From contig NZ_SJPW01000002.1 of assembly GCF_007860125.1 (NCBI RefSeq), positions 907,768-971,767 on the forward strand: 64,000 nt of DNA, in the 5' to 3' direction. Positions 1 through 64,000 of this stretch are shown in pieces. The notes below the pieces were generated by a model. That model had not been told where the DNA came from, made no database searches, and saw only the letters and a program-made list of their open reading frames with translations. Origin of the DNA: Rubripirellula tenax. GTDB taxonomy: Bacteria; Planctomycetota; Planctomycetia; Pirellulales; Pirellulaceae. The position numbers were made by a program, and so were the translations under genes. Each line of letters begins with the position of its first letter. Within the stretch, counting starts at the first letter, position 1.

Positions 1-334
1 GGTCTGCTTCTCGCGTTTTAATTGAAGACCAAATTGCGCCGACAGCTCCCAAATACTAAGCCTGAGGCGAGATTCAACCACCTTGTTGATGGGTTTCGTT
101 GCCAATCGCTTGACGGCGCCCTCATATTCGGAAACATCTCTAGGATCTTTGATATCCAATTTGTGGTGTTTAGCGTGATATTTGGGATCACGCGAACTAA
201 CTTGGGATCCAACCAGGCCGGGGGGTGCTGCGAGCTACAGAGCCAGAATTGCCAGACACGGAAATACCGTTCGGCGATTTTGAGTTCGGCGGCCAATCGC
301 TGCTCCTATTTTTCTGTGTGCAGGATCCTTGGAT
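1..334. other. Upstream region of the exopolysaccharide operon; no supportable gene
   Basis: I see no convincing gene here. One + frame is open from the left edge to a TAA at 57-59 and could be the last 18 codons of an upstream gene, but it is too short to judge. The overlapping short ORFs on both strands have atypical composition and look spurious. The base composition is lower in GC than the following genes, as expected for a leader or promoter region. An AGGA at 322-325 is a plausible ribosome binding site for the next gene. Confidence 0.4.
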
Positions 335-1993
335 ATGAATCGGAAGACAGACAGCTTGATCGCCCCATCCGGCGATGCCCCTGATACCTGGGCGGTGATT
401 TCGCCGCGCGACTTGATGAATGTGATTCAACATCGACTGCCGAGCGTTGCACTCACTGCGGTTTTAACAACCGCGGCCGTGGTTGGATTATTGGTGGCTT
501 GGCCCAACGAGTACATCAGCGACGGGTTGTTCTACGCTCGACTCGGTCGCGGCGCCGTTGCGATCGACCCGACGACCGAACCGGGGCGTTCCGTCTCGCT
601 GCAGGACAGCCGGTCATCCGAAGTGGCAAGTATCTCACAGATGCTGGGCAGTCGTGAGATCGCCGATCGTGTGGTGCGAAAAGTCGGCGCACGCGAAATC
701 AATTTTGAACGGACCTGGGTCGACCGCGCGACCCGTGCGATCGGCAACGCGGCCAAACGATTTTCATTCAAATCGGACACCAGCGGCGATTCGATAGAGC
801 GGGCGGAATACGATCGCCAGATCGCTCACGAAGCCGCCGTCAAACGGGTCGTCCATTCAGTCGCCATTGAGGTACCCAAAAACAGCTACACGATCTCGGT
901 CACCTCGAAATTCAACGACCCCATCGTCGCTCAAAAAATTGTCCAATCGATCATGGACGAGTATGGCGCGTATCACGTCGAAGCACACAACTCGACGGGG
1001 TCACTCGGTTTTTTTGAACAGCAAACCGAATCCAGCCAGTCCGATGCGATCGAAGCTCGCAAGAAACTGCAGCAAGCCAAAAGCCAAATGGGATGGATGA
1101 GCACCGTCTCGGCGGAAGAATCGCTTCGCCAACGGATCCTTAACCTCGAGCTATCGCTCGACCAAACCAACAGCGAACTTGCCGACGCTAGCAGCAAAGC
1201 TAAATCCATTGCCGAACGCTTAGAAACGATTGAAGAGTGGATTCCGATGGAAACCACCAAGGTCGCGAACAACGCGGTCGACGGAATGCGAACCCAACTC
1301 TATGGCTACAAGTTGCAAGACGGCGAAGAACTATCGAAGGTGACGGCCAGCCACCCACGCTACAAAATTTTGCGTGACAAAATCATCCAAGGCGAAGACA
1401 TCGTCAACGCGGCGGAAGACGATCGCGAGCAAACGGTCGAAGCTCGAAACCCATTGCGATTGAGTCTGGAAACCGACTACCAGACCGCGTTGACTACGGC
1501 CGCGGGGCACGCCAGCCGGCGAGATTCGCTTGCCAAAAGCCTTGAATCGGCCCACGCTGATTTGCAACGACTTAACGATGATGCGGTCGTTTTAGCGGAA
1601 TTGAATTGGGCTGCCGACATCGCTGAGAAAAACTATCTCAGCCATTCGCGAAGCCTCGAAAGTTCGCGAATGATGCAAGAATTGGACAACCAAAAAATGT
1701 CCGACGTTTCAGTGATCCAGAACGCATCACTGAACTTAGAAAAGGTCGGCCCACCTCGAGCGATCTTGGCCTGTATCGGCGCGATGCTCGGATTGTGCTT
1801 GGGAATGATCCAGGCTCTCGTTCGTGGTGTTGCGGCACCGCGTCGATCAGATCGTCGTTCGACCGTTCGCCCAAGCGTGCCTCGGCCGAAGACTCGGTCG
1901 ACCGACGCTAACCATGTTTCGATCAATGCGGACTTGGCACTCCACGACAATGCTGCGGAAGAGATCGGCTATGTCTCCTCCGTCCCGCGGTAA
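335..1993 (+). CDS. Wzz-like polysaccharide chain-length / export protein
   Basis: This is a 552-residue inner-membrane protein of the Wzz / polysaccharide co-polymerase type. A membrane segment lies near residues 35-55 and a second near 470-490. Between them is a long periplasmic part with extensive coiled coil (about residues 215-300 and 370-430). The family sets chain length and couples assembly to export in Wzy-type pathways. No Walker motifs follow the second membrane segment, so the BY-kinase domain found in some relatives is missing. About 60 charged, low-complexity cytoplasmic residues end the protein. ATG 335 is preferred over TTG 329 because AGGA at 322-325 is correctly spaced. It opens an operon of polysaccharide genes. 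The family call is good; the polymer is unknown. Confidence 0.8.
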   Translation: MNRKTDSLIAPSGDAPDTWAVISPRDLMNVIQHRLPSVALTAVLTTAAVVGLLVAWPNEYISDGLFYARLGRGAVAIDPTTEPGRSVSLQDSRSSEVASISQMLGSREIADRVVRKVGAREINFERTWVDRATRAIGNAAKRFSFKSDTSGDSIERAEYDRQIAHEAAVKRVVHSVAIEVPKNSYTISVTSKFNDPIVAQKIVQSIMDEYGAYHVEAHNSTGSLGFFEQQTESSQSDAIEARKKLQQAKSQMGWMSTVSAEESLRQRILNLELSLDQTNSELADASSKAKSIAERLETIEEWIPMETTKVANNAVDGMRTQLYGYKLQDGEELSKVTASHPRYKILRDKIIQGEDIVNAAEDDREQTVEARNPLRLSLETDYQTALTTAAGHASRRDSLAKSLESAHADLQRLNDDAVVLAELNWAADIAEKNYLSHSRSLESSRMMQELDNQKMSDVSVIQNASLNLEKVGPPRAILACIGAMLGLCLGMIQALVRGVAAPRRSDRRSTVRPSVPRPKTRSTDANHVSINADLALHDNAAEEIGYVSSVPR

Positions 1994-2064
1994 GAGTCGC
2001 GTCCCACCTGAATCTGCACCCCTCCGTTTTTCCTACCAAATTTCCTCTGCAAAGGATTTCCATA

Positions 2065-3228
2065 GTGCTTGGAGCCTTGATCCGCGATTGGAGTCAACGT
2101 TTGCCTTTACTCGGCGTGCGTGATCGTTTGCTGTTAAGCGAAGTCGAATTCAGTCGACAAGTCGCTTGCGAACGCGTCCGCGCAACGCGTCGATCGATTC
2201 CTTTCTGCATCATTGCAATCAAGCTGATCGCCCGCGACCAACGGCGCACCAAGACGCAACAGATGCTGCGTTTACTGCATCACAACCTGCGGATGACTGA
2301 CCAAAAAGGGATGCTCGAACAGGGGCAATTCGGAATCCTGCTTGTCGACACGCCTGAGATGGGCGGACGATCGGCAATCGATCGGCTGGCCGAAGTCATG
2401 CGGACGAACAATCTAAATGTTGACATGAAATTGCGTGTCCACGATCCAAGTGGTTTCGGTGCCGACGACTCGGACGGTGGCCTGCCGCCAAAATCCATGC
2501 TTCGCCGGCGTGGCGAAAGCGTGGACACCAGTGACGCAGACGGCTTCGCGGTTTGCCGAACGGGCGACAACGCCCAAGACGCAATCGTTGCGGTCACGCA
2601 TGACGATCCGCTCGTGCGATCACCGCTGATGCGAATGATGGCCAAACGGACGGTCGACATTGTCGGTGCATCGGTCGGTTTGACCCTGCTCAGTCCGGTG
2701 ATCTTGGGCGCGATGCTGAAGATCAAACTGGAAGACGGTGCTGCGCCGGTTTTCAAGCAGACTCGCGAAGGTTTCCGCGGCAAACCGTTCACGATCTACA
2801 AGTTGCGTACGATGGTCGTTAATGCCGAAAATCGGCAAGCCGAACTGCGGCACCAAAGCCATCGCGACGGACCAGCGTTCAAAATCAAGAACGATCCAAG
2901 GATCACCAAAACGGGACAGTTTTTGCGACGCACCTGCATCGACGAATTGCCACAGCTTTGGAATGTTCTCAAAGGCGACATGTCGCTGGTCGGTCCACGC
3001 CCCCTGCCTTGGCACGAAAGCCGTGCGTGCGTCGGTTGGCACCGTCGGCGATTGGACGTCCGCCCTGGGATGACGTGCTATTGGCAGGTAAACAAGGCCA
3101 ACATTGAATCGTTCGACGATTGGATGCGACTGGACCTTCGCTATCTCGAACGCTTTGGCTTGGTCGAAGATTTCCGATTGATCTTCCAAACCATCAAAGT
3201 TCCTATATTGGGTCGCGGGAGCGAGTGA
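2065..3228 (+). CDS. Initiating sugar transferase with a degenerate GGDEF-like N-terminal domain
   Basis: The C-terminal half (about residues 190-387) is a bacterial sugar transferase. It has a hydrophobic re-entrant segment near 200-220, the KLRTM motif, then DELPQLWNV and the SLVGPRP motif. Such enzymes move a sugar phosphate onto undecaprenyl phosphate to start repeat-unit synthesis. The four N-terminal membrane helices of WbaP/WcaJ enzymes are absent. Instead residues about 20-115 resemble a GGDEF fold, with EQGQF at 85-89 where GGDEF would sit, so cyclase activity is unlikely. The start is GTG, with AAAGGA about 9 bases upstream. The catalytic assignment is firm; the GGDEF relationship is my reading of spacing and conserved hydrophobics. 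Confidence 0.85.
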   Translation: MLGALIRDWSQRLPLLGVRDRLLLSEVEFSRQVACERVRATRRSIPFCIIAIKLIARDQRRTKTQQMLRLLHHNLRMTDQKGMLEQGQFGILLVDTPEMGGRSAIDRLAEVMRTNNLNVDMKLRVHDPSGFGADDSDGGLPPKSMLRRRGESVDTSDADGFAVCRTGDNAQDAIVAVTHDDPLVRSPLMRMMAKRTVDIVGASVGLTLLSPVILGAMLKIKLEDGAAPVFKQTREGFRGKPFTIYKLRTMVVNAENRQAELRHQSHRDGPAFKIKNDPRITKTGQFLRRTCIDELPQLWNVLKGDMSLVGPRPLPWHESRACVGWHRRRLDVRPGMTCYWQVNKANIESFDDWMRLDLRYLERFGLVEDFRLIFQTIKVPILGRGSE

Positions 3229-3235
3229 TATTTCG

Positions 3236-4435
3236 GTGACCTTGCTTGAATCACAAACCGCAGGGATGCAGGCGAAAAACACTTCAAGGATTGATGCGAA
3301 AGTCGTGTTTCTGACGCACTACATCCCGCTTTATCAAGTGCGGGTGTTGCAGTCGTTGGCTGCGTCGATCAGTGATTTCCAGGTCCTGTTGAGTACGCCG
3401 ATCGAACCGAATCGTGATTTCACACCCGACTGGACGGGCTTGGATGTTTCCGTGCAAGACACATGGACGTTCCGCCGCAAATGGAAACATCGCGAAGCGG
3501 GCTTCGACGACTCGCTCTATGTCCACATTCCCTACGACACGACGTCACGGCTGAAGAAACTGAATCCCGACGTTGTCATGTCGCTCGAATTGGGTGCGAG
3601 GTCCGTCGGCGCCGCGATGTACTGCCTGCGAAACCCGCAAACCAAACTGGTGCTTTGCACCTACATGAGCGAACGAACCGAACAGGGACGTGGCGTGCTG
3701 CGTGGGATGATCCGAAAAGGCCTGATCAAGCGAGCAGACGCGATCACCTACAACGGACCATCGTGCCATCAATACCTGAAACAAATCGGTGCACCCGAGG
3801 AACAACTGTTCCCCCTTCCGTATGCCGCCGATGACCGCACGCTTTATCACGGCCCAGTCGGTCGGTGTGATGACGCGACGCGACATCGATTGCTTGTCGT
3901 TGGACAATTGAGCGAGCGGAAGGGCGTCCTGCCCCTCGTGGAACAGGTATCACAGTATGCCCTCGAAAATCGCGCCCGGAACATCGAATTGGTGTTCGCC
4001 GGCAACGGCCCGCTTCGTGACGAGATCCAATCGATCGTCGGTCCCGAAAATCTGACCGTGAGTGTGCTCGGGAATCTGACACCGACCGAACTGTCCGAGG
4101 AAATGCTTCGTTGTGGTGCGATGATCGCTCCTTCGCTGGCCGACGAATGGATGCTCGTCGTGAATGAATCGCTGCATGCCGGACTGCCCGTGATCGGCAG
4201 CATCCATGCCCAAGCCGTGACAACTTTGATTCGCGATGAGGTCAACGGTTGGCAGTACGATCCACAGGTCGACGAGAGCTTGGCGCGAGTTCTCGATCGA
4301 TACTTTAACGCCTCAAGTGAAGCGATTGGCAAAATGCGAATCGCCGCCCGTGAATCGGTTTCCGATCGGACTCCAGAGTGGGCTGCCGCCGGCGCGCTCG
4401 ACGCGATTCGACACGTTTTGAAATCAAAATCATGA
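3236..4435 (+). CDS. Glycosyltransferase family 4-like protein
   Basis: This 399-residue protein has the two-domain layout of GT-B glycosyltransferases. The C-terminal half carries a recognisable GT4 core: a LLVVGQLSERKG stretch near residue 222, a VFAGNGPL stretch, and near residue 300 the acceptor/donor region ending in VVNESLHAGLPVIGS, where the glutamate is the usual donor-binding residue. It probably adds a sugar to the lipid-linked repeat unit started by the upstream transferase. GTG 3236 lies 8 bases after the previous stop; ATG 3266 is an alternative start. The stop overlaps the next gene's start (ATGA). Donor and acceptor cannot be told from sequence. Confidence 0.85.
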   Translation: MTLLESQTAGMQAKNTSRIDAKVVFLTHYIPLYQVRVLQSLAASISDFQVLLSTPIEPNRDFTPDWTGLDVSVQDTWTFRRKWKHREAGFDDSLYVHIPYDTTSRLKKLNPDVVMSLELGARSVGAAMYCLRNPQTKLVLCTYMSERTEQGRGVLRGMIRKGLIKRADAITYNGPSCHQYLKQIGAPEEQLFPLPYAADDRTLYHGPVGRCDDATRHRLLVVGQLSERKGVLPLVEQVSQYALENRARNIELVFAGNGPLRDEIQSIVGPENLTVSVLGNLTPTELSEEMLRCGAMIAPSLADEWMLVVNESLHAGLPVIGSIHAQAVTTLIRDEVNGWQYDPQVDESLARVLDRYFNASSEAIGKMRIAARESVSDRTPEWAAAGALDAIRHVLKSKS

Positions 4436-5430
4436 GTCGACCGATCGCAAGCCTGTCGATGGACCTGGACAACAAGTGGGCCTACCTGCGCGCCGCTGGA
4501 CGTCCTGATTGGGCCGAGCGACCGGGCTATTTGCCGCTGGTCATCGATCGCATTGTTGATGTCTTGGGCGAATTGGACTTGCCTTTGACCGTCTTTATCG
4601 TTGGTCGAGACTTGGCCGGTGACGGCAATGACGAGTCGGAAGCGATCCGTCAATTTGGTCAGCTGCAATCGTGGGAACCGGCCAACCATTCGCTGAATCA
4701 TTTACCGTGGATGCACACGATGGAAGCCGCCGAGATCGCGGACGAAATCGAAACCACACACCATCGCATTCTCGCCGCGACGGGCCGACGACCGCTGGGG
4801 TTTCGTGGCCCCGGCTTCAGTTGCCCCGACGAAGTGCTGCGGGTGCTTGCGGAACACGACTACGTGTACGACGCGTCGATCTTTCCGACGTCGATTGCGC
4901 CGATCGCGCGGATGGTGTTCTTGATCAAGAGCGACTTGAAAGGCGAACAACGCGAGAAGGCCAAGAAACTCTACGGCGGATTCTCGTCGCTTCGGCAACC
5001 CAACCGTCCGTTTCGTCGTGCGGTGGACGGTCATCAGTTGTGGGAAATGCCGGTCACGGTGATGCCGATCACGCGAACGCCGATCCATTTCAGTTACTTC
5101 ACCTATTTGGCCAGTTTTTCGACGCTGGCGGCAAAGACGTACCTTCGCACCGCGCTGCGGATGTGCAAGCTGACAAACACGCCGCCGTCGCTCCTGTTGC
5201 ACCCGCCCGATTTCTTGGGTCACGATGACGATTCCGACATGGCCTATTTCCCTGCGATGAACATGAGTCGCCAAGAAAAGCTTTCGATCGTCCGCTGGGG
5301 ACTCAAACTGTACGCTGAATCGTTTGATGTATCCTTGATGATCGATCAATTGAAAGCCGCGGATCGCTCGATCGCGTCGTCGATCCAAACCCAAAAGCAC
5401 ACGCCGCAACCATCCACCGTTACTAACTGA
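4432..5430 (+). CDS. Polysaccharide deacetylase family protein
   Basis: This 332-residue protein belongs to the NodB-like carbohydrate esterase 4 superfamily. The N-terminal motif SLSMDLDNKW supplies the paired metal/catalytic aspartates. NHSLNH near residue 83 fits the His-x-x-x-His metal motif, and GFRGPGFS near 122 fits the third conserved motif with Arg and Pro. The family removes N-acetyl groups from polysaccharides, so this enzyme probably trims the operon's product. No signal peptide is visible, suggesting cytoplasmic action on a lipid-linked intermediate. I chose ATG 4432 because it overlaps the previous stop by four bases, a typical translational-coupling junction. Confidence 0.85.
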   Translation: MSRPIASLSMDLDNKWAYLRAAGRPDWAERPGYLPLVIDRIVDVLGELDLPLTVFIVGRDLAGDGNDESEAIRQFGQLQSWEPANHSLNHLPWMHTMEAAEIADEIETTHHRILAATGRRPLGFRGPGFSCPDEVLRVLAEHDYVYDASIFPTSIAPIARMVFLIKSDLKGEQREKAKKLYGGFSSLRQPNRPFRRAVDGHQLWEMPVTVMPITRTPIHFSYFTYLASFSTLAAKTYLRTALRMCKLTNTPPSLLLHPPDFLGHDDDSDMAYFPAMNMSRQEKLSIVRWGLKLYAESFDVSLMIDQLKAADRSIASSIQTQKHTPQPSTVTN

Positions 5431-5442
5431 GTCAAAAAGAAG

Positions 5443-6249
5443 ATGATCGATCTCGGCAAACGAAGTGTCGTTGGCATCAACGTCAATGCGATCGACTACG
5501 AAGCCGCCGTTGCCAAAGTCATTGAGGCAGGCAAGGCTCGCCGACCGATGTCTGTGACGGCGTTGGCTGTTCACGGCGTGATGACCGGCGTCAGCGATGC
5601 CCAGCACAAGTACCGGCTAAACCAATTCGATCTGGTTTGCCCGGACGGCCAGCCCGTCAAATGGGCGTTGAACCAAATTCATGGCTGCGGACTGGGCGAC
5701 CGCGTCTACGGCCCGGAACTGACGCTGCGACTTTGCGAAGCGGCGGCGAAGCATGATGTGCCGATCTATTTGTTCGGCGCGACCACCGACATGTTGGACC
5801 AGTTCGCCGATCGCCTTTGCGAGAAGTTCCCGGGACTTAAGATTGCCGGACGCCGGGCATCACGCTTCCGCACGCTGTCGACGGAAGAACGCGACGAGTT
5901 GGCCGACGAGATCAACGCCAGCGGCGCGGGCCTATGTTTCGTCGGGTTGGGGTGCCCGCGGCAAGAAGTGTTTGCCTACGAAATGCGTGATCGTGTTTCC
6001 ATGCCATTGGTTGCGGTCGGTGCGGCGTTCGCCTTTCATGCCGGGATGCTGGAACAGGCGCCGCCATGGATGCAGCGGAATGGGCTGGAGTGGTTCTTTC
6101 GACTGACTCGCGAACCGAAACGGCTGTGGAAACGCTACTCGACGACCAACCCCGCATTTGCGACCTTGGCGATCCTGCAAAAGCTGAAGCTCTATTCGGC
6201 GAAGACGGATACGGGTACCCCGCCGGCGGATGATGTGCTGTTCGGATAG
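5443..6249 (+). CDS. WecG/TagA/CpsF family glycosyltransferase
   Basis: This 268-residue protein matches the WecG/TagA/CpsF (GT26) family in length and motifs. The DLVCPDGQPVKWAL stretch near residue 65, the GATTDMLDQ stretch near 108, and the GLGCPRQEVFAYE stretch near 168 are the usual conserved blocks. Members transfer N-acetylmannosaminuronic acid, N-acetylmannosamine or related sugars to a lipid-linked acceptor at the membrane. It is the last clear gene of the polysaccharide operon, 12 bases after the deacetylase. A 166-base gap then separates it from the aldolase gene, so the operon probably ends here. Confidence 0.88.
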   Translation: MIDLGKRSVVGINVNAIDYEAAVAKVIEAGKARRPMSVTALAVHGVMTGVSDAQHKYRLNQFDLVCPDGQPVKWALNQIHGCGLGDRVYGPELTLRLCEAAAKHDVPIYLFGATTDMLDQFADRLCEKFPGLKIAGRRASRFRTLSTEERDELADEINASGAGLCFVGLGCPRQEVFAYEMRDRVSMPLVAVGAAFAFHAGMLEQAPPWMQRNGLEWFFRLTREPKRLWKRYSTTNPAFATLAILQKLKLYSAKTDTGTPPADDVLFG

Positions 6250-6415
6250 GCCGGCTGGGGCGAGTTGATGGGTTTTGACGGTCCAGTAATCGGAACCTAA
6301 GGGCACCGCGATGTCCGATCGCCGCTGCGCCCTTGCGGGCACGCAATCAGGCGGGATAATCGGGGACTATCGCAAAAGTCAACCGCTTCCCCGTCTTACA
6401 GAACAGGTATCTGTC

Positions 6416-7438
6416 ATGCCTTTGGTCCCCCTCCGCGTTGTCCTCGATCACGCTGCCGAAAACAATTACGGCGTCGCCGCGTTCAACGTCAACAACATGG
6501 AACAAATCCAGTCGATCATGGAAGCGGCTGAAGAAACCGATTCGCCCGTGATCATCCAAGCGTCACGCGGCGCTCGCTCGTATTCGCAAGACGCCTACCT
6601 GCGTCACCTGATGATCGCTGCGACGGAACTGTACCCGCACATTCCGATCGTCATGCACCAAGACCACGGCAACAGCCCCGAGACCTGTCAATCGGCGATC
6701 GACAACGGTTTCACCAGCGTGATGATGGACGGGTCGCTAAAGGAAGACGGCAAGACGCCCGCCGACTATGACTACAACGTCAAAGTCACCTTGGCCGTCG
6801 TCAAAGCGGCCCACTCGCAAGGCGTTTCGGTCGAAGGCGAACTCGGTTGCCTCGGCTCGCTCGAATCGGGCGAAGGCGAACAAGAAGACGGCCACGGCGC
6901 GGTCGGCGAACTGACCCACGACCAACTGTTGACCGACCCCGACGAAGCACAACGCTTTGTCGAAGAAACCGGCGTCGACGCATTGGCCGTTGCGATCGGA
7001 ACCAGCCACGGTGCTTACAAGTTCACCAAGAAGCCGACCGGCGAAGTGTTGGCGATGGACCGCATTGAAGCCATTCACGCCAAGCTGCCCAACACCCACT
7101 TGGTCATGCACGGCTCGTCGAGCGTCCCGCAAGAATTGCAGGACATCATCAACAAGTACGGCGGCAAGATGAAGCAAACCTACGGTGTGCCCGTCGAAGA
7201 AATCCAACGCGGTATCAAGAGTGGTGTTCGCAAGATCAATGTCGACACCGATTGCCGCATGGCGATCACCGGTGCGATCCGCAAGGTCTTGACCGAAGAT
7301 CCAGGCGCGTTTGATCCACGTGCGTACTTGAAGCCCGCCCGCGCGGCGATGAAGGACGTTTGCGTCGCCCGCATGACGGCGTTCGGCCAAGCCGGCAACG
7401 CATCGAAGTTGCGCAAGGCCATGGGCGTCACTGCCTAG
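6416..7438 (+). CDS. fba: Class II fructose-bisphosphate aldolase
   Basis: This 340-residue enzyme cleaves fructose 1,6-bisphosphate to dihydroxyacetone phosphate and glyceraldehyde 3-phosphate, or does the reverse, in the cytoplasm. Visible signatures are HQDHG near residue 82 (zinc His), VEGELG near 140 (active-site Glu), GTSHGAYK near 198 and VMHGSSS near 228 (zinc His residues). The ordering and the Calvin-cycle-like (CbbA/CfxA) type of sequence support a class II type B enzyme. ATG 6416 begins the conserved MPLVPL N-terminus; longer in-frame starts add unrelated residues. It stands as its own unit after the polysaccharide operon. Confidence 0.95.
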
Positions 7439-7442
7439 TCCG

Positions 7443-8744
7443 GTGGTAAACCGGCGGCTGATCGACGCTTTTGATACTCACGTTGCCCGTCGTGGCAACG
7501 TGAGTGCGTTGGTGTCTCGCCGCCGATCGTGTGAGTTAAAAGCGGGTGAATTGATAACGGCGACTTGGGCAGAACTTGCTCGCGCCGTCGATGCTCGCTC
7601 GGCTGCTTTCTCGAATCTTCCGTTCTCTCGCATCCCTTCGGACAACACGTTCGAACAGATCGTCGACATCCTGGCGGCGATGCGGGCGGGTGTCATGGAA
7701 GTTTCGGTCGATCCGCGTTCGGCACCCATGGCCGACGGGCCGGTCGACGTCGGTGGCGATGCAGCGATTGTTCTGCAAACCAGCGGAACGACTTCACAGC
7801 CCAAGGGTGTCGTGTTAACGCACGACAACTTGTACGGCAATGCGGCGGCAAAGCTGGCCGCCGTTCCGCAATCCAACGACGACGTTCGATTGACCGTTTT
7901 GCCGCTCTCGCACGCCTATGCCAGAACCAGTGACTTTGGCACTTGGCTGATCAGCGGTTGCACGCTGGCAGTGACACACGGCTTTGAAGGCTTGATTCAG
8001 CTTGCGCCGTTGGTTTCTCCGACGTTGATGAACGTCGTTCCGTCGATCGCCTACCGACTGCTCCAGCATGACTTGGACGCGATCGGATTGGAGCGACTGC
8101 GGTTGCTTGGCTGCGGAGGCGCGCCGATTTCGGTCGCAGCATTCGAGCAATTCAAGCGACTCGGGGTGACGGTGATCCAGGGATACGGCTTGACCGAAAC
8201 GGGACCCGTGATTTGCAGCGCGACGCCCGACAATGCGACGGCGGGTTTCGTTGGCGACTTTGTCGACGGATGGGAGCATGAAATTCGCGACGGTGAATTG
8301 TTCGTCCGCGGGCCGCACGTGATGAAAGGGTACTGGGGCGATGAACAGGCGACGCGAAATAAAGTCGACGCCGAGGGTTGGTTACGGACCGGCGATTTGG
8401 TCCAGCGTGATGCGGCAACGGGTCAGCTTCAAATTCTCGGCCGCGTCGACGATGTGATCGTGATGGACAACGGCCGAAAAATTTCGCCGTCGCCGATCGA
8501 GCGAGACGTCGAACAACTCGCCGGCGTCCGCCACGCGATGCTGGTTTGGCGAACACGGCTTGAGCTGTGGATCGATGGTGATGCGAGCGAGACCGAAATC
8601 CGCGCATTGCTATTGAAGCATCCCGAATGCCGCCGCGCGACCGTCCATCGCTTCGATCCACCGTTATCGATCGAGCAAGGCGAACTGACCGCGAAGGGAA
8701 CGATCCGCCGAAAGGTCGTCCAACGACGCTATGCCGGGTCGTAG
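7443..8744 (+). CDS. Short AMP-dependent acyl-CoA synthetase / ligase (ANL superfamily)
   Basis: This 433-residue protein has the adenylating-enzyme motifs: QTSGTTSQPKGVVLTH near residue 111 (phosphate-binding loop), GYGLTETGP near 249, RTGDL near 317, and a C-terminal lysine in LTAKGTIRRK near 418 that would be the adenylation lysine. Such enzymes activate carboxylic acids as acyl-AMP and usually transfer them to CoA. It is about 100 residues shorter than typical long-chain acyl-CoA synthetases, mainly in the N-terminal domain. GTG 7443 lies 4 bases after the aldolase stop. Its 3' end overlaps the convergent tatC by 16 bases. The substrate is unknown. Confidence 0.85.
   Translation: MVNRRLIDAFDTHVARRGNVSALVSRRRSCELKAGELITATWAELARAVDARSAAFSNLPFSRIPSDNTFEQIVDILAAMRAGVMEVSVDPRSAPMADGPVDVGGDAAIVLQTSGTTSQPKGVVLTHDNLYGNAAAKLAAVPQSNDDVRLTVLPLSHAYARTSDFGTWLISGCTLAVTHGFEGLIQLAPLVSPTLMNVVPSIAYRLLQHDLDAIGLERLRLLGCGGAPISVAAFEQFKRLGVTVIQGYGLTETGPVICSATPDNATAGFVGDFVDGWEHEIRDGELFVRGPHVMKGYWGDEQATRNKVDAEGWLRTGDLVQRDAATGQLQILGRVDDVIVMDNGRKISPSPIERDVEQLAGVRHAMLVWRTRLELWIDGDASETEIRALLLKHPECRRATVHRFDPPLSIEQGELTAKGTIRRKVVQRRYAGS
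7476..7505. other. Perfect 12-bp stem-loop at the start of the acyl-CoA synthetase gene
   Basis: Bases 7476-7487 and 7494-7505 are perfect reverse complements, with a 6-base loop (7488-7493). The stem lies 38-67 bases after the aldolase stop and 34-63 bases into the next coding frame. No T-run follows, so it is not a standard intrinsic terminator. It could attenuate, block ribosomes or stabilise the aldolase transcript end. Confidence 0.6.
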
Positions 8745-9832
8745 GCGTCGCTGCCCAGGCCGCGGCCTCGCGGGATGAATTTGCACATCAGGATGCCCAA
8801 CATGTACAAGAACATCAGCGGGATCGCCAACGCGATCATGCTGGTCACGTCGGCCGGCGTCACGATCATCGCGATCACGTTGATCACCAGTACCGCGACC
8901 TTCCAGCTATCGATGAAGGCCTGTGTCTCCAGCAGCCCGATGCGTTGGATGAACAACATCACCAGTGGCAATTGGAACGCGATTCCGAATCCCAGTGGCA
9001 GCATCAGAACGAAGTTGACGTAGTACGAAAGCCGCGGCTCGATGGCGACATCCATGGAACCGTTGAACGCCAACAGGAATGCCAACACATAATGCAGCAC
9101 CAGAAAGAACGCCAAGATCACACCGCTGATGAAAAGCAACACGGAGATCGGCAGATAGACGTACACATAGCGTCGCTCGTGGTCATGAAGTCCCGCCGCC
9201 ACGAATGACCAGATGTGATAGAAAATCATCGGCGATGCAAAGACAGCACCGACGATCAATCCGGCTTTGACCCAGATCATGAACGGCTCTTCCATCTTCA
9301 ACGAACTGAGGCCGGTCTTGTTTTGACGCAGTTGAAGACGTGGCTTCAGTTTCGCCGGGTCGGGAATCGATCCCAGGATATTGGCCAACTCTCGAGGCTC
9401 GATCGTGACCTGAGCGGTTTCGTCGGTGGACGTTTGGCCCGACACCGAAACATCGGCATCGCTCGCCGGTGGCACCACGGCCCGCAACGAATCCATCGTT
9501 AGGTTTTGATATTCTTCGGGAACGTCGTAGACGATCTCCGCGACCAGTGATCCGCCCGAAAGGAAGGCCCGAAGCGGTTTGACTTCGTCGGATTTCGGAT
9601 CGTAACCCATCCGATACAAGTCGCGATCGGCCTGGAATTCGCGGATCGCAGATTCCAGCGGTTTTTGAATGAACAAAATCACGCTGTCAGCGAAGAACAA
9701 CCCGAACAACATCCCGAAGGTCAACCACATGATTGCCTTCACCAAACTTTGGCGAAGTTCATCCAGGTGCTCCCCGAACGTCATCGTCGAATTGTCAAAC
9801 AGGTCGTCTTTGGGGCGAGCCAATCGGTCCAC
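8729..9832 (-). CDS. tatC: Sec-independent (Tat) translocase subunit TatC
   Basis: TatC is the multispanning inner-membrane receptor that recognises twin-arginine signal peptides. The family N-terminal motif FGEHLDELR is at residues 19-27 of this start choice. Membrane segments lie near 32-55 and 176-200, with four more following and the conserved F-x-x-E-like, proline-rich C-terminal half. At about 367 residues it is far longer than ordinary TatC (about 250), because the first periplasmic loop has about 120 residues (56-175). The start is unclear: GTG 9832 keeps a family-like leader; ATG 9784 starts immediately before the motif. No TatA/B gene is present. A Tat-signal DUF1501 protein in this window is a likely client. 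Confidence 0.93.
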   Translation of the reverse strand: MDRLARPKDDLFDNSTMTFGEHLDELRQSLVKAIMWLTFGMLFGLFFADSVILFIQKPLESAIREFQADRDLYRMGYDPKSDEVKPLRAFLSGGSLVAEIVYDVPEEYQNLTMDSLRAVVPPASDADVSVSGQTSTDETAQVTIEPRELANILGSIPDPAKLKPRLQLRQNKTGLSSLKMEEPFMIWVKAGLIVGAVFASPMIFYHIWSFVAAGLHDHERRYVYVYLPISVLLFISGVILAFFLVLHYVLAFLLAFNGSMDVAIEPRLSYYVNFVLMLPLGFGIAFQLPLVMLFIQRIGLLETQAFIDSWKVAVLVINVIAMIVTPADVTSMIALAIPLMFLYMLGILMCKFIPRGRGLGSDAYDPA

Positions 9833-9980
9833 GAATCGTGTCTCACATGGGCCAGAATCTGCTCTGGCGTTAAAAAGGGACGTATATTTCCAACAGTGTA
9901 ACAGCCGGCGGCGAAAACGCCCGGGCCACCGATATCCTGAACGTCGCAAAATCTTGGTTGTCACCGACAAAAATACGCCG

Positions 9981-10970
9981 ATGAATGCCTATCCGCTCAC
10001 CTTTCACCCCGTTTTGAAGCAAACCATTTGGGGCGGTCGCCGCTTAGGCACCCAATTGGGCAAGCCCATCGGCGCAGATTCCAATTATGCCGAAAGTTGG
10101 GATATCGTCGATCATGGGGCTGACCAGAGCGTTGTCGCCGACGGTCCGCTGGCCGGAAAGACGTTGGCAGAAGTCATTGCGTCTAACCGCAAGTGGTTGC
10201 TCGGCGATGTAGATGTAAAGGGAATCGATTCGAAAGGATCGGGGCGGTTTCCGCTGCTGTTCAAATATCTCGATTGCAACCGCGTCCTGTCGGTCCAAGT
10301 TCACCCCGACGATCGATACGCCGCCCAGATGAGCCAACCCGACTTGGGAAAAACCGAAGCCTGGTATGTCGTTGCTGCCGATCCAGGAAGCCTGATTTAT
10401 GCCGGTCTGAAATCGGACGTCAACAAAGCGACTCTGCGTGAAGCGGTGCAGGCGGGTCAAACCGAACAGGCACTGCATTCATTTCAGCCTCAGGTCGGCG
10501 ACATCGTTTTCATCCCCGCCGGAACGGTACACGCCCTCGGTGCGGGTCTGGTGATTGCCGAAATCCAGCAATCCAGTGATACGACCTTCCGTTTGTTCGA
10601 TTGGAATCGCGTCGACGAGCAAGGCAACAGCCGGCCGCTTCATATTTCAAAGAGCCTGGACGTGACGGACTATGCATCGGGTCCTGTGATGCCCCGGCGT
10701 CCGGACGAAGAAGTCGCAGGCTGGCAAACGATGGTCCAGAGCGACAAGTTCGTGATGCAATTGATGACCAAGGGCGTCGACACCCTCGGCGGCGACGGCA
10801 AGTTTCACATCGTGACCGTTCCACGCGGGCGAGTGACATTGGAATTCGCCGGCGAGACTCAGACACTCGGTGCGGGCACAACCATGCTGTTACCGGCGGC
10901 ATCGTCGACGTGCAAAGTTGCGGTGCCATCGCCTGATTCCGTCGTGATGGCGTCGCACTTGCCGGACTGA
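9981..10970 (+). CDS. manA: Mannose-6-phosphate isomerase, class I
   Basis: This 329-residue zinc enzyme interconverts mannose 6-phosphate and fructose 6-phosphate. The short bacterial type I form is shown by QVHPDD near residue 99, EAWYVV near 119 and PAGTVHALGAG near 178, which carry the metal ligands and active-site residues, with a small C-terminal cupin-like half. ATG 9981 gives the standard N-terminus beginning just before the PLTFHPVLKQTIWGG motif. It is divergent from tatC across about 150 bases. It may supply mannose precursors for polysaccharide synthesis. Confidence 0.93.
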   Translation: MNAYPLTFHPVLKQTIWGGRRLGTQLGKPIGADSNYAESWDIVDHGADQSVVADGPLAGKTLAEVIASNRKWLLGDVDVKGIDSKGSGRFPLLFKYLDCNRVLSVQVHPDDRYAAQMSQPDLGKTEAWYVVAADPGSLIYAGLKSDVNKATLREAVQAGQTEQALHSFQPQVGDIVFIPAGTVHALGAGLVIAEIQQSSDTTFRLFDWNRVDEQGNSRPLHISKSLDVTDYASGPVMPRRPDEEVAGWQTMVQSDKFVMQLMTKGVDTLGGDGKFHIVTVPRGRVTLEFAGETQTLGAGTTMLLPAASSTCKVAVPSPDSVVMASHLPD

Positions 10971-11177
10971 TGCGAACGACCCGAACTGGGTTCCACGATT
11001 CCTCAGGGATCGGAACGGAATGCTTGCTAAGCGTGGTGCCAGTCGGTCGATCGAGACCTTGATCCCACACGTCATTCCTTCGGGTGACAAAGTCGCTCTT
11101 ACAAGTGACGGCGAAACCTATGTATGGTTGGCCGCGGGACGCCCCCCGATCAACCAGTTTCTTGGGAATTCATCGTC

Positions 11178-11447
11178 ATGACAGGTCGCCGATTCGCGTC
11201 TCTTTCCAGTTTCGGTTTGGCTGCAATTGCGGCCATCGCCATTTCCGGATGTCGGGGTAACGGTTTTTTCCCGCCCGCCGGGCCGATGAACCAGCAACAA
11301 GCCAACGCGATCGCCCACGATCCGTTTCCTCAAAACGGCATCGCTCCGGACGAATTGGCGTCTCGACCACCGGATTACCAACAACCCCTGCCCGAAGCCG
11401 TGCGGAATCGACTGGTACCCGACGCGATGCCTTGGCTGGGACGTTAG
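11178..11447 (+). CDS. Small predicted lipoprotein
   Basis: This 89-residue protein begins with a basic N-terminus and a hydrophobic stretch ending in a lipobox (AISGC, cysteine near residue 25). It should therefore be lipid-modified and membrane-anchored. The mature part is short, proline-rich and has no domain I recognise. ATG 11178 is chosen because it puts a normal signal peptide before the lipobox; longer starts do not. It lies between manA and the pseudouridine synthase gene with gaps of 207 and 84 bases, so it is probably its own unit. Function unknown. Confidence 0.7.
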   Translation: MTGRRFASLSSFGLAAIAAIAISGCRGNGFFPPAGPMNQQQANAIAHDPFPQNGIAPDELASRPPDYQQPLPEAVRNRLVPDAMPWLGR

Positions 11448-11531
11448 TGATTGCTCGGATTGATCCACTACGGGATTGGACTCGGTTTTGGTAGGTTGGG
11501 TGGTTAACGCCCATTCAACTCCAAGACCATC

Positions 11532-12731
11532 ATGCCTCGTAAAACCGCCAAGAAACGCCCCTCGAACTCCGCAGGCGATCCCTCCACGCTGCGTCTGCAA
11601 CGTGTTTTGGCCGGCGCGGGCTTTGGTTCGCGACGCCAGTGCGAGGAATTGATCGAAGACGGCCGCGTCCACGTCGATGGCGTGGTCGTCGACAAACTGG
11701 GATCTTCGGTCGACCCGGAAACTCAAAAGATCCTGGTCGACGGCCAGCCGCTGCGGAAACAGAAAACGGTTTACTACGCCGTCAACAAACCCGTCGGTGT
11801 GGTCACGACCAATCGCGATCCCCAGGGCCGGCCGCGAGTCGTCGACTTGGTGCCACCCGACGAACGCGTGTTCCCGGTCGGTCGGTTGGACCTCAGCAGC
11901 GAGGGTCTGATCCTGCTGACCAACGACGGTGAACTGGCCCAGCAATTGACGCACCCCAGCTTCGGCGTGAAAAAAGTCTATCGCGTGATCGTCGCGGGCA
12001 AAGTCGAAAACGAAACGATGAAGAAGATGCGTGAAGGCATCTACATCGCCGAGGGCTTCGTCAAAGTCGATGGCGCGAAGCTGCTGAAGTCGAAAGCAAA
12101 ATCGAGCGAGCTTGAAGTCACCCTTCGCGAAGGCAAGAACCGCGAAATCCGCCGCATCTTCGCCCGTTTCGGTCACAAGGTACAACAATTGCGCCGGATC
12201 GCTGTCGGACCACTGAAATTGGGGGACATGCCGCCGGGCGCGTACCGAGTCGTTGCTCGTGATGAAGTCGACAAGCTGTGGGCCGCCTGCGAAGCCGCCG
12301 AGAAAGAATCGGCCGCGACTTCGGCGCAAAAACGATCCAGTGGCGCCAAGCGAGCAGCAAAGAAGTACGGCGTAAAGGCTTCCAGTCGAACGACAAAACC
12401 GGGTGGCAATACGGCCGGGAAATCAAGCGGCAAGAAAGTCGGGCGTGCCGCAACGAAGTCGACGCCGGCGACGTTTTCGCTGCCGAAGAAACCTTCGAGT
12501 GGCGGCGTCATCATCGGCGGCGATGCGAGCCCGAAACTGGACCGCTCACAACAGAAAGAGCACGTCGTCCAACCGCGCCCCAAAGGCGGAAAGCGAAACG
12601 CGGCGGGGCGTGACGCCGATGGCGAAGGAACGCGATCAAGTCGACCACCATCTCGCGGCGCGAAGCGAAAAGGATTCAAGGGTAAGGGCGGCGGTGGCCG
12701 TTCTTCGGGACGAGGCACGAAGAAACGATAA
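11532..12731 (+). CDS. Pseudouridine synthase (RsuA/RluB/E/F family) with a long basic tail
   Basis: Residues about 17-60 form an S4 RNA-binding domain (LQRVLAGAGFGSRRQCEELI). Residues 75-235 form the catalytic domain, with GRLDLSSEGLILLTNDG near 117 containing the catalytic aspartate. The product is likely a cytoplasmic enzyme making pseudouridine in rRNA, most like RluB. After about residue 250 there is a tail of about 145 residues rich in Lys, Arg, Ser and Gly with no recognisable fold, probably an RNA-binding extension. The stop is 2 bases before pyrK, so the two are probably co-transcribed. The exact target base cannot be told. Confidence 0.9.
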   Translation: MPRKTAKKRPSNSAGDPSTLRLQRVLAGAGFGSRRQCEELIEDGRVHVDGVVVDKLGSSVDPETQKILVDGQPLRKQKTVYYAVNKPVGVVTTNRDPQGRPRVVDLVPPDERVFPVGRLDLSSEGLILLTNDGELAQQLTHPSFGVKKVYRVIVAGKVENETMKKMREGIYIAEGFVKVDGAKLLKSKAKSSELEVTLREGKNREIRRIFARFGHKVQQLRRIAVGPLKLGDMPPGAYRVVARDEVDKLWAACEAAEKESAATSAQKRSSGAKRAAKKYGVKASSRTTKPGGNTAGKSSGKKVGRAATKSTPATFSLPKKPSSGGVIIGGDASPKLDRSQQKEHVVQPRPKGGKRNAAGRDADGEGTRSSRPPSRGAKRKGFKGKGGGGRSSGRGTKKR

Positions 12732-12733
12732 CG

Positions 12734-13609
12734 ATGTCAAAACTGCATGCCGACTACTACGCCGATTCGATGGTGCAAATCGACGGCGCGATCGAATGGA
12801 ATGAACCGGTTGGCGAAGAAACCTATCGCATCCGAATCGTTGCACCAACGCTCGCCGCGGCCGTGGTGCCGGGGCAATTCGTGATGATCCGGATCAAGGG
12901 AATCAACGCGCCACTGATCGGACGAGCCCTTGCGGTCTATGACGTGATCGCCGACGAATCGGGATCACTCCGGTGCATCGACTTGGTTTACCTTCGCAAA
13001 GGCGTGATGACGACGGCGCTGGCGAACTGCCAAGTCGGTACCGAAGTCACGGTGTGGGGACCGCTGGGCAATGGATTTTCTAATCGTCCGTGCGACCGAC
13101 TGATCATGGCGGTTGGCGGTATCGGACAAACGCCGATGTTGCTGCTGGGCCAAGAGGCACTGGGTACGCGAACGTTCGGTGTCGACCGAGCGTCGGGATG
13201 GGCAAGCTCAGCGGAAATCATCTACGGCGCCCGGCGAGCAAGTCTGTTGGCCGGTGTCGACGATTTTCGCGGCGCCGGATTCGATGTCACCCTGTGTACC
13301 GACGATGGTTCCGTCGGCGAAAAACGTCTGGTGCCAGACGTCCTGGCCGAACGACTGTCCACAATCGAAGCGGGCACGCGAGTCCGTGTAGTGACGTGCG
13401 GCCCCGAAATCATGATGCAAAAAGTGGCTCAGACGTGTGAAGCCGCGGGCGTCGATTGCCAAGTCAGCATGGAAACGCCCATGGCGTGCGGCATCGGCAT
13501 CTGTTTCTCATGCGTCGCCAAAATCCGCCAAGACGACGGTGAATGGGACTACAAACGGACCTGTGTCGAAGGCCCGATCTTTGACGCCGAGAAACTTTGC
13601 TGGGATTGA
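12734..13609 (+). CDS. pyrK: Dihydroorotate dehydrogenase electron transfer subunit (PyrK-like)
   Basis: This 291-residue flavoprotein has an FAD-binding barrel (PGQFVMIRI near residue 44, then a GRALAVYD stretch), an NAD-binding part (AVGGIGQTPMLLL near 123) and a C-terminal cysteine cluster (CGIGICFSC near 255) followed by a fourth cysteine near 277, fitting a [2Fe-2S] centre. PyrK passes electrons from the type 1B PyrD to NAD. No pyrD gene lies nearby, so the partner must be elsewhere; a related ferredoxin-NADP reductase role cannot be excluded. It follows the pseudouridine synthase gene by 2 bases. Confidence 0.85.
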   Translation: MSKLHADYYADSMVQIDGAIEWNEPVGEETYRIRIVAPTLAAAVVPGQFVMIRIKGINAPLIGRALAVYDVIADESGSLRCIDLVYLRKGVMTTALANCQVGTEVTVWGPLGNGFSNRPCDRLIMAVGGIGQTPMLLLGQEALGTRTFGVDRASGWASSAEIIYGARRASLLAGVDDFRGAGFDVTLCTDDGSVGEKRLVPDVLAERLSTIEAGTRVRVVTCGPEIMMQKVAQTCEAAGVDCQVSMETPMACGIGICFSCVAKIRQDDGEWDYKRTCVEGPIFDAEKLCWD

Positions 13610-13633
13610 GTGCTGCGAAGCCCTCGCCGGTCT

Positions 13634-15382
13634 CTATGGCTTCGGTGCCGCCTCGGCCATCACGGCCAGGTCTTCGGCGCCAACGCGGGTGCAGAAATCG
13701 CCTAGTGACTCGGTGCCTTCTCGGTTCGCTTTGAACGCTGCGAAAATCGCGATTAGCTCATCCACCACGACGTCATCCGATACCAAGTCCTTGTAGATGA
13801 ACGCCAATCGATTCCCCAGCCAACCGCCGCCGGCGAACACCGTGTACTTGTCCTTGGCTTTCCCAACCAACGCGATGTCCGCGTTGTAGGGACGAGCGCA
13901 TCCGTTGGGGCAACCCGTCATTCGGATCGTGAATCTTTCTTTTGCCAATCCCAATTTCGCCAACGGTGCTTCTAAGCCATCGATGATGCTGGGCAGCCGA
14001 CGCTCGCTTTCGGTAATCGCAAGTCCACACGTCGGAAGCGCTACGCACGACATCGACCAACGACGAACGGTGCTGGTGTCTTCGGTGATCGGCATTTGGT
14101 TCTGCTTGACCAGACCGATCAGCTTGTCTTTGTCCGCTTCGGCAATGTCGGTGAAGATCACGCTTTGGTGACCCGTCATACGAATTTCGGTTTTGAATTC
14201 GTGGCACACCGCACGCAAAGCCGCTTTGAGCTGGTGGTTGTTGTCGTCGTACAAACGGCCGTTTTCGATGTTCAAGCCATACGACCACTTGCCGTCGCCT
14301 TGCGCTTGCCAACCCATGTGATCGTCCACTTCGTGAACGTCGTCGGGCGTGCAGTCGGCCAACTTTTCGCCGTAGTACTTTTCGACTTCGGCGCGGAACT
14401 TTTCGATGCCCCACTCGGCGATCAGGTACTTCAGTCTCGCCACCTTACGGTCGGCGCGATTTCCGTTGTCGCGTTGAACTTGCAAAACACACTGGCAAAC
14501 TGCGACAACTTGCTCGGGCGTCGCAAACGCCATTCGCTTGGCCAACGCCGGGAATGTCTTCGCCGCCGACGGCGTGGTGCCCATGCCGCCGCCGACCAAC
14601 ACGTTGTATCCGATCACGTTGTCGTCGCGGACGATCGCCAACAGCCCGATATCTTGGGTGTAAAGGTCGACGCAATTGTCGTCAGGAAAACCGATGCCCA
14701 TTTTGAACTTACGCGGCAAGTACGTCGCACCGTAAAGCGGTTCAACGGCATCGCCACTGACGCGGCCATGAACGGTGGGACCCTCGTTGCCGCCGCCTTC
14801 CAGCGTCTTTTCGCCGGATTCGGGATCGGTTAGCCAAAGTTCGTGGTAGGCACTCGTTTGCGGCGCCATCGCGGTGGTCAACTCGTCGGTCAACGCTTCG
14901 ATTTGGGCGTGAACGTTGCCGGTCCGCTTGGCCGGACAGCACATGATGTTTCGGTTCACGTCGCCGCAGGCGGCAAGTGTCGACAACGCCATATCGTTGA
15001 TCCGCTTGATCGTCGGCCGCAGGTTGTCCTTCAGGATTCCGTGCAACTGGATCGTTTGGCGGGTTGTGATTTTCATTGTCGAGTTGCCCAGTTCTTCACA
15101 GGCATCCAGCATCGACAAAAACTGGTCTGATGTGATCCGACCACCGGGAATCCGCAGCCGCAGCATCATCGAATAGGCTTTTCCGCCGCCTTCCTTCTTG
15201 GCGGCTCCCCGTGCATCGCGGTCGTCTTGCTGGTACGAACCGTGAAACTTCAGCAATTGCAGATTGTCTTTATCGAAGTGGTCGACGGGAGCGGCGACTT
15301 CTTCACCGATCGTGCCCTTCAAATACTTGCTGGCGGTTTTGATCGATTCGACGGGGCTTAATTTTGGTGTGTCGGTAGACAT
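13634..15382 (-). CDS. cysI: Assimilatory sulfite reductase hemoprotein (siroheme / [4Fe-4S])
   Basis: This 582-residue protein has the two-fold repeat of sulfite/nitrite reductases. The first half contains the TTRQTIQLHGI substrate-site motif near residue 104. The second has CVALPTCGLAI near 446 and TGCPNGCARP near 490, giving the four cysteines that bind the iron-sulfur cluster and siroheme. It reduces sulfite to sulfide by six electrons. The sequence looks more like CysI than NirA. No flavoprotein CysJ gene is present; a ferredoxin or a reductase elsewhere must supply electrons. It is convergent with pyrK and divergent from folD across 172 bases. Confidence 0.88.
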   Translation of the reverse strand: MSTDTPKLSPVESIKTASKYLKGTIGEEVAAPVDHFDKDNLQLLKFHGSYQQDDRDARGAAKKEGGGKAYSMMLRLRIPGGRITSDQFLSMLDACEELGNSTMKITTRQTIQLHGILKDNLRPTIKRINDMALSTLAACGDVNRNIMCCPAKRTGNVHAQIEALTDELTTAMAPQTSAYHELWLTDPESGEKTLEGGGNEGPTVHGRVSGDAVEPLYGATYLPRKFKMGIGFPDDNCVDLYTQDIGLLAIVRDDNVIGYNVLVGGGMGTTPSAAKTFPALAKRMAFATPEQVVAVCQCVLQVQRDNGNRADRKVARLKYLIAEWGIEKFRAEVEKYYGEKLADCTPDDVHEVDDHMGWQAQGDGKWSYGLNIENGRLYDDNNHQLKAALRAVCHEFKTEIRMTGHQSVIFTDIAEADKDKLIGLVKQNQMPITEDTSTVRRWSMSCVALPTCGLAITESERRLPSIIDGLEAPLAKLGLAKERFTIRMTGCPNGCARPYNADIALVGKAKDKYTVFAGGGWLGNRLAFIYKDLVSDDVVVDELIAIFAAFKANREGTESLGDFCTRVGAEDLAVMAEAAPKP

Positions 15383-15554
15383 CGAGACACAAATCCTGTG
15401 TGATTTCTAATACGTGGGGGGCGAAGATTCGCCGGGCGGTGCTTTTCAATGCGATTCGTTACAGTTTCCGCAGCTCCAGCCTTCTGCGTAACTATACCGG
15501 TCGCCGCCGTTTCTCACTATGGCGATCAATTCGGACGTATTGGAAGTGAAATCG

Positions 15555-16460
15555 ATGACAGCGAGACTCTTGGACGGCAAACGCGTCGCCGCAGAAATTC
15601 GTGACGAAGTGGGCAACGAAGTCCGTGCATTCGTGCAATCGGGCGGGCCGACGCCGTGTTTGACGGCCGTTCTGGTCGGCGAAGACCCGGCCAGCCAGGT
15701 TTATGTGCGAAACAAAGCCAAAGCCTGTGAAAAAGCGGGAATCGACGGCCGGACGATGCGACTTCCCGCCGATACGACCCAAATCCAATTGGTCGAAGTC
15801 GTCCGCGGGCTCAACGCCGATCCGGCCGTTCACGGCATCTTGGTCCAATTGCCGCTGCCGGCGGGCGGCAATGGCGGACAAGGCTTTAACGAGCGGGCGA
15901 TTTTGGACACGGTCGATCCGAACAAGGATGTCGACGCGTTTTCCCCCGTCAACGTGGGCCTTTTGATGCAAGGCCGGCCCAGGTTCTTGCCCTGTACCCC
16001 ACACGGCATCGTCCAGCTTTTGCATCGCGAAAAGATCTCGGTGGCCGGCAAGCACGTCGTCGTCGTCGGCCGCAGCGACATCGTCGGCAAACCGATGGCC
16101 ATGATGTTGGCCCAGCGAGACGGTTCGTGTGGCCGCGAGGTTGCCAACGCTACCGTCACGATCGCCCACAGCCGAACCGCCAACCTGGCCGAAGTTTGTC
16201 GATCCGCCGACATCCTGATCGCGGCTGTCGGCGTCCCGGAAATGATCGGCGGCGACATGGTTGCCGATGGGGCCGTGGTGATCGACGTCGGTATCAATCG
16301 AGTCGAAGACGGCGCTGGCGGCTACAAGTTGGTCGGCGACGTGAACTTTGCCGAAGCGATGGACAAGGCGTCGGCAATCACACCGGTGCCCGGAGGCGTC
16401 GGCCCACTTACGATCGCGATGCTGCTGCACAATACGCTGCTGGCCGCGAAGCAGTCCTAG
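15555..16460 (+). CDS. folD: Bifunctional methylenetetrahydrofolate dehydrogenase / cyclohydrolase
   Basis: This 301-residue enzyme carries out two steps of one-carbon metabolism, from 5,10-methylene- to 10-formyl-tetrahydrofolate. Signatures are YVRNKAKACEKAGI near residue 52 (catalytic lysine), VQLPLP near 98, GRSDIVGKPMAMML near 172 (NADP site) and TPVPGGVGPLT near 277. The length fits the family. ATG 15555 starts just before the ARLLDGKRVA motif; ATG 15519 would add 12 atypical residues. It is convergent with galE. Confidence 0.95.
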   Translation: MTARLLDGKRVAAEIRDEVGNEVRAFVQSGGPTPCLTAVLVGEDPASQVYVRNKAKACEKAGIDGRTMRLPADTTQIQLVEVVRGLNADPAVHGILVQLPLPAGGNGGQGFNERAILDTVDPNKDVDAFSPVNVGLLMQGRPRFLPCTPHGIVQLLHREKISVAGKHVVVVGRSDIVGKPMAMMLAQRDGSCGREVANATVTIAHSRTANLAEVCRSADILIAAVGVPEMIGGDMVADGAVVIDVGINRVEDGAGGYKLVGDVNFAEAMDKASAITPVPGGVGPLTIAMLLHNTLLAAKQS

Positions 16461-16508
16461 CCCGGTCAACGCCAAGCTCAACGCCAAGCGTTAACGGTAC
16501 AAGCCCGA

Positions 16509-17501
16509 TCAAACCGATGCCGAAGCGTATCCCTTGGGATGGCTCTGGTGCCATCGCCATGCCGTTTCGATGATCGATTTCACGTCGGTATACTTGGGCT
16601 CCCATCCGAGCAACTTCTTGGCCAAACGGGCATCGGCGACTAATTCTGGCGGATCGCCCGCACGCCGCGTTCCCATGATTTCGGGGATCGCGTGGCCGGT
16701 GACTTCGCGGCAGGCGTCGATGATCTCACGGACGCTGGTGCCTTTGCCGGTGCCAAGGTTCACGCACAATCCCTTGCCCGCTTCCAAACGCTCCATCGCC
16801 GCCAAGTGGGCAGCGCCCAGATCGTCGATGTGGATGTAGTCGCGGATACAAGTTCCATCGGGCGTCGGATAGTCGTCGCCGTAAATGGTGATGGCTTCAC
16901 GTTGCCCCAGCGCGACTTGCAACACGATCGGGATCAAGTGAGATTCCGGCGTGTGGTCTTCGCCGATCGTTCCGTCGGGCCGAGCACCAGCGGCGTTGAA
17001 GTATCGCAGCGCCGCGTAAGCGAATCCATATGCGGCGGCATAGTCGGCCAGCGCCTGTTCAATCACCAACTTGGTAAACCCGTACGGGTTGATGGGATGC
17101 TGTGGCGTGGTTTCAGGGATCGGCACGATTTCGGGTTCACCGTAGGTGGCCGTCGTGCTGCTGAAAACAATCTTTTTGACGTCGGCTTCTCGCATCGCAT
17201 CAAGCAATTCGAGCGCCGCGATCACGTTGTTGCGATAGTACAGCGATGGATCGTTGACGGATTCGTTGACCAGTGCGAACGCGGCGAAGTGCATGACCGC
17301 GTCGATCTTCTTGCCCTTCAGCGTCGACACCAACTTGGCTTGATCGGCCAAATCGCCCTGCACCAACATTCCCGGCGGGACCGCACCGGCGTGGCCTCGC
17401 GAGAGGTTGTCGTAAACCGTGACCGTGTGCCCGGCGTCCATCAACGTACGGACTGCGTGTGAACCGATGTAACCGGCGCCGCCGACAACCAAAACATTCA
17501 T
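16509..17501 (-). CDS. galE: UDP-glucose 4-epimerase
   Basis: This 330-residue short-chain dehydrogenase-type enzyme interconverts UDP-glucose and UDP-galactose, supplying sugars for polysaccharides. The N-terminal GGAGYIGSHAVRTL is the NAD-binding motif. SSTTATYGEP near residue 120 and the YGFTK pair near 145 give the catalytic Ser, Tyr and Lys. ATG 17501 matches the family start; the longer in-frame region upstream reads through the intergenic sequence. It is divergent from the Xer recombinase gene. Confidence 0.94.
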   Translation of the reverse strand: MNVLVVGGAGYIGSHAVRTLMDAGHTVTVYDNLSRGHAGAVPPGMLVQGDLADQAKLVSTLKGKKIDAVMHFAAFALVNESVNDPSLYYRNNVIAALELLDAMREADVKKIVFSSTTATYGEPEIVPIPETTPQHPINPYGFTKLVIEQALADYAAAYGFAYAALRYFNAAGARPDGTIGEDHTPESHLIPIVLQVALGQREAITIYGDDYPTPDGTCIRDYIHIDDLGAAHLAAMERLEAGKGLCVNLGTGKGTSVREIIDACREVTGHAIPEIMGTRRAGDPPELVADARLAKKLLGWEPKYTDVKSIIETAWRWHQSHPKGYASASV

Positions 17502-17674
17502 AACAAAGTGATACTCAAGAGGAATCCGGACAACCCGAAAGCTCGTCCGCCGATTGTTCGCGGAGGGCAGGTTTCGACGACCAGAATAGATAGTCGATCG
17601 ATCCGCCGAAAGGGAAACCTTTGACGGCAGCCCTGCGCTAGCGATGCGATTTCCCCACTCCCCGGATCCATTTG

Positions 17675-18628
17675 ATGGCAAAGCGAACCACGAAACTGCA
17701 GCAACTTGCCCAGTCCGGTCCGGCGCCGAAGTCGGGTCGGGCGACGCAAACGTTGTGTAGCGATTTCCTGGACTATCTACGCGGCGAGTGCCATTTGGCG
17801 GCCAATTCGGTTGCCGCCTACGGTCGCGACATGACTCGTTTTGTGACTTGGGTGGGCGATCGGCGACTGGGCGGTTTGACGGTCGGCGACCTGACGGACT
17901 ACATGGGCCAATTGCGAACATTCGATCTGGCGCCCGCGTCGATCGCCCGTAATTTGGTCGCCGTTCGTACGTTTTTCAAGTTTCTGCAGCTCGAGGGCGT
18001 CGTCCAGGACAACCCGGCCGAATTGCTGGCCACCCAAAAGATGTGGCAGCGGATGCCCACGGTCCTGTCGACTCGCCAGGTCGACACGTTCCTGAGATCG
18101 CCGAAGAAGACCGACAAGTATTGGCAGCGTGACGTGGCGATGTTGGAAGTGTTGTACGCGACCGGATGCCGAGCGTCGGAGGTTTGCACACTGCGTGTTC
18201 GCGACCTGTCATTGGCCGATCGCTATTTGAAATGCGAAGGCAAGGGCGGCAAGCAGCGGATGGTGCCGATCGGATCGACCGCGATCGCGGCGATCCAGCG
18301 ATACTGTGCCGAACTGCGAGGCGAGTTGGCGGCCAAGATGCCGCATCCGCCCGAGGAACTCTTTCTATCTCGCAGCGGCAGACCGCTGGATCGGATCCAG
18401 CTTTGGCGGATGGTCAAATTGTACGCGCGACGTGTCGGCATCGACTCGGCGATCAGCCCCCACTCGTTGCGTCACAGTTTCGCGACCCATTTATTGGCCG
18501 GCGGCGCGGACTTGCGGCAAGTCCAAGAAATGCTCGGTCACGCCAGTATCCAAACGACGCAGATCTATACGCACGTGGAACACTCGCGACTGAAGAAGGT
18601 CCACCAGCAGTTTCACCCGCGGGCGTGA
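17675..18628 (+). CDS. Tyrosine recombinase XerC/XerD
   Basis: This 317-residue site-specific recombinase has a SAM-like N-terminal DNA-binding domain (about residues 25-110) and a catalytic domain with CRASEV (first Arg, near 167), a beta-hairpin Lys (GKGGKQRMV near 190), HSLRHSFATHLL near 265, GHASIQTTQIYTHV near 287 with the nucleophile Tyr. Xer recombinases resolve chromosome dimers at dif. The length and gap-free core fit a housekeeping enzyme, not a phage or integron integrase, and no element boundaries are visible. XerC and XerD cannot be separated by eye. Confidence 0.9.
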   Translation: MAKRTTKLQQLAQSGPAPKSGRATQTLCSDFLDYLRGECHLAANSVAAYGRDMTRFVTWVGDRRLGGLTVGDLTDYMGQLRTFDLAPASIARNLVAVRTFFKFLQLEGVVQDNPAELLATQKMWQRMPTVLSTRQVDTFLRSPKKTDKYWQRDVAMLEVLYATGCRASEVCTLRVRDLSLADRYLKCEGKGGKQRMVPIGSTAIAAIQRYCAELRGELAAKMPHPPEELFLSRSGRPLDRIQLWRMVKLYARRVGIDSAISPHSLRHSFATHLLAGGADLRQVQEMLGHASIQTTQIYTHVEHSRLKKVHQQFHPRA

Positions 18629-18754
18629 CGCACGACGCAAGGCTAAAAGATTTTAGACGCACGAGTTTGCCGAACGGAATTCAACACACATTGTCCGCAC
18701 GGTGCGATTGGCTACCTGACCCAATCCCATGCTTTCGTTCTTCTTAAAAAGAAT

Positions 18755-19546
18755 CTACAGCCTCTTGGGGCGACGGCGAAAGAAAATCGCACCCAGGCAA
18801 CTTAAGCCGCAAAATGCAAGGGAAGAAGGTTCGGGAACAGCAACGAATCGCTTTACAGCCAAGTCGCTGATCGATTCGATCGGCAAAAAGCTCAACTGCG
18901 TGACACCACCCGTTGCCTTGTCGAGTGACAGAAAACGTTCTGGGTTACCGTTGTCGACCGAAAATAGATTATTGGAGCTATCGAATGCGAGCCCTTGCGC
19001 GACATCGGATAGGCTAACCGAGTTGATGATACCGCCAGTCTCAGTGCTGATCGTTACCAGTTCGCGATTGAGCGTATTGACACCATAAAGCAAATTTTCA
19101 TTGTCAAACTCAAGCCCGGCCACAATCGATGCGTTATGCGAACCGATAGCAGTGGCCAACCCCGTTGCCAAATTTACCGACAGGAGTTCCTTCGTATTGC
19201 GACTCATACTAAATGCGTTTCCGAATGAGTCGATCGCGAGACCATCGACGCTCGTAAATCCAGTGGCCCCAATGAGCGAAATGGAAACGTCGTTGGGGTT
19301 AATGCCATACAGGTTCCCCGTACTGTAATCGAGTCCGAAGAGTGCCCCAGTTGGACTGAAGGCGAGCCCCGAAATTGAAATGGGTTGGGTTGAGATTGAT
19401 CCGACCACAGTGAAATCGAGTGTAGCTGAATCGATGGTAACCAATCGATCTCCATTGGAGTCGACACCGTAAATCAAATCGCCTTGGGCCGCATGGCCTA
19501 TCAACCCGGCAAGCAAGAACGCGGTCAATTTCAGAAGCTTCTTCAT
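18755..19546 (-). CDS. PEP-CTERM protein with a beta-propeller-like repeat region
   Basis: This 263-residue secreted protein has a signal peptide (residues 1-22) and a C-terminal PEP-CTERM sorting signal: VPEPSS, a hydrophobic helix and a basic tail ending in arginines. Between them the sequence repeats LYGVDS / LFGLDYS / LYGINPND-like units about every 40 residues, typical of a beta-propeller. PEP-CTERM proteins are cleaved by exosortase and linked to extracellular polysaccharide production in Gram-negative bacteria. ATG 19546 begins the signal peptide. The partner exosortase is not in the window. Confidence 0.8.
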   Translation of the reverse strand: MKKLLKLTAFLLAGLIGHAAQGDLIYGVDSNGDRLVTIDSATLDFTVVGSISTQPISISGLAFSPTGALFGLDYSTGNLYGINPNDVSISLIGATGFTSVDGLAIDSFGNAFSMSRNTKELLSVNLATGLATAIGSHNASIVAGLEFDNENLLYGVNTLNRELVTISTETGGIINSVSLSDVAQGLAFDSSNNLFSVDNGNPERFLSLDKATGGVTQLSFLPIESISDLAVKRFVAVPEPSSLAFCGLSCLGAIFFRRRPKRL

Positions 19547-19865
19547 CTCTTTTCTCTGCAAAGTAATGCGGCGTTGATGGTGAATTCCAAACGAAGAGCG
19601 ACTAGCGCGACGGGGCACGATTGATTCGGCTTTTCAAACATGAGCCGAGTCGAGCTCAAACAGAAAGGCACGGAAAAGGTTAGTCAGCACAAGACTGGCG
19701 GCGTAGGACCACGGTATGAACCCGCTTTCATCGCCACGTCTCACCGCACAATCGCAGACAATCCAGGGATACATAATCCATTTGGTATGCCATTGCATTC
19801 GTCGAAGCGAAGTGCACCCTATTTGGGGGCTCTAGTTACACCACTGTCGTCAATGAAGGTTAGCC
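19547..19865. other. Intergenic region between two divergent PEP-CTERM genes
   Basis: This stretch separates the two outward-reading PEP-CTERM genes and must hold both promoters. I see no convincing coding frame and no clear operator. The short + frame beginning at 19640 has poor codon character and ends inside the next gene. Confidence 0.5.
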
Positions 19866-20702
19866 ATGGTAGGTCACTCTTTTCAAGCCACACGAGCGGT
19901 CATCGCAATTGCTGTCGTGTGCAGCATTTCGCTACATGCTCGTGCCGATTTGGTATCGGTGGCACTTCTCGGTGCAGACTCGCCGACAAATGTGGACGCG
20001 GTTCGAAACAACCTGCTAGCGACCGGTAACTTCAGCACGATCGATGACTTTGCGGTGGCCAGTTCAACACCTACGCTTGCATATCTCAATCAATACGACG
20101 CCGTGCTGGTTTGGAGCAACTCGTATTTCCAGGGTTTTGGGACTCCCCTTGGAAACGTCCTTGACGACTACATTGATGGCGGAGGCGGAGTGGTCGCTGC
20201 TCCATTTTCTTACTCCCAAAGTTGGAGGATCAATGGCGATTTTCGCTTCAAAAACGGTGGGTATTACGCGTTGGAGGACAATGGTGGAAGCGAGAGCATG
20301 ACGCCAAACGCTACCTTGGATGCTTATGACGCACTTCATCCGGTGATGCAGGGGGTATCCAGTTTCGCGAACGGAACCAGTTCCTTTTTGACTTCGACGA
20401 CCCCAAATGCGAACGCGACGGTGATTGCGTCATTGTCGAGCGGCGATCCACTTGTGGCCGAACGCACCATCAACGGGGTGTCACGAATCGATTTGGCATT
20501 CTTCCCGCTTTCCGACACAGGCTTGTCGGGGTCCTGGGACCCCGGGACAGACGGCAATCTGATTTTGGCCAATTCGCTGGTGTACGTTGCACGTGCGACC
20601 GCAGTCCCCGAGCCAACATCCCTATCGCTGTTCGGAATTGGAATCCTGGTCCTGTTGGGAACCCAGCTAAAAAGAAGGTATCCGGGCTTCAGGTTTGCGT
20701 AG
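19866..20702 (+). CDS. PEP-CTERM protein with a ThuA/GATase-like fold
   Basis: This 278-residue protein has a signal peptide (about residues 1-27) and a C-terminal PEP-CTERM signal (VPEPTS, hydrophobic helix, KRR). The body resembles the class I glutamine-amidotransferase-like fold seen in ThuA-type proteins: an alternating strand/helix start, then YDAVLVWSNS near residue 76, VLDDYIDGGGGVVAAPF near 95 and a late strand region. No catalytic Cys-His-Glu triad is evident, so it is probably a binding domain. The fold call is tentative; the sorting signal is clear. Confidence 0.75.
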   Translation: MVGHSFQATRAVIAIAVVCSISLHARADLVSVALLGADSPTNVDAVRNNLLATGNFSTIDDFAVASSTPTLAYLNQYDAVLVWSNSYFQGFGTPLGNVLDDYIDGGGGVVAAPFSYSQSWRINGDFRFKNGGYYALEDNGGSESMTPNATLDAYDALHPVMQGVSSFANGTSSFLTSTTPNANATVIASLSSGDPLVAERTINGVSRIDLAFFPLSDTGLSGSWDPGTDGNLILANSLVYVARATAVPEPTSLSLFGIGILVLLGTQLKRRYPGFRFA

Positions 20703-20750
20703 TCGCATCCCTCGATGCCGAACAAGTCAAGCACGCACGCCTTCGACGCA

Positions 20751-21416
20751 CTACTTAATGGGCCACTCCGGGTCAGCGATTTGCCGCGTCATGCCGGCCA
20801 GACGCGATTGCGTGTCGAGCAGTCGTTGCCATGAGGAAAGCTTGAGCACGACTTCTTGATTGTTTTCGTCGGTCCGCGCCGTTTCGATTAACTTGTGCAA
20901 TCGAGACTGAAGGTAATCAAGGATTTCGCACAACTGTGCTTTTTGGCCCGGCGACAGTTCATCGGGGATCGATGGAACTTCTTGGACGTGAATCACTTCC
21001 GCCGGAAACGGACTCTTCGATTCATGATTCAACTCGACAACGATTGAATTTTCCGACGATCCCATCTCGCGACTGAGCGTCGGATTTTCGGTGCCCATCG
21101 CCGCCAATCGCGCCGCGATTTGTGATTCCGAACCGACCAGCATCAAACTGCGGCCGACGGCGATCAAGTCTCCGTGACGCAGAATCTTTAACTGACACTC
21201 GGTACCGTTTACCTTGGTGCCGTTGGTGCTGTCCAAGTCTGTCAAAACCAATCGGTCGTTGTCACGTTGGACTTTGAAATGACAACGGCTGACACGTTCG
21301 TCGTTCAACTGGATGTCGTTGCCTTCCTCGCGACCCACCGTGAACGGCGGTTCGAGCGTTTCGTAGACTTTGCCACGATCGGCCCCGTGAAGGATCTTCA
21401 GCGTCACGCCCGTCAT
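20751..21416 (-). CDS. FHA domain protein
   Basis: Residues about 1-95 of this 221-residue protein form a forkhead-associated domain: FTVGREEGNDIQL near 25, SRCHF near 42 and LTDLDSTNGTKVNG near 55, the residues that bind phosphothreonine. The remaining part is acidic, then helical with no second domain I recognise. FHA proteins recognise targets phosphorylated by Ser/Thr kinases, which are common in planctomycetes, but no such kinase is in the window. ATG 21416 begins directly before the FHA fold. Confidence 0.85.
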   Translation of the reverse strand: MTGVTLKILHGADRGKVYETLEPPFTVGREEGNDIQLNDERVSRCHFKVQRDNDRLVLTDLDSTNGTKVNGTECQLKILRHGDLIAVGRSLMLVGSESQIAARLAAMGTENPTLSREMGSSENSIVVELNHESKSPFPAEVIHVQEVPSIPDELSPGQKAQLCEILDYLQSRLHKLIETARTDENNQEVVLKLSSWQRLLDTQSRLAGMTRQIADPEWPIK

Positions 21417-21577
21417 GGGGCACTCCAGAACAGGAAGGTCAGGATGAGCATCTTCGATTGCAAACAAGTATAGACGCGTTGTCGGCGTAAGTCACCGATT
21501 TTCGAGCGTATCGAGTTACTTTTGCGCCGGGTTGCTCGCATTGAATTGGTTGACCGGCAAATTCGTTGACGGGCGGA

Positions 21578-22819
21578 TTACCAGACCTGGGCGATCACAC
21601 ACTTCAAATAATCGCTTTCCGGGCACGAGATCGCGACCGGGTGATCTGGCGATGGCCCGCGGTTTTCCAACATCACGATATCGCGTCGCCGACGACGCCC
21701 CACATCCAACAACATGTTCAAAAAGTCGCTCCGCGAAACACGGCCACTGCAACTGCACGTCGCCAATATTCCACCGGGGGGTAACAAGTCCAGTGCCGAC
21801 TCGTTTAATCGCCGGTACGCTCGAACGGCGTTGTCGACCTGGTGACGCGATCCCGCAAAACGGGGCGGATCCAAAATCACCGCGTCGAATTGCTCGCCTC
21901 GCGTTCCCATCGCCTTGAGTTCGTCAAAACAGTCGGCTGCTTTGAATTCGATGGACGAGACTCCGTTTCGCTCGGCGGATTCGCGAGCCGCCTCGAGCGC
22001 CGCCTCGCTACTGTCCAATCCCAGCACCGACTTGGCACCGTGTTTGGCCGCTACCAATCCGAAACCACCGTGATAACAGCACACATCCAAGACGCTTCGA
22101 CCCGTCAAATATCCCGCTACGGCCAAATGGTTCAATCGTTGGTCCAGATATCCGCCCGTCTTTTGACCGCTGCGCAGATCGACCGCCAATTGCAGTCCGT
22201 TTTGGTGATACTCGACCGGCTCACTCAATTCGGTGCCGCCGTGCCAGTGTTCGATCGGTTCAATGCCCTCGTGCTTGGCCGTTTTGGGATCCACTCGAAC
22301 CATGATCGCCCGACAGCCCGTTTCGGAATCCGCGAGCGTCGTTTTCAGGTGATCCAGGATCTCGTCTTTCCAACGCAGCAAACCGCCCGCGGTGAACTGA
22401 ACCCCAACACAATCGGCGTATCGGTCAATGATGATGCCGCTCAATAGGTCCGATTCGCTGAAGCACAATCGTTCGGCGGCCATCGGGTCCGCCGGACCGG
22501 TCAACCGCCGCCGGGCGATCGCCGCATCCAAGCGTGACTTCCAAAGTTCCGGGCCAACTTCGATCGATTGATCGTAAGCGTAAAGCCGAACACGCAATCG
22601 ACTGGCGGGATTGCATAGGCCGCGGGCGACCCAATTGCCGTCGTGATCGATAATATCGACGACTTGGCCGCACGCTAAATCGCGTCCATCTTCCGCCATC
22701 GCGTGCGCGTGAACCCACGGATGCCGAGCGAGAAACGGGAATTGCCGTGACGGTCGTAATCGCAGCGGAACGGGAACCGAGGAAAACGAAGAGCCAGCAG
22801 GAGATGCAGAATCCGACAC
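21578..22819 (-). CDS. Class I rRNA methyltransferase of the RlmI / PUA-methyltransferase type
   Basis: This 413-residue protein has an N-terminal PUA-like RNA-binding region (about residues 25-100, HPWVHAHAM then GNWVARGLCNP) and a C-terminal SAM-binding Rossmann domain. SVLDVCCYHGGFGLVAAKHG near 240 is the SAM-binding motif and DAVILDPPRFA near 315 the catalytic NPPY-like loop. Relatives make 5-methylcytosine in 23S rRNA (RlmI). The catalytic cysteine motif ATCSCSG is near 358. The order and length fit; the exact modified base is inferred. Confidence 0.88.
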   Translation of the reverse strand: MSDSASPAGSSFSSVPVPLRLRPSRQFPFLARHPWVHAHAMAEDGRDLACGQVVDIIDHDGNWVARGLCNPASRLRVRLYAYDQSIEVGPELWKSRLDAAIARRRLTGPADPMAAERLCFSESDLLSGIIIDRYADCVGVQFTAGGLLRWKDEILDHLKTTLADSETGCRAIMVRVDPKTAKHEGIEPIEHWHGGTELSEPVEYHQNGLQLAVDLRSGQKTGGYLDQRLNHLAVAGYLTGRSVLDVCCYHGGFGLVAAKHGAKSVLGLDSSEAALEAARESAERNGVSSIEFKAADCFDELKAMGTRGEQFDAVILDPPRFAGSRHQVDNAVRAYRRLNESALDLLPPGGILATCSCSGRVSRSDFLNMLLDVGRRRRRDIVMLENRGPSPDHPVAISCPESDYLKCVIAQVW

Positions 22820-23137
22820 GAAGGGGCCACCGATAAGGGCGAGACGTTATGGGGAAAGCAACAGAACGATCGATACGATGACCGATTTTCGCGAATTGAT
22901 GAATCCCCAGCCCAAAACAGCCGGCCGGCCCGCCACGACCTGCCCGTTACGTCGCGCCCGATACGACCCGCAAATTTCGGCAACTTGGGGCGACTGGGGG
23001 CTACAAACGCTTGTCCAACCGTTAGAATTCGGACGGCGATTGGCGCACGGGAACGATTTCGTTTCAGCCGATCGTTCAACGAGTCGATACACAAGTTAAC
23101 CAACCGCAGATAAGAATCGCAGAGAAAGGTCGAAATC
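22820..23137. other. Intergenic region upstream of the ferredoxin gene
   Basis: No gene is supported here. It lies between the divergent methyltransferase and ferredoxin genes and should hold both promoters. AGAAAGG at 23123-23129 is a well-spaced ribosome binding site for the ferredoxin start at 23138. Confidence 0.5.
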
Positions 23138-23422
23138 ATGACTCACGTTGTTGCTGAGCCCTGCTCAGGATGCAAATACACCGATTGCGTGGTCGTTTGT
23201 CCCGTGGAGTGTTTCTACGAGGGTGATCAGATGCTTTACATCCACCCGGAAGAATGCATCGACTGTGAAGCCTGTGTGCCGGAATGCCCGGTCGAGGCGA
23301 TCTTCCACGAAGATAACCTTCCCGAAGAATGGAAGAGCTACCTAGAGCTGAACGCCACGAAGTCGGAATCGGGCGAATGCGAAGTCATCACCGAAAAGAA
23401 AGAACCGCTCGCCGATCAGTAG
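23138..23422 (+). CDS. 7Fe-type ferredoxin (FdxA-like)
   Basis: This 94-residue electron carrier has Cys-x2-Cys-x4-Cys-x3-Cys-Pro (residues 9-22), the spacing of [3Fe-4S]-containing 7Fe ferredoxins, then [12 protein letters not shown] near residue 40 for a [4Fe-4S] cluster. The pattern and acidic C-terminal extension match the FdxA group of soluble ferredoxins. It is a single-gene unit with its own strong terminator. Its redox partners are unknown; sulfite reductase elsewhere in the window is one possible acceptor, but nothing in the sequence links them. Confidence 0.9.
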
Positions 23423-23480
23423 GCTGATCCGTGAGTCGACGACCGGCGAGTCTGTTTGGGCCGCGATCGAAATTCAACGA

Positions 23481-23514
23481 AGCCGGACAAGTGTAACTCT
23501 TGTCCGGCTTTTTT
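23481..23514 (+). terminator. Intrinsic terminator after the ferredoxin gene
   Basis: Bases 23481-23491 and 23499-23509 form a perfect 11-bp stem with a 7-base loop, and six T bases (23509-23514) follow at the stem's base. It lies about 60 bases after the ferredoxin stop and is the clearest intrinsic terminator in the window. Confidence 0.9.
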
Positions 23515-23534
23515 CGTTTCGCAATCACAACGGT

Positions 23535-23963
23535 CTATTTCAGTTGCAGTCGATTCACCGAACTTTCCAGTGATCGAATGCTCTGCCGAATTTGATCAAG
23601 TTCACGAGGCAGGTTGTTCGTTTCGCGATCGGCCGATTGGATTTGCATTTGCAGACGGCCGACGGCGCGATCGAGCTCCTGGATCTCGCGCCGCATAGCG
23701 ATCGCCCACGCCGGCATTGATTCATCGTTGCTCGGCGGCTGGGCCGGAATCATGGCCGGGGCAAGCGGCTGTTTCTCGAGCTGGGCGATGCGGGCGTCCA
23801 GCCTCGCCATCGCTTGCTCGACAAACATCTGGAATTCCGCGTCACCTTGGTGAGAATCAACCGTGCGGGTCGGCGCCGCTTCCTGAGCCACCGGTCCGCG
23901 CATCATCAACACGGTGAAGACCAGGATTGCCAACAGAATGAACGATACGAAGTAAGTCTTCAT
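23535..23963 (-). CDS. Small membrane-anchored coiled-coil protein
   Basis: This 142-residue protein starts with a hydrophobic segment (about residues 4-22) that acts as signal anchor or signal peptide. A helical segment (about 42-65, MFVEQAMARLDARIAQLEKQ) and a second one near 85-142 with heptad spacing follow, separated by a proline-rich linker. Nothing matches a family I know. ATG 23963 is chosen because it opens the hydrophobic segment and a GGAGAA lies about 10 bases upstream. It is convergent with the ferredoxin gene. Confidence 0.6.
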   Translation of the reverse strand: MKTYFVSFILLAILVFTVLMMRGPVAQEAAPTRTVDSHQGDAEFQMFVEQAMARLDARIAQLEKQPLAPAMIPAQPPSNDESMPAWAIAMRREIQELDRAVGRLQMQIQSADRETNNLPRELDQIRQSIRSLESSVNRLQLK

Positions 23964-24020
23964 CGCTTGGTTCTCCTCAGGTAAGTGTCGTGCAAAAAAC
24001 AGCGACGAACCAACCAACAA

Positions 24021-24046
24021 CTTCACTCTCCCGAAGGAGAGTGAAG
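24021..24046 (-). terminator. Stem with a UUCG tetraloop after the HNH gene
   Basis: Bases 24021-24031 and 24036-24046 form a perfect 11-bp stem. Read on the minus strand the loop is C(TTCG)G, the very stable UUCG tetraloop. It begins 19 bases after the HNH gene's stop and is followed on that strand by a T/G-rich stretch with only short T runs, so termination could be intrinsic or the hairpin may protect the 3' end. Confidence 0.75.
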
Positions 24047-24064
24047 CCAATCCGCACGTTCTCG

Positions 24065-24679
24065 TTAACCCGCCGCTGCGGCGGCAGGCAAGAATGTCTT
24101 CCAACATTCGTAACGCGGATCGTCCAACGATTCGACCAGCAACGGGTTGAAGCGTGGCTTGGCCGGACGCGTCATCAAATTCATCCTCGCTTGCTTGGGC
24201 GTGCGGCCGCCCTTTCGCGAATTACACCGCAGGCAGCAGCACACGATGTTCTCCCACGTCGTCGGTCCGCCATGCGAACGCGGAACGACATGGTCCAAAC
24301 TCAACTTGTTCGTCGGTTCGTTGCGACCGCAATACTGGCAAGTGTGGTTGTCTCGCGCGAACAAATTCTTGCGATTGAACCGCACCGTTTGGATGGGCAA
24401 CTTATCGAAACGGGTCAGCCGAACGATTCGCGGCACCTGCAATTCGAATCCGACGGCTTGTATGTAATCTTCGCCGGGTTGCTTTTCCATTGCCGTCAAT
24501 TGGCTCAGCTCGCACCAACTCTCGAAGTCATAGCTCAGATAGCTACCCTCTTCTTGGTCGATGACTTCGGCACATTGACGATACAAAAGCGTGAACGCGC
24601 GGCGCACGTTGACCACCCGAACCGCCATGTAAAAACGGTTCAAAACGAGAACATTGGTATCGAGCACACTCTGCGACAT
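24065..24679 (-). CDS. HNH endonuclease family protein
   Basis: This 204-residue protein has an HNH nuclease domain at about residues 110-170. CQYCG and CLRCN supply two zinc-binding Cys pairs, and LSLDHVVPRSHGG with WENIVCCC contains the His and Asn of the HNH motif. The N-terminal part (NTNVLVLNRFY-like, then VNVRRAFTLLY) is typical of a group of stand-alone bacterial HNH proteins of unknown role. ATG 24679 is preferred since earlier residues are unlike the family. Nothing mobile borders it, so it is probably a chromosomal gene, not a homing enzyme. Confidence 0.85.
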   Translation of the reverse strand: MSQSVLDTNVLVLNRFYMAVRVVNVRRAFTLLYRQCAEVIDQEEGSYLSYDFESWCELSQLTAMEKQPGEDYIQAVGFELQVPRIVRLTRFDKLPIQTVRFNRKNLFARDNHTCQYCGRNEPTNKLSLDHVVPRSHGGPTTWENIVCCCLRCNSRKGGRTPKQARMNLMTRPAKPRFNPLLVESLDDPRYECWKTFLPAAAAAG

Positions 24680-24932
24680 GGTTGCTGCGCTGCCTCGGCT
24701 ATCTCGGATGGTGGTTTTTGAACGACCCTCGGTCCAGCCCATTCTACCTTCGTGGACTCGATTGGGAAAAACGAGGTTCGCGACCAACGGCGCTTCGTGT
24801 GACGTCAAACGTGGTGGCGCTGAGCCCAAAACCGGGTAAAACGAGTGGCTTGGGCGAGAAAGCGTCGCTGCTGGCCGAACTGACCGGATCGTCAGGACAT
24901 TGACTGTAACACCCGACCAAGTCGCCTGCTGG

Positions 24933-25676
24933 ATGCTTCACCGAATGTTCATTCTGTCTTTCCCTACATTACCGTTGTTGGACATCGCCGCGTCGGATGG
25001 TCCGGCGACGCCCGGGGCCGCGGACCTTAACGCAAACCCGATCGCCGCCCCGAGCGCCGATTTGGGTTGGTGGGATTGGTTCACCGGGCTGTTTTCACCA
25101 GCATCCGAGTGGTTCGGAATCGAATGGCTGGGCCCCACCGGAGTGGTCATTTTGGCAGTGATGCTGGTCGTCCTTTGCATCGTTGCCTGGGGGTTGAACC
25201 TGATTTCCTTGCCCGGGAATTGGTTGGGAGTCGCCTTGCTAGCTCTTTTTGCATGGCTAGGCCCCGATTCGGGACGCGCTGCGATCGGCTACACCGCCGT
25301 GGCCGTGGCGTTCGGATTCGCGCTGCTTGGCGAAGTCGTCGAGTTCGCGGCTGGTGCGATGGGTGCTCAAAAGGCGGGGGCCAGTCGCCGATCGACGCTG
25401 TTTGCGATGATCGGATCGATGGCGGGTGCGGTCGGCGGAGCCATCATCGGCGTGCCCGTTCCTGTGATCGGGCCAGTGCTGGCCGCCATTTTGTTTGGCG
25501 GCGTGGGAGCCATGGCGGGTGCGATGTACGGCGAATGGAGCGACGGCCGAGCGTGGCGAGACAGTTGGTCGATCGCCCACGCCGCGTTTTGGGGACGCAC
25601 GTTCGGCACCCTAGGAAAATTTGCGGCGGGACTTGCTATCGTTTTGATCGCGATCGGTGGCGTACTGGTCAACTGA
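24933..25676 (+). CDS. DUF456 membrane protein
   Basis: This roughly 247-residue protein has a DUF456-like core. Several glycine- and alanine-rich membrane segments run from residue 60 to the end, with LPGNWLGVALLALFAW near 95 and a glycine-rich GAVGGAIIGVPVPVIGP stretch near 175. The N-terminal 45 residues are a hydrophobic segment and a Pro/Ala-rich linker. The family has no established function. The start is uncertain: TTG 24900, ATG 24933 and ATG 24945 are all in frame. It precedes a second membrane-protein gene by 52 bases, possibly as one unit. Confidence 0.75.
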   Translation: MLHRMFILSFPTLPLLDIAASDGPATPGAADLNANPIAAPSADLGWWDWFTGLFSPASEWFGIEWLGPTGVVILAVMLVVLCIVAWGLNLISLPGNWLGVALLALFAWLGPDSGRAAIGYTAVAVAFGFALLGEVVEFAAGAMGAQKAGASRRSTLFAMIGSMAGAVGGAIIGVPVPVIGPVLAAILFGGVGAMAGAMYGEWSDGRAWRDSWSIAHAAFWGRTFGTLGKFAAGLAIVLIAIGGVLVN

Positions 25677-25728
25677 GCGTGCCGTTGCCGTTGACCTTTA
25701 GGATGCCATTTTCTTACTGTCGCCTGCA

Positions 25729-27450
25729 ATGAGCACGGTAAGACGAACGAACGATCGCCGGCGACGGGTCCTGTATTCGAGTCACCAGGCGGACCAAACG
25801 ACTTCGACGGCAGCCAGCCGTCGCGAGTTCGAACGGCTGCGCGAAGCCCGACGCCCCACCGCCGCCTACGGCGTCCGGGTCCAACGTAGGCTGCGCGGAC
25901 GATGGTTCTCGTTGGTGCCCGTCAAACGGCGGACTTACACGATCTTGGCTTCGGCATTGTCGGCGGCAACGCTGCTGTTCTGTGTTGCCCACTATTTGAC
26001 GGAAGCTTGGCCGGCGCTTTTGTATCGTCCTGAAATCGCCAGACCCTTTCGGTTGGACGCTTCGGACAGTTTTGGACGTTGGTTCATGGTCACGCTCTTG
26101 GCCGCTTCGGCCGGCGTGGCGCTGATGACGTACCAACTTCGTCGCTACCGCCTTGACGACTATCTGGGACGCTATCGGCTTTGGCGGTTGGTTTTGATCG
26201 TATTGGTGCTTGCCTGCGTCAATGCGGGGGTTGGTTTGATCGACTGGACCGGATCGCTGCTCGACCTGGCATTCGGAAAACGAGTGGCGCTGACCGGCGG
26301 CGATTGGCTCCGAGTCGTGATCGGACTGAGTGGTGCCATTGTATTGCTGCGGATGGTTGCCGAGATGCACCGCTGCCGTTCGGCGTTGATTGCCATGATC
26401 GCCGTGTGCGGTGCGATGGCGTTTTCGCAAGCGGCCCAGTGGAACGTCGTCGATGATGGAACGATCCTTCGCTGGACCGCCGTCACGTCCGCCCCACTGG
26501 TCGGATCGACCGCATTGTTCATTGCAATGTCGGGTTACTTGCGGATGCTGTACCGCGAAGTCCGCGAGATCGACGACGGCATGTCCTTACGAGATCGACT
26601 GGAACAAATGCGTCTTCGCGTTTTCACCCGCGAACCGAACGAAAGCGAAACCGAGACAAGCGAATCGGCCGAAAACGAAAAAACGAAACGCAATCGAAAC
26701 ACCGAAGCAACTCCCTCGCGTGCCGAGCGACGGGAACTTGCCCAACAAGCGAAGGCCGAAGCAGTCGCCAAGCGAGCGGAAGCAACCAAGACCAAGGCCA
26801 AGGCTAAATCGAACTCGAACTCCGACTCGGAAGACGAAAACACCAACGGCGAATTGAAGCGAGGATGGTTCGGACGACTGCGTCACAAACCACCCGTTGC
26901 ACCGGAGTTCAGTTCGGCAGCAACGGAACCCGGTCCCGAACCGATTCGAGCAGACAATTCGGATGACGACGAAGCGAATGCGAAGCCGAAACGGCGCTGG
27001 TTCGGACTGCGTGCGGCGAAGTCCGACGACAACGCAACGGATGAAAACGTCGCCGACACGGAAGCGGCCGCCAACGAAGAATCGGAGACCGCCACGCCCA
27101 AGAAGCGACGTTTCGGTCTTGGCCTAGCCGCACGGCGAACCGAATCGATCACAACGGAAAGCGAATCCGAGCCGGAAACCGCTGCCGAAAATGACGGCGA
27201 TGTCGACGACGAAGCACCCGCGAAACGACGCTCCGGATTGGGTGGATGGTTCGGTCGCAAGAAAACAGATGCCACAGCCAACGAAGCTGATGGCGACACC
27301 GAAGACGCCAATGGCAAAGATGCCGCCGACGGCGATTCTGCGGATGATGGCGAGTACGTCGACCCCGATTCGATCGATTGGAATTCGCTCAGCAAAACCG
27401 AGAAACGTCGGTTGAAGAAACAAATTCGCCGGCAAGACCGCGCGGCTTAA
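25729..27450 (+). CDS. Membrane protein with a charged tail carrying four repeated basic-aromatic motifs
   Basis: This 573-residue protein has a basic N-terminus, then about six membrane segments between residues 68 and 280. The tail from about 290 to the end is extremely charged and low in complexity, rich in Glu, Asp, Lys, Ala and Thr. Within it, four short motifs built on K-R-x-[WFS]-x-G (KRGWFGR, KRRWFGL, KRRFGLG, KRRSGLGGWFG) recur at about residues 376, 420, 457 and 498, each set in an acidic linker. The protein ends with a basic helix (KTEKRRLKKQIRRQ). I recognise no family. The alternating acidic/basic layout suggests a cytoplasmic scaffold or binding tail; this is inference. Confidence 0.7.
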   Translation: MSTVRRTNDRRRRVLYSSHQADQTTSTAASRREFERLREARRPTAAYGVRVQRRLRGRWFSLVPVKRRTYTILASALSAATLLFCVAHYLTEAWPALLYRPEIARPFRLDASDSFGRWFMVTLLAASAGVALMTYQLRRYRLDDYLGRYRLWRLVLIVLVLACVNAGVGLIDWTGSLLDLAFGKRVALTGGDWLRVVIGLSGAIVLLRMVAEMHRCRSALIAMIAVCGAMAFSQAAQWNVVDDGTILRWTAVTSAPLVGSTALFIAMSGYLRMLYREVREIDDGMSLRDRLEQMRLRVFTREPNESETETSESAENEKTKRNRNTEATPSRAERRELAQQAKAEAVAKRAEATKTKAKAKSNSNSDSEDENTNGELKRGWFGRLRHKPPVAPEFSSAATEPGPEPIRADNSDDDEANAKPKRRWFGLRAAKSDDNATDENVADTEAAANEESETATPKKRRFGLGLAARRTESITTESESEPETAAENDGDVDDEAPAKRRSGLGGWFGRKKTDATANEADGDTEDANGKDAADGDSADDGEYVDPDSIDWNSLSKTEKRRLKKQIRRQDRAA

Positions 27451-27463
27451 ACCGCCGGTCGAC

Positions 27464-29599
27464 CTAGGCTTTCGGACGCGGGATTTTGCTGCCCGTCCGA
27501 ACGCCCTTGCGTCCTTTCTTTTGCCGACCACCTTTGCCGGTTCCGGCTGATGTCGCATGTTCGACTTCGCTGAGCGGTTTGCCGATGTTCTCTTTCAACT
27601 GCAAAGCACGGTCTCGTAGACTGGCCGCTCGTTCGAATTCCAGGGCTTCCGCCGCGGCTAACATCTCTTGCTCCAACGCCTCGACGTATTCCAACGTGAT
27701 GTAGACTCCGTCCGATTCTGCCTTGGCGGTTTCGGCGTTCTTTCGACGCTTGGCTGCATCGGCTTCGATGCCACGGCGAATCGACTTACGAACCGTTTCC
27801 GGCGTGATGCCGTGTTTTTCGTTGTACGCTTGCTGGACGGCGCGGCGACGCTCGGTCTCGTCCATCGCCATCTTCATCGAATCGGTGACCTTGTCCGCGT
27901 ACAGAATCACTTTCGAATTCGCGTTTCGAGCCGCCCGGCCGATCGTTTGAATCAGACTGGTCTCGCTGCGCAAGAACCCTTCTTTGTCGGCATCCAAAAT
28001 CGCGACCAGCGATACCTCCGGCAAGTCCAATCCCTCTCGCAACAAGTTCACACCCACCAAGCAATCGAACGCGCCGCCGCGAAGGTCCTGCAACAACTCG
28101 ACCCGCTCGAACGCGTCCAATTCGCTGTGTAGCCAACGGCACCGCACGTTCTGTTCCTGGAAGAACGTCGCCAAGTCTTCGGCCAATCGTTTGGTCAGGG
28201 CGGTCACCAGAACGCGTTCATCGACGGCCGCGCGCTTGCGAATTTCGTCGAGCAGGTGGTTGACCTGCCCCCGCGCCGAAACAACTTCCACGATCGGATC
28301 CAGAAGTCCGGTGGGGCGAATGATCTGCTCGACCACTTCGCCGCCGGTTCTTTCCAATTCATAGTTGGCTGGCGTTGCGCTAACGAAACAGATCTGTCCC
28401 GTGCGGGCTTCCCACTCGTCAAACTTCAGCGGCCGATTGTCCATCGCGCTGGGCAATCGAAAACCGTGCGAAACCAACGTTTCTTTTCGGCTGCGGTCAC
28501 CCGCGTACATCGCACGGACCTGCGACACCGTGACGTGCGATTCATCGACGAAGGTAATAAAGTCTTCGGGAAAAAAGTCGTACAACGTGTCGGGCGACGA
28601 ACCGGGTGGCTTACCCGACAACGGGCGGCTGTAATTCTCGATACCCGGACAATGTCCGACTTCGGCCATCATTTCCAAATCAAATCGAGTCCGCGCCGAC
28701 AAACGTTGCGCCTCGAGCAACTTGCCCTGCGTCTGGAACAATTCCAACTGTTGGGCCAATTCCTCTTTGATGACACGAATCGCTGCTTGGATGCGGTTTT
28801 CGGGCATCACGAAGTGACGGGCCGGATAGATGTAAAGCTGATCCACCGTCTTGATCGTTTCGCCGGACACCGGTTTGATCAACGAGATCTGTTCGATCTC
28901 GTCGCCCCACATTTCGATCCGGTAAGCAAACTCTTCATAGCTGGGCCACAGTTCGATCGAGTCACCGCGTACGCGAAACTTGCCGCGTTCAAAGTTGATG
29001 TCGTTGCGGTCGTAAAGGATGTCGACAAACTTCAGCAGCAGGTGATCACGGCGCGTCTTCTCGCCCCGTTGAAGCGAAACGATTTGAGCCTTGTATTCTT
29101 TGGGCGAACCTAAACCGTAAATACTGCTGACCGACGCAATGATCACGACGTCGCGGCGAGATACGAGCGAGCTGGTCGTGGCCAATCGCAACCGATCGAT
29201 TTCCTCATTGATCGATGAATCTTTCTCGATGTAAACGTCGCGCTGTGGAATGTAGGCTTCGGGTTGATAGTAGTCGTAGTAACTGACGAAATAATGAACC
29301 GCGTTGGCAGGAAAAAACTCTTTGAACTCACCGTACAGTTGGGCGGCCAGGGTCTTGTTATGGCTGAGCACTAGCGCGGGGCGGCCGACGTTGGCGATCA
29401 CGTTGGCCATCGTGAACGTCTTGCCGGTACCGGTCGCCCCCAACAGAACTTGTTCTTTCCGACCCGCCAAAAAATTGCGGGTCAGTTGCTCGATGGCCTT
29501 GGGTTGATCGCCACCGGGCTGGAACGGTTGGTGCAAGTCGAAGTTGGCCGGCGGCAGTGCTTCCGTATCGGTATCGATGTTCGTTTCGGTTTTTGGCAT
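27464..29599 (-). CDS. uvrB: Excinuclease ABC subunit UvrB
   Basis: This 711-residue protein is the damage-verifying helicase-like subunit of nucleotide excision repair. It has the Walker A motif GATGTGKT near 56, the beta-hairpin region YYDYYQPEAYIP near 108, DESH near 352, the helicase motif VNLLREGLDLPE near 520 and a C-terminal UVR motif near 645-680 that contacts UvrC. The basic C-terminal tail after about 685 is somewhat longer than usual. It is convergent with the upstream membrane-protein gene with only 13 bases between stops. Confidence 0.96.
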   Translation of the reverse strand: MPKTETNIDTDTEALPPANFDLHQPFQPGGDQPKAIEQLTRNFLAGRKEQVLLGATGTGKTFTMANVIANVGRPALVLSHNKTLAAQLYGEFKEFFPANAVHYFVSYYDYYQPEAYIPQRDVYIEKDSSINEEIDRLRLATTSSLVSRRDVVIIASVSSIYGLGSPKEYKAQIVSLQRGEKTRRDHLLLKFVDILYDRNDINFERGKFRVRGDSIELWPSYEEFAYRIEMWGDEIEQISLIKPVSGETIKTVDQLYIYPARHFVMPENRIQAAIRVIKEELAQQLELFQTQGKLLEAQRLSARTRFDLEMMAEVGHCPGIENYSRPLSGKPPGSSPDTLYDFFPEDFITFVDESHVTVSQVRAMYAGDRSRKETLVSHGFRLPSAMDNRPLKFDEWEARTGQICFVSATPANYELERTGGEVVEQIIRPTGLLDPIVEVVSARGQVNHLLDEIRKRAAVDERVLVTALTKRLAEDLATFFQEQNVRCRWLHSELDAFERVELLQDLRGGAFDCLVGVNLLREGLDLPEVSLVAILDADKEGFLRSETSLIQTIGRAARNANSKVILYADKVTDSMKMAMDETERRRAVQQAYNEKHGITPETVRKSIRRGIEADAAKRRKNAETAKAESDGVYITLEYVEALEQEMLAAAEALEFERAASLRDRALQLKENIGKPLSEVEHATSAGTGKGGRQKKGRKGVRTGSKIPRPKA

Positions 29600-29714
29600 C
29601 GTGACGGGCGATCCGGCGAACGGGAGGGGCAGAGTGGTGAACCCATCTTACCGCGCGATCCAAACTTACAAGACCGGCCGAATCGGACGTCCCGTCGGTG
29701 CGTCAATCGGTGCT

Positions 29715-30113
29715 TCAGTCGTCCGACGTGGCGATTCGGTCGTCCGGAGGCGACGATCGCACCACACAGATGGATCGCAAACTGTCCAACGTTTTGGGTC
29801 CGACACCGTGAACTCGGTCCAAATCCTCGATCGATGCGAAGTTGCCATTTTGGTCGCGATCCGCCACGATGCGATGTGCCAGCACCGGCCCCACGCCGGG
29901 AATCAACGACAACTCGTTCGTCCCGGCTTCGTTCAAATCGATCAACAAGGGTCTGGTCAACGGACTGCCTGGGCCCGTCGAAGAAGGGTCTCGCACCGAA
30001 CCGACCCACAGCATCAACATCATCACGAATACCAACAACACAACCAAACCTTGCACCGGCGGTTTGACAAACGGCGACTCGACGCGATCGGATTGCTCGG
30101 TCATGCTTCGCAT
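29715..30113 (-). CDS. ComEA-like helix-hairpin-helix protein
   Basis: This 132-residue protein has one membrane segment (about residues 22-42) and a C-terminal pair of helix-hairpin-helix motifs: IDLNEAGTNELSLIPGVGPVLA near 58 and LDRVHGVGPKTLDSLR near 95. The layout is that of ComEA, which binds DNA at the outer face of the inner membrane during uptake for transformation. Since only ComEA-like features are visible and no competence genes are near, a general DNA-binding role is equally possible. ATG 30104 is an alternative start. Confidence 0.8.
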   Translation of the reverse strand: MRSMTEQSDRVESPFVKPPVQGLVVLLVFVMMLMLWVGSVRDPSSTGPGSPLTRPLLIDLNEAGTNELSLIPGVGPVLAHRIVADRDQNGNFASIEDLDRVHGVGPKTLDSLRSICVVRSSPPDDRIATSDD

Positions 30114-30221
30114 ACTTCCTTGAATCTCTGTGCCCCAACGATTGTTGGCAGGTCCGTTTCATGGACACCAACTTCGATCCTTAACATACTAACGAATCCG
30201 TAACGTCAAGCGACCATTCAC

Positions 30222-31151
30222 ATGAAAGATTACTCACCCGTCGTCCCCGACGAAACGATGGAATCCGATGTCCGATCACTCGTGCGTTTGTCGATCGCCG
30301 AAGACTTGCGCGATGCTGTCGATTGGACCACCGTTTGTTTGATCGATCCCGATCGTCGCGGAGGCTGCCAAATTGTGCCGCGAAAAGCCGGTATTTGCGC
30401 CGGTCTCGCCACGCTCGGCTGGATCGTTGACGAATTTGATGCGGACCTCTCCTACGAAACGCACCTCGAAGACGGACAACCTTTGGTGCCACTTCAAACG
30501 ATCGCTAGCATTGAAGGAAACGTTCGCGATTTGCTGACTGCCGAACGAACGATCTTGAACGTGCTGTCACGACTGTGTGGCATTGCGACGATGACGAAAC
30601 GCTATGTCGAAGCGATCGCGGACACGAAGTCTCGTTTGTATGATACGCGCAAGACGACACCGGGATGGCGGTTGATCGAAAAGTATGCCGTCCGTTGTGG
30701 TGGCGGGCACAGTCACCGCAGCGGTTTGCATGACGGGTTCCTGATCAAGGACAATCACTTGGCCTTGGCCGGTGATGCGAGTGGTCCAATGCTGGCCAGC
30801 GAGGCGGCCAAAAAAGCGATTGCGTGGCGTGGCGGTCACGTCGAACGCATGCATGCGCCATCGATCGTCGAGATCGAAGTCGACTCGCTGGATCAATTTC
30901 GCGATGTGCTGCCGATTGGCGTAGACATCATTCTGTTGGACAACTTCTCGCTCGATCAGTTGGCCGAGGCAGTCGCGATTCGCGATGCCGCCAAGTCGCC
31001 GGTGGAACTGGAAGCATCGGGTAACGTCAAAATCGACACGATCGCTGCAATCGCCGCCACAGGCGTAGACCGAATCAGCAGCGGAGCGCTTACCCACCAA
31101 GCGACATCCCTGGACCTGGGTTTCGATTGGTTTGACGCAAACGCAAGCTAG
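30222..31151 (+). CDS. nadC: Nicotinate-nucleotide pyrophosphorylase (carboxylating)
   Basis: This 309-residue enzyme joins quinolinate and phosphoribosyl pyrophosphate to give nicotinate mononucleotide in NAD synthesis. Signatures are ERTILNVLSRLCGIAT near 108, TRKTTPGWR near 143, HRSGLHDGFLIKDNH near 166 and ELEASGNV near 265, which carry the Arg, Lys and acidic substrate-binding residues. The length is typical. Two starts are possible, ATG 30222 or ATG 30258; the former has a longer non-conserved leader. Confidence 0.94.
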   Translation: MKDYSPVVPDETMESDVRSLVRLSIAEDLRDAVDWTTVCLIDPDRRGGCQIVPRKAGICAGLATLGWIVDEFDADLSYETHLEDGQPLVPLQTIASIEGNVRDLLTAERTILNVLSRLCGIATMTKRYVEAIADTKSRLYDTRKTTPGWRLIEKYAVRCGGGHSHRSGLHDGFLIKDNHLALAGDASGPMLASEAAKKAIAWRGGHVERMHAPSIVEIEVDSLDQFRDVLPIGVDIILLDNFSLDQLAEAVAIRDAAKSPVELEASGNVKIDTIAAIAATGVDRISSGALTHQATSLDLGFDWFDANAS

Positions 31152-31246
31152 GGTTCGGGCAGAAGCAGTGTCGTTTCGTCCATGAGTCATGGTTGAACGA
31201 AGACTGCGTTGAATCCTTACGCCATCGCCCAAGCTGACGTTTCGCA

Positions 31247-32647
31247 ATGCAAATCCGTACGCCAATTGCCACCCAACGCCGTTGGTGGGACGTGCTTCAA
31301 CCCACATTGGATGCGGCTGCCGTCATGGCATCGCTAACGGTCGTCAAGTGGTGTGATGGCGGATCGGTCGACGAACTTGCGATGGCGATGGGCTTGGTCG
31401 CCGTGGTGGCATTTTTGCTGATTTCGCAACTGACGGGATTCCATCGCCGCTCCGATGTTGGCACGCCGGATCGCGAGATGACTCGGTTGGTGGCCACTTG
31501 GACCCTGACCGTGATGGCGTTGGCTTTACTGGGCTTCGCGACTCGCTGCGGCCAACATTTCGATCGTTCGGTGATCTTTGCATGGATTGTGATGGCCCCT
31601 GCCATGATCGGATTGGGGCGGATGTGTCAACGCATCGTCCAACATGGGATGCATCGCCGCGGAGTTGGCGTTCGTCGTGTTGCCATCGCCGGACTGAATG
31701 ATTTGGGGCGTCAAACGCATCGCAATATAGAAAGCGATCCGTCGCTGGGCCTTCAAATGGTCGGCTTCTTTGACGACCGCATCGAGACTCGCGACGACGA
31801 TCCATGCGAAGCAACCTTGACGGGCTCGCTGTCCGACTTGGTCGCGCGAGCGCGCAGTGGCGAAATCGACACGATCATGATCACGCTTCCGATGCGCGCC
31901 GAGGATCGAATCCGCTACCTGCTAGATCAACTCAGCGATTCGACGGTATCGGTTTACATCGTTCCCGACTTCTTCGTATTCGAATTGCTGCATTCGCAAT
32001 GGACCAGCGTCGGCGGATTGCCCGCGGTCAGCGTGTTTGAGAATCCTTTGTTCGGCGTCGATGGCGTCGTCAAACGAGTCGCCGATATCGCGATCGCAAC
32101 CGCCGCATTGGTCACCGCGGCGCTGCCCATGGCCGCGATCGCGTTCGCAGTCAAGTTCACGTCACCGGGCCCCGTTTTCTTTCGCCAACGACGCTATGGT
32201 TTGGATGGAAAAGAGATTTTGGTCTGGAAATTCCGTTCGATGCGAACGTGCGACAACGGCCCCGTGGTCAAACAAGCGACCAAGGACGATCCCCGCATCA
32301 CGCGTGTCGGTGGCGTGCTGCGACGAACCAGCTTGGATGAATTGCCGCAATTGTTCAATGTCCTCGAAGGCACGATGTCGCTGGTCGGCCCCCGTCCTCA
32401 TGCGGCCGCGCACAACGAACAATATCGCAGCCTGATCCGCGGTTACATGCTGCGACACAAAGTCAAACCGGGCATCACCGGACTGGCACAAGTCAACGGA
32501 TGCCGCGGCGAGACCGAGACGCTAGACAAGATGGAAGCGCGCGTCGAATGGGACCACCGTTACATTCGAAGCTGGTCGCTGTGGCTAGACATTAAAATCT
32601 TGATTCAAACCGTCGGCGTCGTGCTCAAAAAGGACGCGGCGTACTGA
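31247..32647 (+). CDS. Undecaprenyl-phosphate sugar phosphotransferase (WbaP/WcaJ type)
   Basis: This 466-residue protein has the full polyisoprenyl-phosphate hexose transferase layout. Four membrane helices span about residues 20-125. A Rossmann-like CoA-binding domain follows ([14 protein letters not shown] near 143), then a fifth membrane segment near 283. The catalytic domain contains VWKFRSMRT near 326, [14 protein letters not shown] near 363 and LVGPRPHA near 380. It starts polysaccharide assembly by putting a sugar-1-phosphate on undecaprenyl phosphate. It is the second such enzyme in the window but has no glycosyltransferases beside it. Its 3' end overlaps the convergent oxidoreductase gene by 23 bases. 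Confidence 0.92.
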
Positions 32648-33617
32648 CTTTCGCGCCGCCGGCATCGATTGATTGTTGCAGCGAATCCAAAATCGTCTGC
32701 GTGTCGATGGCCTGGCGTTGATAACGAGCCAGTGATTTGTCGCCGACAAGTTTTGTGATCATGTTTCGTTCTTGATGACCTTCGAACGTCTCGGATTGGA
32801 CGGTTCCCGCGGCATCGTGAATCCAGCATCTGGCGGGACGATCGGGCCAAGGCCGCGTGAAGTCGTCACAGATCAGCGACGATTCGCTGCCGGCGATCTC
32901 GAACCATTTGCGAGTCGCCGTGTCGTAACCACAACTAAGCGTTGCGGTGACGTCATCTCCGAAGCCCATTATCGCTGTCAATCGCTGTGACACCCCGTCA
33001 ATCATGACGGCATCCGCCGATACCCAAAGCGGCAACTTGCCGGTTGCAAACCGAACCAGTCCGCCGGCGTACCAACCCAAGTCCAAGATGCATCCGCCAC
33101 CCAAAGTTGCATCCAAACGGTGGTCGTCGGATTGGAACGGTTGAAAGAAGGAAACCGATGCGCTGATGTGACCCAACTTCCCGAATCGTTGATCATCCAA
33201 CCAGCCCACAAAGGCGTCCGTGCGATCGTGGTGCAACCATCCTGTCGCATCGAGCCAACGGACGCCGGCATCGCGACACGCGTCATCCACCGCGATCGTC
33301 TCGGCGACCGAGACTGTCAACGGCTTCTCGCACAAGACGTGCTTCCCAGCTTGCGCCGCGGCGATTGCCCACTCGGCGTGCATCGACGGCGGCAACGAAA
33401 TGTAGACCGCGTCGACATCATCTCGCTTCAGCAATCCCGCGTAACCTTCGACGCCCGCGCCGATACCGTACTGATCGCCATACCACCGCGCTCGTTCGCC
33501 CGAACGACTTGCGATCGCCGTGACTTCGACGCCCTCGGTCGACTGCAAGTCAGCAACCAAACGGCGAGTGATCCGTCCGGTGCCGATGACGCCGAAACGA
33601 GTGATGGAACCAGACAT
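32625..33617 (-). CDS. Gfo/Idh/MocA family oxidoreductase
   Basis: This 330-residue NAD(P)-dependent oxidoreductase has an N-terminal Rossmann domain (FGVIGTGRITRRLV near residue 8) with the family signature CEKPLTVS near 95, in which the Lys is the catalytic residue. The remainder is the alpha/beta C-terminal domain. The family oxidises or epimerises sugars and related compounds; substrates vary and cannot be told here. Its location beside a sugar phosphotransferase hints at nucleotide-sugar metabolism, though the genes converge and are not an operon. Confidence 0.88.
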   Translation of the reverse strand: MSGSITRFGVIGTGRITRRLVADLQSTEGVEVTAIASRSGERARWYGDQYGIGAGVEGYAGLLKRDDVDAVYISLPPSMHAEWAIAAAQAGKHVLCEKPLTVSVAETIAVDDACRDAGVRWLDATGWLHHDRTDAFVGWLDDQRFGKLGHISASVSFFQPFQSDDHRLDATLGGGCILDLGWYAGGLVRFATGKLPLWVSADAVMIDGVSQRLTAIMGFGDDVTATLSCGYDTATRKWFEIAGSESSLICDDFTRPWPDRPARCWIHDAAGTVQSETFEGHQERNMITKLVGDKSLARYQRQAIDTQTILDSLQQSIDAGGAKVSTPRPF

Positions 33618-34226
33618 GAATTTTGGAAGGCTGATGAAGGACGCCGGATGATATCAATTGAATTCGCGGCCGAATTCTCCCCACCGCCTAGCAGTGGTGG
33701 TCACTCGTCCCGCCAACCATGGCGGGTACGGCCACACGCATGCGAACGTCCGAAGTGTAACGAATCTGAGTTTTTTGATGTGATACGCAAACCACCACGA
33801 TCGCTATCCAACAAACGAAGCAGGTTCCGAGACGACGTCAAGCGAATCATGGCGAACGTCAGGGCGACTCACTTTTTCGAAATGTGCAAAGCCCAAAAAC
33901 ACAACCGACAGTGGCGATGCAGAGACACGCTTCTTCATAGAAATTGCCGTCCCCGGGTTCAAACGCACCTCGTTGTAACTGGAAAATGTTTTGCCAGACC
34001 GAGACGCCATCTGCTCTAGGTGGAATCGGTTTTCCAAGATACATTGCTCGGCTCAGTGGCAAACCGCCTGGATGGATCCTTTCGTGCGTCTTACACGGCG
34101 TGCCTGACAAGATGTTGGGCAATTGCCCTGTTTACTTTCGTGGCAGCGTGCCGCGAAGTTAGCAGGCAAATTCACCTCAATGGACTGAGGCGTTCGTTTG
34201 ATGGACGGCTCGGTAAGGAAACCAAC
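33618..34226. promoter_or_regulatory. 609-base region upstream of the CsrA fusion gene; no coding gene seen
   Basis: I find no believable gene on either strand. The short ORFs here have atypical codon use and overlap each other. It contains a perfect 12-bp palindrome at 34117-34128 (GGGCAATTGCCC), 99 bases before the csrA-domain start, which could be an operator. A long leader is compatible with RNA-level control, which would suit a CsrA-family gene, but no structured RNA family is recognised. Confidence 0.4.
34215..34219 (+). promoter_or_regulatory. Ribosome binding site with a GGA core before the CsrA fusion gene
   Basis: AAGGA lies 7 bases before ATG 34227 and decides this start over the earlier in-frame one. 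CsrA proteins bind GGA motifs, often over ribosome binding sites, so this GGA may also be an autoregulatory site. That second role is inferred only. Confidence 0.55.
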
Positions 34227-34988
34227 ATGCTGGTACTTTCTCGCAAAGCCGACCAAAGCGTCCACTTCCCCAACCTTGGAATCAAGGTTGAAATTCTTAG
34301 CGTCAATGGGAAGACCGTGAAAGTCGGTGTGGACGCCCCCCGAGAGGTCGCAATTCTTCGCGGCGAAATCGATCGCGTCGAAGCGGAACAGGCGTCGACA
34401 AACACCTCTTCGCAAAATCCTGAAGAGCGCCATGAACTTCGCAACCAAATTCATACAGCCAAGCTTGCCCTGCACATGCTGCAGCGACAACTCGATGCGG
34501 GCGACACGGACAAAGCGGAAAAGACGCTTACGCGTGCGTTGGGGGCGTTGAGCAATTTGGATCAGATGGCGACTGTTCCCGTTGGCGTTCGCAAGGAACT
34601 TGGAAAGGATTCCCCGTGCCGTGCATTGGTTGTCGAAGACAACATAAACGAGCGTCAGTTGATGAAGGGCTTCTTAGAAATGTGCGGCTACCAAGTCGAC
34701 GCGGTTGGCAACGGCCACGCGGCGCTGGGTTACTTGGCGGAAAATTCGCATCCCGACATCGTACTTTTGGACGTCAACATGCCCGGCTTGGACGGCCCCA
34801 GCACCGTGTCCGCGATTCGCAGCAACCCGGCCTACAACGGGATCAAGTTGTACATGGTCAGTGGCGAAGATCAGGATGGCGTTAACGTGACGGTCGGCGA
34901 GCATGGCATTCAACAATGGTTCAGCAAACCACTGGACCCCAGCTTATTCGCAAGCGATCTTGCCAAGTCGGTCGCCGTCAGCGCCTGA
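34227..34988 (+). CDS. CsrA - DHp-like hairpin - receiver fusion protein
   Basis: This 253-residue protein joins three parts. Residues 1-57 are a CsrA/RsmA RNA-binding domain: the MLVLSRK start, then AILRGEI near 42-48, where Leu4, Arg6 and Arg45 match RNA-contacting positions of known CsrA. Residues about 66-114 resemble a histidine-kinase dimerisation/phosphotransfer hairpin, with HELRN at 69-73. Residues about 131-250 are a complete receiver domain: Glu137/Asp138, phospho-acceptor Asp182, Ser212 and Lys234. CsrA normally works as a free small dimer controlling mRNA translation, so here RNA binding could be set by phosphorylation. It opens a signalling cluster. Domain ends are solid; the DHp call and the regulatory logic are inference. 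Confidence 0.88.
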   Translation: MLVLSRKADQSVHFPNLGIKVEILSVNGKTVKVGVDAPREVAILRGEIDRVEAEQASTNTSSQNPEERHELRNQIHTAKLALHMLQRQLDAGDTDKAEKTLTRALGALSNLDQMATVPVGVRKELGKDSPCRALVVEDNINERQLMKGFLEMCGYQVDAVGNGHAALGYLAENSHPDIVLLDVNMPGLDGPSTVSAIRSNPAYNGIKLYMVSGEDQDGVNVTVGEHGIQQWFSKPLDPSLFASDLAKSVAVSA

Positions 34989-35065
34989 TTTCGCTTCACT
35001 GCCTGACTTCGCTTCGATTTGTCGGCGATGGTTGAAACGTACTCAAAACGAAATGGATTTCGATC

Positions 35066-35404
35066 ATGACAGCGACGGATAGCGGTGCGTGTCCTGCCAG
35101 TCTAAGCACCCTCGAGCAATCATTCCTGGCGGATTCGTCGGGCGAGTCGATGCAAGCGAGCGTCAAACAGATTCATTTCTACATCGACTTGCTAGATCAG
35201 TTGCGCAGCGAAGCGATTGAAAGGTTTCCTGAGTCGGCAGCGATCCGGTCCTCCGTGACGTTGCATGCTTGGAACAATTTGCTAAACAACGCCATCATTT
35301 CGCTTGATTGCTTGGACGGAATGCTGGCGACCGATCGAAACGATGCCGCGATCCAACTACTGCCTAGGGCGGTCCGATCGCTGCGCGGGCTTGGGATTCA
35401 TTAG
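35066..35404 (+). CDS. Small protein with a stand-alone DHp-like helical hairpin
   Basis: This 112-residue protein follows the CsrA fusion by 77 bases on the same strand. Residues 67-110 align without a gap to residues 69-112 of the CsrA fusion, with 13 identities in 44 positions including the leading His, Asn at +4 and a regular leucine pattern. It has no ATPase, receiver or RNA-binding domain. It may be a phosphotransfer intermediate or a dimerisation partner. Its N-terminal 30 residues are low in complexity. I recognise no family; the assignment rests on the alignment with its neighbour. Confidence 0.65.
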   Translation: MTATDSGACPASLSTLEQSFLADSSGESMQASVKQIHFYIDLLDQLRSEAIERFPESAAIRSSVTLHAWNNLLNNAIISLDCLDGMLATDRNDAAIQLLPRAVRSLRGLGIH

Positions 35405-35438
35405 TGAAATGATGAATCCGAAATCGGACGACAGTTGG

Positions 35439-38400
35439 CTAGCCGAGGTCGGCTAGCCGTTTGACTAGCTCGTCCGGATCGATGGGCTTCGTCATGTGAC
35501 TGTCGAAGCCGGCTTCTTCGGCTTTGATCATGTCCCCGGTTTGGCCATAACCGCTCAGGGCGATCAGGTACACGTCGGCGTCGGGGCACGCGGCGCGGAA
35601 TTGCTGGGCGACTTCGTAACCGGTTAACTCTGGCAAACCGATGTCGACCAAGGCAATCGATGGCAAGATTTGAATCAAAGCGGTCAGCCCGGCACGACCG
35701 TCCGGGCAAGCGGTGACCTGGTAGCCTTCCAGTTCCAAGAAATCCTGCAGCATCTCGCGAGCGTCCTCGTTGTCTTCGATCAATACGATTGGGATCGGAC
35801 CGCTATGGGGCACGCGATCCAAACGCGGGGCTTCGGTAACCTGCTGCTCCTCGACCTCCTCTTCCGTTAGCGGTAACCGAATCGTGAAAGTGGATCCTTG
35901 GCCCAGACCTGGGCTGCAGGCGGTGATCGTGCCTTCGTGACGTTCGATCAGAGATCGGACCACGGTCAATCCCAGTCCCATGCCGCCTTGGCTTCGAGCC
36001 AATTCGCTATCGGATTGGACGAACATATCAAATACGTTCTCGACCAAGCCGGATTCGATCCCACGGCCATTGTCGATCACCTTCACAATACACTGGCCGT
36101 TATAGCGGCGAAGCGACAGAGTAATCTCGCCACCGTCATCGGTGTACTTGCACGAATTGGCAAGCAAATTTTCAACCACCTGCAGCAATCGCGATTCATC
36201 TCCCATCACCGTCACCGGTACTTTGGGAACCTTCACTTTCAAACGGTGACCGGCTTCTTCAACGCGAGACTGCATCGCGTCGCGGGCGTCCGCCAACACG
36301 TCTCGCATGTCCAACGGTTTCATTTCATAAACGACCTTGCCTTGGGTCACGCGTGAAACGTCAAGCAAGTCTTCCAACAAACACGTCATCTGCTCAGTTT
36401 GGCGGTCGATCGTCTTCATCGCCTGTTCGCGTTGTTCGATGGACGCGTCGGGGTGATGAACCAATTTGGTCGCATGACGAACCGCAGCCAACGGATTTCG
36501 CAACTCGTGAGACAACGTTGCCAGAAACCGGTCACGTTGTTCCACGGCTTCGGTCAAACCCTGCTCGAAAACCTTTCGCTTAGAAATATCTTGCACCACT
36601 GCGATTGCGAACTGAGGTTCCCCCGTGGGGTCTCGCTGCAACGACACGGTCAAGGAAATCCATACCAGATCGCCGTCCTTTCGCACGTATCGCTTTTCAA
36701 GTGAGTAGCGGTCGATCTTCCCTGAATTCAAAGCGTCATACTTTTGTTCGTCCAGTTCCAAGTCGTCTGCATAGGTAACGTCCGTGAATGTCTTCGTGAG
36801 CAATTCTTCCCGGTCGTAACCCAGGATCGCGCAGAGTCGGTCGTTGACGCGCAGCCACTGGCCGTCCGCCGCGACGTGCGCAATCCCGACGGCGGCGTTG
36901 TCAAACGTTGCCCGAAAACGAGCTTCTGCATGCTTCGACTGGGTGATGTCCAGCAGAGTCAAAACGACGCCCATGCGAATGGATTCCCCACGATAAGGCA
37001 GCACTCGCATCAGGAAGTGGCCTCCATCGGGCATTCGAATTTCTTCCTCGTAACGCTTGTCGTTCTGCAAAACGTCCGTCAGTTTGTCCATTAGGTCGTC
37101 GGACGGGATGTTGTGCGAAAATCCCGTAATGCTACGTCCGACATCGGAAGTGATCAGGTTGAACGCCTTGCCCATCCGAGAAGTGAATTTTCGAATGCAT
37201 AGTTCTTCATCTAAGAACAGCGTGTGAACATCGGTGCTGTTAAGCAGGTTGTCCATGTCCTGGGTCAACTCCGTCAGCTCCACGATCTTGTTTTGGTACT
37301 CCGCGTTGACCGTGTACAGTTCTTCGTTGACGCTGTGCAGCTCTTCATTGGTCGATTGCAACTCTTCGTTGGACGCCACCATTTCTTCGTTGGTCGCTTG
37401 CAGTTCCTCGTTGCTGGACTCTAGCTCTTCAATCGTCGCTTGCAGATTCTCGCCACTGTGGCGAAGTTCGGTTTCCAGCAAACGAATTCGATTGCGAGAC
37501 AAATCGTCGACGATCATCGCGCCGGCGGCGACCGCGACTTCCGTCGGGTCCTGCGTCGTTGGTTGCACCGAGTCGTTGATCGGTTGCCGTGCAACAAAGG
37601 AATAGTATCCACCGCCAGTGCGATGCAGAATTCGCCGGACCGTAACCCGAAAAAGAGAGTCTGCGGCTGCGGGCTTGGTGGCTTCGCCTGTGCCGGGAAT
37701 TTTCACAAAAACGCGGTCGAATGTGACCTTCTCACCTGTCCTAGAAGCCTGGTGAATCGCGCCGATGATCATCGTTCGCAAATCCGTCGGCAACATATCC
37801 AGCACGTTGTTGGTGGCCCGTCCCGTCGGCAACTTGACGATCTGGTTCAGATCACCGAACGAGTGCACCAGTTCGTTGCGATCATTCATCAGAAACGCGG
37901 TCGGCACGAAATCGTTTAGCATCACGTCATACGCGTTCATCAGTTCACGATCGCTGACTGCGACCGGCGTGGAATGCGTTCGGATTGAAAACTGATTCGC
38001 CGACGCGTCGATCTGGGCACGGTTCTGCATCGGCCCGCGACCAGCGGGAAGACGCAGGTCCGCAGTCAGTCGGATGTCACGTCGTTTGCGACTAACCCGC
38101 CATGCTTTGTCGACAACATCGAACTCTTCGATCAAATCTCCGGTCGTTTCACTGGGACCCAGAAACAGCGTTCCACCGGTTTTCAGAGCAAAGTGAAACA
38201 GTGAAAGCACTTTCTTCTGGGCCAGGGGCTGCAGATAGATCAGCATGTTGCGACACGTGATCAGATCCAATCGCGTAAACGGAGCGTCTTTGATTAAATT
38301 GTGTGGCGCAAAGACGACCATGTTGCGAATCTCGGGCACGATTCGCCAACCGTCGTTGGTCCTTGAAAAGTACCGATTCTTTCGCTCCAACGAAACATCG

Positions 38401-39545
38401 ATGAACGCAGCGTCGGGATAGACACCGGCGCTGGCGAAATCGAGCGACGTTTTATGAACATCGGTGGCGAAGACGCGAACGTTGATCGGCCGATTCATCG
38501 CCGTCAATCGCTCGTGAATGATGATCGCCAGAGAATACGCTTCTTCGCCGGTCGCGCAAGCCGCCGACCAAACGCGGATCTCTTGCTGCTCAGGGATTTT
38601 CAGGATGATCTCCGGAATCACCTTCTCTTCAATGACTTTAAATGCTTCGATGTCGCGAAAGAACTGTGTCACGCCGATCAACAGATCCTTGTACAACAGG
38701 TTTAGCTCTTCGGAGTCTTCGAGCACATTGGCGACGTAATCGTCCAGACTATTGGCATGGTTGAGTAGCAATCGCCGTTCGATTCGGCGAACGACCGTCG
38801 TCGGTTTGTAGTACGTAAAGTCGATGCCGTAATGGTCACGAATCTCTCGCAAGACTCGCTTGATCCCGTCTTCGGGAACCTCGGGAACGATGACTTTGGC
38901 CCCACCGTGTTGCAACGGATGCTTGACCAGCCGCAGCAACGAATCGGCGATTTCGATGGGGTTGCCGATGATATCGACGACGCCGGTATCTTGCGAATTG
39001 ATTGGCATACTATCGAAAGCCGACGAAACAACGTCTTGAGTGATGACCAGCCCGCCGGCATTGTGGACGTCGCGAACACCGCGTGAACCGTCGCTTCCGC
39101 TTCCGGACAAAACGATCGCGATCGCGTTGGATTCGCAATCGTGCGCCAACGATCGAAAGAAGTGATCGATCGGTAACGTCAGCATTTCACCCCGATCTTT
39201 GTCCGTGATCAGCAGGCACCCTTCCGAAATAATCATCTCTTTGCCGGCCGGGATCAAATAGACCGCGTTGCGTCGGACTTCCATGCCATTGGTGACGCGG
39301 AACACGGCCATCTCGGTATGCCGACGAATGATTTCATCCATCAAGCTTTTGTGGTCCGGTGACAAGTGCTGGACCACAACAAACGCCATACCAGTATCGC
39401 CGGGCAGTCGATCAAACAATTGTTCGAGTGCCTCCAGACCACCCGCGGATGCGCCGATGCCAACGACGTAAGTGGGGCTTTTGTCGTCCGCACCCGCGGG
39501 CTGTTGGCGAGCCGCAGATTCAAGTTGGTTGGTCAGGTCGTCCAT
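35439..39545 (-). CDS. CheB-CheR-PAS hybrid histidine kinase with a terminal receiver
   Basis: This 1368-residue protein runs, in order: a CheB methylesterase domain (about 25-210; GASAGG Ser, a His in QHLSPDH, Asp in [10 protein letters not shown]), a CheR methyltransferase (about 225-490; [16 protein letters not shown] is the SAM site), PAS-like regions, a Glu/Asn-rich coiled coil (about 700-780), further PAS/PAC domains to about 990, HisKA with SHELRNPL (about 1005-1085), a HATPase domain with the N, G1 and G2 boxes, and a receiver (about 1250-1368, phospho-Asp in ALVDIGLP). No chemoreceptor is nearby, so methylation targets are unknown. It points toward and converges with the CsrA-fusion genes. 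Confidence 0.92.
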
Positions 39546-39608
39546 GAAATCGTTTTCGAGTTACGGATGTCGCGCAGGGTGTTAGCGAAATTTGGGATGG
39601 TAAGAAAA

Positions 39609-42506
39609 CTACACGGGCTTCACAGGTGTGATCCGGACACCGAGTGCGTCGATGGCGTTGGCGTCGTCACAGATCGGCGTGAACGTAACCGTGATCTTTT
39701 CGTCGTCGCCTTCGGGCGCGAACGCCTTGGATGTCACGGACTTGCGTTGGGCAATCGCTACGGCACTCGCCTTTTGAAGCAATTTGGCAAGCGGCTCGCT
39801 GAACAAGTCTGCATCGGTCTTTCCCACTATTTTTTCACAGGTCGTCGCGAAAACATCTGCGAAAGCTTGATTGGCAAAGGTGTAGGCCCCCTCCGTTTTG
39901 CGGATCGCGATTCCAATGTGCAAAGGTTCGATCGCCGCCCGAAATTGCTCCACACTGCGATTGAGCTGACGTCGGTTCTTTTTGATGTTCGTGATCTCGA
40001 ATAGCTCCAACACCACGCCGTCGATCCGACCGCGCGACCGATAGGGCTGGATCTGCATCTGATACCACTCGCCATTGTCAGTCTTGATCTCCTTCTCGAA
40101 CGGTTTCTGCGTCTTCAAGACCGACGAAATATCGTCGGCAAGTTGGGGGCGATTCAACCGGTGCGTGAACGAGCCGAAGGAACGACCAAGGTCTTGCGGC
40201 AGCAAGCTGAACACGCTCGCGATCGAGGGTGTGAACTTACGTACGTTCATATCGGAATCCAGGAACAGCAACCCGGCGTCCATGTGCTCGAACAAGTGGT
40301 TCATGTCATCGGTCAGTTCCGTCAACTCGCCAATCTTCTTTTGGTATTCGCCGTTGACCGTGTACAGCTCTTCGTTGACGCTGTGCAGTTCCTCGTTGGT
40401 CGATTGCAACTCTTCATTGGATGCAACCATCTCTTCGTTCGTTGCCTGCAATTCCTCGTTGCTGGTCTCAAGTTCCTCGATCGCTGACTGCAAGTTCTCT
40501 CGCATCAGCGTCAGCTCCGACTCCAACGTTGTCAGCCGATCGCTTGAAACGTCGCCGACCTGCAATTCCGTGCTACCATCGCTGATGATCGGATCCATCG
40601 GTGTAAATGTGATCATGAAATATGTCGCGTCATTTTCTTTGGAAACAATGGGCTGGATCCCCATCCGCAGAATCGGCGAGTTTTCGTCCTCATCCATCTT
40701 CAGTCCGTTGAAGTGAACCGTTTCGAGTTCGCGCGCGGCGCGATGCAACCCACCCGACGCGGCGGCACGCAGACGCGGCGGGAACCACTCGAGTGCGTCG
40801 GCGGTCGGTCGCCCGGGCTTGAGTTGCACGTAGGTCATCGCATTCCCAAACAAGTGGACCAAACGGCGCTGATCATCCAACAACACACCGGCGGGCATGT
40901 GAGTTTCGAGCAGTTGGTCGTACGCGTTTGCCAGCGACCTATCCACCATCGACGACGCCGTTTGGTTTGCCGCGACCTGACGACTGCTGCTGAGGCTGAG
41001 CCCACGATCATTCGGAATCGCGAGACTTAATTCGCGAGTCAATCGAACGTCGCGTCGCTTGCGATAGATCTTCCAGTGCCGGTCTACGGTTGCGAACTCG
41101 GCAGCAATTTCTCCCAAAGTTTCACTGGGTCCGAGCCACAACACCCCATTCTTCTTCAATGCAAAGTGGAACAGCGTGATTACGCGAGCTTGCACTTCGT
41201 TTTGAAAGTAAATCAGCATGTTGCGACACGACACAAAGTCCAGTTTCGTAAACGGTGCGTCGACGATCACGTTGTGCGGTGCAAAGACGATCATCTGCCG
41301 AATTTCAGGCGACAACTGGTACCCGTGGGCAGTCCGCGTAAAGAAGCGGCGACGGCGTTCCAGAGTCATCTCGGACAAGTTGTTTTCGATGTAGATTCCT
41401 GCACTGGCAATGTCGAGCGAAGCTTTGTGGACGTCAGTGGCAAAAATTTTGACGTCCAATTGCAGGTTCAGCTCTTCGAGCAACTCGTAAACCAAGATCG
41501 CCAGCGAGTACGCTTCTTCCCCTGTCGCGCAACCGGCCACCCAGGCTCGAAACTGGCAACCCGGTTCAAGGTCTTTCAGCAGGTCGGGCAGCACTTCCAA
41601 TTGCAAACGATCGTAGGCGGCCGGATCGCGAAAGAACTGGGTAACACCAATCAACAGATCTTTGTAGAGCGAGTTGAGTTCATCGCGATCGTCGTCTAGC
41701 AGTTCCACATAGTCATCGAAGTCGACGGATTGGCTCAGCAGCACGCGTCGTTCGATTCGTCGCATCACGGTGGCGGATTTGTAGAAAGCAAAGTCGATTC
41801 CACATTCGTCTCGCAACAATCGCAGCAGCCGATTCATCGAGTCCTCGTCAACGACAATCGGCTTATCGATCAACTGGGTTTTGTCGGCGGTGGGGAAGCC
41901 GGAGTATCGAATCAGGGTTTCGGCGATGCCTTCGGGCCCGAGCACCATATCGACGACGCCCGTGTTCTCGGCGCTGCGGGGCATGCCATCGAACTTCGAC
42001 GTTTCAACACTCTGCGAAATCACGAGTCCGCCCGCTTCGTGGACGCTGCGAATTCCGCGAGAACCGTCGCTGCCGGTGCCTGACAAAACGACCGCGACGC
42101 TCTGGGCTTGCCAGCTCCTTGCTAAAGAATGGAAAAAAATGTCGATCGGCAGCGACAGTCCATCACTGGGGTTTTTGCAGACCAGGTGCAGCTGGTCGCC
42201 ATCGATGGTGATTTCCATCTTCGGAGGGATCAAATAGATATGGTTCGCCTGAACCTGCATGCCCTCGTCGACGCGATGAATGGGCATGTCGGTCCACCGT
42301 GCTAACAGCTCGTCCATCAGACTCTTGAAGTCGGGGGACAAGTGCTGAACGATGACGAAGGCCATTCCGGTATCCCAAGTAAGATTTCGGAACAACCGTT
42401 CGATCGCTTCCAAACCACCCGCCGACGCGCCCACGCCGACCACATGAGTGGGAATATCCGAGTGGGTGGTCCGGTCGGATTCGAGCGATTCTTTTGGAGC
42501 GGTCAT
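39609..42506 (-). CDS. CheB-CheR-PAS protein without a kinase domain
   Basis: This 965-residue protein repeats the front part of the neighbouring hybrid kinase: CheB (about 20-205, GASAGG and SGTGSDGSRG), CheR (about 220-490, [15 protein letters not shown]), PAS-like segments, and an almost identical Asn/Glu-rich coiled coil near 680-760. It ends after one more PAS-like region, with no HisKA, HATPase or receiver domain. The coiled coil probably pairs with that of the neighbour. The two genes are adjacent on one strand, 63 bases apart, and are clearly paralogues. ATG 42506 is the start; upstream in-frame residues are unlike the family. Confidence 0.9.
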   Translation of the reverse strand: MTAPKESLESDRTTHSDIPTHVVGVGASAGGLEAIERLFRNLTWDTGMAFVIVQHLSPDFKSLMDELLARWTDMPIHRVDEGMQVQANHIYLIPPKMEITIDGDQLHLVCKNPSDGLSLPIDIFFHSLARSWQAQSVAVVLSGTGSDGSRGIRSVHEAGGLVISQSVETSKFDGMPRSAENTGVVDMVLGPEGIAETLIRYSGFPTADKTQLIDKPIVVDEDSMNRLLRLLRDECGIDFAFYKSATVMRRIERRVLLSQSVDFDDYVELLDDDRDELNSLYKDLLIGVTQFFRDPAAYDRLQLEVLPDLLKDLEPGCQFRAWVAGCATGEEAYSLAILVYELLEELNLQLDVKIFATDVHKASLDIASAGIYIENNLSEMTLERRRRFFTRTAHGYQLSPEIRQMIVFAPHNVIVDAPFTKLDFVSCRNMLIYFQNEVQARVITLFHFALKKNGVLWLGPSETLGEIAAEFATVDRHWKIYRKRRDVRLTRELSLAIPNDRGLSLSSSRQVAANQTASSMVDRSLANAYDQLLETHMPAGVLLDDQRRLVHLFGNAMTYVQLKPGRPTADALEWFPPRLRAAASGGLHRAARELETVHFNGLKMDEDENSPILRMGIQPIVSKENDATYFMITFTPMDPIISDGSTELQVGDVSSDRLTTLESELTLMRENLQSAIEELETSNEELQATNEEMVASNEELQSTNEELHSVNEELYTVNGEYQKKIGELTELTDDMNHLFEHMDAGLLFLDSDMNVRKFTPSIASVFSLLPQDLGRSFGSFTHRLNRPQLADDISSVLKTQKPFEKEIKTDNGEWYQMQIQPYRSRGRIDGVVLELFEITNIKKNRRQLNRSVEQFRAAIEPLHIGIAIRKTEGAYTFANQAFADVFATTCEKIVGKTDADLFSEPLAKLLQKASAVAIAQRKSVTSKAFAPEGDDEKITVTFTPICDDANAIDALGVRITPVKPV

Positions 42507-42697
42507 GGTTCTCTTGGGGTTGAATCGCGTGAATGCGGATGCACTCAACCTTGGAATGCAGTGAAACGCATTTTTCATACCAAGCAAAACACTGGGAATA
42601 TTTTGGCGGAATACTCGTATCAGCCTGCCAAAAAATTATCCGACCGTCCAAGGATGCGGAAATATTTTTTCCAGTCCGTGTCACTCCGCTAGTAATT

Positions 42698-42991
42698 TCA
42701 ACCCAGCTGACGGACCCGATTCCGAAGCGTTGGACGGCTGATTCCAAGCCGCTTACTTGCTTCGCTGATGTTGCCTCCGCACTCGGTCAATACGTGATCG
42801 AACAGCACTCGATCCACGCGTTCATGGATCTCATCCAAGATGATTTCCGAGTCGTCGTTCAACAGTTGCTGAATTTCTTGGATCAGTGCAGTCTCCCAGG
42901 GCGCGCGCTCGGAACTTTCTGGCGTCTGAGAGGATGGATTACGTTCTTTCTTGGCTGAAGAGGATTGCGAAACGTCGTTGGGAGGTTGCAT
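42698..42991 (-). CDS. Orphan Fis-type helix-turn-helix protein
   Basis: This 97-residue protein has a polar N-terminus, a short acidic helix, then a Fis/HTH-8 DNA-binding domain ending in NISEASKRLGISRPTLRNR. That segment is nearly the same as the tail of the NtrC-type regulator at 48.5-49.9 kb, but there is no receiver or AAA+ domain. It may bind the same sites and so compete with or assist that regulator. ATG 42991 is the chosen start; longer in-frame starts add residues with no family character. It lies upstream of the CheB-CheR-PAS genes on the same strand, 191 bases away. Confidence 0.75.
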   Translation of the reverse strand: MQPPNDVSQSSSAKKERNPSSQTPESSERAPWETALIQEIQQLLNDDSEIILDEIHERVDRVLFDHVLTECGGNISEASKRLGISRPTLRNRVRQLG

Positions 42992-43179
42992 GGAAGCATG
43001 CCAAAAGAACCCGTCAGAAGGCCGACCGGTCAAAGGTGGTTCACCAAGGTCGGCAAACCAGTCACCAACGAATGCGAATCTCATGCCGATCGCTACGAAT
43101 TTAGCTATCCCAACGAAGTCCAAACACAGCGGACGTCGCCAAAACTTTCGGCGAGTACAACTAACGAAATGCCGAGAGT

Positions 43180-44031
43180 CTATGTGACGACCGATTCAAC
43201 TTTCACTTCGTATTCAATGGTCGATTCGGACGCGGCACCGATGTAACAACCTTCTGTAGCGGCCGCCCACGGTGGTTCGGGTCCGCTGGCGACTGGAATG
43301 TGCTGGTCGGACACTGCGATTCCCCGGCTTGGATCGTAGCCGCGCCAACCACCCCCCGGCAAATAGACCTCGGCCCACGCATGCAATTCCGAAGTTCCAA
43401 TGCGACCAGGCTCGTGGACGTAGCCGCTAACGAACCGCGATGCAATTCCTTGCGACCGACACATGTCCATGAATAGCACCGCCAAGTCACGACATGCACC
43501 ACGCTTCGACGCAAAGGTCTCGGCAGGTGAAAGCGGCGGACCCCCGTAGCGATTTGATGAATCAAATTCGCGAGCAATCTTCTCGGTGGCCTGCAACAGG
43601 AACGACTGCGTTTGATTGCCCAGCGAGTTGGATAGTGAAGCAGCCCACTGGTCGATCGCGGGATCGGATCCGGCGCGGTGAAGGTAAGCCGCTAGAGCTT
43701 TGTCGACTTCCCTGTCATAAACCGCGGGCAGATTCGTGGCCCGTTCGTCAAGTGACAGGTAGTCGAACGGGTGCGTCCGCAGCGTTTCCACACGAGCATC
43801 GATATCAACGCAAACTTCCAAGTGCACGCCGTTAAACGAGACTTGCATCGCCGCATTGCCAAACACGTCCACGACCTCGCACAAATGCAAAGGGATTGGC
43901 GAAAGCGTACAGCGATAATCCAACAACCGCTGGGCCCCATCGCTACGAGGTCGCAAGCGAATTGTCAGCGGCTCCACGATCACCGGCCGCGTGTAGCGGT
44001 ACGTGATTCGATGGTGGATTTGAAAGATCAC
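43180..44031 (-). CDS. Transglutaminase-like cysteine protease family protein
   Basis: This 283-residue protein has the N-terminal beta-sheet domain of bacterial transglutaminase-like proteins (YRYTRPV near residue 12) and a core with SKRGACRDLAVLFMDMCR near 175 (catalytic Cys), LHAWAEVYLP near 217 (His) and YDPSRG near 234 (Asp). Such proteins hydrolyse or form amide bonds. Together with the alpha-E and ATP-grasp genes upstream it forms a conserved three-gene set thought to make or process a peptide-like product. GTG 44031 is chosen because the longer frame reads into a repeat element. It sits 149 bases after alpha-E, with the element between. Confidence 0.85.
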   Translation of the reverse strand: MIFQIHHRITYRYTRPVIVEPLTIRLRPRSDGAQRLLDYRCTLSPIPLHLCEVVDVFGNAAMQVSFNGVHLEVCVDIDARVETLRTHPFDYLSLDERATNLPAVYDREVDKALAAYLHRAGSDPAIDQWAASLSNSLGNQTQSFLLQATEKIAREFDSSNRYGGPPLSPAETFASKRGACRDLAVLFMDMCRSQGIASRFVSGYVHEPGRIGTSELHAWAEVYLPGGGWRGYDPSRGIAVSDQHIPVASGPEPPWAAATEGCYIGAASESTIEYEVKVESVVT

Positions 44032-44106
44032 AAGATCGCTCGGGGGATGAGTCGCAGCGGAACCTGCCAAGCAATTTGGCAAGCGGAGGTCAAATAGGGT
44101 TGGCCG

Positions 44107-44202
44107 AGCCTGTTGAAAAAGGGGTCTGACCCTCTCCGACGTTTCGAATTCACAATGTTTCAGCAACGTCTCCAAAGGGTCAGCCCCCTTTTTCAACAGG
44201 CT
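44107..44202. repeat. MITE-like 96-bp element, copy 1
   Basis: The ends, 44107-44133 and 44176-44202, are inverted repeats matching at 26 of 27 bases. A shorter inner GACGTT/AACGTC pair lies inside. The reverse complement of this element is about 90% identical to the copy at 49960-50055. It has no coding capacity of its own; an ORF that seems to extend the transglutaminase gene is just this repeat. The ends read AGCCTGTTGAAAAAGG, giving a very stable hairpin that could also terminate transcription. Confidence 0.9.
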
Positions 44203-44208
44203 GTTATG

Positions 44209-45162
44209 CTACGCTTTCACTGGCTTCAACGCGAAAAAACTTTCATACACGGCACCACCCACCTCGTTCAGCTTGCCTTGGAAACCGTCGAGGTACTCGT
44301 GCAGTCCGCCCTTAAGGATTTCGTCGACATCCGCGTAATCGAGTTCCGATCGTAATTGTCCCAACTTTCGTTCGACCGGGTTGGCATACCCTGATTCGTC
44401 GCCGCCAGTAATCAAACGCAGCGAACGCTCGGCACCCTTGACGCTGAAACGCATGGAACGAGAAAAGTGCGGGTCAAGCATCAAGAATTCCACCACACGA
44501 TCCGGATGAATCGCGCGGAAACGTTTGCGATACATCTCAAACGCACTGGCGGATTTCAACAGCGCCGACCAAAGCAACGCGTCATAGGGCGACCCAACGT
44601 GATCCGACGTCGGCAACAACATGAAGTACTTGACGTCTAGGATTCGTGCTGTTTTATCGGCACGTTCAAGGGTTCGGCCCAGCCGAGCGAACTGAAACGC
44701 TTCTCCGTGCGACATCGTTGAATCGGCGATGCCCGTACACAAGTGGCTGGCCTGTTTGATCGCGGCAAAAAACTCGTGCGACGAATCAATCACGTCTCGC
44801 TTGGACGCATTCTTGACCAACAGGTAAAAGTGATTGACCTGCTCCCAAAGCTCGGAAGAGATCGTGTCTCGCACCGTCCTCGCGTTCTCACGAGCCTGCC
44901 ACAAGCATGAAAGGATCGAATTTGGGTTCTCTCGATCAAAGGTCAGAAATCGAACGACGTTTTGCTCGCTGAAATCTTCGTAGCGATCCGTGAACTCACT
45001 TTCGTCACCAGTGGTTAGCACCATCGGCTTCCATTGGGCCGCCGACTCATTGGGCAAGTCCAACGCTAGTGTGAAATTCACGTCAACGAATCGAGCGACG
45101 TTCTCGGCGCGCTCGACGTAGCGGGCCAACCAATAGATGGCGTCTGCGGTTCGACTAAGCAT
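44209..45162 (-). CDS. Alpha-E domain protein (DUF403)
   Basis: This 317-residue, mostly helical protein begins with LSRTADAIYWLARYVERAENVARFVDV, the standard opening of the alpha-E family. Further family blocks are LWQARENARTVRDTIS near 108 and RLGRTLERADKTARILDVKY near 172. Function is unestablished, but the gene nearly always accompanies the circularly permuted ATP-grasp and transglutaminase genes, as here. Its start overlaps the ATP-grasp gene by 8 bases, so translation is coupled. Confidence 0.9.
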   Translation of the reverse strand: MLSRTADAIYWLARYVERAENVARFVDVNFTLALDLPNESAAQWKPMVLTTGDESEFTDRYEDFSEQNVVRFLTFDRENPNSILSCLWQARENARTVRDTISSELWEQVNHFYLLVKNASKRDVIDSSHEFFAAIKQASHLCTGIADSTMSHGEAFQFARLGRTLERADKTARILDVKYFMLLPTSDHVGSPYDALLWSALLKSASAFEMYRKRFRAIHPDRVVEFLMLDPHFSRSMRFSVKGAERSLRLITGGDESGYANPVERKLGQLRSELDYADVDEILKGGLHEYLDGFQGKLNEVGGAVYESFFALKPVKA

Positions 45163-46657
45163 CGGTTACATCCTGGGTTTGCGTTTGCGAGTTGGTTGGT
45201 TGCGTTTGGCTCGAGCCAGCCTCTTTGGACGTGACCACCCAGGTATCTTTGCTGCCGCCGCCTTGTGAAGAGTTGACGACAAGCGATCCTTTCCGAAGCG
45301 CGACCCGGGTCAGCCCACCCGGCATGACGAAGATGTCTTCACCGTAAAGAATGTAGGGACGCAAATCGACATGCCGTCCTTCAAAGTCGTCGTCAACGAT
45401 CGTTGGCGCTCGCGACAGGCTCAAGGTTGGCTGAGCGATAAAGTTGCGAGGACTCGCAAGGATCTGGGCCGCAAAATCCTTTTGTTCTTTCTTGGTCGAG
45501 TGTGGCCCGATCAGCATTCCGTAACCGCCAGAAAGATTGACCGCTTTGACGACCAGCTTGTCCAAATTTGCCAGCACGTACTTCAGTTGTTTGGGCTCAC
45601 CACAAAGGAACGTCTCAACATTGGGCAAGATCATATCCTGTTTCAAGTAGTACTTGATGATCTGCGGAACGTAGGCGTAAACCGCTTTGTCATCCGCGAT
45701 CCCCGTGCCCGGAGCGTTAGCCAGCGCGACGTGGCCGCGCCGGTACACGTCCATCAGTCCCGGCACGCCCAAACAGGAATCCTTGCGAAAGACTTTCGGG
45801 TCAATGAAGTCGTCGTCGATCCGGCGATAGATCACGTCCACTCTTTGAAATCCTTGAGTGGTCCGCATCATCACAAAGTTATCTTGGACAACAAGATCGC
45901 TGCCCTCGACCAGTTCGACACCCATTTGTTGGGCCAGGTAGGCGTGCTCGAAGTACGCCGAGTTGTACATGCCGGGCGTCAACACAACGACGGTCGGCTC
46001 GGCTACTCCCACCGGCGCCAAATGCTGCAGTGCCGCCAGCAAGCGGTTGGGATAGTCGTAAACCGGTTGGACGTTCATCGATTCAAACACATTCGGGAAC
46101 GTCCGCTTGAGCACTTCGCGGTTCTGCAGCACATACGACACACCCGATGGGCAACGCAGATTGTCTTCTAAAACAAAGAGTTTTCCCGCGTCATCACGAA
46201 CCAGATCGGTTCCCGTGACGTGAATCCAAATGTCACGCTGCGGCGTTAGCCCCACGCACTGCGGCCTGAACGAATCGGCGGAATTCAGAAGCTCGCCCGG
46301 TACGATGCCGTCCTTGACGATGTTTTGATCGTGATAGACATCGTTGATGAACAAGTTCAGCGCTTCGATGCGCTGTTTCAGCCCGCGTTCAATCTGTGTC
46401 CAATCAGCGGGCTGAATGACTCGGGGGACAATGTCGAAAGGAAAAATCTTTTCGGTACCTTCGTCGCTACCATATACAGTGAACGTGACGCCCATCTGCA
46501 AGAAAGCCGCCTCGGCAGCTTGTTGTCGCCTGTGCAAATCTCCCTTGGGAAGCGATTCAATCTTGGCGACCAATGGTTTGGCCGCTTCGTGCGGAACGCC
46601 GGCCTTCTCGAACAGTTCATCGTAGAATCCGTCGGTCTGGTAGTCTTTGAACTTCAT
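45155..46657 (-). CDS. Circularly permuted ATP-grasp type 2 protein (DUF404/DUF407)
   Basis: This 500-residue protein matches the circularly permuted ATP-grasp family: RGLKQRIEALNLFINDVYHDQ near residue 88, LFVLEDNLRCPSGVSYVL near 171, then NAPGTGIADDKAVYAYVP near 315 and VVKAVNLSGGYGMLIGP near 370, which carry the ATP- and metal-binding residues. Such enzymes form amide bonds through acyl-phosphates, so this probably makes a peptide or amide with the alpha-E and transglutaminase proteins. It is the first gene of that set on the minus strand. The C-terminal 35 residues are Ser/Thr/Gln-rich. Confidence 0.92.
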   Translation of the reverse strand: MKFKDYQTDGFYDELFEKAGVPHEAAKPLVAKIESLPKGDLHRRQQAAEAAFLQMGVTFTVYGSDEGTEKIFPFDIVPRVIQPADWTQIERGLKQRIEALNLFINDVYHDQNIVKDGIVPGELLNSADSFRPQCVGLTPQRDIWIHVTGTDLVRDDAGKLFVLEDNLRCPSGVSYVLQNREVLKRTFPNVFESMNVQPVYDYPNRLLAALQHLAPVGVAEPTVVVLTPGMYNSAYFEHAYLAQQMGVELVEGSDLVVQDNFVMMRTTQGFQRVDVIYRRIDDDFIDPKVFRKDSCLGVPGLMDVYRRGHVALANAPGTGIADDKAVYAYVPQIIKYYLKQDMILPNVETFLCGEPKQLKYVLANLDKLVVKAVNLSGGYGMLIGPHSTKKEQKDFAAQILASPRNFIAQPTLSLSRAPTIVDDDFEGRHVDLRPYILYGEDIFVMPGGLTRVALRKGSLVVNSSQGGGSKDTWVVTSKEAGSSQTQPTNSQTQTQDVTDA

Positions 46658-46936
46658 TGGTCACTTCGCATGGGTGAATAGAAGATGCGTTCGTAAGCGT
46701 AGCGGAAGTCGACAAGACTATCGGCCGCCATTTTTTGAACCGAAAAGATTGGCGACCTCCGTCAACAATCAAAACGCACGCCGCGTAACATAGCGACGGA
46801 ACACGACGAGCGTTCCTCTCTTGCAAAGGAATCTCTTTCGGCTGGCACCCGTCGCCACATCGGATTGGAAAGACTTTTTCCAGTCCCGGTAAGTTGTTTG
46901 CCGCTGAAAGTCTTAGCGACTCCCATTTGGCAACGT

Positions 46937-47347
46937 TCACGCAGGCTGCGAGAGCGAAGCAAACCAACATTCGAATGCTTCGCGGACCTGCTGGTATCCA
47001 TCGAGCTGATGATATTTCGCTTCCAATGACTCGGCCTGTCGCAGCAAGGCGCTCGTGACCACCCATCGGCTCTGTTCCGCGGCTGCAAAAGCCCTGTCAG
47101 CAAGTTCGGCAGCTTGCCCCGCATCTTTTTCGACTTCGCTTAGCCACGTGACCGCCGCTTCCCAGCACGTCGCTTCATCGCCGCGGGTCGCGTTGGCCGC
47201 CAGCCTGGCTTGGCCACTACGAATGCCCTCCAGATTCAGTTTTCTTGGTCCAAAACAGGTCATCCATTCACATCCCCGCCAGTGGCGTTGGGCCGACTGA
47301 ACCAGATGCTTCATCGCTTCGAAATCAAATCCACTGCTTTCGACCAT
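46937..47347 (-). CDS. Hypothetical helical protein
   Basis: This 136-residue protein is mostly alpha-helical, with no signal peptide, membrane segment or motif I recognise. A helix pair near residues 60-95 (EAAVTWLSEVEKDAGQ then AELADRAFAAAEQSRW) resembles tetratricopeptide-like packing, but too few repeats are present for a call. Codon use is like the surrounding genes, which supports it being real. It lies between the ATP-grasp gene and the histidine kinase, with 279 bases of apparently empty sequence after it. Confidence 0.5.
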   Translation of the reverse strand: MVESSGFDFEAMKHLVQSAQRHWRGCEWMTCFGPRKLNLEGIRSGQARLAANATRGDEATCWEAAVTWLSEVEKDAGQAAELADRAFAAAEQSRWVVTSALLRQAESLEAKYHQLDGYQQVREAFECWFASLSQPA

Positions 47348-47433
47348 AGAACCCCACCCGAAGGCAACCGCCCGCCTGATGCCAAACGCCCGGCGGCACT
47401 AGAATGTAAAACAAACCGAGCATCGCAATCCGC

Positions 47434-48342
47434 GTGCCATCAATACTCACATGCGACGGAAATCGTCAAGACCGTCGGCCACCACCATTGCCATCGAGCC
47501 AAAATTCGGGACGACTTCCGCCACCGCCAGGAACCCCATTGACCAGCATCGTCGAAGATAAGAACGACCAGCAACGAATCGAGCGGCGGCGCCAGCGGCT
47601 TGAATCGCTCGGGACGCTCGCCAGCGGTATCGTTCACGACCTGAACAACCTGCTGACCCCTATATTGATGAGCAGCCGGATGCTGCAACGCAAAGACACT
47701 AACATTGATCGCGACGCGTTGCTGGCAACCATCACCACCAGTGCTTCACGTGGAGCCGACCTGATCTCGCAATTGTTGACCTTCGCTCGCGGCGGCGAAG
47801 GTCAGCATGTGCCATTGCAGGTTGATCAGATCATTCCCGATGTGGTCGCTATTCTGCGACACACTCTTCCCGAATTTGTCGAACTAGAAACCGACGTCGA
47901 AGCCGATTTGCCCGCGATCATGGGTGACGCAACAGAGATCAGCCAAGTCGTGATGAACCTGGCCATTAACGCTCGCGACGCGATGAGCGACAATGAAGTC
48001 AGCGGCGCCCCACAACCAACGAACGGAATACTTGGCATCGCCTGCCGGTCGATGGTCTTGGAAACGGCCCGATCGTTTACGTATGTCACTCTATCGGCGG
48101 GACGGTACCTGTCGATCGCCGTTTCGGACACCGGCGGTGGCATCGGGCCGGAAGTTCGCGAGCGAATGTTCGACCCTTTCTTCACCACCAAACCGCGCGG
48201 TCAAGGCACCGGACTCGGACTGAGCACTAGCCTGGGCATCGTCCGCTCACACGGCGGCGCCGTCGATGTGCAATCCGAACCCAGACAAGGAACAACGATC
48301 ACAGTCATCTTTCCCGTCGCCCAGGCACCAGCGCAACCGTAA
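47434..48342 (+). CDS. Sensorless histidine kinase
   Basis: This 302-residue protein has a HisKA domain with VHDLNNLLTPI (His near residue 68) and a HATPase domain with an N-box (NLAINARDAM near 180), G1 (VSDTGGGIG), F-box (FFTTKP) and G2 (GTGLGLST). It should autophosphorylate and pass phosphate to a receiver; the NtrC-type regulator 144 bases downstream is the obvious partner. No sensor domain is present: the first 45 residues are a non-conserved, proline-rich stretch. TTG 47539 near a polar helix may be the true start, or the gene may have lost an upstream part. Confidence 0.85.
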   Translation: MPSILTCDGNRQDRRPPPLPSSQNSGRLPPPPGTPLTSIVEDKNDQQRIERRRQRLESLGTLASGIVHDLNNLLTPILMSSRMLQRKDTNIDRDALLATITTSASRGADLISQLLTFARGGEGQHVPLQVDQIIPDVVAILRHTLPEFVELETDVEADLPAIMGDATEISQVVMNLAINARDAMSDNEVSGAPQPTNGILGIACRSMVLETARSFTYVTLSAGRYLSIAVSDTGGGIGPEVRERMFDPFFTTKPRGQGTGLGLSTSLGIVRSHGGAVDVQSEPRQGTTITVIFPVAQAPAQP

Positions 48343-48486
48343 CGGAAGCGGCCACGACTTTCGACTGATGACGCACTAAACGTAAACTTTTGTGAAGCGC
48401 CCAGTAGTCTCGCCCGGCTGACACATCGAGTTGGCAACAACATCCATCACGTCGAAGATCGACGCGACTTCCGCTACCCAACCATC

Positions 48487-49935
48487 ATGCAACTCAACGC
48501 TCCCGCTCCATCGCTTCTTGTCGTCGATGATGATCCGCTGATCTTGCAAGTGATGAAGCTCTGCCTTCCCGAACCCGACTACCGCGTTTACACGGCCGAA
48601 AACGCGGCCGATGGACAATCGCTGTTCGCCAAGCATGCACCCGACGCTGTTTTGTTGGACATCCAAATGGCTAGGCAATCGGGGCTCGCCGCGCTGCAAG
48701 AATTTCGCGAACTCGACCCACGAGTTCCCGTAATTCTGATGACCGGACACGGCACTGCCGAGATCGCAATCAGTGCGATGAGTGGCGGTGCATTCGAGTA
48801 CATTACTAAACCCTTCGAGCCCGATGACATCCTGCCCCTGATCGACTCGGCCATCGAAACCAGTCGCATGGCCCGACTGCCTGCCGTGCTGCTAAGCGAT
48901 AACCGCGTCACCAACAACACCGATGCCGCCGGCGATCGAGTTCTGGGCCAATGCCCGGCCGTGGTTGAAGTGTTTCGTTCGATCGGCCGGGTTGCCTCGC
49001 AAGACGTCGCCGTACTGGTGCTTGGCGAAACCGGAACCGGCAAAGAGGTTGTCGCCCGCGCGATCTATCAACACAGCAAGAGGCACGACCAAGTCTTTCA
49101 CGCAATCAACTGCGCCGCGATCCCCGAAAACCTACTCGAAAGCGAACTGTTTGGCCACGAGAAAGGGTCTTTCACGGGCGCGGACCAGCGGCGGATCGGC
49201 AAGTTTGAAACCTGCAATGGCGGCACGTTATTCTTGGACGAGATTGGCGACATGACGCCGCTGATGCAATCCAAGATGCTGCGAGTCCTACAGGAAAAAG
49301 AATTTGAGCGAGTCGGCAGCAGCAGATCGATCAAGACGGATGTGAGAATCATCGCCGCCACGAACCGCGACCTTGATGCGGCGATGGCCGATGGCAGTTT
49401 CCGCAGCGACTTGTTTTATAGACTCAACGAGTACACGATCCGATTGCCTGCGCTGCGCGATCGCGGCGATGACGTTCCGATGATGACGGATTACTTCTTT
49501 CGCACCTTCGCAAACCAACTCGGTAAAGACTTCCGTTCGATCGCCCCCGAAACGATGCGGCGTCTGACGTCGCACACGTGGCCCGGCAACGTGCGTGAAC
49601 TGCAAGGCGTCGTCAAGCAGACGCTGCTCAAAGCCAGCGGTCCCTTGATCGTCCCCGCATTCTTGCCGATCGGCTTGGGCGAATCCAAGTCCGGCGTTGA
49701 TCTCGATGGACAGGGCCGACAAAGCTGGACCGATGACCTATCTCTTGAACTGGCCCGTCTACTCGAAAGCGGATCCCATTGCATTAGCGACGAAATGCAC
49801 AATCAGGTCGACCGAGTCCTGCTGCAAGGCGTGCTCAAAGCGACGGGAAACAACATCAGCGAAGCCGCTGCCCGCTTAGGCATCAGCCGCCCGACCCTAC
49901 GAAACCGCATCCGATATCTCGGGTTGCAGTCATAA
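48487..49935 (+). CDS. NtrC-family sigma-54-dependent response regulator
   Basis: This 482-residue protein has a receiver domain (about 8-120, phospho-Asp in VLLDIQM), an AAA+ domain (about 155-390; Walker A GETGTGKE near 180, ESELFGHEKGSFTGA near 220, Walker B LFLDEIGDM near 250) and a Fis-type helix-turn-helix tail (about 440-482). The sigma-54-contacting loop reads GSFTGA, not the common GAFTGA. It activates sigma-54 promoters when phosphorylated, probably by the preceding kinase. Its tail nearly equals the orphan Fis protein at 42.7-43.0 kb. Confidence 0.93.
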   Translation: MQLNAPAPSLLVVDDDPLILQVMKLCLPEPDYRVYTAENAADGQSLFAKHAPDAVLLDIQMARQSGLAALQEFRELDPRVPVILMTGHGTAEIAISAMSGGAFEYITKPFEPDDILPLIDSAIETSRMARLPAVLLSDNRVTNNTDAAGDRVLGQCPAVVEVFRSIGRVASQDVAVLVLGETGTGKEVVARAIYQHSKRHDQVFHAINCAAIPENLLESELFGHEKGSFTGADQRRIGKFETCNGGTLFLDEIGDMTPLMQSKMLRVLQEKEFERVGSSRSIKTDVRIIAATNRDLDAAMADGSFRSDLFYRLNEYTIRLPALRDRGDDVPMMTDYFFRTFANQLGKDFRSIAPETMRRLTSHTWPGNVRELQGVVKQTLLKASGPLIVPAFLPIGLGESKSGVDLDGQGRQSWTDDLSLELARLLESGSHCISDEMHNQVDRVLLQGVLKATGNNISEAAARLGISRPTLRNRIRYLGLQS

Positions 49936-49959
49936 CGAATTCCGTCCACGCACTCTAGC

Positions 49960-50055
49960 AGCCTGCTGAAAAATGGGCCTGACCCTTTGGAGACGTTGCT
50001 GCAACATTGTGAATTCGAAACGTCGGAGAAGGTCAGCCCCCTTTTTCAACACGTC
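49960..50055. repeat. MITE-like element, copy 2 (inverted relative to copy 1)
   Basis: This copy reads forward as the reverse complement of the one at 44107-44202, with about 6-8 mismatches over 90 bases and a degraded right end. Its left end matches the 27-base terminal repeat with three changes. It sits in the 126-base gap between the convergent NtrC and DUF1501 genes, where its hairpin may stop both transcripts. A short spurious ORF beginning within it continues into the DUF1501 gene. Confidence 0.88.
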
Positions 50056-50061
50056 GGCACG

Positions 50062-51546
50062 CTAGCCGATCAACTCGCGGACCACGCGTGCTTCTTCGAC
50101 GCCCGTCAACCGCTGATCGAGTCCCTGAAAACGGTACGTCAATCGTTCGTGGTCATAGCCCAACAGGTTCAAGACGGTGGCATGAAAATCGCGAATGTGC
50201 AGCGGGTCGCGGACGATGTTGTACGAGAACTCATCCGTCTCGCCGTAAATCTGGCCCGCGTTCGTTCCGCCGCCCGCCATCCACATCGTGAAGCAGCGTG
50301 GGTGGTGATCGCGGCCGTAATTTTCGGTCGTCAATTTTCCTTGCGTGTAGATGGTTCGACCAAATTCTCCACCCCAAATCACCAACGTGTCGTCCAACAT
50401 ACCGCGTTGCCTCAGGTCTTCCAGCAAGGCATAACACGGTTGGTCAACATCCTTGCACTGGCTTGGCATTCGTCCACCAACATTGGCGTGGTGGTCCCAG
50501 TTGTTGTGATAGATCTGGACAAACCGCACACCCCGCTCTGACAAGCGACGCGCCATCAATGCAGCGTTGGCGAACGAGCCCGGTTTCTTCGCTTCTTCAC
50601 CGTACAAGTCGAACGTTGCTTGCGATTCTGATTCGATATCCGTCAATTCCGGCACACTAGCCTGCATACGAAACGCCATTTCGTATTGTTGGATCCGCGT
50701 ATGAGTTTCGCTGTCGCCGACCGCCTCTAAATTCATTCGATTCAAAGCGTTGATGCCTTCAATCGACCGCCGACGCAGCCCATCGGGAACGCCGGGCGGA
50801 TTATTGATGTAAAGAATCGGGTCGCCGCTGCTGCGGAAAGAAACACCCGAATGCTCGCCCGGCAAATAGCCTGCGTTCCAAAGCCGAGCCGAAATCGATT
50901 GCTCCTGTTCCCGATTGCTGGGGATCGCCACCAGAACGACAAACGACGGCAAATTTGCGTTGATCGAACCCAATCCATAGGACGCCCACGATCCGAGACA
51001 CGGACGACCGGTCACCTGGTTGCCCGTCTGCATCGCCGTGATGGCCGGCTCGTGGTTGATCGCTTCGGTATGCAAACTGCGCATCCAACAAATTTCGTCC
51101 GACTTTTTCGACAACCACGGCAACAGTTCCGAGTTCATCCACATGCCGTTGCTGCCGTACTGCTTGAACGAGTACTTTGACGGCGCGATTGGAAACCGCG
51201 ATTGACCACTGGTCATGGTCGTCAATCGTTGCCCTTGGCGGATCGACTCGGGCAAGTCTTTGTCGAAGTAGTCCTTCATCCCCGGCTTGTAATCGAACAA
51301 GTCCATTTGCGACGGACCACCGACCATGTGCAAATAGATGACCCGCTTCGCCTTCGGCGCAAAATGAGTCGGCACGGCACCCATCGCAGGTGAAACCGTG
51401 GGCTGGCTGTCGGCAAACGCACGTGGGCCACCCATCAGCGACGCCAGCGCGGCGGTCCCAAGCAGGTGCTTTCCGCCGGCCAAAAACTGGCGACGCGTCC
51501 GAAGCAGATCAGCCTGTTTTGAGATGGCAATCTGGGATGGGGTCAT
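50062..51546 (-). CDS. DUF1501 protein with a Tat signal
   Basis: This 494-residue protein begins with a twin-arginine signal (TRRQFL near residue 18, hydrophobic stretch, AFA cleavage site near 46), so it should be exported folded by the Tat system. The body is the DUF1501 domain, related to the alkaline phosphatase/sulfatase fold: [18 protein letters not shown] near 73 and [12 protein letters not shown] near 385. It follows the DUF1549/DUF1553 gene by 14 bases on the same strand. Such pairs are abundant in planctomycetes; the biochemical role is unknown. Confidence 0.92.
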
Positions 51547-51560
51547 GAAATTTCCTGCAA

Positions 51561-54500
51561 TCACTTGTTGAGCGTTTCGTCTAAGTTCAGGATCTCGTTG
51601 CACGTCATCGTCCAGGCGGCAAGCGTTGTCGACGAGATCGAAGCGTCCGCTACCGAATCACCAACGGCAATCAGTCGCTTGGCATCATTGGGGTTTGCCG
51701 AAAAATGTTCGACGTAGGCGGCATGATTCGCCATCACGACGAGCGTCTCGTCCGGTCGAAGTGCTCGACTAAGCACCGTTAACGCGATTCGCTCGATCGT
51801 TTCATTCGAATCCACCGTTTGACTCAATGAATTCTGTGCCAAGTTGCGAGCCGCTTCGATGTACTCGGGCGCATTGAGCGTCACCAAAGCTTGCAGCGGA
51901 GTATTCGTCCGTTCCCGCCGGACCGTGCAGACTTCGCGGTTGGGCGCATTGAATGCCTCCAACCCCGGCGGCGGCGACATTCGCTTCCAAAACGTATAGA
52001 TTGATCGCCGATAAAGTTCCGCGCCCTCGTCGACTTGATAGTCACGCGTGTTGCTGCCTCCTAGACCGACCATGTTCCACAAATTGTCCGGTTGATAGGG
52101 GCGTGTTCCCGGGCCAAACATCTTGCGAGACAGCAACCCGCTGGCGGCCAACGCCGAGTCACGAATCACTTCGGCGTCCATTCGAAAACGCGGGCCGCGA
52201 GAAAGTAAAAAATTGTCGCGGTCTTTCTCTCGTTTTTCATCCGTCGTGACGGCGGCTTGGCGATACGTCGCCGACATCAAGATTTGCTTAAAGAATCGTT
52301 TCACATCCCAGCCGTTTTCGACAAAATCGATCGCCAACCAATCCAGTAACTCGGGATGCGAAGGCGGAGATCCCATGACGCCGAAGTCTTCGGTCGTCGT
52401 GACAATGCCCGAACCAAAAATTTCTTGCCAGAACCGATTCACTGTCACTCGCGGGGTCAACGGGTTCGTCGGATCGACCGTCCACATCGCCAAGCCCAGG
52501 CGGTTTTGCGGCGCGTCGTCCGCGATCGGATGCAACGATTCCGGCGGCGCGGCAGCGACCTGGTCACCGATCATCGTGTAATCGCCGCGCATCAAGATAT
52601 TCGCCATCGCGGGCTGGCCGCTTCGTTCGGCCTGGACCAGCGAAATCGGGCTGCGGTCCCGAATCGATTGTCGCTCGGCCTCGAGGTCGGCGATCAACGC
52701 GGACAAGCGATTGAATTCGGCGTCGTGTCGATTGAGGAAATGTTCCTGAAGCATCGCTTGCTGTTTTTCCGATCGATCCCCTTTGGCAATGGAAATGATG
52801 GTCGCCAATTGATCGCTGATTCCAAGATCCTCGGCCTGCTCGGACGAAAGTTCGCGATCGAAAAGGTAGACGTCGCGGATCGATCCGTTGTGGACGTCGC
52901 CGGTGCTCCTTTGACCGACTCTCAGCGGCGTTTCGGTCTGGATATTAACAGCTGCTTTTTCGGAATCGCTATCATCTGACTTTTTCCCCTCCGGCGCGAT
53001 CGTCTCCATGTCGACCGTCGTGAGCTGCTTCTTACCGTCCATGTAAATTTGGATGCCGGCAGCGGTCGCCGAACCGTCGTAGGTGATACAGACATGATGC
53101 CAACGATCCTTTTCGACGACTCGATCCTTTGTCGTGACCTTGATGGCTGCATCGGGCCAACGATCGATCAAATGCATCGCCATCTTTCCACCGGCAAGGA
53201 AGACGTCCCAACCGCGGTAGTGGTTTTCCAGATCCATCTTCGCCACCAAGCCGGCACCGCCGCTATGGGGATTGTCGCTTCGAAACCACGTGGCCACCGA
53301 GAACGGTTGGTCAATGGCGAAGTCGCCAAGCGATCCTAACGAAACGTTTTGCTTGGCTTTGAACTGGGCCGCGGTACCAAAGCGGTCATCGGCCGTCCAC
53401 TTAAGCTTCGCAAATGATTCGCGCTGGTTTTCTTCGGCTTCGTCGTGAAGCGGCAATTGAACGATCGGATCCGCCGCAACGTTGTCTCGGAAGGACTGGG
53501 GCGTCAAAGTGGACTCCCATTTGACAAACTCGTCGGTGCTAGCACTCTGACGGGTTTGTCGCTGTTCGCTCGCCGTTTCCAGCTCCGCGTCGATCACTTC
53601 CCATCTTGGGATGTCCTCGGCGGACGGGATGGCAACGAATGGGCCACCGCCGTCTTTTTGATCCGTATCCATTGCGGGTTGGGTCGTGTTGCGGAAGTAG
53701 GCCGCCAATGCGTAGTAGTCCTTCGCGCTAATCGGATCGAACTTGTGATCGTGGCACTGGGCACAATTCGTCGTCAAACCCAAGTACACCCACCCGAAAG
53801 TTTGAACGCGATCGGACGCGTACGCAGCCATGTTCTCGTCCGCAATCGTTCCACCTTCGTTGGTCGTCATCGAGCAGCGTTGGAATCCCGTCGCCGTCAA
53901 TTGATCGATCGTTGGCGAAAGCAGTAGATCACCGGCGAGTTGCTCGATCGTGAATTGGTCGAAAGGCTGATTCGCGTTGAACGAACGGATGACCCAGTCG
54001 CGGTACGGCCAAATTTCGCGGTAGTTGTCACGGTGCATGCCGTGAGTGTCGGCATACCGAGCGGCGTCCAACCAGTATCGAGCTCGATGTTCACCCCAGC
54101 CTTGTTTCTGCATCAAGCGATCGATCGCGTCGGATACCGCTGCATCATCGCGTTTGGCAAAGTCTTCTACAAAATCGCTCGTGTCTTGTATCGACGGCGG
54201 AAGCCCCGTGATGTCAAAACTGAGCCGCCGAAACAACGAACGCGAGTCGGCCGGCGGCGCCGGTGCAAGCCCTTGTTCACGCAACCGATCCAGCACAAAT
54301 GCGTCGATCGGATTCTTTTGCCACGGATCATCGATGCTGATCGCCGGCGGTTGCTTTTTGACCGGCGGAACGAATGCCCAATGTTTCGCGTACTCAGCGC
54401 CTTCGGCGACCCATCGAACTAGCATCTCCCGCTCGTCCGGCGTCAGCGACTTGTGGCTGTCCGGCGGCGGCATGACGATGTCAGCATCGTCGGTCACGAT

Positions 54501-54788
54501 TCTTGCAACCAACTCACTTGCATCCGGATCGCCCGGTTCGATCGCGCCAGATTCGATTGCCGAATCACGAAGGTCCAATCGCAAATCGGCTTCGCGACTA
54601 TCACCGTCCTGTCCGTGACAAGCAAAGCAATTCTCAGCTAGAACGGGACGCACATCTCGGTTGAAATCAATCGGCGCAGACGCACTCGCTTCCGTGGCAA
54701 GAACCAGAGTGAGTCCCGCGACAACGAAGCCGCGAACGACCACCGATGGACTCGCAAACGTAGGTGGGTTTGATAAAAGTGGTGTCAC
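51561..54788 (-). CDS. DUF1549/DUF1553 protein with a cytochrome c motif and a LamG-like insert
   Basis: This 1075-residue exported protein has a signal peptide (about 1-37), a planctomycete-type cytochrome c motif NCFACHGQDGD (CxxCH near residue 54, covalent heme expected), a DUF1549 domain (about 160-370), a concanavalin/LamG-like domain (about 440-640) and a DUF1553 domain (about 760-1040). Such proteins are paired with DUF1501 genes in planctomycetes and are suspected to act in periplasmic redox or polymer breakdown, without firm proof. A TGA-side gap of 14 bases precedes the DUF1501 gene, so they form an operon. Confidence 0.92.
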   Translation of the reverse strand: MTPLLSNPPTFASPSVVVRGFVVAGLTLVLATEASASAPIDFNRDVRPVLAENCFACHGQDGDSREADLRLDLRDSAIESGAIEPGDPDASELVARIVTDDADIVMPPPDSHKSLTPDEREMLVRWVAEGAEYAKHWAFVPPVKKQPPAISIDDPWQKNPIDAFVLDRLREQGLAPAPPADSRSLFRRLSFDITGLPPSIQDTSDFVEDFAKRDDAAVSDAIDRLMQKQGWGEHRARYWLDAARYADTHGMHRDNYREIWPYRDWVIRSFNANQPFDQFTIEQLAGDLLLSPTIDQLTATGFQRCSMTTNEGGTIADENMAAYASDRVQTFGWVYLGLTTNCAQCHDHKFDPISAKDYYALAAYFRNTTQPAMDTDQKDGGGPFVAIPSAEDIPRWEVIDAELETASEQRQTRQSASTDEFVKWESTLTPQSFRDNVAADPIVQLPLHDEAEENQRESFAKLKWTADDRFGTAAQFKAKQNVSLGSLGDFAIDQPFSVATWFRSDNPHSGGAGLVAKMDLENHYRGWDVFLAGGKMAMHLIDRWPDAAIKVTTKDRVVEKDRWHHVCITYDGSATAAGIQIYMDGKKQLTTVDMETIAPEGKKSDDSDSEKAAVNIQTETPLRVGQRSTGDVHNGSIRDVYLFDRELSSEQAEDLGISDQLATIISIAKGDRSEKQQAMLQEHFLNRHDAEFNRLSALIADLEAERQSIRDRSPISLVQAERSGQPAMANILMRGDYTMIGDQVAAAPPESLHPIADDAPQNRLGLAMWTVDPTNPLTPRVTVNRFWQEIFGSGIVTTTEDFGVMGSPPSHPELLDWLAIDFVENGWDVKRFFKQILMSATYRQAAVTTDEKREKDRDNFLLSRGPRFRMDAEVIRDSALAASGLLSRKMFGPGTRPYQPDNLWNMVGLGGSNTRDYQVDEGAELYRRSIYTFWKRMSPPPGLEAFNAPNREVCTVRRERTNTPLQALVTLNAPEYIEAARNLAQNSLSQTVDSNETIERIALTVLSRALRPDETLVVMANHAAYVEHFSANPNDAKRLIAVGDSVADASISSTTLAAWTMTCNEILNLDETLNK

Positions 54789-55649
54789 GATTGATGAGTG
54801 GTTTGCGGCAAACGAGATTGAAAATGGGCGTTCAATCCTGATGACCTGTGCCCTTTACACACACCTTATCGTTAAGGGACTTTTTTTCTTTCCAGATCTG
54901 GCAACAACAAGTTTCGTTTTTGCGTCGCGATCCGGTCGCCCACGCGTGACGCCTATCGATTTCGTCTTTTCGGTAACCCGCTGCGCAAGCGAGGGATCAA
55001 CTAAGATCGAACTTCACTCGATGACGCAGTGAGTTGCTCCAAAACAAATACGTCGGGTTTCCGTCGAATCAACAAGCCGATCCGCGACATAGACAGAAAC
55101 GGTCGGGCCGCGCGACGGATTTCTGCGTGGACCAACAACCGTAGTTCACTTGAGCTTGCTCAATCAAGAGAAGACGGCCAAGTGCGGAATCAAAAACAAG
55201 CGGCTTACCGCCGGCCGGGACGATGACGAGATGGAAAAGTCGTTTTCTGCCGGTAAGTCCCCGTGCAATCGCCCTGAAGAAAGACCAGCAATGACAAAAC
55301 AAAGCGAGCGTCTGAGTCGTCACCAACTCAAACGCTCACAGGGTAGTCACTGATGCACCATCGACTCAACTATCTCTGGCAGGTTGTGTCTCCACAGAAC
55401 CTGTTGCGTCTCACTGAGCAATCCCAGCAGCATCCGAGTCAGCAGTCGCGACAAGTAAACATCGCGAAACACCCTTCGCCATGCCAAAATTTCGGGGGTT
55501 CGGGAGGTGGTCCATGACCACACACCATCACCACGAAAAGGGAATTCCAAAACGAATTTGGAATCTACGATTGACCCTGATAAAGACCGTCGCTGACTAA
55601 TTGTTCACGAACTGTTTTGCTGTTCATCGATCATCGATCATCGCTGGCT
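54789..55649. other. 861-base region without a supported gene; possible decayed remnant
   Basis: No frame in this stretch is convincing. It holds the promoter of the DUF1549 gene and the region after the lipoprotein. A minus-strand frame at 55347-55550 encodes a helix-rich 67-residue segment that might be a remnant of a lost gene, but I cannot assign it. Base composition is more AT-rich than the neighbours, and a tandem ATCATCG run occurs near 55626-55640. Together with the nearby transposase remnant, this suggests past rearrangement. Confidence 0.35.
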
Positions 55650-55859
55650 CTACTGATCTGCCTCAGTTGCCTGACCGCTCATCTCTGCTTCCATCCTTGC
55701 GTTATAGGCATCGTCTTCACCGACTGGCGTTGGCTTCCAATTCGGTGGCGGCTCGGCAACCGAGTTGACCTCTTTGCCACATCCAGCAATACCCAGACTG
55801 GCGACCAAGAGTGCGGCGACGAAAAACGATTGCAGCCTACGATTCAAGTTGTTGTTCAC
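55650..55859 (-). CDS. Small predicted lipoprotein downstream of the DUF1559 gene
   Basis: This 69-residue protein has a basic start, a hydrophobic stretch and a lipobox (LGIAGC, cysteine near residue 27). The mature part is short and acidic with a Pro-rich patch. GTG 55859 is chosen, since the longer ATG start would add 16 residues before the signal peptide and run into the terminator stem. In planctomycetes a small lipoprotein often follows a DUF1559 gene; its function is unknown. Confidence 0.65.
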   Translation of the reverse strand: MNNNLNRRLQSFFVAALLVASLGIAGCGKEVNSVAEPPPNWKPTPVGEDDAYNARMEAEMSGQATEADQ

Positions 55860-55902
55860 GAGATTCAATTCCAAATACAAAGGTAACAAAGGGGAACAAA
55901 AA

Positions 55903-55937
55903 GACAATCCGCATGGTAAGTTCCCATGCGGATTGTC
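55903..55937 (-). terminator. Strong intrinsic terminator after the DUF1559 gene
   Basis: Bases 55903-55916 and 55924-55937 make a perfect 14-bp stem with a 7-base loop. On the minus strand a TTTTTGTT tail follows. It lies 45 bases after the DUF1559 stop and before the lipoprotein gene, so most DUF1559 transcripts should end here with limited read-through. Confidence 0.9.
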
Positions 55938-55982
55938 GCACCCGAATTCTTTGAAGCAAAAAACGGCTCGAAGAAACTGGAA

Positions 55983-57251
55983 CTACAGTTCTTCTTCGAT
56001 CGTTTCTTTACCACGAACGCTTCCCAGCGCTCCCCACAAACCGAACGGGCTAGCTGCGCCTGGTTGGTTGTTGATGTCGACAGGAAACGCATTCTGGTTT
56101 CCGGCCTCGATCGAATCGGTGATGAATTTGACGGCTCCGTCGGCCATCAGAACGTGAGCACCACCTTGGTGACGACTGCTCATGCCGTGGACGCCTGGGT
56201 TCAAGTGGTTCTGGGCACACACCAATTTATTTGGGGGTTTGATGGTAAAGCACTGTGAGTACAGCGGTGCCATCGCGGCCCAAATCATTCCACGCGCTTC
56301 GACGCCCGACGAAACGGCAAGCCCGTCCTGCCAAAACTGCGGACGCAGCGGATCGATGTCCCCGTCGCAAAGATCGATATCGATCCCCGCCGCACTGTGC
56401 AGAACTCGCAACCGCTGGGCGCTGCGAACGTCGCGATCGCCGAGATCGGTAATGATTTCACCCATTGCAATCGAGTTGGACGTTCCATCGAGGATGTCCC
56501 GGAACTTGCTGCGGTGGTGAGTTCCGAAGACACCTCGCATCGAGGAGCGTCCGTCGGTTTGAACGCTTCCGCTGGTCGCCCATGTACCGTCGAACCAAGC
56601 AATCGGTCGGGTGCTACCCTGAGATTCCAGCGCCGGATTTCGCTGACCGTAGTAAGCATGCTTGCTGCTGTCACCACCACACACGGCGTAGTTCAAGCGA
56701 CCGCGGCCGGGCAATCCGACGCCCGGATCGCTGGGACAACGGAACGTGACAACGTTTGTCAACCACGGAATGTACGCCGCACCGTTGGGTGCCGACGGCG
56801 ACGGCCCCATGGCGTTATACTGTTCGCCGGCATCTATCGTGCCGTTATTGTTGGTGTCCTGCCACAACGGGTTGGAAATCTGCTCCCACAACGCTTGTTG
56901 CTCGCAAAACGGCAGCATGCCCACGTGGGCGCTAAGGTTCATCGCGTTGGAATTGATCCAATTGGACCACTTCACTGCCCAGCCCGGTGCGCCAGGACCA
57001 GCGTAGATCGGTCCTACAGCAGGACCTCGCTCGATCGTCCCAGACCCGTGCATGGGGAATTGCTTGTAGGCCGAATGATAATTGTGCAGCGCCAAACCGA
57101 GCTGCTTGAAGTTGTTGCTACAGCTCATTCGCCGCGCAGCTTCACGAGCCGCCTGAACAGCGGGCAGTAACAGCCCGACAAGCACTCCAATAATTGCAAT
57201 CACCACCAACAACTCGACGAGCGTGAAACCGCTCTTCCTCGTTTTCGCCAT
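55983..57251 (-). CDS. DUF1559 protein with a prepilin-type N-terminus
   Basis: This 422-residue protein starts with a type IV prepilin-like signal ([35 protein letters not shown]), processed after Gly with methylation of Phe in relatives. The rest is the DUF1559 domain, with a conserved [19 protein letters not shown] opening near 42 and a C-terminal [17 protein letters not shown] near 375. The family is large in planctomycetes and probably forms pseudopilus-like or surface structures, though direct proof is thin. It is a single-gene unit with its own terminator. Confidence 0.94.
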
Positions 57252-57613
57252 CTGTGAATCTCCAAAAATACGGTATTACGAAATCAATTGGAGGCGACAT
57301 CTCACCGCGTGTGGCGGAAAGCAGGCCCTCCAGGTAGCCATAATAGCGATCGATATTAAGAAAAACTTTCATTTTTGCGACATAAACATTTCAAAGCCAC
57401 GTCAACGTCTCGCGAGCTTCCCCCCAAAGCAACTCCGCTAGACCTTCATCAAGCGAAGCCTGCAGTCTTGACTTCTTGAAGAACTCGAAAACCCGGCTCA
57501 TCCGACGAAAGAGTGCGCGAAGGCAGAATGAACTTTGGCGGAGCTTCTGGACGAAAAAGAGTAGTCACGCCATCCTCTGTGGGAGATTTCTGAGGTCTTC
57601 CTTGGAAAACGGC
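57252..57613. other. Leader of the DUF1559 gene and flank of the transposase remnant
   Basis: No gene is supported in this 362-base stretch. Its left part should hold the DUF1559 promoter. Its right part would be the left end of the degraded insertion element, but I could not identify a terminal inverted repeat. Confidence 0.4.
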
Positions 57614-57993
57614 ATGTTTACCAGCCTGTGTATCAATCCTTCGCTATTCGTGGCTACCAGCAAACGCGGATAGGGTTCGTCCAAGGCGTGACGCGGTTCC
57701 ATGACCAGTTTACTGAAGGAACGATCTGCTGCCCTGCCTGCCAAAGTAACGGTGTGTTGCGACGGGGAGCCAAACAGAGGGAATTCAAGGCTTCTCCCAT
57801 TCACTTGAAAGCATCGGTGGTAGTGGCCGCGCTGCCTCGTATGGAGTGCCGTGATTGCGGAACCATTCGACAGATCGAAGTCGGTTTCGCCGACGCAGGC
57901 CGAACCTCCACCAAGGCATGGGCCAAGCACGCGTTGCAACTGACTCGCATTATGACGATCAAGTCCGAAATGCACAAAACCGCCACGAAATAA
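57614..57993 (+). pseudogene. ISL3-like transposase remnant, frameshifted and truncated
   Basis: The residues read from 57628 (YQSFAIRGYQ, CPAC near residue 35, CRDCG near 74, ADAGRTSTKAWAKHAL) match the N-terminal zinc-binding region of ISL3-type transposases, as I recall the family. ATG 57614 begins MFTSL in another frame, which fits the usual start, and one lost base near 57629 would join the two frames. The match stops at MTIK near 57960 and a stop codon follows, so the DDE catalytic part is gone. It is a dead element fragment. Confidence 0.75.
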
Positions 57994-58154
57994 GATAGCC
58001 TTCGGCCGCCGCGGGAGATGCTCGATTTGCTTTCAAAATTTTTTAATCGCCTCACAATTCAGAATTCAGTTTCACTTGCTTTTAAATCCATGGATTCGTT
58101 GCATCAATCCGGTGGCGCGAGATGCAGTAGGTCACAATTGGAGCAGTAGTCGAA

Positions 58155-59381
58155 TCACGAGTTTTTGAAGCGGCGACGATACTCGCCGGGTGCACAGTCT
58201 TCGTGTCGTCGAAATGCTGTGACCAAGTGGGCGTCGGATCGATATCCGGTCATCGTCGCGATCTGCATCAAGCTGTATCGCGTTTGGGTCAGCATCAGGC
58301 GAATCTGGTCGATCCGAACGCGTTCAATTTCTTCGCGTGGGCTGCGGTTTAAAATAGCCCGGAAGCGTCGTTCCAAGGTGACACGAGAGATCGCGACCGC
58401 ATCGGCGACTTGCTTGACACTGATGCCCTCGCACGCGTGTTCGCGGATGAAGTGGACTGCCGCCGCCACCTCCTGGTCGTCGATCGCCAACAAGTCCGAC
58501 GAGCGCCGTACCGAAATACGGCGCGGTGGAATCAGAATTTGGCGATCCTGGATCGGTTCGCCGGCCATCAGACGATCGAGCGCCATCGCGCCTTCGAAAC
58601 CCATTCGTTGCGTGTCCGGTTCGATGCTACTTAGCGGCGGATTGGCGAGCTCACAAATCACTTCATCGTCGTCCACTCCCAACACGGCCACTTCATCGGG
58701 TGCTCGACGCCCCGCAAGCGTGGCTGCCTGAAGCACCTGGCGACCACGGACATCGTTACAGGCAAAGATCCCGACCGGCCCAACCAAAGCCCGCAACCAC
58801 TCGACCAACGCGGGTTCGGGCAGTTCCGCTTGAGCTTCGCGTTGAACGATTCCTCCTTTTATTTTCGACTTGAAGATCTCGTTTTCGACGGTTGCGTCGT
58901 AAACAAGCGGTGTGAGGTTCTGCGCTTCGCACAGACGCAGGAACGCGTCGCGCCGCTGGTCGGAAAAGAGCACGCCGTTGTATCCACAGTAGGCCAAACG
59001 CTGAAACCCTCGCTGGCGAAAATGCTCGAATGCCAATTCGGAACACGCCTCTGGATCCGTATCAAACATGACTCCGTTGGCGGGTACGACGACGCCTCGC
59101 AGATCAACGGTGGGGATTTTCAACTTGGCAACTGATTTGGCCAACGTTTCGTTCTCAATTCGAGCGATCACGCCGTCAAAGCGTTGGGCGTGCAAGAACG
59201 CCGGCACACGTTCTTCGAGACCTCGTTCGAGGTGCAACACCTGCCAAGGTCCGTGAGCCCGAATGTACGACGCGATGCCCATCAAGCATCCTCGCCCATA
59301 GGCACGAGACGACTCAACCAATAGCAGAATCTGCTTCGGCTCGATTGGGCTCTTCGTTTTCTTCGCGGCGGAATTGGACAT
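58155..59381 (-). CDS. XylR-type transcriptional regulator (LacI-like sensor, AraC HTH)
   Basis: This 408-residue protein has an N-terminal periplasmic-binding-like sensor domain (about 15-290; VESSRAYGRGCLMGIASYI near 22 opens the family) and a C-terminal AraC-type pair of helix-turn-helix motifs (about 305-405; ISVKQVADAVAISRVTLERRF, then LMQIATMTGYRSDAHLVTAFRR). XylR-type proteins sense sugars, but the ligand is unknown here. It lies 110 bases downstream of the transporter gene on the same strand, and its site could be that promoter; this is inference. Confidence 0.9.
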   Translation of the reverse strand: MSNSAAKKTKSPIEPKQILLLVESSRAYGRGCLMGIASYIRAHGPWQVLHLERGLEERVPAFLHAQRFDGVIARIENETLAKSVAKLKIPTVDLRGVVVPANGVMFDTDPEACSELAFEHFRQRGFQRLAYCGYNGVLFSDQRRDAFLRLCEAQNLTPLVYDATVENEIFKSKIKGGIVQREAQAELPEPALVEWLRALVGPVGIFACNDVRGRQVLQAATLAGRRAPDEVAVLGVDDDEVICELANPPLSSIEPDTQRMGFEGAMALDRLMAGEPIQDRQILIPPRRISVRRSSDLLAIDDQEVAAAVHFIREHACEGISVKQVADAVAISRVTLERRFRAILNRSPREEIERVRIDQIRLMLTQTRYSLMQIATMTGYRSDAHLVTAFRRHEDCAPGEYRRRFKNS

Positions 59382-59491
59382 AAAAACGCTCTGGCTGACG
59401 ATAGATGCAGTTGCCGGACGAATGGTCCGGCAAATTTATCGTCAAAGATCAATGAATGGCGATACCGTAGCGGTGCATCGTTTCGGCAAGC

Positions 59492-61069
59492 TCAAAACTG
59501 GGCCCATACCGTCCACAGTCCCGTCACCAACATGGCGGCGGCCGAGAGCCAAAGCATGAAGTCCCACAACGCACCGGGCGTTAGTGATGGCGGGCACCGT
59601 TTGTATCGGAAATACAAAGCTGCGCCGGCCAACATCGGTAACATGATGCCTTGCGCGACGCCACTTAACAGCACCAACTGCGCCGGAGCGGGAAAAACCA
59701 AGTAAATCATCAAACACAGAATCGGAAATCCGCCGCTCAGCCAGCGGATCCACTTTGCCCTTGTCACGGCGTCATCGTCGATCAATCCGATCACTCGCAT
59801 TGCATCCGAAAACGTACGCGCGTGTGACGCGTTGGCAACGAAAAAGGTCGAATACAGAACTGCGAAGGCGCCGAACAGAAAGATCGAGGACGCCCATGTT
59901 GAAAACACCGGTACGAACATGACCGCCAACGTTCGCACTAAATTGTCTTTCTCGGGATTCAATCCGACGCGGTGCAAAATGGCAGCGCCCAGCAGGTAAA
60001 AAGCAATCGTCGCAAACGTGTAGACGGCCATCGCGCCCCAAGCGTCGACCCGCATGACTCGCATCCATCCCGACGCGCGGGCGGCCCACTCGGGTGAACC
60101 ATCATTCTTGCCCACGAAACGTGCATAGCCTTTTTCCAAGCACCAATACGGATAAACGACAAGCTCGGCCGCACCGACACCGATGATTCCAAACGTCGCT
60201 AGCGCCGTGCCAATCGGCCGGGCGTTGCCGCTGGCGGTCGGCAAATGGAATTTTAGACCGTTGATGAACTCAGAAAATCGGACGCGAAAATCAGGTTGGT
60301 CTTGCAACAAGAACAGGTTGACGACGGTCAACAAAGTGAAGGACGCGACCAATACGGTCGACAAGGACTGGATCATTCCGTAGCGACCGTTGTACAGAAT
60401 CAAACTCGTAACGATCGCAATCACCGTCGCCCAAATCGCCGCGTCGGCCGTCGACGTGTTGTCACCATATTGCGATCGAAAGGCTTCCCATCGAGATTCG
60501 ATTTCCGCATCCGTCGTTGTCGGTACGAAAGCTTCCTCGCCGGTTTCGCTGTTTCGATTCGCGAACCGTTCGAATTGCAGCAAGGTTTGGGCGTCGGCGA
60601 TTTCGTTGTAGTCGGCTCCCGATTTCGTGATGGGCGCTCCGATCGCCAAGGCTTGGCCGACGCTGCCGACGATGCCGCCCAACTGGCTGATGCTGCACAA
60701 CCACATCACCATCCAATACCACACCAACCAATTTCCACGACCGCGAAACCGCGGTCCGGGGACTTCGTCCAACGCCATCAACGTCGTTTTGCCGCTGACG
60801 ATGGCGTAACGTCCGAATTCGACCTGTGCGAAAACTTTCACGACACAGCCCAACACGATCAGCCACAGCAAACTGAAACCGGCTTCGGCGCCCGTCTTGG
60901 TCGTCGCGATCAGTTCGCCGCTACCCACGATCGAACCGGCAACGATCAAGCCGGGGCCGACACATCGAATGATGTTCGGAATCCGCGTGGGCGGGTCCAA
61001 CGTCGTTGACTCGTCAGTCGTTGATTCGGTGGTTTGAGACTTCGGCAACTTTGTCGGCGTTTCGGTCAT
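59492..61069 (-). CDS. Nramp-fold transporter lacking the canonical metal-binding motifs
   Basis: This 525-residue protein has a polar leader and about 11 membrane segments. VGPGLIVAGSIVGSGELIATTKTG at residues 37-60 aligns with the first helix of Nramp transporters, but where the metal-binding DPGN would be it has GSGE (49-52). The sixth helix has VYPYW near 280 in place of MPH. Family members carry divalent metals, but these changes suggest another substrate. It is a single gene 110 bases upstream of the XylR-type regulator. Confidence 0.85.
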   Translation of the reverse strand: MTETPTKLPKSQTTESTTDESTTLDPPTRIPNIIRCVGPGLIVAGSIVGSGELIATTKTGAEAGFSLLWLIVLGCVVKVFAQVEFGRYAIVSGKTTLMALDEVPGPRFRGRGNWLVWYWMVMWLCSISQLGGIVGSVGQALAIGAPITKSGADYNEIADAQTLLQFERFANRNSETGEEAFVPTTTDAEIESRWEAFRSQYGDNTSTADAAIWATVIAIVTSLILYNGRYGMIQSLSTVLVASFTLLTVVNLFLLQDQPDFRVRFSEFINGLKFHLPTASGNARPIGTALATFGIIGVGAAELVVYPYWCLEKGYARFVGKNDGSPEWAARASGWMRVMRVDAWGAMAVYTFATIAFYLLGAAILHRVGLNPEKDNLVRTLAVMFVPVFSTWASSIFLFGAFAVLYSTFFVANASHARTFSDAMRVIGLIDDDAVTRAKWIRWLSGGFPILCLMIYLVFPAPAQLVLLSGVAQGIMLPMLAGAALYFRYKRCPPSLTPGALWDFMLWLSAAAMLVTGLWTVWAQF

Positions 61070-61276
61070 GAGAATAGGAAACGATCTTGGTCGATGGGCG
61101 CATTACACCGACCGGAATCCGGATCGATGCGTCGCTTTGGGGGTTTCAAAGCGTTTTAACACGTTTGAGGCCCCCGCGTTGCAAAGCGGGGTGGTTGGCA
61201 CCGATAATGATCCTCGGCGGATCGTTCGTCGTTTTACCATCCGGCCCCACCACTCGTACGCTCGACCCTCCGCTGC

Positions 61277-62215
61277 ATGGCTGCATCACAAGCACTCGAT
61301 ACGACGATCGCGGTAGTCACACCCGAGAACATCGCGTTCGACTACCAATTGGCAGGGCCTTTCCGGCGATTGCCGGCTTACTTGATCGACCTGGCCGTTC
61401 GCTGGGTTTTGATTGTGATCGTCGTGTTGGGAATTTATTTGGTCGGTGGCTTGATCGACTTTCAACTGCTGGGCCCGTTCGCGACGGCGGCCGGCTTTCT
61501 GGTCTATTTCGGCATCAGTTGGTTCTATGGGACCGTGATGGAGACGGTTTTCAACGGCAGAACGATCGGCAAGTGGTCGGTCGGGATTCGCGCGATCGAT
61601 ACCGAAGGTCGCCCGATCAACGCGAAACGTGCGTTTCTGCGTAATCTGCTCCGCATCGCCGACTTGGCTCCCGTCGCCGCGCTGACCAGCTTTTCAGATG
61701 AAGTCCCCCCCGTGTTCATCATCCCCACCGGGATGATCGGATTGGCAACGATGCTGTTGACGCGCCGGTTGCAGCGACTTGGCGATTTGGCGGCCGGAAC
61801 CATGGTCATTGTTGATGAACGCGCGTGGAGATTGCCGATCGCGAAGGTCGATGATCCGCGAGTCGCCGCGTTGGCTTCGTTTTTTCCGGGCGACTATCGA
61901 GTCTCACGCAGCATGGCAAGAACCTTGGCCGTGTACGCTGAACGCCGCCACTATTTGACGCCGGCTCGTCGCCGCGAAGTCGCGCGTCACTTGACCGTGC
62001 CGTTGATCGAACGGTTCGAATTTCGCGCCGACATCGATCCGGACTTGTTGATGTACGCGTTGTACTACAAAACGTTTCTGTCCGAGTCGTCGGCGGAACC
62101 ACCTGATCTGGGTCCATTTGCCGGGTACAGCCCGCTTCTTCGTGACGCAGGAAAACCGGCGCCGGCCGATTCCACATCGACGTTACATCCGACTGCACCG
62201 GAGGTTTTTCAATGA
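61277..62215 (+). CDS. RDD family membrane protein
   Basis: This 312-residue protein has the RDD domain at about residues 25-175: FRRLPAYLIDLAVRW near 28, FNGRTIGKWSVGIRAI near 92 with its conserved lysine, and RLQRLGDLAAGTMVI near 163. Three hydrophobic segments are seen (about 40-60, 68-88, 140-155). The remaining 130 residues are cytoplasmic with no domain I know. RDD proteins have no single established function. The stop overlaps the next gene's ATG by four bases, so it leads an operon. Confidence 0.88.
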   Translation: MAASQALDTTIAVVTPENIAFDYQLAGPFRRLPAYLIDLAVRWVLIVIVVLGIYLVGGLIDFQLLGPFATAAGFLVYFGISWFYGTVMETVFNGRTIGKWSVGIRAIDTEGRPINAKRAFLRNLLRIADLAPVAALTSFSDEVPPVFIIPTGMIGLATMLLTRRLQRLGDLAAGTMVIVDERAWRLPIAKVDDPRVAALASFFPGDYRVSRSMARTLAVYAERRHYLTPARRREVARHLTVPLIERFEFRADIDPDLLMYALYYKTFLSESSAEPPDLGPFAGYSPLLRDAGKPAPADSTSTLHPTAPEVFQ

Positions 62216-63276
62216 ACGTTGCCATCCTGCTTGAAAAACGGCGAGTGCAATGGTCGGAATTGGAAGCACTTTGTGACGCGATGGAGTCGCGAGGACGAAC
62301 CGACAAAGCCGGCGCGGCTCATCATCGTGGCGCCGAAGGTGTTTCGCGATTCTCGGAACTGTACCGATCCGCCTGCGCGGACCTGGCGCTGGCAGACGCC
62401 TACCAGTTACCGCCCGGCACGGTGACATACCTGCACCGCTTGGTCGCTCGTTCACACAACCAGCTTTACCGAGCCAACAAATTTGAACCGAGTCGATGGT
62501 TCAACACGATTTTCCATGAGGCTCCCCAGCAAATCTTTGCCGATCCATGCGTCCGCATCGCCACGATCGTGTTCTTCGGGTTGTTCGCCCTGTCGATCTA
62601 CATGGGGCTGAACGAGGATAAATTCCCCGGATTCGCCGAAGCGATGGTGGGCTCGACCCAGCTGGAACAAATGGAAGAGATGTACGAAAAACCGATATCG
62701 GGGTCGCTGGACCACTACGTCCCGATGGCCGGTTTCTACATCATGCACAACACGGGCATCGGGCTTCAGTGTTTCGCTTACGGAATATTGATCATTCCGT
62801 GTTTGTTCATTTTGGCATTCAATGCAGTCACCTTGGGCACGGTTTTCGGCTACATGGGCCGCGAGGGTGCGGTCGGTGGTGACAATTTTTATCACTTCGT
62901 CACCGCTCACGGCCCCTTCGAATTGACAGCGATCGCGTTGTCGGCGGCGGCGGGACTGCGTCTGGGTGTCGGGCTTTTTTACACCGCAGGACTCTCGCGC
63001 GCCGATTCGTTGCGAGTTAATGCACTGCGTTCGGTGCCGGTGATGGTTGCATCGGCCATCCTGTTCACGTTGGCGGCGTTCACCGAAGGCTTCCTTTCGC
63101 CCAGCCCCGCACCGTACCTGGTCAAAGCGGCTTGGGCGATCATGTCATCGGGCATGATCAGTTTCTACTTCGTCGTTCTCGGGTTTCCTCGCGACGGTTT
63201 CACGCGACGTTCGGTCGAGTCCGACACGCCGCGTTCGCCATGGTCGGATGAAGAAGGAGCCATCGATGCAGCTTGA
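62212..63276 (+). CDS. SpoIIM-like membrane protein (DUF95)
   Basis: This 354-residue protein matches the stage II sporulation protein M family: a helical N-terminal part (RVQWSELEALCDAM near 12, SRFSELYRSACADLALA near 43), then five membrane segments from about 115, with IPCLFILAFNAVTLGTVFGY near 196 and the family's HGPFELTAIALSAAAGLRLG near 236. In non-sporulating bacteria it usually sits beside an RDD gene, as here, and takes part in an unknown membrane process. It overlaps both neighbours. Confidence 0.9.
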   Translation: MNVAILLEKRRVQWSELEALCDAMESRGRTDKAGAAHHRGAEGVSRFSELYRSACADLALADAYQLPPGTVTYLHRLVARSHNQLYRANKFEPSRWFNTIFHEAPQQIFADPCVRIATIVFFGLFALSIYMGLNEDKFPGFAEAMVGSTQLEQMEEMYEKPISGSLDHYVPMAGFYIMHNTGIGLQCFAYGILIIPCLFILAFNAVTLGTVFGYMGREGAVGGDNFYHFVTAHGPFELTAIALSAAAGLRLGVGLFYTAGLSRADSLRVNALRSVPVMVASAILFTLAAFTEGFLSPSPAPYLVKAAWAIMSSGMISFYFVVLGFPRDGFTRRSVESDTPRSPWSDEEGAIDAA

Positions 63277-64000
63277 TCAAACCCATGTCGTGATTCGTTT
63301 GCGATCATTGTCAGAGATCGGTGACTTGGCGATGGTGATGATCCGTCGTTACCCCACATCGCTGTTGATCGGGTTTACCGCTGGCGCACTGCCATGGGCA
63401 ATCGTCAACGCGATTTTGTTGAGCTGGATCCCGATCGTCGAAGCGGGTTACGGACTGGACGACGAGGAAGCGATGGCTGAAATTTTTCGCTACTTGTCTT
63501 GGATGGCAATCCTGGTGATCGCCCAGACTCCCGCGGCCGGTGTGATGACAACCGTCTACTTGGGACAAGCGGTTTTCGAACAAAGACCCACTTGGTCTAC
63601 CGTTTTTTCCGAAGCCAAGCGGCAATTCGGCCGATGGTTCATGGCGTTGGCGGTGATCCGATTGGCGATTCCGATCATGGTGATGCTGGCGGTCCGCTGG
63701 GGGCAACCGGTGTCTGCTTTTTGGGATGTGTTGGTGCCGATCACCGCGCTGATCATGATCACGTTGGTCCGCGCGGCTCGCCCGTTTCTTCCTGAAATCC
63801 TGATGCTGGAACAGTGCCCAATCCGGTCGGACGACGAACATGTGATCACGGCTCGCCGCCGATCGAAATCGCTTCACGGCCCGGTCGCCAGCGACATGAG
63901 CGGACGGTTCGTTTCGGTCTCGTTCGTAGTGACCGTGCTGTTCTTCAGCGTGTTTTACACGCTGATGTGGGCACGAGGGATCACGATCGGGCAGTGGCAG
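63266..64000 (+). CDS. Membrane protein, cut off by the window edge
   Basis: ATG 63266 overlaps the SpoIIM-like gene by 11 bases and the frame is open without a stop to the last base (245 codons). Hydrophobic segments lie near residues 33-58, 75-100, 125-150, 155-170 and 222-240, with a cytoplasmic loop of basic residues near 195-215. I recognise no family from the fragment. It follows RDD and SpoIIM-like genes in a coupled operon; in other bacteria such operons often continue with MoxR, DUF58 or DUF4129 genes, but those are outside the window. Confidence 0.75.
   Translation, partial: MQLDQTHVVIRLRSLSEIGDLAMVMIRRYPTSLLIGFTAGALPWAIVNAILLSWIPIVEAGYGLDDEEAMAEIFRYLSWMAILVIAQTPAAGVMTTVYLGQAVFEQRPTWSTVFSEAKRQFGRWFMALAVIRLAIPIMVMLAVRWGQPVSAFWDVLVPITALIMITLVRAARPFLPEILMLEQCPIRSDDEHVITARRRSKSLHGPVASDMSGRFVSVSFVVTVLFFSVFYTLMWARGITIGQWQ

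Follow-up and report, generated by a model that had tools for sequence, protein, structure and literature searches.

The window analysed here is a stretch of 64,000 nucleotides of Rubripirellula tenax (contig NZ_SJPW01000002.1), a member of the class Planctomycetia. We found that a gene on its forward strand, at 34227-34988, encodes a protein of 253 aa plus stop, in a frame that is uninterrupted across exactly these positions and in which a CsrA domain, a helical hairpin and a receiver follow one another. The CsrA domain occupies residues 1-48 (34227..34370, forward strand) and matches Pfam PF02599 at 3.3e-15 (56.2 bits, where the cut-off is 27). The receiver occupies residues 131-248 (34617..34970, forward strand) and matches PF00072 over residues 134-239 at 4.9e-19 (69 bits against a cut-off of 30.2). 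The hairpin, residues 65-115 (34419..34571, forward strand), gave a HisKA match over residues 68-113 of 14.5 bits, under the cut-off of 26.9. The initial annotation had read a CsrA domain, a kinase-type DHp hairpin and a receiver in one protein; the profile search bore out the first and the last above threshold and left the middle one below it. HELRN, Asp182, Ser212 and Lys234, the residues named by that annotation, are at the positions it gave in the translation and the alignment. R6, R45 and E47 lie in the CsrA domain, R45 corresponding to the RNA-contacting R44 of Escherichia coli CsrA; HELRN forms residues 69-73 of the hairpin, with His69 at 34431-34433 and Asn73 at its end; and the receiver has the acidic pair Glu137/Asp138, the phospho-acceptor Asp182 (34770-34772), Ser212 and Lys234. 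Pfam reported no HATPase_c domain in the protein, and no ANTAR match among the four families reported. The protein scores 51.3 and 49.6 bits against the NCBIfam csrA equivalogs, whose cut-offs are 73 and 70.1. The genome (8 Mb, 42 contigs) holds six CsrA genes and one FliW gene, the latter less than 500 bases before a stand-alone CsrA gene. Two of the other CsrA genes of the genome (L006, 155 aa; L003, 140 aa) have long C-terminal extensions.

Structure prediction of all 253 residues was too poor to be read (mean pLDDT 45), but the hairpin came out well by itself: in a single-sequence AlphaFold2 model of residues 59-120, helices at 65-91 and 94-115 were obtained with a mean pLDDT of 86.7. Its likeness to the DHp hairpin of kinases was investigated with hhalign. 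A profile of hairpins (A3, 46 of 73, chosen for His and Asn) was aligned to 47 HisKA segments of kinases from the fetched loci, chosen by their SHELRxP motif, with a probability of 97.5 over 45 columns, and His69 fell on the phospho-His; all 115 hairpins, unselected, gave 97.0, and four decoy comparisons (reversed, coiled-coil) scored 7 or less. The match rests on the H-box, because the probability fell to 1.2 when the H-box was masked; the 14 His-less hairpins alone gave 0.4. When isolated hairpins were compared with Pfam, HisKA was matched by 20 of 46 (best 4e-6), TPR_19 by 3 of 46 (best 9.5e-4) and SPOB_a by 3 of 46 (best 0.017); a firm Spo0B-type label was considered and rejected. A search of PDB sequences with the hairpin profile gave 34 matches at E<=10, to repeat, designed and other proteins and to no kinase, the best being pentatricopeptide repeats (3e-5). 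Foldseek gave 306 matches at E<=10, none at 0.001 or better; among the 50 listed, all with E>1, none was titled a DHp domain and many were generic hairpins such as Rop, so that this comparison was uninformative. The motif reads His-x-x-Arg-Asn-x-Leu and has no proline of the kinase H-box, which is likewise missing from Spo0B, a DHp-hairpin phosphotransferase that, like ChpT, works in a phosphorelay. The label of a kinase-type DHp hairpin is partly supported: His aligns on His, but the Pfam score is below its cut-off, the match is lost on masking, and both the proline and an ATPase domain are missing. Judged from sequence, the element is likely a diverged DHp-type phosphotransfer hairpin.

A taxonomic survey of the architecture, proposed with the initial annotation, was carried out with a profile of 15 members against 397 genomes of the class, and the full-length matches were fetched. 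After the removal of 28 duplicates from 145 open reading frames, at least 117 distinct proteins (counting that of the window) remained, spread over at least 99 of the 397 genomes; both figures are lower bounds, because they count the matches listed with six candidates scored per genome, and weaker full-length relatives may be missing. Thirteen genomes carry two to four fusion proteins each, and the hairpin region is longer than 40 residues in 115 of the 117 proteins. When 392 genomes from across the phylum were searched with the single protein, full-length relatives turned up at 18 places in 16 genomes (its own included), all from the window's class, which contributed 40 of the 392 genomes sampled. 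A profile of 90 of the 117 proteins (A2), run against the same number of phylum genomes, found 16 genomes at E<=1e-30, again all within the class, and no fusion protein in the 352 genomes of other classes with six candidates scored per genome. All 90 members scanned with Pfam matched CsrA at E<=1, and 16 of the 90 full-length members had weak HisKA matches (best 1e-4). PDE8A_N of Pfam was matched by 17 of the 90 (best 2.8e-6). A scan of genome contigs with the window's protein alone gave three loci, the match covering the receiver only, and no CsrA annotation occurred among the 10 plasmid matches listed of 1037.

The residues expected to matter for both outer domains were conserved at 97-99% across the family. 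Among the 117 proteins, R6 was kept in 116, R45 in 115 and E/D47 in 115; in the receiver, Asp138 was kept in 116, Asp182 in 116, Ser/Thr212 in 115 and Lys234 in 114. In the hairpin, His69 was found in 101, Arg72 in 80, Asn73 in 101 and Leu/Ile75 in 113, with His69 and Asn73 together in 98. The absence of a conserved His from homologues had been named beforehand as a ground for giving up the hairpin reading; with His69 in 101 of 117, this ground does not apply. His69 is missing in 16 proteins, nearly all of which retain the receiver and CsrA residues. On a quick tree, built with the hairpin columns excluded, 10 of these 16 form one group, many of whose members are the second paralogue of a tandem locus. 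Six changes of the His state are needed on the best tree, three of them forced by starred branches. Two of the 16 (L134 and L140) have no hairpin altogether, and two others (L170 and L171) were scored as His-less yet have a His three residues earlier. In L170 position 69 is Gln, the hairpin is otherwise intact and a plain kinase adjoins the gene.

CsrA binds hairpins with GGA in a hexaloop, and a putative site of this kind lies directly before the fusion gene. At 34212..34223 (forward strand) the leader reads GGT-AAGGAA-ACC, a 3-bp stem with GGA in a hexaloop over the ribosome-binding site; AAGGAA stands 7-12 bases before the ATG, and the hairpin ends 3 bases before it. The RNA fold of the leader contains the 3-bp stem, and the overall fold is unremarkable (z -0.34; 64 of 200 shuffles fold equally well). 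The element was then followed through the family in 111 distinct leaders, of which 103 have GGA in place and 8 were excluded; other genes of the same loci, with start codons set by rule, were used as controls. A GGA hexaloop with three Watson-Crick pairs was found in 22 of 103 fusion leaders versus 2 of 258 other genes, and 81 of 103 leaders were without the full set of three pairs in the strict register. The three pairs were counted 41, 72 and 72 times in the 103 leaders, against 26, 54 and 59 expected from composition, and each exceeded all 2000 column shuffles, which ignore kinship. Stems varied: GGT/ACC occurred 14 times, GGA/TCC three times, GAA/TTC twice, and GAT/ATC, GGC/GCC and CCT/AGG once each. 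When the register was slid to a 7-base loop, one pair was above all shuffles and another was reached by 15 of 2000; with a 5-base loop, two pairs were reached by 6 of 2000. This excess fits several loop sizes or shared descent. A 6- or 7-base loop was present in 34 of 103 leaders versus 12 of 258 controls, and a loose count of three or more pairs gave 66 of 103 versus 63 of 286; we relied on the strict register, because the loose count mixes in unrelated hairpins.

Within the own genome, the five other CsrA genes have no such leader hairpin, as judged by eye. Across the 8 Mb, the pattern GGTAWGGARACC was located at two sites, this leader and one place away from a gene start, so that this single pattern gave no second gene; its rarity says little, because the reversed control occurs once. 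A search of 33600-35500 against Rfam gave one weak, unrelated match (E 0.8). As far as the sequence can tell, the hairpin would let either the CsrA domain of this protein regulate its own gene or a different CsrA of the cell do so. That it is the target of another CsrA, or ordinary Shine-Dalgarno context, we consider fairly unlikely: six CsrA genes and one FliW in the genome, together with the weakness of 3-bp hairpins (z -0.34), would suit such a reading, but the hairpin is enriched relative to the remaining genes of these loci, and its pairing in the hexaloop register goes beyond shuffles, both of which argue against it.

The initial annotation had pointed to a neighbouring kinase, and one is indeed present. 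Convergent with the fusion gene, at 35439..39545 on the reverse strand, Pfam identified a hybrid kinase of 1368 aa with the order CheB-CheR-PAS-HisKA-HATPase-receiver, which is the probable partner of the fusion protein. At 39609..42587 (reverse strand, start codon uncertain) lies a second CheB-CheR-PAS protein, without a kinase domain according to Pfam; such a protein was also seen in some of the tandem loci. Across the family, histidine kinases, often of this type, lie near most of the fusion genes: one was present within 5 kb for 93 of the 117 proteins, 63 of these 93 also having a CheB/CheR protein, and 24 have no kinase within 5 kb, many of them cut by contig ends (the short duplicate loci L056-L083 were excluded from this synteny count). 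When only the 92 well-flanked proteins were considered, each with 3 kb or more of sequence to either side, a kinase lay within 2 kb in 69 and within 500 bases in 60, a CheB/CheR protein lay within 2 kb in 49, and no kinase was found within 5 kb in 15. The 69 kinases occupy all four relative positions and orientations. HisKA is matched 40 times in the 8 Mb of the own genome, from which we calculate that chance would produce such linkage in a few percent of cases.

The type of the kinase was related to the state of His69. Among all 117 proteins, those with His had a hybrid kinase in 78 cases, a non-hybrid kinase in 5 and no kinase in 18, and those without His had 4, 6 and 6, respectively (Fisher p 1e-4, with descent ignored). 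We then considered the 78 of 117 proteins with a kinase within 1 kb that was not cut off by the end of the locus, unless already seen to be hybrid. In these clean loci, His occurred with a hybrid kinase in 70 and was missing beside a non-hybrid kinase in 6, with a single case each of His with a non-hybrid and of no His with a hybrid. The former is L115, whose kinase reads as non-hybrid because, by eye, its receiver lies directly behind it in a different frame; L173 breaks the association. The tree offers two or three independent pairs only, too few for the association to reach significance. Nevertheless, the co-occurrence suggests a relay that ends with His69 and Asp182, since in a four-step relay phosphate from a hybrid kinase would have to pass through a second His on its way to Asp182, and phosphate from a plain kinase would not.

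The fusion, its family, the conserved residues, the kinase linkage and the leader hairpin statistics are observed; from them we infer, in the following scheme, each transfer of phosphate, the change in RNA binding and the autoregulation. The fusion protein would be a response regulator with RNA binding as its output. The hybrid kinase next door would autophosphorylate on its His, and the phosphate would move on to the receiver at the C-terminus of the kinase; His69 of the hairpin would take it from there, serving as a histidine phosphotransferase, and would hand it to Asp182 of the receiver in the same protein, so that the last two of the four relay steps would take place within one protein. 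Phosphorylation of the receiver would alter, in either direction, the binding of the CsrA dimer to GGA hairpins on mRNAs. The own leader would be among the targets, where bound CsrA would block the ribosome, leading to negative autoregulation. In our opinion the best explanation is a phosphorelay of four steps whose last member is a CsrA protein that binds RNA, with autoregulation at the leader; our confidence in it is about even. As to the proposal of the initial annotation that phosphorylation switches mRNA binding, kinase linkage, the co-occurrence of His and hybrid kinases and the hairpin in the own leader point to it circumstantially. In these bacteria phosphorylation probably acts directly on the translation of selected mRNAs, because an RNA-binding regulator, a His-bearing hairpin and a receiver share one protein that adjoins a sensor kinase.

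Ordinary two-component wiring is the first alternative to this relay. The kinase would then phosphorylate Asp182 directly, and the hairpin would be a former DHp kept for dimerisation, with its His idle. A confident two-helix unit weakly like HisKA is what such a history might leave, and the two members without a hairpin, as well as the 16 of 117 without His that nearly all keep receiver and CsrA residues, agree with it. However, His69 and Asn73 are each present in more proteins than a plain dimerisation helix should need, and loss of His goes with a receiver-less kinase in 6 of the 7 His-less cases having a clean partner; we regard direct wiring as unlikely. It is improbable that the receiver works as a phosphate sink or as a switch between proteins, with the CsrA domain mainly a dimerisation module or scaffold without an mRNA regulon of its own. 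The sole pattern tried gave no candidate target beyond the own leader, which would suit this reading, but the RNA-contact residues R6 and R45 are kept in 116 and 115 of 117 proteins, and the leader hairpin is enriched, with pairs beyond shuffles. An artefact, in which two genes were joined through an assembly or frame error, has a negligible chance and nothing was found in its favour: the fusion is real and neither chance nor a frame error, because 117 distinct proteins from 99 genomes, both minimum counts, have CsrA and then the receiver in one frame.

Returning to the relay and taking all parts together, a phosphotransfer His, the final phospho-Asp and a CsrA output would lie in one chain, and mRNA translation would be under the direct control of a CheB-CheR-PAS hybrid kinase, with no decoy RNA, FliW or transcription factor in between; the His of the hairpin would be lost where the kinase has no receiver, and the protein would repress its own translation through the GGA hairpin at its ribosome-binding site. 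This joint reading is put forward tentatively, at somewhat less than even confidence.

CsrA activity is otherwise known to be set by titration, through decoy RNAs and FliW. If CsrA does act here as a response regulator, the link from sensor kinase to translation would be short and reversible. Moreover, the family supplies natural contrasts, His-bearing proteins beside hybrid kinases and His-less ones beside plain kinases, in some cases in tandem within one locus, so that the phosphorelay idea is open to a direct test. The CsrA of E. coli is not known to have a receiver. A table in section 4 of a review (PMC12471899) nevertheless places this CsrA among the orphan response regulators, under RNA-binding domains. 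ANTAR and CsrA are both named among the RNA-binding outputs of response regulators (PMC2222644, 2007, citing Galperin 2006), so receiver-CsrA proteins are already a listed class. The fusion family is real and conserved, and it is a variant of the CsrA-output response regulator: receiver and CsrA share one protein in both, but PMC2222644, in the portion available, names the class only and has no His hairpin, kinase linkage or leader element. Like stand-alone CsrA/RsmA (PF02599), the fusion protein has a CsrA domain above the Pfam cut-off, the RNA-contact arginines and, over the ribosome-binding site of its gene, a putative GGA hairpin of the CsrA type. It differs in its 253 aa, with hairpin and receiver, as against 60-70 aa, and in falling below the csrA equivalog cut-offs.

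In ANTAR response regulators such as EutV, a receiver likewise governs an RNA-binding output (PMC7602753), but ANTAR works through antitermination and CsrA through effects on translation or stability, and no ANTAR domain was matched in the fusion. With the dimeric histidine phosphotransferase ChpT (PMC3433190) the protein has in common a DHp-like hairpin, a phospho-accepting His (inferred in the fusion) and the lack of autokinase activity; the turn of the hairpin is two residues in our model and eight in ChpT, and, unlike ChpT and Spo0B, the fusion has no ATPase-like domain and its hairpin is joined to its own receiver and output domain. In the BarA/GacS-UvrY/GacA-decoy RNA-CsrA cascade, two-component signalling also ends in CsrA activity, which is set there via the transcription of decoy RNAs, (PMC4682653), whereas here CsrA itself would be phosphorylated. 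In the open-access literature, little was found on CsrA in the window's class and no experimental study of a CsrA-receiver fusion protein; the hairpin, the kinase linkage and the leader element go unmentioned in the available portions of sources such as PMC12471899, PMC2222644, PMC7602753, PMC4682653, PMC5936718, PMC2698875, PMC4395418 and PMC3433190.

Several unusual members and relatives were also observed. Two short proteins, L134:14151-14720 (190 aa) and L140:2752-3309 (186 aa), consist of CsrA and receiver without the hairpin, and each of these loci also contains a His-bearing member. In six tandem loci (L041, L099, L102, L109, L128 and L130) a fusion protein that has the His is paired with one that lacks it, and between one and three CheB-CheR proteins are encoded nearby or in the interval. 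The receiver of L052:6489-7319, the same gene as L022, keeps Asp182 without the acidic pair and Lys234; its hairpin reads HQAYEK, and no kinase lies within 5 kb. At 340 aa, L174:4743-5762 is the longest when set beside the other members. At L181, L185, L180 and L184 the hairpin is joined to a receiver or a region resembling one, with no CsrA domain seen; one example among these has HRIRNQLN and a receiver in a 198-aa frame. A profile match in G307 likewise covers hairpin and receiver without CsrA. Because such proteins occur, the hairpin-receiver unit may also exist alone.

Finally, a small open reading frame of 112 aa lies downstream of the fusion gene, at 35066..35404 on the forward strand, and is a marginal candidate for a stand-alone copy of the hairpin (HAWNN). 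It was the top non-fusion match of the hairpin profile (E 0.076), hardly ahead of an unrelated protein at 0.078, and a search of 116 further genomes from the order found nothing like it. Its C-terminal half contains LHAWNNLLNN, with His and Asn in register with the hairpin. Directly before its ATG, a hairpin CGAAA-TGGA-TTTCG was noticed by eye.
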